From an uncultured Pseudomonadota bacterium (GTDB lineage Bacteria; Pseudomonadota; Gammaproteobacteria; Methylococcales; Methylomonadaceae), in contig CAIRCR010000297.1 of assembly GCA_903877065.1 (NCBI GenBank), positions 1 through 32,702 of the forward strand: DNA of 32,702 bases, read 5' to 3'. This document shows, piece by piece, positions 1-32,702 of this stretch; within the stretch, counting starts at the first letter, position 1; each line of letters opens with the position of its first letter. Under the pieces are notes generated by a model. That model did no database searches. It saw only the letters and a program-made list of their open reading frames with translations, and had not been told where the DNA came from. Position numbers and translations under genes: made by a program.

Positions 1-681
1 AACACACCTAATGTTTTAACACAAAGCACCGCCGATATTGCAATGACATTGTTATTGATGACTGCACGACGTGGCGCGGAAGGTGATCGCTTAGTGCGTG
101 CAAAAAAATGGACGGGCTGGTGTCCAACAAATATGCTAAGTTCGAACGTGACTGGTGCGACTCTTGGTTTGATTGGATTTGGACGTATTGGGCAAGCGAT
201 GGCGCGTAAAGCACATCACGGTTTTGATATGAACATTATTTATTTTAATCCCAGTCCCGCAAATGAATACGTGACGCAGGACTTAAACGCCAAACGCTGC
301 AATACAGTTGAAGAAGTGTTACAGCAAGCTGATTTTATATCCCTACATTGTCCAGCGGGTACAAACACCAAACATTTAATCAATGCTAAAACGTTAAAAT
401 TCATGAAGCCTACCGCGCATCTAATCAATACTGCTCGCGGTGATGTGGTTGATAGTCAGGCGTTAATTGACGCACTAAAAGCCAAACAAATTGCAGGGGC
501 GGGGTTAGATGTTTATGAAAATGAACCAAATATACACGATGGTTTTCTGGATTTGGAAAATGTCGCGTTATTACCGCACTTGGGAAGTGCAACGCTCGAA
601 ACACGAACCGCAATGGGCGAAAAAGTGTTAGCAAATTTAGCGGCTTATTTTTCGGGTAAAGCCTTGCCAGACAGAGTTTAA
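1..681 (+). CDS. D-isomer-specific 2-hydroxyacid dehydrogenase (glycerate/hydroxypyruvate reductase-like), 5' truncated by window edge
   Basis: The frame is open to base 1 (NTPNVLTQSTADIA precedes the ORF-track Met at 43). NAD-binding GLIGFGRIGQAMA; NTARGDVVD and GAGLDVYENEP signatures; catalytic-type LLPHLGSAT. Confidence 0.9.
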   Translation, partial: NTPNVLTQSTADIAMTLLLMTARRGAEGDRLVRAKKWTGWCPTNMLSSNVTGATLGLIGFGRIGQAMARKAHHGFDMNIIYFNPSPANEYVTQDLNAKRCNTVEEVLQQADFISLHCPAGTNTKHLINAKTLKFMKPTAHLINTARGDVVDSQALIDALKAKQIAGAGLDVYENEPNIHDGFLDLENVALLPHLGSATLETRTAMGEKVLANLAAYFSGKALPDRV

Positions 682-729
682 GGCGTTATTTCCAAATTGC
701 TTTGTACCAAAACAACGCCTACATATCAC

Positions 730-2127
730 TTAATGACTTTTCGCTTTTGAGCGGCGTGTTAGGCGTTCACGCTTTTTTACTTCCCATTCCGTTTTTTTAG
801 TTTTCAACCCATGAAAAGGATTCACTGGCGATTTGAAAACAATCCGAATCGGTGTGCCGCTCAAATTCATAGCGGTGCGATAGTAGTTAATCAAATAGCG
901 TTTATACGATTCTGGCAAAACATCTGTTTGCGCTCCATGAACGACAACAATCGGCGGATTTCTTCCGCCTTGATGTGCGTATTTCAATTTAATACGTCGT
1001 CCATTTACCATTGGCGGCTGATGCGCGGCAACCGCTTCTTTTAGCATTCGTGTCAAGTTTGGCGTAGACATATCAAGCATTGCCGCTTCGTACAGCGTTT
1101 TCACCATATCAAACATTTTACCGACACCATTACCGTGCAATGCAGAAATTTGATGTTTTTCAGCAAATTCGACAAAGGATAGTTTTATATCCAGTTGGCG
1201 GTTAATCGTATTTTTTTGTTCGGTACTAATGCCGTCCCATTTATTCAAGCCAATAATTAACGCCCTACCCGCTTCTAAAACCAAACCTAACAAATGCGCG
1301 TCTTGGTCAGTGATGCCTTCTTGTGCATCAACGAGATAAATAACAACATTCGCTTTTTCAACGGCTTGCAGGGCTTTCAAGACACTAAATTTTTCAATCA
1401 CTTCATCAATTCGTGAACGGCGACGCATTCCAGCGGTGTCGATTAACGTAAATTTTATATCGTTGCGTTGAAATGGAATGTAAATGCTGTCGCGTGTTGT
1501 ACCAGCTTCATTAAACACAACGACGCGTTCTTCACCAAGTAAACGATTAACTAACGTCGATTTACCTACATTCGGGCGACCGACAACGGCGATAGCAATC
1601 GTGTCTTTATCTTCGATTTCTTCTTCAACAATTGGTGGTAATAATGAGTCCGTCATTCTCAATAATTCTGGAACGCCTGTTCCGTGTGACGCAGCAATTT
1701 TTACAGGATCACCCAAGCCCAAGCTGTAAAAATCAGCAATCGCGACAAACGTATCTACGCCATCGGTTTTATTGGTAACTAAAATAACGGGTTTGTGAAG
1801 TTTGCGTAACGTTCCAGCAATTACTTTATCTGACGCGCTCAACCCAGCGCGTCCATCCACAATGAAAAAGACAATATCTGCTTCTTCTAAGGCAATTTGC
1901 ACTTGTTGACGTGCAACGCGTTCAATACCTTCTGCATCGTCGGCAATCCCGCCAGTATCAACAACTAAACACGGGCGAATATCTTTGTGTTTAACTCGTC
2001 CATATTGACGGTCTCGCGTTAAGCCAGAAAAATCGGCGACAATCGCATCACGAGTGCGCGTTAATAAATTAAATAACGTCGATTTGCCCACGTTTGGACG
2101 ACCGACTAAAGCGATAACGGGTAACAT
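730..2127 (-). CDS. der: Ribosome biogenesis GTPase Der (EngA)
   Basis: Two tandem GTPase domains: GRPNVGKSTLFN and VVGRPNVGKSTLVN, with NKTD and NKWD motifs; C-terminal KH-like region. Confidence 0.97.
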   Translation of the reverse strand: MLPVIALVGRPNVGKSTLFNLLTRTRDAIVADFSGLTRDRQYGRVKHKDIRPCLVVDTGGIADDAEGIERVARQQVQIALEEADIVFFIVDGRAGLSASDKVIAGTLRKLHKPVILVTNKTDGVDTFVAIADFYSLGLGDPVKIAASHGTGVPELLRMTDSLLPPIVEEEIEDKDTIAIAVVGRPNVGKSTLVNRLLGEERVVVFNEAGTTRDSIYIPFQRNDIKFTLIDTAGMRRRSRIDEVIEKFSVLKALQAVEKANVVIYLVDAQEGITDQDAHLLGLVLEAGRALIIGLNKWDGISTEQKNTINRQLDIKLSFVEFAEKHQISALHGNGVGKMFDMVKTLYEAAMLDMSTPNLTRMLKEAVAAHQPPMVNGRRIKLKYAHQGGRNPPIVVVHGAQTDVLPESYKRYLINYYRTAMNLSGTPIRIVFKSPVNPFHGLKTKKTEWEVKKRERLTRRSKAKSH

Positions 2128-2215
2128 AATTTTTATTTGGAATAGGAGGGAGGAGAGAGTTCAATGTCAAAGGCTCGAAGCAAATTTTAGCCTGAACCTT
2201 TGCTTGATTTTGGAT

Positions 2216-3403
2216 TTATTTTGCTTTTAACGCGGCTAACGTTCCATCTTTAGCGTAAATATAAACGGTGTCGTCAACCACAACAGGTTTTGCTTCAATT
2301 GGGCTGTCGCTGATTTGAATGTGTCCGAGTTGTCGTCCGTCTGAGCTACTGAGCCAATGAACATAACCTTCAAAATCGCCCACGACGACGTAATTTTGAT
2401 AAGTGATTGGCGCGGTTAATCGACGATGATGTAAATCTTTTTGTTGCCACAATCCACCACCACTACGTTGATCGACTTGCCAAACGTGGCTGTGTGAATC
2501 GCTTAAATATAAATGACGAAAATCGTGACTTAAACCCGAATACGATGAAATGCTTTCGTTTCGCCACATCACGTCGCCATCTGAAGCTGAAATTGCCGCC
2601 ACGCCACCACGATAACTGGCTATATAAACCACATCGTTAACTTCAATCGGATCAACGTCCAAATCCACCAAACGTTCAACTTCAGAGCGTCCTTTTGGAA
2701 TGGCGATACTGGTTTCCCACGCAAATTTACCGTTGTGCAAATCAAGTGCAACCAATTTTCCATTGTCGTAACCCGTAATCACTTTGTCGCCAACAATTAA
2801 AGGCGTTCCAGTGCCACGAATACTTAACGCGGGAACGGTGTGTTCATAACTCCATAATTTTGCGCCCGTTTGTTCACTCAACGCTGTAATTGTTCCGTCT
2901 GTGGTACGAATAATAACAATGTGTTTTGCAATGACTGGAATCGATAAAACTTCGCTCGATACTTTGACTTGCCACAATTTTTCGCCCGTGCTGCTGTTGA
3001 GTGCAATAACTTCAGCGTTGCTTGAACCTAAAACAACGCTTTCTGTGCCTAAACCCACACCGCCCGATAATCGCAAGTCTGTTTCAGTTGTCCAAATTTT
3101 ATCGCCTTTGACTAAATGCCTTGCTTGCACCAAGCCTTCGCGGTCAGCGGTAATGATATTTTGATTGTAAACGACAGGAGCGAGTTTTACCGTTTGTTCA
3201 TTTGTGCCTACGCCAATTGAAGCGTCCCATAATTTTTCAACGTGAACTTCGGCAACAAATTCAGTCAAAATTGCAGGCGGATCCGCATTATCTTCGCCGC
3301 CAGAAAAATAATCGGAAATGCCTGACACAGAATCTTTCACCGTATCGAATGTTGAACAGGCGGTGAGTGATAAAGCGGTAAATAATAAAAGTGTGCGACG
3401 CAT
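2216..3403 (-). CDS. bamB: Outer membrane protein assembly factor BamB (PQQ-like beta-propeller lipoprotein)
   Basis: Lipobox LSLTAC; repeated propeller motifs (GKLVALDLHNGKFAWE, GTITALSEQTGAKLWSYE); position between yfgM and der. Confidence 0.93.
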   Translation of the reverse strand: MRRTLLLFTALSLTACSTFDTVKDSVSGISDYFSGGEDNADPPAILTEFVAEVHVEKLWDASIGVGTNEQTVKLAPVVYNQNIITADREGLVQARHLVKGDKIWTTETDLRLSGGVGLGTESVVLGSSNAEVIALNSSTGEKLWQVKVSSEVLSIPVIAKHIVIIRTTDGTITALSEQTGAKLWSYEHTVPALSIRGTGTPLIVGDKVITGYDNGKLVALDLHNGKFAWETSIAIPKGRSEVERLVDLDVDPIEVNDVVYIASYRGGVAAISASDGDVMWRNESISSYSGLSHDFRHLYLSDSHSHVWQVDQRSGGGLWQQKDLHHRRLTAPITYQNYVVVGDFEGYVHWLSSSDGRQLGHIQISDSPIEAKPVVVDDTVYIYAKDGTLAALKAK

Positions 3404-4047
3404 TATTTTGTACTTTCCAATTTTTCAGGTGCGGTTAAATCGTCGATTTTGAATTGCAATAACGGCGATTGATAGCCGTTGTGTAAGGCTTTTTCGTAAG
3501 CACTACGCGCTTCATCAATACGATCTAAAGCAAGGTATAAGTCGCCAACAAGTTCGTCGTAATTATCCGAAAAACCAGCGGTAGTTTTTGGATCAATAGC
3601 GTTAATGATTTGCAAACCTTTTTCATATTCGCCCGTTGCCAAGAACAAACGGACTAAACGTAATTTTGCTAATGGACTGAGGTCGCTCGGTTGACTTGCT
3701 AAATTTTGCAATAATTCTTTTGCGCTTGCTAAATCACCCGCATCAATTTTCGTTTTCGCTTGTAATAACACGCTATATTTTGCGTATTCGGTAGCGTTAA
3801 ACTCGGTTTTGAGTTGTTTGGCAACAGTATCAACGGCTTCGATTTTGTTTTCAGTGACATCTTTCAACAATTGATCATAAATCGCTGAGGCTTTACTCGT
3901 TTCGGCTTTTTTATAATCAAGCCAAGAATTCCAACCAAAAATTGCCACCAAACCAATACCTAAACCAATCAGGACTGCGGTGCCATTGTCTTTCCACCAC
4001 TTTTGCAAGGCTTCGACTTGTTGTTCTTCTGTTTCGTAAAGTTCCAT
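3403..4047 (-). CDS. yfgM: YfgM-family ancillary translocon/periplasmic chaperone TPR protein
   Basis: Starts MELYETEEQQVEALQKWWKDNGTAVLIGLGIGLVAIFGW, the typical YfgM N-terminus with one TM; 1-nt stop/start overlap (TAATG) with bamB. Confidence 0.88.
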   Translation of the reverse strand: MELYETEEQQVEALQKWWKDNGTAVLIGLGIGLVAIFGWNSWLDYKKAETSKASAIYDQLLKDVTENKIEAVDTVAKQLKTEFNATEYAKYSVLLQAKTKIDAGDLASAKELLQNLASQPSDLSPLAKLRLVRLFLATGEYEKGLQIINAIDPKTTAGFSDNYDELVGDLYLALDRIDEARSAYEKALHNGYQSPLLQFKIDDLTAPEKLESTK

Positions 4048-4103
4048 AATTTTTAGATTTAATAGGTAAAGGTTTTATTGAAATTTTGATAAAGCAATTC
4101 AGG

Positions 4104-5069
4104 TTAATTTTTCTTTTTTGCTATACGGTCAAGTAATTGAATGTATCTAAAGATAATTGATTCTGCGGTTTGTGTTGCGTCGTAAAATTTAAGACCAATA
4201 AATTCTTCAATGCTGTCGTCTTGCTTTATCTCATCACTTTCAATGACTCGCTGCATCATAACCTCCATAGAAACCACGACTTCACCATGATCGGGCATAA
4301 CAATAACGCAATTTTCATATTTAGTGCCTGGTTGTAAAAAACATGAAAATTCTGAATCGACATTGATTGCAGAGCAGCCCGTCATACTGAGATCGAACAT
4401 ACTCATTTCAAATACATTTAGCGACTCTTCATCTGGAACAATCGGGTTTATTTTCCGCTCTTCGAGAAGTGCCTCGCGTTCTTCTTTGGCGACTTCCTTA
4501 TCTTCTGGAGACAGTCTTAAAAATGCTCTGTCAAAGGCTTTTTGTTCAGCGAGCAAAAATTTTTCGATATGTTCAAGCATTCGTACATTTATCTTTTTAA
4601 GAGCAGTCGCATAGTTGATTTTATATTCTGGTTTGGATTCCTCTTTCAACTCGTCATCAGGTGGTGTGAGCCTCATTTTACAAATTGCTCGATTCATAAT
4701 GGGTGTTTTTATGCGATAAGCATTGCGTCTATCGTACCAATATAACGAATCTGGCATTGCCATAACGAAAGCATCATATCCACCGTGTTTTGTTTTTTCG
4801 ACATCCGAGCCTGAAAATGCAACCTGAACACCATTGAATATGGCTGAGAATCTAACCGTTTTGGTAGAAAGCACTTTTGCGTTTAATACTGCCGATGGGC
4901 TGGTGTCAAAAATAACTCTGCCCGTTTTTTGATTGACATTGACGATAGAAGTTAGGATCGTGTCTTTACCGCCCAAAGCGGCACTAATCATACATCTCTC
5001 CTTTGCAAGCACTGATAAATTGTTAATTATCAATGCTTTGTTGCGAACCATTGCTGAATCACCACTCAT
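4104..5069 (-). CDS. YcgR-like PilZ-domain protein (putative c-di-GMP receptor), copy 1
   Basis: N-terminal YcgR-like domain (AALGGKDTILTSIVNVNQKTGRVIFDTSP...), then RRNAYR (RxxxR) and DLSMTG (D/NxSxxG) motifs; plausible SD GAGGTGA. Confidence 0.75.
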   Translation of the reverse strand: MSGDSAMVRNKALIINNLSVLAKERCMISAALGGKDTILTSIVNVNQKTGRVIFDTSPSAVLNAKVLSTKTVRFSAIFNGVQVAFSGSDVEKTKHGGYDAFVMAMPDSLYWYDRRNAYRIKTPIMNRAICKMRLTPPDDELKEESKPEYKINYATALKKINVRMLEHIEKFLLAEQKAFDRAFLRLSPEDKEVAKEEREALLEERKINPIVPDEESLNVFEMSMFDLSMTGCSAINVDSEFSCFLQPGTKYENCVIVMPDHGEVVVSMEVMMQRVIESDEIKQDDSIEEFIGLKFYDATQTAESIIFRYIQLLDRIAKKKN

Positions 5070-5262
5070 TTACATTCACCTCGTAAGTTTAATAAGTTTG
5101 GCTGTTGTCATTCTTTAAAAATGACGTTTTATGTTTTAAAAAAGTTAACACATTTCAGGTACAAGGATCTTGTAATTAGTTTCGTGTAACCATTTTGGAA
5201 AGTTCTTTAAAATCAAACTCCCAATTTGGCGTTTACACGGAAATTTTTACAGTCTCGGTACA

Positions 5263-6219
5263 TCATTTTTTTTTCATTATTCGGTCAAGCAACTGAATAT
5301 ACCGAAATATAATTGATTCTGTCGTTTCTGTTGCGGCTGTGATTTTAAGACCTATAAATTCTTCGATATCGTCATCTTGCTTTATTTCATCTGTTTCAAA
5401 CAGTCGTTGCATCATCACTTGCACTGAAGAAATCGTCACCTCACCGTGTTCGGGCATAACAATAACACAATCTTCATAGTTAAGACCTTCTTGAAAAAAG
5501 TATGAAAATTCTGAATCTATATTGATTGCTGCAAAGCCAGTCATACTCAAATCGAACATACTTATTTCGATAACATCCAATCCGTCTGTACTTGGATTTT
5601 CGATTTCCATTTTATGTGCTTCTGCACGTTGTTCTTCATGCTCTAATTTAGCTTTTTCTTGTTCCTCTGGAGTCATTCTAATTAGCAACTTCTCAAAGGC
5701 TTTCTGTTCATTAGCTAAGTGTTCTTCTTTACGCTCAAGCATACGAACTTTTATTTTTTTAAGCGCAAGATCATAGTTCATTTTGTATTCTGATGAGGAC
5801 TCTTCACCAGGCGCAACAAGCCTTATTTTGCAAACAGCACGGTTCACAATAGGCGTTTTTATACGGTAAGCATTACGGCGATCGAACCAATATAACGAAT
5901 CAGGCAAAGGCATTATGAAAGAATCATATCCAGCGTGTTTTGTTTTCTCAATTTTAGAGCCTGAAAATGCGACTTGAACGCCGTTAAATATCGCTGCAAA
6001 TCCAACATTTTTGGTCATAAGTATTTTTTCGTTAAATACTTTTGACGGGCTAGTGTCAATAATAACCTGACCTGTTTTTTTATTAACGTGGACAATAGCC
6101 GTTAGCATGGTGTCCTTCCCACCCAAAGCCGCTGTTATCATACAACGCTGTTTTGAAAGAACTAATAAATTGTTAATTATCAATGCTTTGTTGCGAATCA
6201 TCGCGGAATCACCACTCAT
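5263..6219 (-). CDS. YcgR-like PilZ-domain protein (putative c-di-GMP receptor), copy 2, paralogous to copy 1
   Basis: Same architecture and start (MSGDSAM.RNKALIINNL), RRNAYR and DLSMTG motifs; aligns with copy 1 over the full length. Confidence 0.75.
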   Translation of the reverse strand: MSGDSAMIRNKALIINNLLVLSKQRCMITAALGGKDTMLTAIVHVNKKTGQVIIDTSPSKVFNEKILMTKNVGFAAIFNGVQVAFSGSKIEKTKHAGYDSFIMPLPDSLYWFDRRNAYRIKTPIVNRAVCKIRLVAPGEESSSEYKMNYDLALKKIKVRMLERKEEHLANEQKAFEKLLIRMTPEEQEKAKLEHEEQRAEAHKMEIENPSTDGLDVIEISMFDLSMTGFAAINIDSEFSYFFQEGLNYEDCVIVMPEHGEVTISSVQVMMQRLFETDEIKQDDDIEEFIGLKITAATETTESIIFRYIQLLDRIMKKK

Positions 6220-6276
6220 TTTTATTCACCGTTCAAGTCTATTTATTTTAATTTACAGTTGAATTTTGTTATTTTT

Positions 6277-7554
6277 TTAAAGAACATTTTGTGCATTTTT
6301 AAAAAAATTAACTACGTTAGCCAACGTTAAATTTTGCTGCGTTTGCTGTTCGTCACGCAATGCCTTTATCGAAATTTCACCGCGTGACACTTCGTCTCCA
6401 CCTAAAATAAGCGCGTAAATTGCACCACTCTTATCGGCTTTTTTGAATTGAGATTTAACGCTACTGCTTGAACAATCCATTTGTATTTTTAATGTTGGTA
6501 TTTGTGTTCGTAATTGTTCGGCTAAACGTAAACCAACTTTTTCTGCCTGTTTACCAACACGAATTAAATAAATATCGACCGTATTTTCGAATTTAATATC
6601 AAGCGTTTCGAGCAGTAATAATAAACGCTCCATTCCCATCGCAAAACCAATGGCTGAATTTGCTTTGCCACCGAGTTGTTCAATTAAACCGTCATAACGT
6701 CCACCAGCACAAATTGTACCTTGTGAACCAAGTTCATCCGTCACCCATTCAAAAACAGTTTTGCTGTAATAATCTAAACCACGAACCAAACGTGTATTGA
6801 TTTCGTAGCTCACACCTAAATCATTAAGCGTATTTAAAATTTCTTGAAAATGTTGACGTGAATCGTCGCCTAAACAATTTATCAATTCGGGCGCATTTTT
6901 CACAACGTCAGCCATTGCTGGATTTTTCGTATCTAAAATTCGTAACGGATTTGTGTTTAAGCGACGTAAACTGTCTTCGTCCAACGTTTCCAAATGCTGC
7001 TGAAAATAAGTCACTAACGCTTCACGATAAACCAAACGCTCCGCAATTGTTCCTAAAGAATTGAGCTGTAAATGCACTTTTTCACGAATGCCTAATCGTT
7101 TCCATAATCTATCGGTTAACAACAATAATTCAGCATCAATATCGGCACTCGCCATGCCGTAAGTTTCCACGCCAAACTGAAAAAATTGGCGGTAACGTCC
7201 TTTTTGCGGACGTTCATGACGATACATTGCACCGTAATACCAAAGCCTATGCACTTGATTATGAAGTAAACCATGCTCTAAACACGCTCGCAAACAACCT
7301 GCGGTGCCTTCGGGGCGAAGGGTTAAAGAATCGCCATTTTTGTCGTCGAATGTGTACATTTCTTTTTCAACAATATCGGTCACTTCACCGATTGAACGTT
7401 TGAACAATTCTGTTTTTTCAACCGCAGGCAAACGAATTTCGCTGTAACCGTAACTACTTAAAACGTCACGGATGATTTTTTCCGCATATTGCCATAAAGG
7501 CGTTTGCTCTGGCAGTACGTCGTGCATACCGCGAATTGCTTGGATATTTGCCAT
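6277..7554 (-). CDS. hisS: Histidyl-tRNA synthetase
   Basis: [12 protein letters not shown]; class II motif 2 ([24 protein letters not shown]); [23 protein letters not shown]. Confidence 0.97.
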
Positions 7555-7652
7555 AATTTGTTCTTTCCTTTGTTTTTCAATTCAAGTAACACAAATAACT
7601 TCTTATTTTTGTTGCGAAAACGACAATCCTTGATTTGTGAATAGAATTTGAA

Positions 7653-8399
7653 TTATTTAATTGCTTTAAACAGCTTCGCTTCAGCTGAAAGCGGAAATTT
7701 AGTCACTAGCAACACCTGATAATGCTTCGCTAAACCTGTATTACCTGATGCGCCTTCAATTTGCGCCGCAATCAATAACGATTCGGGCGTGGGTTCAGCG
7801 ACTTGTAAATAACGCTGTAAATACACTTTTGCCACTAAGAAATTACCTTGTTGATAATTAACTTTTTGCATTTCAAGCAAAGCGGGAGCGTAATTAGCAT
7901 TCAGCTGTAAGGCTTGTGCAAAATATGTTTCGGCTTCTGGATATTGGTATTGTTGCATATAACAACGTCCTAAATTCGTCATAGCAAGCCACGGGCGTTC
8001 ATTGAGTCCGTCAATTGTGGCCGCGTTTAGTAACGCCATGCCTTTTTCTGCGTCACCGTGTTCACACAAAAAACGTCCGTAATTATTTTTTATACTTAAA
8101 TCATCAGGTGTTAACGCAATTGCAGTTTGGTAATGGGAACGCGCTTCATCAATTTTATTTAATTTTTCGTCTAAAAAAGCAAATGCGTTAAAGGCTTGTG
8201 CGTTTTTGTGGTCTAACTGAATGGCGTGTTGTAAATTTTCACGCGCAATTTCCAATTTGTTCAAATTCAAATAACGCACGCCTAGTTGTAAATAAATATC
8301 AGCGGCACTGCCTTCAACTACTTTTTTATCTTCGATAGACGCACAGGCATTTAGACCAATTAATAGCACGATTGAAATGAATGATTTGAAAAGTTGCAT
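7653..8399 (-). CDS. pilW: Type IV pilus biogenesis/stability protein PilW/PilF (TPR lipoprotein)
   Basis: Lipobox LIGLNAC; TPR repeats (YLQLGVRYLNLNKLEIARENLQHAI; NNYGRFLCEHGDAEKGMALL); adjacent to rlmN as in other gammaproteobacteria. Confidence 0.87.
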   Translation of the reverse strand: MQLFKSFISIVLLIGLNACASIEDKKVVEGSAADIYLQLGVRYLNLNKLEIARENLQHAIQLDHKNAQAFNAFAFLDEKLNKIDEARSHYQTAIALTPDDLSIKNNYGRFLCEHGDAEKGMALLNAATIDGLNERPWLAMTNLGRCYMQQYQYPEAETYFAQALQLNANYAPALLEMQKVNYQQGNFLVAKVYLQRYLQVAEPTPESLLIAAQIEGASGNTGLAKHYQVLLVTKFPLSAEAKLFKAIK

Positions 8400-8402
8400 A
8401 AA

Positions 8403-9494
8403 TTACGCCGCAATGTTGAGTTTCAAATGTCGCCGACTTTTGTCTGCAACTTGTCCGACTAATTGACCGCAAGCCGCATCAATATCTTCGCCGCGTGTTT
8501 TACGAACGGTGGTAATAATACCTGCGTCATTGAGTAACGTTTTAAATTTCAAAATCGTTTCTTTATTTGAACAGCGATAAGATGAATTTGGAAACGGATT
8601 GAAAGGGATTAAATTGAGTTTACACGGCACAGTTTTGAGTAATTTAATCAAACCTCGTACGTCTTCCATCGTGTCATTGATGCCGTCTAGCATCACATAT
8701 TCAAAGGTAATAAAACGACGTGGTGCGATTTTGGCGTTTTCACGGCACGCTTCCATCAAAACGTTCAATGGATATTTTTTGTTAATCGGCACGAGTTCGT
8801 CACGCAATTCATCATGAACAGCATGAAGTGAAATCGCCAAACTCACGTCACACGCTTCGCCCAACCTTTCAATGGCTGGCACAACACCCGATGAACTAAT
8901 CGTCACACGGCGTTTTGATAACCCATAAGCAAAATCGTCCATCATTAGATTGACCGAAGCAACCACGTTATCAAAATTCAACAAGGGTTCGCCCATGCCC
9001 ATCATGACTACATTGGTGATTCTGTTTTCTTTTCCAACGCGATTTTGTGCGACAAATAATTGTCCGATAATTTCTGATGTTTTCAGATTACGATTAAACC
9101 CTTGTTGCGCGGTAGAGCAGAAAGTACATGCCAAAGCACAACCAATTTGCGAGGAAATGCACAATGTATTTCTATCATCTTCGGGAATAAAAACGCTTTC
9201 GATACGATTGCCGCAATGCGTTTGCATTGCCCATTTTATTGTCCCATCGGTGGCAATTTGCTCAACAGCAATTTCGGGTGTTGCAATGACGCAATTTTCA
9301 ATTAAATAAGTGCGAAGCGATTTGCTCAAATTGCTCATTTCGTTGAAATCATAAACGTCTTCGTGATAAATCCATTTCATCAACTGCGTGGCGCGGAAGG
9401 ATTTTTCGCCTAAACCAACAAAAAAGGCGATTAAGCCTTTTTTGTCGAAATCGAGCAAATTAACCTTTTTTGAAAGATTATCTTGTTCTTGCAC
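8403..9494 (-). CDS. rlmN: Dual-specificity 23S rRNA/tRNA adenine-C2 methyltransferase RlmN (radical SAM)
   Basis: [19 protein letters not shown] radical SAM motif, [16 protein letters not shown] start at 9494 is preferred over the ORF-track ATG at 9524 because AGAGGA lies just upstream of it. Confidence 0.95.
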
Positions 9495-9909
9495 AGATTT
9501 CCTCTGCTGAGAAGAAATAAGCAATTTCGCGTGCTGCGGTGTCTACGGCATCTGAACCATGAACGGCATTTTCGTCGATACTTGTTGCAAAATCAGCGCG
9601 AATTGTGCCAGCGGCAGCTTCTTTAGGATTTGTTGCACCCATTATGTCACGGTGTTTTAAAACGGCATTTTCACCTTCCAAAACTTGCATAATGACTGGA
9701 CCTGAAATCATGAAAGACACTAAATCAGCGAAAAAACCACGTTCGCTGTGTTCGGCATAAAACCCTTCAGCTTGGTCTTTCGTTAAATGAACCATTTTCG
9801 CAGCAACGATTTTCAAATCGTTTTTTTCAAAACGGCTGTAAATTTCACCGATTACGTTTTTTGCAACTGCGTCAGGTTTGATAATAGAAAAAGTACGTTC
9901 GATTGCCAT
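9478..9909 (-). CDS. ndk: Nucleoside diphosphate kinase
   Basis: [21 protein letters not shown]...[20 protein letters not shown]. Start moved to the Met at 9909 (AGGAG upstream); the ORF-track start at 9939 adds a non-homologous leader. Confidence 0.96.
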
Positions 9910-10008
9910 TAGTTTTAAAACTCCTAAAAATAAATTCAAAATGAGCGCGAATTATAGCGGATTTCAAACATGGGAAGTAGCAGTTGCTGTTTTGAATATA
10001 GTTTTCGT

Positions 10009-11622
10009 TTAAGTGTTCACGTTTTCAAAATCATCGCGCAATTTCATTTGTCGTTTTTTTCGATTGTAACCAACGGAAAAATCATGTGTTGCATCTCTTA
10101 TTTTTCGTAATAAAAGCATCATTCGACTGTTTTTTGGAAACATGAGCGGCTCTGATATTTGATGTAAATAAATTTCTTCGTTTTTTTTCGCAAGTCCAAT
10201 CAATGGCAATGTCAAATTCAATGAAATGAGTGCTTCATTTGCCGCGCTCACTTGTCCGCGTCCACCGTCAATAATAATTAAATTAGGCAACGGCTTTTCT
10301 TCACACAACAATCGTGAGTAACGACGGGTGACAACCTCTTTCATACTTGCAAAATCATCCGCGTGCGAAACAGTTTTTAATTCAAAGTGGCGAAAACCTT
10401 TTTTGTGGGCTTTCATATCAACAAACTGCGTCATACCTGAAACGATATGCTCATCACCCAAATTAGAAATGTCAAAACATTCAATGACACGCGGCAACGT
10501 CGGCAAATTCAACGCCGTTTGTAAATCAAGTAATGCACTGTCATCTTCCAAACTCGCTTCGATATTTTTTTCAGCCAATTGCATAAGCGCGAATTTATTG
10601 CCACGTTGCGGCAACGTTAGCGAAACTGCCGCGCCACGCAATTGCGTAAAAAACGATTCTAAATTTTCTTTTTCAGCGTCATCTGTCCAAATTTCAGTAT
10701 TCACAATGATTTCGTGCGGCAACGGATTTTTACGATAAAACGCGCTTAAAAATTCTTGTTCAACGTGTTCTTGATAATCGAGTTTGAAATCTTGTTTTCC
10801 TGCCAATACGCCGCGTTTAATACAAAATTGCACGACACGCATTTGCTCACCTTGCTTGCGAAACGCGATCACATCTTGATTTCGTGTATTTTGAGTATCG
10901 ACGATTTGTTTTTGGGCAAGTTGATCAAGACGGGTTAATTGATTGCGAATTTCTAAAGCACGTTCAAATTTTTGTGCTTCGGCGGCTTTTTGCATTTCAG
11001 TTTTAAGTCGCGACAACGTGTCTTTTAAATCGCCTGACAAAAATGCTTTTGCACGCTCAACCTGAACAGCGTAATCGGTTTGATTTATGTTTTGAATGCA
11101 CGGCGCGGAGCAACGATTGATATAAAAATTCAAACACGCTTTTTTGGGCAAGGTTCGACAATCGCGCAATTTAAAAAGTTGTATCACCATTTTTTGCAAT
11201 TCATGGCGAGTTGTTCCGTTCGTGTACGCGCCGAAAACGTCCATTTTCGCAGTGGGTTTTCGAGTTGAAAAAATACGCGGAAACGCATCTTTACTCAACG
11301 CGATATAAGCGAAGGTTTTTGCGTCTTTGAGAACGACGTTGTATTTGGGTTGATGCTGTTTGATTAAACGGTTTTCAAGTAACAACGCTTCGACTTCATT
11401 ATCAACAATAATCCAATCAATTTGTCGAATTTGAGCAACAAGGCGGCGCGTTTTAATCGGCAATAAATGTTGACTAGAAAAATAGCTTTTCACTCGCGCT
11501 CGAAGATTTTTTGCTTTGCCACAATATAAAACATCGTCACTCGCATTTTTGTACAAATAAACGCCCGTTTGAGTTGGAATGTCCGAGCTATTGAAGTCGC
11601 TAATTTTTTCAATCTGTAACAT
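10009..11622 (-). CDS. uvrC: UvrABC system protein C, short form apparently lacking the C-terminal helix-hairpin-helix region
   Basis: GIY-YIG domain (GVYLYKN...VLYCGKAKNLRARVKSYF), Cys-rich segment (CLNFYINRCSAPC), RNase H-like nuclease (ECFDISNLGDEHIVSGM, LIIIDGGRGQ, RDATHDFSVGYNRKKR). Ends DDFENVNT shortly after the last motif. Confidence 0.93.
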   Translation of the reverse strand: MLQIEKISDFNSSDIPTQTGVYLYKNASDDVLYCGKAKNLRARVKSYFSSQHLLPIKTRRLVAQIRQIDWIIVDNEVEALLLENRLIKQHQPKYNVVLKDAKTFAYIALSKDAFPRIFSTRKPTAKMDVFGAYTNGTTRHELQKMVIQLFKLRDCRTLPKKACLNFYINRCSAPCIQNINQTDYAVQVERAKAFLSGDLKDTLSRLKTEMQKAAEAQKFERALEIRNQLTRLDQLAQKQIVDTQNTRNQDVIAFRKQGEQMRVVQFCIKRGVLAGKQDFKLDYQEHVEQEFLSAFYRKNPLPHEIIVNTEIWTDDAEKENLESFFTQLRGAAVSLTLPQRGNKFALMQLAEKNIEASLEDDSALLDLQTALNLPTLPRVIECFDISNLGDEHIVSGMTQFVDMKAHKKGFRHFELKTVSHADDFASMKEVVTRRYSRLLCEEKPLPNLIIIDGGRGQVSAANEALISLNLTLPLIGLAKKNEEIYLHQISEPLMFPKNSRMMLLLRKIRDATHDFSVGYNRKKRQMKLRDDFENVNT

Positions 11623-11650
11623 GGTTTAATCTCACCTCAGCGACCGCATT

Positions 11651-14503
11651 TCAAAGGAGTCGCTTTAGAAAATCGCCCGTGTAAGATTTCTTATTTTTTG
11701 CCACTTGCTCAGGTGTGCCTTGCGCGATAATTTCCCCGCCTGCTTGACCGCCTTCGTAGCCCAAATCAATCAGATAATCACAGTTTTTAATCACGTCTAA
11801 ATTGTGTTCAATGACAAACACCGAGTTCCCTTTTTCAACCAAACTATTTAAAACCGCAATTAAGCGTTTTGTGTCGTCAAAATGCAGTCACGTCGTGGGT
11901 TCGTCAAGCATATAAACGACGTGACCACGCTTGCTTTTGCTGAGTTCTTTGGTGATTTTAATGCGTTGACTTTCGCCACCTGAAAGCGTTGTTGAACTTT
12001 GTCCCAATTTGATATAACCCAAACCAACCGCCAGCAAGGTTTGCAATTTTTTGTTAATCGATGGAATTGCAGCAAAAAATGGCGCGGCCTCACTGACTTC
12101 CATATTCAAAATTTCAGCGATATTTTTGCCTTTGTATAAAATGCTCAATGTTTCTTTGTTGTAACGTTTGCCGTTGCAATCGCTGCATTCCACATAAACA
12201 TCAGGCAAGAAATTCATCTCAATTTTTAACACGCCATCACCTTGACACGTTTCACAGCGTCCGCCTTTGACGTTGAACGAAAACCGTCCCTTTTCATAAC
12301 CACGCATTTTCGCTTCTTGTGTCACAGCGAAAAGGTCACGGATGTCATCGAATAATTTGGTGTACGTGGCGGGATTTGAACGTGGTGTTTTTCCAATCGG
12401 GTCTTGGTCAATAATAATTACGTTTTGCACGCAATCTGGCACGGCAATCGAATCGTGTTGTCCGATAAAATCGACTTGTTCGCCGAATTTTTTACGCAAA
12501 TACGGCATCACGGTTTGGTTAATCAATGTACTTTTTCCCGAACCAGAAACACCCGTAATGCCACACAAAATACCGAGCGGCAAATCCACATTGACGTTTT
12601 TCAAATTATTTTCGCTCGCACCTTTCACTTGAATAAAATCAACTGCTTCACGACGTTTTTCAGGAACGGTAATTGTCAATTCACCGTTCAAATAACGTCC
12701 TGTCAAACTATTCGGATTTTGCATAATTTCTTCGGGCGTGCCTTTCGCTGTAACGTGACCTCCGTAAATTCCAGCTCCTGCGCCAATATCAATCACATAA
12801 TCACTAGCGCGAATCGTATCTTCATCGTGTTCAACGACAATTAGCGTATTGCCCAAATCGCGCAATTTACGCAGTGTTTCAATTAGTTTTACATTATCGC
12901 GCTGATGCAAACCGATACTTGGTTCGTCCAAAATATATAAAACACCCATCAAATTACTGCCGATTTGTGTCGCCAATCGAATGCGTTGCGCTTCGCCACC
13001 TGATAAAGTTTTCGCACTACGCGATAGCGTTAAATAACTGAGTCCGACGTTATTTAAAAAACCTAATCGTTCGTTGGTTTCTTTTAAAACTTGTTTGGCG
13101 ATAACCAAATCTTTGTTTGTTAATTTGCTTGGTAATTGAAGAAAAAATTGCGCGGCATTTTCAATGCTCATGTCAGTCACATCGATGATACTTTTATTGT
13201 CGATTTTTACCGCTAAAACGACAGGTTGTAAGCGTTTACCTTTGCAGCTTTCGCATGGTTTGAACACCATAAATTTTTCGATTTCTTTTTTGCGGTGTTC
13301 ACTTTCGGATTGTTTATACAGTCGCAAAGTTTGCGGAATGACACCTTCAAAGCCGTCATCAAATTTCATATTTTCGCCCGTTGACCATTTGCCAGCCAAC
13401 ACTTCGGTTGTGCCATAAAGCAACACGTTTAATTGTTTTTCAGAAAATTCACCTAACGGTTTCCACACGTCAAAACCGTATTCACGCCCAACGACTGCGA
13501 TTTGTTGCGCTCGCCACGTTAAATCCATTTTTCCGTAAATCGCCAGCCCCCCTTCCATAATCGATTTTGTTTTGTCGGGGATGAGTAAGTCGATTGACAA
13601 TTGGGTGATTTCGCCTAATCCGTGACAGTCGCTACACGCGCCGAATGGGCTGTTAAACGAAAACATCCGTGGTTCTAAACTTTCGAATACAATTTTTGGG
13701 TGTTTAACACACGCCCCGAAGGTGCTGTAAATCGTTTCGCCTGAGCTACGTTGTAATTCTTTTTTCTTTTCGCCTGACGCATTTTTGTCGATGACAATCA
13801 TGCGTTCTTTGCCTAGTGATAATGCGTGTTCAACGGCTTCGTTGACACGCGAACGGTCGTCTTCATCAATCGTAACAATATCAACAACGGCTTCAATCCA
13901 ATGTTTTTCGTAACGTTCAAGGGTTAACTCGTCTTTGATGGTGTCGGAATCGTAGATTTTTTGATTGACGCGAATTTTGGCAAAACCTTGTTTGCGTAAA
14001 TCGTCGATGACTTGTTCGTGTGTGCCTTTTTGACCGTTGATAATCGGTGCGAGAAAAATCAGCGTTTTTCCTTGTTCGGTCATAATTAAACGACTGATAT
14101 TTTCTGCACTTTGCGGTTTGATTTCGCTGTGACATTTTGGGCAATGATGCGTGCCGATTCGCGCAAAAAGTAAGCGCAAATAATCATAAATTTCGGTCAC
14201 TGTGCCGACGGTTGAACGTGGATTTTTGCTGGTAGTTTTTTGTTCAATTGAAATCGCGGGCGATAAACCTTCAATGCTGTCCACGTCTGGTTTATTCATT
14301 AGCCCTAAAAATTGCCGCGCATACGCCGACAAACTTTCGACATAACGTCTTTGTCCTTCGGCATAAATCGTATCGAATGCCAGTGTCGATTTCCCCGAAC
14401 CAGAAAGCCCTGTGATGACAATCAATTTATTGCGTGGAAATTCCACGTCGATGTTTTTTAAATTATGTTCGCGTGCGCCTTTGACTATGATGCTGTTTTT
14501 CAT
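11651..14503 (-). pseudogene. uvrA: UvrABC system protein A with an in-frame TGA at 11888-11890
   Basis: ABC ATPase with Walker A ([26 protein letters not shown]), Zn-binding Cys pairs and LSGGE signatures. The frame reads ...[91 protein letters not shown]-stop with no frame change. Confidence 0.85.
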
Positions 14504-14759
14504 TTTGTCCTGCTCGAAAATTGAAGGGTGTTAAACCTAAGTTAGTGCATATTTTAAACGTTCGACACCTAGAAAAATTGGGGTGTTGCCATACATTTTT
14601 TTATTTATAATTTGGTTGTGACTCGAATTTACAGAATCATTTACACCCTGAAAAAAGTAAATGTAAAATATGCAAGTAATTTTTTAATAATGTGTAACTT
14701 TATTCATATAACAAGGACATAACTCTAAATTTCAACACTACGATTTTAGAAGGTTAACT

Positions 14760-14990
14760 ATGAGCATAAAAAAATTTTCAAAAATTCATCCTTCCATGAT
14801 ATATCCACGCAGGTTAGTTGGACATCGCTCACGACCCGCCACCTGCCCTTCGTGCAAGTCAAACAATATCAAATTTGTAGTTTTAGAACTAGAATTTAGA
14901 AGGCAATCGATTTGCATGAATTGTGCAACGTTATGGACAACACGAGATGCCCGTATCCCGATTCGATATAAACAGGAATTTTATAAATAA
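14760..14990 (+). CDS. Small putative zinc-ribbon protein (76 aa)
   Basis: CPSC...CMNC paired CxxC motifs; good SD AGAAGG upstream of ATG; intrinsic terminator just downstream. Confidence 0.65.
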   Translation: MSIKKFSKIHPSMIYPRRLVGHRSRPATCPSCKSNNIKFVVLELEFRRQSICMNCATLWTTRDARIPIRYKQEFYK

Positions 14991-15000
14991 ATTACGATTA

Positions 15001-15033
15001 GGATACGGTCAGTATCTTTATCGTATCCTTTTT
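15001..15033 (+). terminator. Rho-independent terminator downstream of the zinc-ribbon ORF
   Basis: GGATACG (15001-15007), 14-nt loop, CGTATCC (15022-15028), then TTTTT. Confidence 0.75.
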
Positions 15034-15090
15034 CAAGAAGTGTGTTGTCTATCGATTACAGCCATATAAAGCAAATTTTTGGGATACTAA

Positions 15091-15594
15091 ATGAAAGCAG
15101 CACAAATTATTTTGATTATTTCATTGGCAATGATTGCTGGAATTGGTGTTCGTATGATTAACCAATGGCAAGCTGAAAAAAAACCGATGATGCTGCCCAC
15201 TTTTTCATTTCCTGATTTGAACGGCAACACGCATCTTTCAACGGAATGGCAAGGCAAAATTTTAGTGCTTAATTTTTGGGCAACCTGGTGTCCTTCGTGT
15301 TTAAAAGAAATTACCGAATTTATGCTATTACAAACAAAGTATGGTGAAAAAGTACAATTTGTTGGCATTGCGCTTGACGACATAAACGCGGTTAATATAT
15401 TCCAACAAAAAATGGCAGTGAATTATCCACTTTTAATTTCTGGAGACTGGGCAGGCTTTAATTTAGCTAAACAATTAGGAAATTCGGTTAACGCTATTCC
15501 TTACACTGTCGTAGTCAATCCAGAAGGATTTATTGTGTATCGTCATGCTGGCGCATTGTCCCAGAGTGAATTACAGCAACAATTATTATTTTGA
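15091..15594 (+). CDS. TlpA/ResA-like membrane-anchored thioredoxin-fold protein
   Basis: N-terminal hydrophobic anchor; NFWATWCPSCLKEI active site; VNAIPYTVVVNPEGFIVYRHAGAL. Confidence 0.85.
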   Translation: MKAAQIILIISLAMIAGIGVRMINQWQAEKKPMMLPTFSFPDLNGNTHLSTEWQGKILVLNFWATWCPSCLKEITEFMLLQTKYGEKVQFVGIALDDINAVNIFQQKMAVNYPLLISGDWAGFNLAKQLGNSVNAIPYTVVVNPEGFIVYRHAGALSQSELQQQLLF

Positions 15595-15622
15595 TAAATA
15601 GCCATTGGTTTATAAGTTATTT

Positions 15623-16126
15623 TTAATTTTGCACATTTATTTTTATTTGTATTCTTGCTCTAACTAACGACAATGCAACCGTTACAATTAGCATAAACAA
15701 AGACAATTCCAAAGTGATAAACATTCCAATTTTAAAATAAGCAAAGAGTGGGTGAACGAATCGAACCAACCAACCCGCTAATTCTTCTGTAATCGCAGAA
15801 AAGAACGTCAAGCCACTTAACCAGATTTTTAAGCGTGTCGAAAACTCGGTCATTAACATCAAATGCGTCAGCGTCACCGCTAACATTCCCATAGAAAACA
15901 AGTGAAAATGTAGCACTTCGAGCATCCCGTCATAACTCTTGGCAGGAATAAATTGATCCTCGTTGCCGCAGTAATAGGTCATCACAGATTCGGCGGTTAA
16001 TCCCATGCGATGAAAATACATCATTGCGTTACTTACCCACAGCAACAGAATATAAGCCAAAAACATCAGCACCAACGCATTGAGCAACAGTTTTCGTTGC
16101 TGTTCGCCACTCACAAAATAACGCAT
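15623..16126 (-). CDS. Integral membrane protein with about four TM helices and several histidines
   Basis: Hydrophobic segments LLNALVLMFLAYILLLWV, FHLFSMGMLAVTLTHLML, LSGLTFFSAITEELAGWL, IGMFITLELSLFMLIVTVALSLV; TAATG overlap with the FMN-binding gene. Confidence 0.7.
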   Translation of the reverse strand: MRYFVSGEQQRKLLLNALVLMFLAYILLLWVSNAMMYFHRMGLTAESVMTYYCGNEDQFIPAKSYDGMLEVLHFHLFSMGMLAVTLTHLMLMTEFSTRLKIWLSGLTFFSAITEELAGWLVRFVHPLFAYFKIGMFITLELSLFMLIVTVALSLVRARIQIKINVQN

Positions 16127-16650
16127 TATTTTTTGACCATGACTTGATAAATTGCCATTACTTTTCGAACACTGTTTAACGCCGAACGCGTACTTAATGT
16201 CGCACCAGAAATTGCGTCAACACCCTTTGCAAAATCCATTTCTACCAATGGACGATTATTCAACAAATTAAACCAACGTTCTGGTGGCATATATTCTGGC
16301 GGTTCGTGAAACGCAAGCATAACAACATTTCGTAATTCGCCTTCAGGTGTTAGAACAATCATTAGCGTTTCTGGTTTCGTTCGCACGTTTTCAGTTTCAA
16401 TTGCTGCGTAACCTGAAACTTTGCCGTTTTCTTTTCCGACGTAAAAGGTGAATAAACCCGATTCAAGTTTAGATTTCGAGAGTTGTTGAATTTTCGTAAC
16501 GTCGGCATCTTCAGGAAATAAAGATAAATTTTCTACTGTTGCTTTACCAAAAGCGAGTTCTAAGGCTTCTGTTTTGCTGTAAAAAATTTGCGCGAAGCAA
16601 GGCGTTGTTAAACTAAAAAATAAGAGAGAAAGAACGATTTTAATTTTCAT
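16126..16650 (-). CDS. FMN-binding domain protein (putative covalently flavinylated, exported)
   Basis: Signal peptide MKIKIVLSLLFFSLTTPCFA; DAISGATLST resembles the ApbE flavinylation motif of NqrC/RnfG FMN-binding domains. Start moved to 16650 (AAGGAAAATAATG) from the ORF-track 16695. Confidence 0.8.
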   Translation of the reverse strand: MKIKIVLSLLFFSLTTPCFAQIFYSKTEALELAFGKATVENLSLFPEDADVTKIQQLSKSKLESGLFTFYVGKENGKVSGYAAIETENVRTKPETLMIVLTPEGELRNVVMLAFHEPPEYMPPERWFNLLNNRPLVEMDFAKGVDAISGATLSTRSALNSVRKVMAIYQVMVKK

Positions 16651-16796
16651 TATTTTCCTTTTTGTTAATGTTGAAAAATTCAAAGATTTCGTCATTGTCG
16701 CAGTGATTGTAAAGTTTCAAAAATTTGGATAATCCATGAAAAACGAAAGGTTAAAATGTCGGTTGCCGAAAAATTATCCGATCTTTAGCTAACGTT

Positions 16797-18977
16797 TTAT
16801 TTAAATCCCCCACCCTTAACACGTGTAATTTTTAACACAATCTGTAACTCTTTTAGCCGCCGTATAATTTGTGCTAAATGCACTCGATTTCGCGCTGTAA
16901 TAATAATCGAATCAATACAAACGCGAGAATCTTGATCAACGACCGTAACGTTTTCGATATTAGACTCTAAATTAGAAATGGTTGCTGCGACCGTTGCCAA
17001 CGAACCACGTTGATTTAAAATTTCAATTCGAATCTCAGTAGAAAAATCACCACTAACCTCTTCACCCCATTCAACATCAAGCCAGTTCTTTTGTTTTTTC
17101 TTAATCAGTGCATGATTGTGGCAATCATGCTGATGGACCACAATGCCTTTGCCAGGATTAAAAAAGCCGATAATTGAATCACCTGGAATGGGGTGACAGC
17201 ATTTTGCTAACGTCACCACCATGCCTTCGGTACCCTTAATCATCAAGGGATGATGTATATTTTTCGTACCGCCATCGAGTTTAACGTGATTATGTACATC
17301 GTCTTGTGTGAGTTGTTTTGCCACCAAAAATGGCATTTTATTTCCCAAACCAATATCTTCGAGCAATTTTTGAAACGATTTAATGCCTAACACTTTCAAC
17401 AACGTCGCAATTTTTTCAAAACTAATTTGCGCCAACTGCACACCCATTGCCTGCAATTCATTTTCTAGCAAACGCATTCCTAAATCGTGTGCTTGTTGCC
17501 CTTCAATGTGTTTTAAGCGATTACGAATAGCAGTACGCGCCCGCGCAGTAATGACGTAATTCAACCATAAGGGATTTGGACGGGCGTGTTCAGCAGTAAT
17601 AATTTCAACGGTCATGCCACTTTCTAATTGGGTTTGCAGTGGAATAAGTTGTTTATCAATTCGGGCTGAAACACAAGCGTTTCCTAAATCGGTATGCACC
17701 GCGTAGGCAAAATCAACAATGGTCGAACCTCGTGGTAATTTAATAATTGAGCCTTTTGGCGTGAAAAGAAACACTTCTTGTGGGAATAAATCTACTTTCA
17801 AATTGTCGATAAATTCAAGTGAATCACCAGCGCTTTTTTGAATTTCCAATAAATTTTTTAGCCATTCATGTGCTAAATCTTGGAATTTATGCGCTTTATC
17901 CGTATCGGTTTTATAGAGCCAATGTGCCGCAATTCCTGATTCAGACATACGGTGCATTTCGTGCGTTCTGATTTGAACTTCAATAGGTACGCCATAAGGA
18001 CCAATTAGAACAGAATGCAGTGATTGATAGCCATTTTCTTTGGGCAGAGCAATGTAATCTTTAAATCGTCCTGGAATCGGTTTGTATAAATTGTGCATAA
18101 TGCCCAGCACTCGATAACAGGCATCAATATCCTCACAATAAATTCGAAACGCATACACATCAAAAACATCGGCGAGTGGAATTTTTTTATTCACCATTTT
18201 GCGGTAAATGCTGTAGATATTTTTTTCACGCCCAGCAACAACACAAGGAAAATCGGCAGCTTCTAATCGCGCCCGAATTGTTCCTTCGATGGTATCAATT
18301 ATTTTACGTCGATTACCGCGTGCTTTTTTAATGGCATGACTCAATATTGCGTAACGCCAAGGATACATCGCCTCAAAACTCAAGGCTTCCAATTTTTGCC
18401 TAATCGTATTCATGCCCAATCGATTTGCAATCGGGGCATAAATATCTAGGGTTTCGCGTGCAATTCTACGTTTTTTAGGTGCCGCCATTACGCCGAGCGT
18501 TTCCATGTTATGCAAACGGTCGGCAAGTTTCACAATAATCACACGCAAATCTTTCGCCATTGCCAAAAACATTTTACGAATGTTTTCACCTTGTGCTTCG
18601 GCGTGTGATTGGTTTTCAATTTTTGATAATTTGGTAACACCATCAACTAAATTAGCGACTTCTTTATTGAATTTCGTGGCGATTTCTGCTTTGCTCACAC
18701 CCGTATCTTCAATGACATCATGCAAAATGGCAGCAGTAATTCCATCCGCATCAATTCGCATTTCTGCCAAACTAATTGCTACCGAAATGGGGTGGCAAAT
18801 GTAAGGTTCGCCACTTTTACGAAATTGTCCTAAATGCGCGGCGGCACCAAATTCATAGGCTCGTAGACATTGGGCAACGTGCGCTGCATCCAAGTAGCCC
18901 GACAAGACGCTTGATAAACGTTTAACTAACTGCGCTTCTAACGTTTCAGTAATACTTGAAGATTCGGATACAGACAT
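16797..18977 (-). CDS. spoT: Bifunctional (p)ppGpp synthetase/hydrolase SpoT
   Basis: HD hydrolase motif HDVIEDTG, synthetase GRFKDYIALPKENGYQSLH (RxKD), TGS region, C-terminal ACT; linked to rpoZ. Confidence 0.95.
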   Translation of the reverse strand: MSVSESSSITETLEAQLVKRLSSVLSGYLDAAHVAQCLRAYEFGAAAHLGQFRKSGEPYICHPISVAISLAEMRIDADGITAAILHDVIEDTGVSKAEIATKFNKEVANLVDGVTKLSKIENQSHAEAQGENIRKMFLAMAKDLRVIIVKLADRLHNMETLGVMAAPKKRRIARETLDIYAPIANRLGMNTIRQKLEALSFEAMYPWRYAILSHAIKKARGNRRKIIDTIEGTIRARLEAADFPCVVAGREKNIYSIYRKMVNKKIPLADVFDVYAFRIYCEDIDACYRVLGIMHNLYKPIPGRFKDYIALPKENGYQSLHSVLIGPYGVPIEVQIRTHEMHRMSESGIAAHWLYKTDTDKAHKFQDLAHEWLKNLLEIQKSAGDSLEFIDNLKVDLFPQEVFLFTPKGSIIKLPRGSTIVDFAYAVHTDLGNACVSARIDKQLIPLQTQLESGMTVEIITAEHARPNPLWLNYVITARARTAIRNRLKHIEGQQAHDLGMRLLENELQAMGVQLAQISFEKIATLLKVLGIKSFQKLLEDIGLGNKMPFLVAKQLTQDDVHNHVKLDGGTKNIHHPLMIKGTEGMVVTLAKCCHPIPGDSIIGFFNPGKGIVVHQHDCHNHALIKKKQKNWLDVEWGEEVSGDFSTEIRIEILNQRGSLATVAATISNLESNIENVTVVDQDSRVCIDSIIITARNRVHLAQIIRRLKELQIVLKITRVKGGGFK

Positions 18978-19004
18978 GAGCCTTTTAAAAACGAGAGAGT
19001 GTAA

Positions 19005-19256
19005 TTAAAACAGGGGATTTGCAGGCGGTTGGTGATCGTGAACCTCACCCATACGATGCAACGCGGCAACATTAGCTTCCGTGACATGACCAGCAGCAAT
19101 TTCACGCAAAGCAACAACCGTATCTTTGTCACGGTCACGAGGTACAAATTCTGTTGCTCCGTGACTTAATTGGCGCGCGCGGGTGCTTGCCAATAAAACT
19201 AATTTGAATCGGTTTTCAAGGTTTTCTAAACAATCTTCAATGGTCACTCTTGCCAT
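19005..19256 (-). CDS. rpoZ: RNA polymerase omega subunit
   Basis: [30 protein letters not shown]; start at 19256 with GGAG upstream; directly upstream of spoT. Confidence 0.95.
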
Positions 19257-19290
19257 TATTAGTATCTCCAAAATTAAAATAATAAATAAA

Positions 19291-19327
19291 AAATCGTCCT
19301 CACATTTTTTTAGCGTGAGAACGATTT
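19291..19327 (-). terminator. Rho-independent terminator downstream of pgk
   Basis: Minus strand AAATCGTTCTCAC-gctaaaaaaat-GTGAGGACGATTTTTT; 13-bp stem with one wobble pair, then a U-tract. Confidence 0.85.
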
Positions 19328-19336
19328 GACGCGGGG

Positions 19337-20503
19337 TTATTTCTGCAAAATTGCCACAGCGGGTAATTCTTTGCCTTCTAAAAATTCTAAGAATGCGCCA
19401 CCGCCCGTTGATGCGTAAGAAATTTGATCGTTAATACCATATTTATCAATGGCGGCAAGCGTATCGCCACCACCTGCAATCGAAAATGCGTCACTGCCTG
19501 CAATTGCGTATGCAAGTGTTTGTGTGCCATGTGCGAATTGTTCAATTTCAAAAACGCCAACAGGACCATTCCACACAATCGTTTTTGCTGATTTCAAGAT
19601 GTCAGCATAACGGGCGGCGGTTTCGGGTCCGATGTCTAAAATTAAATCATCGTCTTCAACGTCAGCGACATTTTTAATCGTTGCTTCAGCCGTTTCAGAA
19701 AATTCTTTCGCGCAAACGACATCGGTTGGAATTGGAATTTCTGAACCTGTGGCTTTTGCGTCGGCAATTAAACGTTTTGCTTCGTCAATTAAATCGACTT
19801 CATAAAGTGATTTGCCAACTGAAAAACCAGCCGCCACAATAAACGTATTCGCAATACCGCCGCCGACAATCAATTGATCAACTTTTTTAGAAAGTGATTT
19901 TAAAACGGTTAATTTTGTCGAAACTTTTGAGCCGCCAACAATTGCAATGACTGGTTTTTCTGGTGATTCAAGTGTGCGACCTAACGCTTCCAATTCACTT
20001 GCAAGCAACAAACCAGCACACGCAATCGGTGCAAATTTCGCTACGCTGTGCGTTGATGCTTGAGCGCGGTGTGCTGTGCCGAACGCATCCATCACAAAAA
20101 TGTCGCACAACGCCGCCATTTTTTTTCCTAACTCATCATTGTTTTTTTCTTCGCCGACGTTAAATCGCACGTTTTCGCACAAAACAACTTCACCTGTGTT
20201 GATTTCAATGCCATCAAGCCAGTCTTTTTCTAAACGAACAGGTCTGTTTAATAGTGCCGCTAAATGCTCTGCGACAGGTTGTAATGAATATTCGGGATTG
20301 TATTCGCCTTCGGTTGGACGACCGATATGTGACATCAATATCACCGCCGCGCCGGCATTCAACGCAAATTCAATCGTGGGTAAACTCGCTTGAATCCGAA
20401 TATCGCTGGTCACTTTGCCATTTTTGACAGGCACGTTTAAATCTTCTCGAATTAAAACACGCTTTCCAGCTAAATCTAAATCAACCATGCGTAAAATCGT
20501 CAT
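19337..20503 (-). CDS. pgk: Phosphoglycerate kinase
   Basis: [64 protein letters not shown]. Confidence 0.97.
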
Positions 20504-20506
20504 TTT

Positions 20507-21067
20507 TTATGCTCCTTCTTTCCACTTAATTGAACAGCCTATACTGCTTAATTGTTCTTGTGGACCATGACTGGTTTCAGCCACAAGTTTCATAGCTTCA
20601 AATAAATCACGCGGCGTATTATCAGGCGTAATATCACGACGACTTGAATCTAAACGCCCACGATATTGCAATTCAAAATTTGCGTTGTAACCAAAAAAGT
20701 CGGGCGTACAAATTGCGCCGTAGGCTTTTGCCACTTCTTGGGTTGCATCGAGCAAATATGGAAAACTAAAATTTAACTCATCTGAAAACTTTTTCATGTT
20801 TTCAAAAGACTCGTCAGGGTAAGCAACAAAATCGTTAGGCATAATTGCAACGCTGTTAATACCAAGCGTTTTAAGTTCAGCAGTATCACGCACGATGCGC
20901 TCTTTGACCGCTTTTACATAAGGACAGTGGTTACAAATAAACATCACGAGCAAACCTTTTTCACCCATGCACTGTTGCAACGTCCACGCTTTACCGTCCA
21001 CGCCCAATAATTCAAAATTTACAGCAGGTATACCAAAATCACAGATTGGCGTTTCTAACGTTACCAT
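20507..21067 (-). CDS. Thioredoxin-fold (AhpC/TSA-like) protein
   Basis: GLLVMFICNHCPYVKAVKERI; GINSVAIMPNDF...YPDESFENMKKF; SD GAGG upstream. Confidence 0.85.
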   Translation of the reverse strand: MVTLETPICDFGIPAVNFELLGVDGKAWTLQQCMGEKGLLVMFICNHCPYVKAVKERIVRDTAELKTLGINSVAIMPNDFVAYPDESFENMKKFSDELNFSFPYLLDATQEVAKAYGAICTPDFFGYNANFELQYRGRLDSSRRDITPDNTPRDLFEAMKLVAETSHGPQEQLSSIGCSIKWKEGA

Positions 21068-21267
21068 TACTAAACCTCGGTTGATTAAAGATTACAGTGC
21101 AATTATATATTTTATTGTAGGCAGGTGGTGAAAACGTTTAGGTTTCTGCACCCCCATGATTTTCAAAAATCGGTTGTGGTTAGATAATAAACGCAACTGT
21201 CATAAGTACAAATGATTTATGTATCAACGCCATGATTGCACTGAAATAAAACATAAAATGTAAATTT

Positions 21268-21284
21268 TGCGTCATTATGGTGCA
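21268..21284 (+). promoter_or_regulatory. NtrC-like enhancer site
   Basis: TGCGTCATTATGGTGCA against TGCACC-N4-TGGTGCA; about 80 bp upstream of the sigma54-like element. A possible half-site TTGCACT lies near 21237. Confidence 0.55.
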
Positions 21285-21346
21285 AATTTTGTTGCAAAGC
21301 ATACACGGATAATTACAACTAATTGTTTTTGTTGTTTTTAAGTTAA

Positions 21347-21362
21347 TGGCATAATATATGCT
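21347..21362 (+). promoter_or_regulatory. Sigma54 (-24/-12) promoter-like element
   Basis: TGGCATAATATATGCT: GG and GC at the required spacing relative to TGGCACG-N4-TTGCW; upstream of the porin-amt genes. Confidence 0.6.
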
Positions 21363-21404
21363 GGTTTAATTCATAAACTATAATTTAGATTGGGACTTTC
21401 ACTT

Positions 21405-22754
21405 ATGAAAACAGAAAAAAAACGTAATAATTTCCGAATGATGCAAGTAGCTACAGGCGGTTTTTTATTGATGGGTTTCATCACAAACGTTCATGCTGGT
21501 GCAATTGCAGATTTAACTGGAGCAGATATTAACGAAACTTCGTTGTTAAAAAACAACGGTATCGTTGTAGGTGGTTGGGCAAATGCGGGCATCACTTATA
21601 ACGCAGCAAATCCTGAAAATCGCTTTAACGGTCCTGTGACTTTTGGTGATCGTGATAGTGAAGTTCAACTCAATCAGTTAAATCTCTTTGTTCAACGTGC
21701 TGTTGCAACTGAAGGCACAGGCTGGGATTTTGGCGGACGCTTTGACGTAATGTTTGGGACAGATTCTATTTTTACACAAGCCTACGGTGTTCCCGCTTAT
21801 GACATCAATTCAGGCTTACCAATGCGCCGTAGCAGTTGGGATTTGGATATGCTTAACAGCGCGTCCGATAACCGTTTTTACGATTTAGCTTTGCCGCAAG
21901 CCTTTGTTGAAGCCTACGTTCCGATTGGTAACGGTTTGAATGTAAAAGCAGGTCATTTTTACACTCCAATCGGTTATGAAACGGTTCCAGCACCCGATAA
22001 CTTTTTCTATTCGCACGCTTACACCATGCAATATGGCGAACCGTTCACACACACAGGTATCATGGGTAACTATTCCGTTAACTCAAATTGGTCTGTCATG
22101 GCGGGTGCTACTACAGGAAGTGCAACAGGCGGTTGGGATGGTGGCTGGGATCAACAACTTGGTAACTGGGGTGCATTAGGTGGTGTGACGTGGACAAGTG
22201 AAGATAAAGGTACTTCTTTGAATGTTGCAGGTACAGCGGCGGCGACATCGGAAAAAAGCGACAAAATGTTCGCGCTTTATAGCATCGTGTTTAAACACAA
22301 TATCACTGAAAAAACCCATTTGATGTTGCAACACGATCATGGTTTTGCAGATGGAGTTTTGTTGAGTGGTGTCAGTACTGATGCGGAATGGTATGGGATT
22401 AACACACATTTAACTTATGACGTAACCGATAAAGTAACCGCTGGTATTCGTGGTGAATGGTTTAGAGATCAAAATGGTTTCCGTGTTTGTTCACCAGGTC
22501 GCATTGCCGCCTCACTCGATAATTCGGGTGCAACTTACGCAGGTAACACAGGTTTTGCCTGTAACGCGGCGAGTTATTACGCTATTACAGCTGGTATAAC
22601 TTGGAAGCCAATGACTTGGTTAAATGTACGCCCGAATGTACGTTACGACTGGGCAGATGGAACTGATGCTGCAACAGGCGGCAGTTACCGTCCATTTGGT
22701 AACAAAAAAGACGACCAATTTCTATTTTCTACCGATTTTTCAGTCAATTTTTAA
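21405..22754 (+). CDS. Outer-membrane beta-barrel porin (BBP2/OmpL-like family)
   Basis: Signal peptide ending HAGA; VVGGWANAGITYN, QLNQLNLFVQRAV, GWDFGGRFDVMFGTD, VKAGHFYTPIGYETVPAPDNFFYSHAY; terminal FSVNF. Start at MKTEKK (21405) preferred over 21390. Confidence 0.83.
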   Translation: MKTEKKRNNFRMMQVATGGFLLMGFITNVHAGAIADLTGADINETSLLKNNGIVVGGWANAGITYNAANPENRFNGPVTFGDRDSEVQLNQLNLFVQRAVATEGTGWDFGGRFDVMFGTDSIFTQAYGVPAYDINSGLPMRRSSWDLDMLNSASDNRFYDLALPQAFVEAYVPIGNGLNVKAGHFYTPIGYETVPAPDNFFYSHAYTMQYGEPFTHTGIMGNYSVNSNWSVMAGATTGSATGGWDGGWDQQLGNWGALGGVTWTSEDKGTSLNVAGTAAATSEKSDKMFALYSIVFKHNITEKTHLMLQHDHGFADGVLLSGVSTDAEWYGINTHLTYDVTDKVTAGIRGEWFRDQNGFRVCSPGRIAASLDNSGATYAGNTGFACNAASYYAITAGITWKPMTWLNVRPNVRYDWADGTDAATGGSYRPFGNKKDDQFLFSTDFSVNF

Positions 22755-22771
22755 CCTTCAAAGGGGGAACG

Positions 22772-24163
22772 ATGAACACAGTTTTGCGTAGTTTCACCAC
22801 ATTATTATTACTCGGCTCAAGTGCGTTGAGTTTTGCCGATGAAGTTGTCGCTCCCGTTGCTAACAAAGGCGACACCGCGTGGGTTTTGATTTCGACGATT
22901 TTGGTCATCTTAATGATTATTCCTGGATTAGCATTGTTTTACGGCGGTATGGTTAGAGCCAAAAATATGCTTTCGATTTTGATGCAGGTGTTTGTCATTT
23001 TTTCAATGACTGCCATTTTGTGGGCAATTTACGGATACAGCGTTGCTTTCACCGAAGGCAATGCGTTTTTCGGTGGTTTTAGTAAAGTATTTTTGGCAGG
23101 TATTACGCCAGATTCACTTGCGGCGACGTTTAGCAAAGGTGTTTATATTCCCGAATATGCTTACGTCGCGTTTCAATTGACGTTCGCAGCAATTACACCA
23201 GCGATTATCATTGGTTCATTTGCAGAACGAATTAAATTTTCAGCCGTTTTATTGTTCACGGCAATTTGGTTTACGTTTTCATATTTGCCGCTTGCACACA
23301 TGGTTTGGTATTGGACAGGTCCTGATGCATATATCGATGCAAGTGCGGCAGAAGCGGCGACCGCAACAGCTGGTTTCTTGTTCCAAAAAAGTGCATTAGA
23401 TTTTGCAGGCGGGTCAGTGGTTCACATTAACGCTGGTGTTGCTGGCTTAATTGGCAGTTTATTGATTGGTAAAAGAATTGGTTTTGGTCGTGAAGCACTT
23501 ACACCACACAGTGTAACGATGACAATGATTGGTGCATCACTATTATGGGTGGGCTGGTTTGGTTTTAACGTTGGCTCAAACTTAGAAGCGAATGGTTTAG
23601 CGACATTAGTATTCATCAATACCTTACTTGCAACGGCAGCGGCAACACTATCGTGGATGGGCGCAGAATGGTTAATGCGTGGCAAACCTAGTATGTTGGG
23701 CGCGGCTTCAGGAGGAATTTCTGGATTGGTTGCGATTACGCCAGCGTGCGGATGGTCGGGACCGATGGGTGCAATTTTCCTGGGTTTAGCATCAGGCACA
23801 GTTTGTTTTTGGGCAGTTACTATGTTAAAAGCTAAATTGAAATATGACGATTCATTAGACGCATTTGGTGTTCATGGTGTTGGTGGAATTTTAGGTGCCT
23901 TGGGTACAGCGGTTGTCGCAAATCCAGCTTTGGGCGGCACGGGTGTTTGGGATTATGTAGCGAATAAAGCAGGTGAATATAATTTTGGCGCACAATTTAT
24001 CAGCCAATTTTGGGGAGTCGCAGTCGCAGTCATTTGGTCGGCAGTGGTTTCTTATATTGCTTATAAAATCGTTGATGCGACAGTTGGTTTGCGTGTTAGC
24101 GAAGAGGCTGAACGTCAAGGTTTGGACGTTTCAGAACACGGCGAAACCGCTTATCATTTGTAA
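22772..24163 (+). CDS. amt: Ammonium transporter (Amt family), copy 1
   Basis: Signal peptide; IPGLALFYGGMVRAKNMLSILMQ; FAGGSVVHINAGVAGL and GVHGVGGILGAL (twin-His segments). Confidence 0.95.
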   Translation: MNTVLRSFTTLLLLGSSALSFADEVVAPVANKGDTAWVLISTILVILMIIPGLALFYGGMVRAKNMLSILMQVFVIFSMTAILWAIYGYSVAFTEGNAFFGGFSKVFLAGITPDSLAATFSKGVYIPEYAYVAFQLTFAAITPAIIIGSFAERIKFSAVLLFTAIWFTFSYLPLAHMVWYWTGPDAYIDASAAEAATATAGFLFQKSALDFAGGSVVHINAGVAGLIGSLLIGKRIGFGREALTPHSVTMTMIGASLLWVGWFGFNVGSNLEANGLATLVFINTLLATAAATLSWMGAEWLMRGKPSMLGAASGGISGLVAITPACGWSGPMGAIFLGLASGTVCFWAVTMLKAKLKYDDSLDAFGVHGVGGILGALGTAVVANPALGGTGVWDYVANKAGEYNFGAQFISQFWGVAVAVIWSAVVSYIAYKIVDATVGLRVSEEAERQGLDVSEHGETAYHL

Positions 24164-24233
24164 AATCAACTAAAAGTGCAAGGCATAAATAAAAATGAGG
24201 TCTTTCCCGTTTCTTTTGAGTCTTGCACCTTGA

Positions 24234-24647
<414 letters not shown>

Positions 24648-24651
24648 ATTT

Positions 24652-25950
24652 ATGTGCAATAAAGTTAATTTTATGACGCTGCTTTTTGCAGCGTCTTTTT
24701 TTATGTCGCAAAATGTTAACGCGGCAGAGTTAAATCAAGCGAATACAGCATGGGTACTCACTTCAACAGCCTTGGTCTTGTTTATGACAATTCCAGGGCT
24801 TTCATTGTTTTACGCAGGCTTAGTTCGCAGTAAAAACGTGTTATCAGTTTTAATGCAATGTTTTGCAATTACCTGTTTAGTGTCAATTTTGTGGCTCGCT
24901 GGGGTTTACAGTTTAATTTTTGCCGACGGTGGCGAATCACAAGCATGGATTGGCGATTTGTCAAAGGCATTTTTGCCAAATATTAGTACCACCGTTTTAA
25001 TTGGTGATATTCCCGAAACTGTGTATTTCATGTTTCAAATGACGTTCGCAATTATTACACCCGCGTTGATTGTTGGTGGTTTTGCAGAGCGAATGAAATT
25101 TTCTGCAATGCTCTTGTTTAGTTCGTTGTGGTTAATTTTAGTTTATACCCCAATTTGCCACTGGATTTGGGGTGGTGGTTGGTTAGCAAAATTAGGCGTG
25201 ATGGATTTTGCGGGTGGCATTGTCATTCACGTCAATGCCGGTGTAGCGGCATTGGTTGCTGCAATTGTTTTGGGTAAGCGCAAAGGGTTTCCAAACGTGG
25301 CTATGCCACCACATAACATGACGATGGTTGTCACTGGTGCAGGTATGCTGTGGGTTGGCTGGTTCGGTTTTAACGGTGGAAGTGCGTTGACTTCGGATGG
25401 ACGCGCAGGAATGGCAATTTTAGTGACACATATTGCAGCCGCTGCTGGTGCATTGACATGGATGATTATTGAATGGCAAAAATTCGGCAGACCAAGCGTT
25501 CTTGGTATTGTAACGGGAATGGTAGCGGGTTTAGGCACGATTACACCAGCGTCAGGCTTTGTCGGGGCATTTGGTGCCCTAATAATTGGTGTAACGGCTG
25601 GTTTTGTTTGTTTTTATGCGACACAAATCGTTAAACGTAAATTTAAAATCGACGACTCGCTCGATGTTTTTCCTGTTCATGGTGTAGGTGGCGTAATTGG
25701 CTCGTTAATGACGGGGATTTTTGCGGCGAGTCAATTTGGTGGTTTAGGTTTACCAGAAGGCGCAACCATCAGCGAACAAGTCGGTGTACAGACCTTAGCC
25801 GTTTTGGTAACTGCAATGTGGAGTGCCACGATTAGCTATGCAATTTTAAAGGGTTTGGACGCTTGGATTGGTTTGCGTGTGAGCGGTGATGAAGAAGTAC
25901 AAGGGTTGGACATCGTACTTCATGAAGAGACTGGTTATCACAGCTTGTAG
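24652..25950 (+). CDS. amt: Ammonium transporter (Amt family), copy 2; exact start uncertain (24652, 24673 or 24703)
   Basis: IPGLSLFYAGLVRSKNVLSVLMQ; FAGGIVIHVNAGVAAL; PVHGVGGVIGSL. A terminator-like hairpin lies within the first codons. Confidence 0.93.
   Translation: MCNKVNFMTLLFAASFFMSQNVNAAELNQANTAWVLTSTALVLFMTIPGLSLFYAGLVRSKNVLSVLMQCFAITCLVSILWLAGVYSLIFADGGESQAWIGDLSKAFLPNISTTVLIGDIPETVYFMFQMTFAIITPALIVGGFAERMKFSAMLLFSSLWLILVYTPICHWIWGGGWLAKLGVMDFAGGIVIHVNAGVAALVAAIVLGKRKGFPNVAMPPHNMTMVVTGAGMLWVGWFGFNGGSALTSDGRAGMAILVTHIAAAAGALTWMIIEWQKFGRPSVLGIVTGMVAGLGTITPASGFVGAFGALIIGVTAGFVCFYATQIVKRKFKIDDSLDVFPVHGVGGVIGSLMTGIFAASQFGGLGLPEGATISEQVGVQTLAVLVTAMWSATISYAILKGLDAWIGLRVSGDEEVQGLDIVLHEETGYHSL
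24675..24702 (+). terminator. Strong rho-independent terminator signal inside the predicted 5' end of amt copy 2
   Basis: GACGCTGC (24675-24682), TTTTT loop, GCAGCGTC (24688-24695), 7-T tract (24696-24702): perfect 8-bp GC-rich stem. Confidence 0.8.
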
Positions 25951-26178
25951 CATTCAATCTGCGAAGCTGTCCTGCCGATTTTCAAGTAAAACCTATACAA
26001 ATATGACCATTAATATTAGAAAAATTTGAGTAGCTAACTTTTAACAAATCCACGGGCAGAAAACCTGCCTAATTTTCAATTTAAAAGTGACAATTACCTT
26101 CGCACCTATCTACCCCAAAATTGGGAAGTGCAAGGCAACTTTTTTCACTTTTTCTGTGAACCTTTGACCCATTAAAAA

Positions 26179-26817
26179 ATGACTGAATATATCATTCGCA
26201 ACAACACAGACCAAGACGAAGAAGATTACGAATACGACGACGAAGGTAACATTGTTTATTACGCAGTGCGTCCAAATAAAACTCAAATAAAAAAAGAAAT
26301 TGCAGTGTTATTAGCGTTGGGTGAAGAGATTTCAACTCTGCCTTCCGCACAAATTACCGCGTTGGGATTGCCCGAAAAGTTAGAGATGTTGATTCGTGAA
26401 ATTGCAAAAATGCCCCGTAAAGCTGCTCGTAAACGACAGCTTAAATTTATTGCACAACAATTTTATAAAATGGAAAGCTTAGTTGAGCCAATTTTGGAGA
26501 AAGTGGCTAAATTTAAAAATCAAAGTGGTCACGCTGTTCGTGAACATCACATTGTCGAAAGATGGCGTGAACGGTTATTAAACGAAGGTAACGATGCGCT
26601 TAATGAATTACTGAATGAACAACCTCATGCAGATCGTCAGCAACTACGCCAATTAGTAAGAAATTCACTCAAAGAAAAAGAATTAACAAGTCCACCAAAA
26701 TATTCACGGTTACTCTATCGCTATTTAAAAGAGCTACTTGATGATGAAGAAAATTTAGATAGAAAAGAAAGTGTGACGACGGAAGATTTTGATTACCATT
26801 TTTCGGATGATACTTAG
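26179..26817 (+). CDS. darP: Ribosome biogenesis factor DarP/YjgA (DUF615)
   Basis: MPRKAARKRQLKFIAQQFYKME; HHIVERWRERLLNEGNDALNELLNEQPHADRQQLRQLVRNSLKEK; PPKYSRLLYRYLKEL. Confidence 0.93.
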   Translation: MTEYIIRNNTDQDEEDYEYDDEGNIVYYAVRPNKTQIKKEIAVLLALGEEISTLPSAQITALGLPEKLEMLIREIAKMPRKAARKRQLKFIAQQFYKMESLVEPILEKVAKFKNQSGHAVREHHIVERWRERLLNEGNDALNELLNEQPHADRQQLRQLVRNSLKEKELTSPPKYSRLLYRYLKELLDDEENLDRKESVTTEDFDYHFSDDT

Positions 26818-26842
26818 TTCTTTGTGTCATCTTCGGATAGCT

Positions 26843-26990
26843 CCTGCAAAACCAGTGCAGGTAAAAGGAGTAGAACACACAAAAATTATTTATCACTAAC
26901 AGTTTTAATGCGTTGTGAATACAAGCATTTAAATTTTTAGCTTTTCATTTTATGTAAAATTAAATTAACAGACCTGCACTGGTTTGCAGG
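26843..26990. repeat. Pair of inverted hairpin-forming repeats in a convergent intergenic region
   Basis: CCTGCAAAACCAGTGCAGGT (26843-26862) and ACCTGCACTGGTTTGCAGG (26972-26990) are reverse complements with one indel; each arm also contains CCTGCA...TGCAGG. Confidence 0.7.
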
Positions 26991-27004
26991 GAATATCTGA
27001 ATGT

Positions 27005-27370
27005 TTACGCGGATAGTTTTTTAAATGTTTCCAAAACACTTTCACCTTTAAATGGCTTAACAATCCATCCCTTAATACCTGCTGCTTTTCCACGCTCTTT
27101 CATGCTAGGGCTACTTTCTGTTGTTAACATGATTATATTCACAGTGCTATTTTTCAACTCGCTACGAATTTTTTCAACCATTGTTAATCCGTCCATATTA
27201 GGCATATTGACATCACTGAGGATGAGTTTAATGCCTGGATCTGCTTTCAATTTCACTAACCCATCTTTTCCATCGACAGCCGTAATTACATCTAAACCAT
27301 TTTTTTTCAAAAAACCACCAACTTCATCTCTGACAGTGTTTGAATCATCTACAACTAAAATCTTTGCCAT
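27005..27370 (-). CDS. CheY-like single-domain response regulator
   Basis: MAKILVVDDSNTVRDEVGGFL, LILSDVNMPNMDG, IIMLTTESS, GWIVKPFKGE. Start at 27370 with AAGGAG upstream. Confidence 0.93.
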   Translation of the reverse strand: MAKILVVDDSNTVRDEVGGFLKKNGLDVITAVDGKDGLVKLKADPGIKLILSDVNMPNMDGLTMVEKIRSELKNSTVNIIMLTTESSPSMKERGKAAGIKGWIVKPFKGESVLETFKKLSA

Positions 27371-27398
27371 AACGTACTCCTTAATGAATGTAATTGTT

Positions 27399-28382
27399 TT
27401 AAAATAATTCAAGTTCACCCGAATCAACTAAATCATCAGTTGATATTTGAATTTCTTTGAAATCCTCAGGAGACCAAGATAAATTGAACACGAACCGTTG
27501 ATATAAACTTATTGAATGACCGATTTTTTCATCTAATAGGGTATATTTGAAGCAAAGCTGAGGATTTGAAGAACCGAATGAAATACATTTATGTAAGTGA
27601 TTGATTACGATTGGAACTTGTGATGTAGATCCTGGACCTGCATCGTCATCGGCAATAAAGCGTGTTTTGAAAGCACCCCAGGTAAGATTTGTTACTTCAC
27701 CCAAAATGTCATTTACCGTTCTAAACGTTGCATAATCTACACCACCGATCACGTCATCTAGTTTCAAAACTTCAATGACAGCATCTTCTTCTGTTTGCAA
27801 CATCATATAACCTCGACACCAGCTACTTTCTAACGGAATAAGACTAAATACTTCGCCAAATATTATGCGATCTCTTACGATGTAAGGTGTTTCAGCACTC
27901 GCTTTTAGGTGTTTGAATTGAGTCCCCAAAACGCTTAACGTCATCTCGGCAATTCCTCTTACTAAAGCATTCGGATAAACGAGACTAAAAATATATTCAT
28001 CAATAACATCTTGAAGTGCAGACATATCCTCAATTGTATAAGTTCTACAAAAAATTTTGCGTTGCTTTTCAGGCAAACTATCAAAATTAGATTCTGAAGA
28101 TCTACGCAACACAATAGGTAATTCTGGGCGCACCTCCGATATTTGATACGCTAGTTCCATCGTATCATCGAGTGATTTGCAGTAGCGCTCAGACAACAAG
28201 ATTGCCCCCAAATCGACGTTTGAACTTAAAACGTTCATCACATTGTTTGAATTAACCTTCAAACCAACAAGACCATGTTGGTCACAAAATTGTTTAATTT
28301 GACCAAAACATTCTGAACTATTATCAAGAACTAAAACCTTGCTTACCAGTTGTACTTCATCACCCATATTTAAATCCTCCAT
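27399..28382 (-). CDS. Degenerate receiver fused to a CheX/CheC-like phosphatase domain
   Basis: N-terminal REC-like fold (KVLVLDNSSECFGQIKQFCDQ...GAILLSERY, with Ser at the phospho-acceptor region); CheX signature DILGEVTN (DxxxExxN); C-terminus SGELELF. Confidence 0.7.
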   Translation of the reverse strand: MEDLNMGDEVQLVSKVLVLDNSSECFGQIKQFCDQHGLVGLKVNSNNVMNVLSSNVDLGAILLSERYCKSLDDTMELAYQISEVRPELPIVLRRSSESNFDSLPEKQRKIFCRTYTIEDMSALQDVIDEYIFSLVYPNALVRGIAEMTLSVLGTQFKHLKASAETPYIVRDRIIFGEVFSLIPLESSWCRGYMMLQTEEDAVIEVLKLDDVIGGVDYATFRTVNDILGEVTNLTWGAFKTRFIADDDAGPGSTSQVPIVINHLHKCISFGSSNPQLCFKYTLLDEKIGHSISLYQRFVFNLSWSPEDFKEIQISTDDLVDSGELELF

Positions 28383-28391
28383 CTTCTAATT

Positions 28392-28949
28392 TTAAAAAAG
28401 TTCTAACTCGCCCGTACTTTCTTCAACTTCAGTTCTGTCAACTTTAAAATCTAAAATGCCGTAGTCAAAAACACATAAAGTAGCGTGTATGACAAACGAA
28501 TCATTAACAGTTACTTTGTAATGCTTAACATATCCAGGATTAAGATCTGAAATGAAAGTCGAACACCGTTTCAATAATACATAAGGTGTTGACATACCTA
28601 AAAAATGATAAATATTGTGTAGTTCTCTACTCACAGCACCACAGCAAACGTTTCCAAATTCCAAAAAATTGTCTCGAAAAGTGCTACCTTCCCCAGCGTC
28701 GTCATAGCTATGTTCACTACGATGTGAAAAACGATTTTCTGTTTTGTCATTACTGTTGAAATGAAAAAGCGTTAGAAGTCGAAAAGCCGTTGATGTAGTA
28801 GTAAATACAGCAAACTCAACTTCACAAATTTCTTTTGAATCACTTACCAATTCTATTTCACAAACATCATCAGCTGATGCGACAATATTGGCTTTTATAG
28901 CTCTTTGGAATATGAAATCAAATCCACTTTTCGCATCTTCACTGATCAT
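28392..28949 (-). CDS. CheX/CheC-like phosphatase domain protein
   Basis: DNFLEFGNVCCGAVSREL contains DxxxExxN; C-terminus STGELELF; within the chemosensory-like operon. Confidence 0.65.
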   Translation of the reverse strand: MISEDAKSGFDFIFQRAIKANIVASADDVCEIELVSDSKEICEVEFAVFTTTSTAFRLLTLFHFNSNDKTENRFSHRSEHSYDDAGEGSTFRDNFLEFGNVCCGAVSRELHNIYHFLGMSTPYVLLKRCSTFISDLNPGYVKHYKVTVNDSFVIHATLCVFDYGILDFKVDRTEVEESTGELELF

Positions 28950-28961
28950 AAATTCACTCAG

Positions 28962-29912
28962 CTATTCAGACAAACTATTAAGTAAGTTTTTACAAGTGAC
29001 ATCAACTGTCACAAGAGCTGCAGTAATCATTTTGCCGCCCGCTTGTATGTCTTGAAACGTCACGGTAGTTATCAAATCATTTTTATAAAGATTTTTAGCA
29101 TAACCTTTAGAAAGTTCCTCGGAATCGTTGGCAAGTTTACGAACTTCAGTTGCCACGACGGAAAATCCACGTCCACTTTCACCAGCTCTAGCGGCTTCGA
29201 TTCTTGCATTCAAAGATAAGATACTGACGGTTTGTGCAATCATAGAAAGTTTGTCGTTTTGCTGGTGCATTTCAACATTTTGGTTCATTAAAGAATTCAT
29301 GTCTGTGTGCCAACGTTCAAATACGTCCGAAAATTTAGCTGCCCTACTTGTCTCATCAACTAAATAGGTAACTTTTTCAAACAATTCACGTTTTTCATTC
29401 TTTATGCTCTCTTCCAAACTTCTGATATCCGAATCATATCTATTCTGAAGTTTTTCAATTCGCTCAAGAAGTTCTGAATTTTTTTGCGTAAGAGATTGAA
29501 CATGAGCAGATTCACGATTCAAGTCGGTAATTATTGACTCTAGCTCTTGTTGGCAGTGATTAAGTTCATTTTCACTCTCTTTTGTTGAATTACAAAAATC
29601 AAGCTCGTGCTGTTGCTGGAGATTGCTAATTTGACTGGACAATTGAGATTTTTCACCTTGCAACTGCTTTAATTGCTTCGATTGTTCATCGAAGTCGGTA
29701 ATTTTTAATCGCAACTCACCTTCAACTTCATTCAATTTTTTTTCGATTGCAATAAATTGTCCAGTCAAACGTGAATTTGTTTCTTGATACTCAACTTCGG
29801 CTTCACTCAGCTTTCTTTTATTTTTTCGCATCATAATAGCGACACTAAAGCTAGAAGATAAAATTGATGCAAATAAACATCCCAGTATAAAAATCGGAAT
29901 TGCAATTACCAT
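28962..29912 (-). CDS. MCP-like coiled-coil signalling protein (one N-terminal TM, no HAMP or ligand domain evident)
   Basis: N-terminal [24 protein letters not shown]; long coiled coil; hairpin-tip motif [37 protein letters not shown]. Confidence 0.85.
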
Positions 29913-29962
29913 AGCGATCTACTTTTCAAATACGGTGAAAAAAGCTGAAATCATGTCATTGA

Positions 29963-32702
29963 TCATTCTGTGATTACTGCATAGTTCGACGAAAGGTAAA
30001 CGGCAGTTTCAAATGCACGATAGTCAGCACCTTCATTATCGTCTAAGAAGCTAATTTTGACATCGCCACCATCATGTGTAGCAAAACCACGAACTGCATC
30101 CATACCAACCCCTCGTCCTGAAATGTCACTAAGCTGGTTTGCGGTTGATAATCCTGGACGGAAAATGAGTGATGCGATTTGCTCGTCACTCAAAACTTCA
30201 CCTTCTAGTATTTCTCCATCGGCAACTGCTTTTTCACGAATTTTTTTCAAAGCAAGTCCACGCCCGTCATCTTTTATAGATATCTCGAGTTTATTGCCTT
30301 CCATTTTCATTGATAGGTAAATTAAACCCTGTGCGGACTTGCCTTGAGCTAAACGATCAGCTGGCATTTCTAGCCCATGATCAAGAGAATTTCTAAATAA
30401 ATGTGTGAAGATATCCTTGATAATACCGACGCTTTGAGTTTTTAGTAGTAGTTTTCCGTTGTAAATAGACACCTTAGGATTTTCTTTACCTAAACTTTGT
30501 GCTAACGCAGGTAAAGATTCAATAATTGGTGCCAATGCGGTATCAAGATCTTCCGTTCCAAGTAGTCTTAGCGTTTTATGAGCAGTATCTTTTGCCTCAA
30601 TCAAGTCGTGAATATTTGTGTTGCCGACTCTTTCTAATAAGGCAATTAGATCTTGGATATGTTTTTTATCAACCATAATGTACCTTTCGGCACCGCCTTT
30701 TCTTCCATGACCTTTACGACCTAGACTCACTTCATTAACGTTCGCGTAATGCTCAATCAATTGACGAACTGCAGCTAAATCATCAAGCAAACGTACTTGA
30801 TCCCAAGCAATAGTAGAATCGGGCTTGCGTAACTCGCTATATGTCGATTCAATGTCATGAACAGGGTTGGTCAAATTTGTCAAACCATAAGTTCTCGCAT
30901 TCCCTTTTATCGTGTGCATATTTCTAAACATAACGTTAACAACATCTACGCCACCGCCTGGAGTGCTACGAATCAAATTTTCAATTTCATCAATATAAGT
31001 TACGGCAGAGGTAATGAAATCATGGAATTTTTCTTGCTTAACGCCCAAAATTTCACCAATGATTTCTAATTCACGTTTTTGTCCCGCTGCTTCAGCACTC
31101 AATTTTCGTAACTCAGTAACATCTCGCACACACAACAAAATTTGTTCTACAACGTCGTGTTCATTGACTACAGGCGACCAATTTAAATCAAGGGATTTTT
31201 TCACGCCATTAGGCATGGTTTTTTCGATTTCGTTAACGAGTAAATGCTGGTTAAATTCAAAATTCATCACGTCTTCACCTATGCAAGCACCTGAAATCGC
31301 GGCAACTTGAGATGTAGCATCCGAACCTAAATTAGAATTATCAAAAATTAACATCATTAAATCACGCCCTGCAATTTGGTCTGTTTCCAGTATTTTTTCC
31401 AAATAGGCGGAGTATTCAGGCAAAATTCGACCTTGCTCGTCAAAGCTCAACAAACCTTGTGGCATATTTTTGAGCATGGTTTGAATATCGTTGATTTTTT
31501 GTTTGACTAACTTCGATGTTTCCTGAAGTTTTTCAACCATCGAATTGAACGATTGCGCCATACTGCCGATTTCATCATTATGCAAAGAATCAGCTCTCAG
31601 AGATAAATCACTGGTTTCTGCAATGTTTGACATCGTCGCTTCTAGTTCAGAAATTCTGCCTAAAATACGTTTGCCACCAAAAATACAAATCGATATTGCA
31701 GCAACAATTAAGAACAGACAAAATCCCATAACCTGAAGCATTATATGTTCATATAAAAGATATTCGTCAGTGAGTTCGGCTTCAAGTGTCAACAAACGTT
31801 GTTGAAGGTTACCAATTTGTTCACTGACTTTTGCCTGACCTTCTATTTTGTTTTGAGCCACTTTCAAAGCCGTTTCCAAATCCTTATTGTAGTGTTGTAA
31901 CAACGAAGGAATTTCATTGAGTGGTTCACTTGCTTTGTCTTCAGGTTTCTTAGGCTCTGCTGGTTCACCAAAACTCATCGTATTATCGTCTGCTGCCTCT
32001 ACTTTCATAACACCAAGCAAAGGCAAATTTTTAAACTCATTTCCTAACGCAACTAAAACTTGCAAAGGCTTAGTTACATTGTCAGGCGACATTTGTTTCC
32101 GAGACGAAAAGAAGTTTTGCCGCGCCCCTGCAAGATTGATTAACGCAGCCTGTGAATCACTCACCAATTTCAAATATGCCTGAACATTTGCAGTCAATTT
32201 TGAAGATGGTTGATTTGTAGCTTGGTTATCTGCTTGACCCTTTACTTTGCTTTTTAACTTATTTTTTGGCTCAATAACCGACGGATTTGTTGGTTGGGAA
32301 ATGCTCTGAGCTTCTTTTGCGTATGCCAACAGCCTTTGTAGATATTGAGAAAGTTGTTTTTCATTATTTATTAGCAACACTTGGGGGTCAGCTAATTTAC
32401 CCGCTGCGGCTAATTCTATTAGAGTATGCTGTTGCAATTCATCAATCAGACCAATAAACGGAGCTTGTAGTGATGGTGATAAATTATGATTTCCCTCTAC
32501 CTCTGATTTGATTAGATTGAGGTCTTGATCAATCTTTCCAAGTATCGTCGCTTCACCAGTCAATAAATAACTCAAAATTGGCTGACTCACTTGTGTAAAA
32601 ATTTTATCTTTTTGTTCACCAAAAAATTTTACTGATCCAAACGATTGGTCTAGGTGATTTAACGACCAACTAACAGAAATGGCAAAACCGATAATAATAA
32701 CG
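29963..32702 (-). CDS. Membrane CheA-like histidine kinase (sensor region, TM, HAMP, PAS-like, HPt, HATPase); 5' end beyond the window
   Basis: HAMP after MGFCLFLIVAAISICIFGG; HPt FRNMHTIKGNARTYGL; HATPase HLFRNSLDHGLEMPADR, DDGRGL, GRGVGMDAVR. The frame stays open from the ORF-track GTG at 32590 to the window end (VIIIGFAISVSWSLNHLDQSFGSVKFFGEQKDKIFTQ), so 32590 is probably not the start. Confidence 0.88.
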   Translation of the reverse strand, partial: VIIIGFAISVSWSLNHLDQSFGSVKFFGEQKDKIFTQVSQPILSYLLTGEATILGKIDQDLNLIKSEVEGNHNLSPSLQAPFIGLIDELQQHTLIELAAAGKLADPQVLLINNEKQLSQYLQRLLAYAKEAQSISQPTNPSVIEPKNKLKSKVKGQADNQATNQPSSKLTANVQAYLKLVSDSQAALINLAGARQNFFSSRKQMSPDNVTKPLQVLVALGNEFKNLPLLGVMKVEAADDNTMSFGEPAEPKKPEDKASEPLNEIPSLLQHYNKDLETALKVAQNKIEGQAKVSEQIGNLQQRLLTLEAELTDEYLLYEHIMLQVMGFCLFLIVAAISICIFGGKRILGRISELEATMSNIAETSDLSLRADSLHNDEIGSMAQSFNSMVEKLQETSKLVKQKINDIQTMLKNMPQGLLSFDEQGRILPEYSAYLEKILETDQIAGRDLMMLIFDNSNLGSDATSQVAAISGACIGEDVMNFEFNQHLLVNEIEKTMPNGVKKSLDLNWSPVVNEHDVVEQILLCVRDVTELRKLSAEAAGQKRELEIIGEILGVKQEKFHDFITSAVTYIDEIENLIRSTPGGGVDVVNVMFRNMHTIKGNARTYGLTNLTNPVHDIESTYSELRKPDSTIAWDQVRLLDDLAAVRQLIEHYANVNEVSLGRKGHGRKGGAERYIMVDKKHIQDLIALLERVGNTNIHDLIEAKDTAHKTLRLLGTEDLDTALAPIIESLPALAQSLGKENPKVSIYNGKLLLKTQSVGIIKDIFTHLFRNSLDHGLEMPADRLAQGKSAQGLIYLSMKMEGNKLEISIKDDGRGLALKKIREKAVADGEILEGEVLSDEQIASLIFRPGLSTANQLSDISGRGVGMDAVRGFATHDGGDVKISFLDDNEGADYRAFETAVYLSSNYAVITE

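What the first reader, a model, noticed from the sequence alone, without database searches (positions are those of the whole stretch)
27399..28420. Identical C-terminal GELELF tails on two divergent CheX-like proteins
Seen: the proteins end ...LVDSGELELF and ...EESTGELELF, although the rest of their sequences is very different. The codons differ in 5 of 6 positions (GGT GAA CTT GAA TTA TTT against GGC GAG TTA GAA CTT TTT), so the peptide appears to be held by selection rather than by recent copying. Established: short C-terminal peptides act as docking tags in chemosensing (CheR/CheB-binding NWETF on MCPs; the CheZ C-terminal helix binding CheY). Inference: GELELF could be a docking tag for CheY or for the kinase/MCP complex.
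Basis: partly seen in the sequence, partly recalled or inferred. Interest (0 to 1): 0.7.

Follow-up and report, generated by a model that had tools for sequence, protein, structure and literature searches.

The report
Shared docking tail on two phosphatases
Two very different chemotaxis phosphatases made from one operon end in the same six-residue peptide (GELELF), which every relative examined, from methanotrophs to Burkholderia, keeps in some form; it is almost certainly a selected docking tail, but what it docks to is not yet known.

Summary
Two adjacent genes end in GELELF (27402-27419 and 28395-28412, minus strand); four of six codons differ, not five. They are the only two genes in the host genome with that ending. 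They encode a short CheX-like phosphatase (CheXs, 185 aa) and a pseudo-receiver-CheX protein (CheXr, 327 aa). Both lie in an operon with a CheA-like sensor kinase lacking a CheW domain, a membrane-anchored MCP-tip protein and a CheY. Related operons in gamma- and betaproteobacteria keep the tail: 86 of 86 CheXr and 85 of 85 CheXs C-termini examined fit G[EA][LM][EDQ][LMF][FL]. The linkers just before it diverge. The tail survives where CheXr has lost its receiver domain and where CheXr stands alone. Twelve CheX proteins outside this family lack it, and a 369-genome pattern scan found it on no other evident protein. AlphaFold puts both tails on disordered linkers, as expected of a short linear motif. 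Docking on CheY, as CheZ and FliM peptides do, is the best guess. But read-through fusion models did not dock it, and CheY's family-specific residues do not cluster on that face. No held paper mentions GELELF. New variant of a known kind.

The parts
27402..27419 (-). GELELF C-terminal tail of CheXr
   Evidence: Read directly; conserved in 86/86 CheXr homologues as G[EA]L[ED][LMF]F
28395..28412 (-). GELELF C-terminal tail of CheXs
   Evidence: Read directly; 85/85 CheXs homologues keep a form of it: 75 GELELF, 3 GELEFF, 2 GALELF, 2 GELEMF, 2 GELQML, 1 GEMEMF; one GELELF has an extra terminal Q
27399..28382 (-). CheXr: N-terminal pseudo-receiver plus CheX phosphatase domain (E229-x2-N232, P257), disordered linker, tail
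   Evidence: Pfam CheX 1.6e-8, 13/13 homologues, alignment A5, AlphaFold models
28392..28949 (-). CheXs: stand-alone CheX-like phosphatase (E97-x2-N100), disordered linker, tail
   Evidence: 11/13 homologues reach Pfam CheX, best 4.9e-5; invariant E97/N100; AlphaFold model of the CheXs-CheXr read-through matches solved CheX proteins, best TM 0.78
27005..27370 (-). CheY-like response regulator (putative substrate)
   Evidence: Pfam Response_reg 3e-23; closest solved relative V. cholerae CheY4
28962..29912 (-). Membrane-anchored coiled coil with only the MCP hairpin-tip region
   Evidence: Pfam MCPsignal 1e-17 over 80 of 172 profile positions
29963..32590 (-). CheA-like sensor kinase: HAMP, PAS, Hpt, HATPase_c, no CheW/P5 domain; its N-terminus appears to run past the window end
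   Evidence: Pfam; NCBIfam CheA 1e-40; relative in L006 has about 50 further N-terminal residues

Best explanation
GELELF is a conserved short linear docking motif at the end of a flexible acidic linker. It is carried by both CheX-type phosphatases of one chemosensory-like operon, so that two phosphatases with different bodies use the same receptor site. Shown: conservation, restriction to this protein pair, predicted disorder, operon context. Inferred: the receptor is most likely the operon's CheY, so the tail tethers each phosphatase to its substrate (probably CheY-P) and keeps it off the CheY proteins of other pathways, while the CheX domain (E-x2-N) does the hydrolysis. My probability that it is a selected docking motif is about 0.9; that the partner is CheY, about 0.5. 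The confidence given is for the whole statement including CheY.
For: The tail is kept in 86/86 CheXr and 85/85 CheXs of gamma- and betaproteobacterial relatives, down to about 27% identity, while the linker just before it diverges. Synonymous codons vary at tail positions. A pattern scan of 14 operon genomes gave 25 hits: 24 are tails of these two proteins and one lacks a real stop; control 0. A scan of 369 class genomes gave three further off-operon hits, none ending an ORF of 60 aa or more. Twelve CheX proteins outside the operon end without it. Tail regions have pLDDT below 50, beyond the folded CheX domains. The tail persists in 19 REC-less CheXr proteins examined and in two CheXr genes away from the rest of the operon. 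CheZ and FliM peptides from the same genomes (VDDLLASLGF; LLSQAEIDALL) are likewise short acidic-hydrophobic terminal motifs, and CheZ and FliM share one CheY face (PMC3774744). CheY is the shared substrate expected of two CheX phosphatases; the host genome has FliM but no detected CheZ.
Against: AlphaFold of a CheXr-tail-CheY read-through did not dock the tail (tail pLDDT about 40), though the alignment was shallow, CheY unphosphorylated and the tail internal. Operon-specific CheY residues are spread over the whole domain, not enriched on alpha4-beta5-alpha5. Eight of 12 operon genomes also have CheZ. No binding data exist.
Confidence: 0.5

Rival explanations
1. The tail docks on the kinase or the kinase-MCP complex and gathers both phosphatases at the site where CheY is phosphorylated.
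For: Tail, kinase, MCP and CheY co-occur in nearly all loci. Most kinases carry a conserved basic LGRK motif between Hpt and the dimerisation region (9 of 10), a charge match for acidic tails. One operon's MCP itself ends DDDVDFELDF.
Against: In genome G498 the kinases of this type are unlinked to the tail genes and lack an LGR motif. No docking on the kinase was tested.
Confidence: 0.25
2. The tail binds the other CheX protein or the pseudo-receiver, building a CheXs-CheXr complex.
For: Both genes are adjacent and both carry the tail.
Against: The CheXs-CheXr read-through model leaves both tails disordered. Tails persist in CheXr proteins that lost the receiver domain, in isolated CheXr genes, and in CheXs where CheXr is degraded (L033).
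Confidence: 0.1
3. The tail is a ligand for a general factor: sliding clamp (QL[SD]LF-like), a PDZ-like or CheR-like C-terminal peptide reader, or a protease.
For: Superficial likeness to QLxLF and to the E-x-F ending of NWETF (by eye).
Against: The residue at the clamp-motif Gln position is E or A in all 171 tails, never Q. The operon has no CheR or CheB. One CheXs adds a residue after the Phe (L030). The tail is confined to two chemosensory proteins.
Confidence: 0.1
4. Chance, or recent copying between neighbouring genes.
For: The genes are adjacent.
Against: About 2e-4 expected among neighbouring pairs; four of six codons differ; retained in 171 tails with differing flanks.
Confidence: 0.01

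Closest known systems
CheZ C-terminal CheY-docking peptide (...VDDLLASLGF in operon genomes)
   Same: Terminal short acidic-hydrophobic peptide ending in Phe on a CheY phosphatase, after a flexible linker
   Different: CheZ is a helical phosphatase unrelated to CheX; the motif is not alignable; binding of GELELF to CheY is not shown
FliM/FliY N-terminal CheY-binding peptide (LLSQAEIDALL in the host FliM)
   Same: E-[IL]-[DE] core with hydrophobics; FliY is a CheC-class phosphatase with a terminal docking peptide (general knowledge, not tested here)
   Different: N-terminal rather than C-terminal; different sequence register
MCP C-terminal NWETF-type pentapeptide for CheR/CheB
   Same: Conserved C-terminal tag on a flexible linker; such tags can insulate pathways (PMC7698151, abstract seen)
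   Different: Carried by receptors and read by CheR/CheB; here carried by phosphatases in an operon without CheR/CheB
CheX phosphatase family (PF13690; Thermotoga, Desulfovibrio, Vibrio, Shewanella structures)
   Same: CheX profile, fold and E-x2-N motif
   Different: Extra linker plus GELELF tail; CheXr also has a pseudo-receiver; 12 other CheX proteins end without the tail

Membership tests
CheX/CheC-type CheY phosphatase | CheX sequence profile / fold | tested here: met
   Pfam CheX in 13/13 CheXr and 11/13 CheXs; Foldseek best TM 0.78 to 3hm4, though the search does not say which of the two CheX domains in the joined model matched
CheX/CheC-type CheY phosphatase | Catalytic E-x2-N motif on the long helix | tested here: met
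   CheXr E229/N232 and CheXs E97/N100 invariant
CheX/CheC-type CheY phosphatase | CheY-P phosphatase activity | not testable with these tools
   No biochemical data
CheY-docking terminal peptide (CheZ/FliM type) | Short conserved terminal peptide on a disordered linker | tested here: met
CheY-docking terminal peptide (CheZ/FliM type) | Binds the CheY alpha4-beta5-alpha5 face | tested here: inconclusive
   Read-through fusion undocked; CheY specificity positions not enriched on that face
CheR/CheB pentapeptide (NWETF, xWxxF) | Trp at position -3, carried by an MCP, with CheR/CheB | tested here: not met
   Position -3 is Leu (once Met), never Trp, in 171 tails; carried by phosphatases; no CheR/CheB in the operon
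Sliding-clamp binding motif QL[SD]LF | Gln at first position | tested here: not met
   E or A in all 171 tails

The most novel reading that the evidence does not exclude
GELELF is a previously undescribed C-terminal address tag that defines one chemosensory pathway class (CheA-like sensor kinase without CheW domain, MCP-tip protein, CheXs, CheXr, CheY). It lets two phosphatases with different regulation compete for one receptor site and insulates the pathway from the cell's other CheY systems.
Probability: 0.45. Interest if true: 0.7.

Novelty: new variant of a known kind. Interest (0 to 1): 0.58.

Why it matters
A six-residue motif retained in all 171 tails examined across gamma- and betaproteobacteria gives a simple handle on how parallel chemosensory pathways stay separate. 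It also marks a kinase-MCP-CheX-CheX-CheY operon class that I did not find described in the held literature and whose CheXr occurs in 135 of 399 Burkholderiaceae genomes searched. The partner question is directly testable with a synthetic peptide.

Tried and rejected
AlphaFold of two natural read-through fusions (CheXr-CheY from L079, CheXs-CheXr from the window; stops read as Ser only to join the chains) as a stand-in for complex prediction: tails stayed disordered, so weak evidence against the tested partners. Specificity positions of operon CheY against seven other CheY proteins: no cluster on alpha4-beta5-alpha5. Viral-contig scan: no relatives. Sliding-clamp, NWETF and chance readings rejected on sequence grounds. 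Literature: no held paper contains 'GELELF', and the passages read in a CheA architecture survey did not describe this operon. Plasmid records carried no gene annotation at the loci. My first coordinates for CheXs of L080 were out of frame; one search gives the right end (GEMEMF).

Full report
Observation. On the minus strand, CheXr (27399-28382) ends ...DDLVDSGELELF and CheXs (28392-28949) ends ...EVEESTGELELF. Four of six codons differ, not five as stated. A degenerate pattern for the peptide plus stop occurs twice in the whole 3.1-Mb genome, at these genes, with no reversed-control hit. The chance of identical last six residues is about 5e-8 per pair.

What the proteins are. CheXr has a pseudo-receiver (alignment A5 shows no conserved phospho-acceptor Asp at the end of strand 3 and no conserved strand-5 Lys; read by eye) followed by a CheX domain (Pfam 1.6e-8; 13/13 homologues). 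CheXs has no Pfam hit alone, but 11/13 homologues hit CheX and it keeps the E-x2-N catalytic pair. An AlphaFold model of the two joined matches CheX structures. Neighbours are a CheY, a membrane-anchored MCP-tip protein and a kinase with HAMP, PAS, Hpt and HATPase but no CheW domain.

Distribution. CheXr is patchy: not found in the 17 other same-genus genomes, found in 11 of 237 genomes of the family, in a few other families of the class, and in 135 of 399 Burkholderiaceae genomes, including large Burkholderia and Caballeronia replicons. The nearest named relative of the locus is in a Methylobacter genome.

Conservation of the tail. Across the first set of loci (17 CheXr and 17 CheXs) and 69 Burkholderiaceae loci (69 CheXr and 68 CheXs): CheXr 86/86 (40 GELELF, 25 GELDLF, 10 GALELF, 9 GALEMF, 2 GELEFF); CheXs 85/85 (75 GELELF, 3 GELEFF, 2 GALELF, 2 GELEMF, 2 GELQML, 1 GEMEMF). 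One of the GELELF forms has an extra Gln (L030). Linkers just upstream differ strongly between groups (AAVEEQASGELELF, EPVETGALELF, DVGAMVEAGELDLF). Synonymous positions vary. Every match that covers the C-terminal half reaches the last profile column.

Specificity. In 14 operon genomes the pattern gave 25 hits, 24 of them tails of these proteins, the other lacking a real stop. In 369 class genomes three more off-operon hits appeared; none ended an ORF of 60 aa or more. Twelve CheX proteins outside the family lack the tail. The tail persists in short CheXr proteins that lack the receiver (19 examined), in CheXr genes away from the operon (L037; L177/L219), and in CheXs where CheXr has decayed (L033). 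So its function does not need the pseudo-receiver.

Mechanism. Both tails lie outside the folded domains with pLDDT below 50, as expected of a short linear motif. A partner shared by two phosphatases is most simply their substrate CheY. CheZ and FliM peptides from the same genomes offer a precedent, and those two share one CheY face (PMC3774744). Against this, the tail did not dock in the CheXr-CheY read-through model, and CheY's family-specific residues are not concentrated on that face. The kinase-MCP complex remains a serious rival: most kinases carry a conserved basic LGRK motif, but kinases in trans in G498 lack it. The binding partner is therefore inferred, not shown.

Known or new. CheX proteins, CheZ/FliM docking peptides and NWETF tags are known kinds. 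A common C-terminal motif on two CheX-type phosphatases of one operon was not found in the held literature (only that library was searched). I file it as a new variant of a known kind.

Noticed in passing
window 28962-29912 and homologues: The operon's MCP-like protein keeps only a TM anchor, coiled coil and the receptor hairpin tip, with no sensor or methylation helices, although the operon kinase has no CheW/P5 domain to couple to it.
   Followed up: partly
L179-L197 (genus g344, Burkholderiaceae): A group of genomes carries a CheXr that has lost the pseudo-receiver (about 217 aa) but keeps the tail as GALELF/GALEMF.
   Followed up: yes
L035:6081-6896 (-): In one operon the MCP-tip protein itself ends in an acidic tail, DDDVDFELDF, loosely like GELELF.
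   Followed up: no
L033 (G087): CheXr is degraded to fragments while CheXs, CheY, MCP and kinase genes look intact.
   Followed up: partly
G498:C24 and C30 (L140, L141): Two kinases of this type lie on other contigs than the CheX-CheY cluster, suggesting several sensors feed one CheX/CheY module.
   Followed up: partly
L219:6616-7713 (-) (G1198): An orphan CheXr with GELDLF has no CheXs, CheY, MCP or kinase of the family within the 15-kb stretch.
   Followed up: partly
kinase homologues, alignment A9: Conserved basic motif LGRKG between the Hpt and dimerisation regions.
   Followed up: partly
window 4104-6219: Two adjacent paralogous genes (about 320 aa) starting MSGDSAM[VI]RNKALIINNL; possibly flagellar-brake (PilZ-type) relatives.
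   Followed up: no
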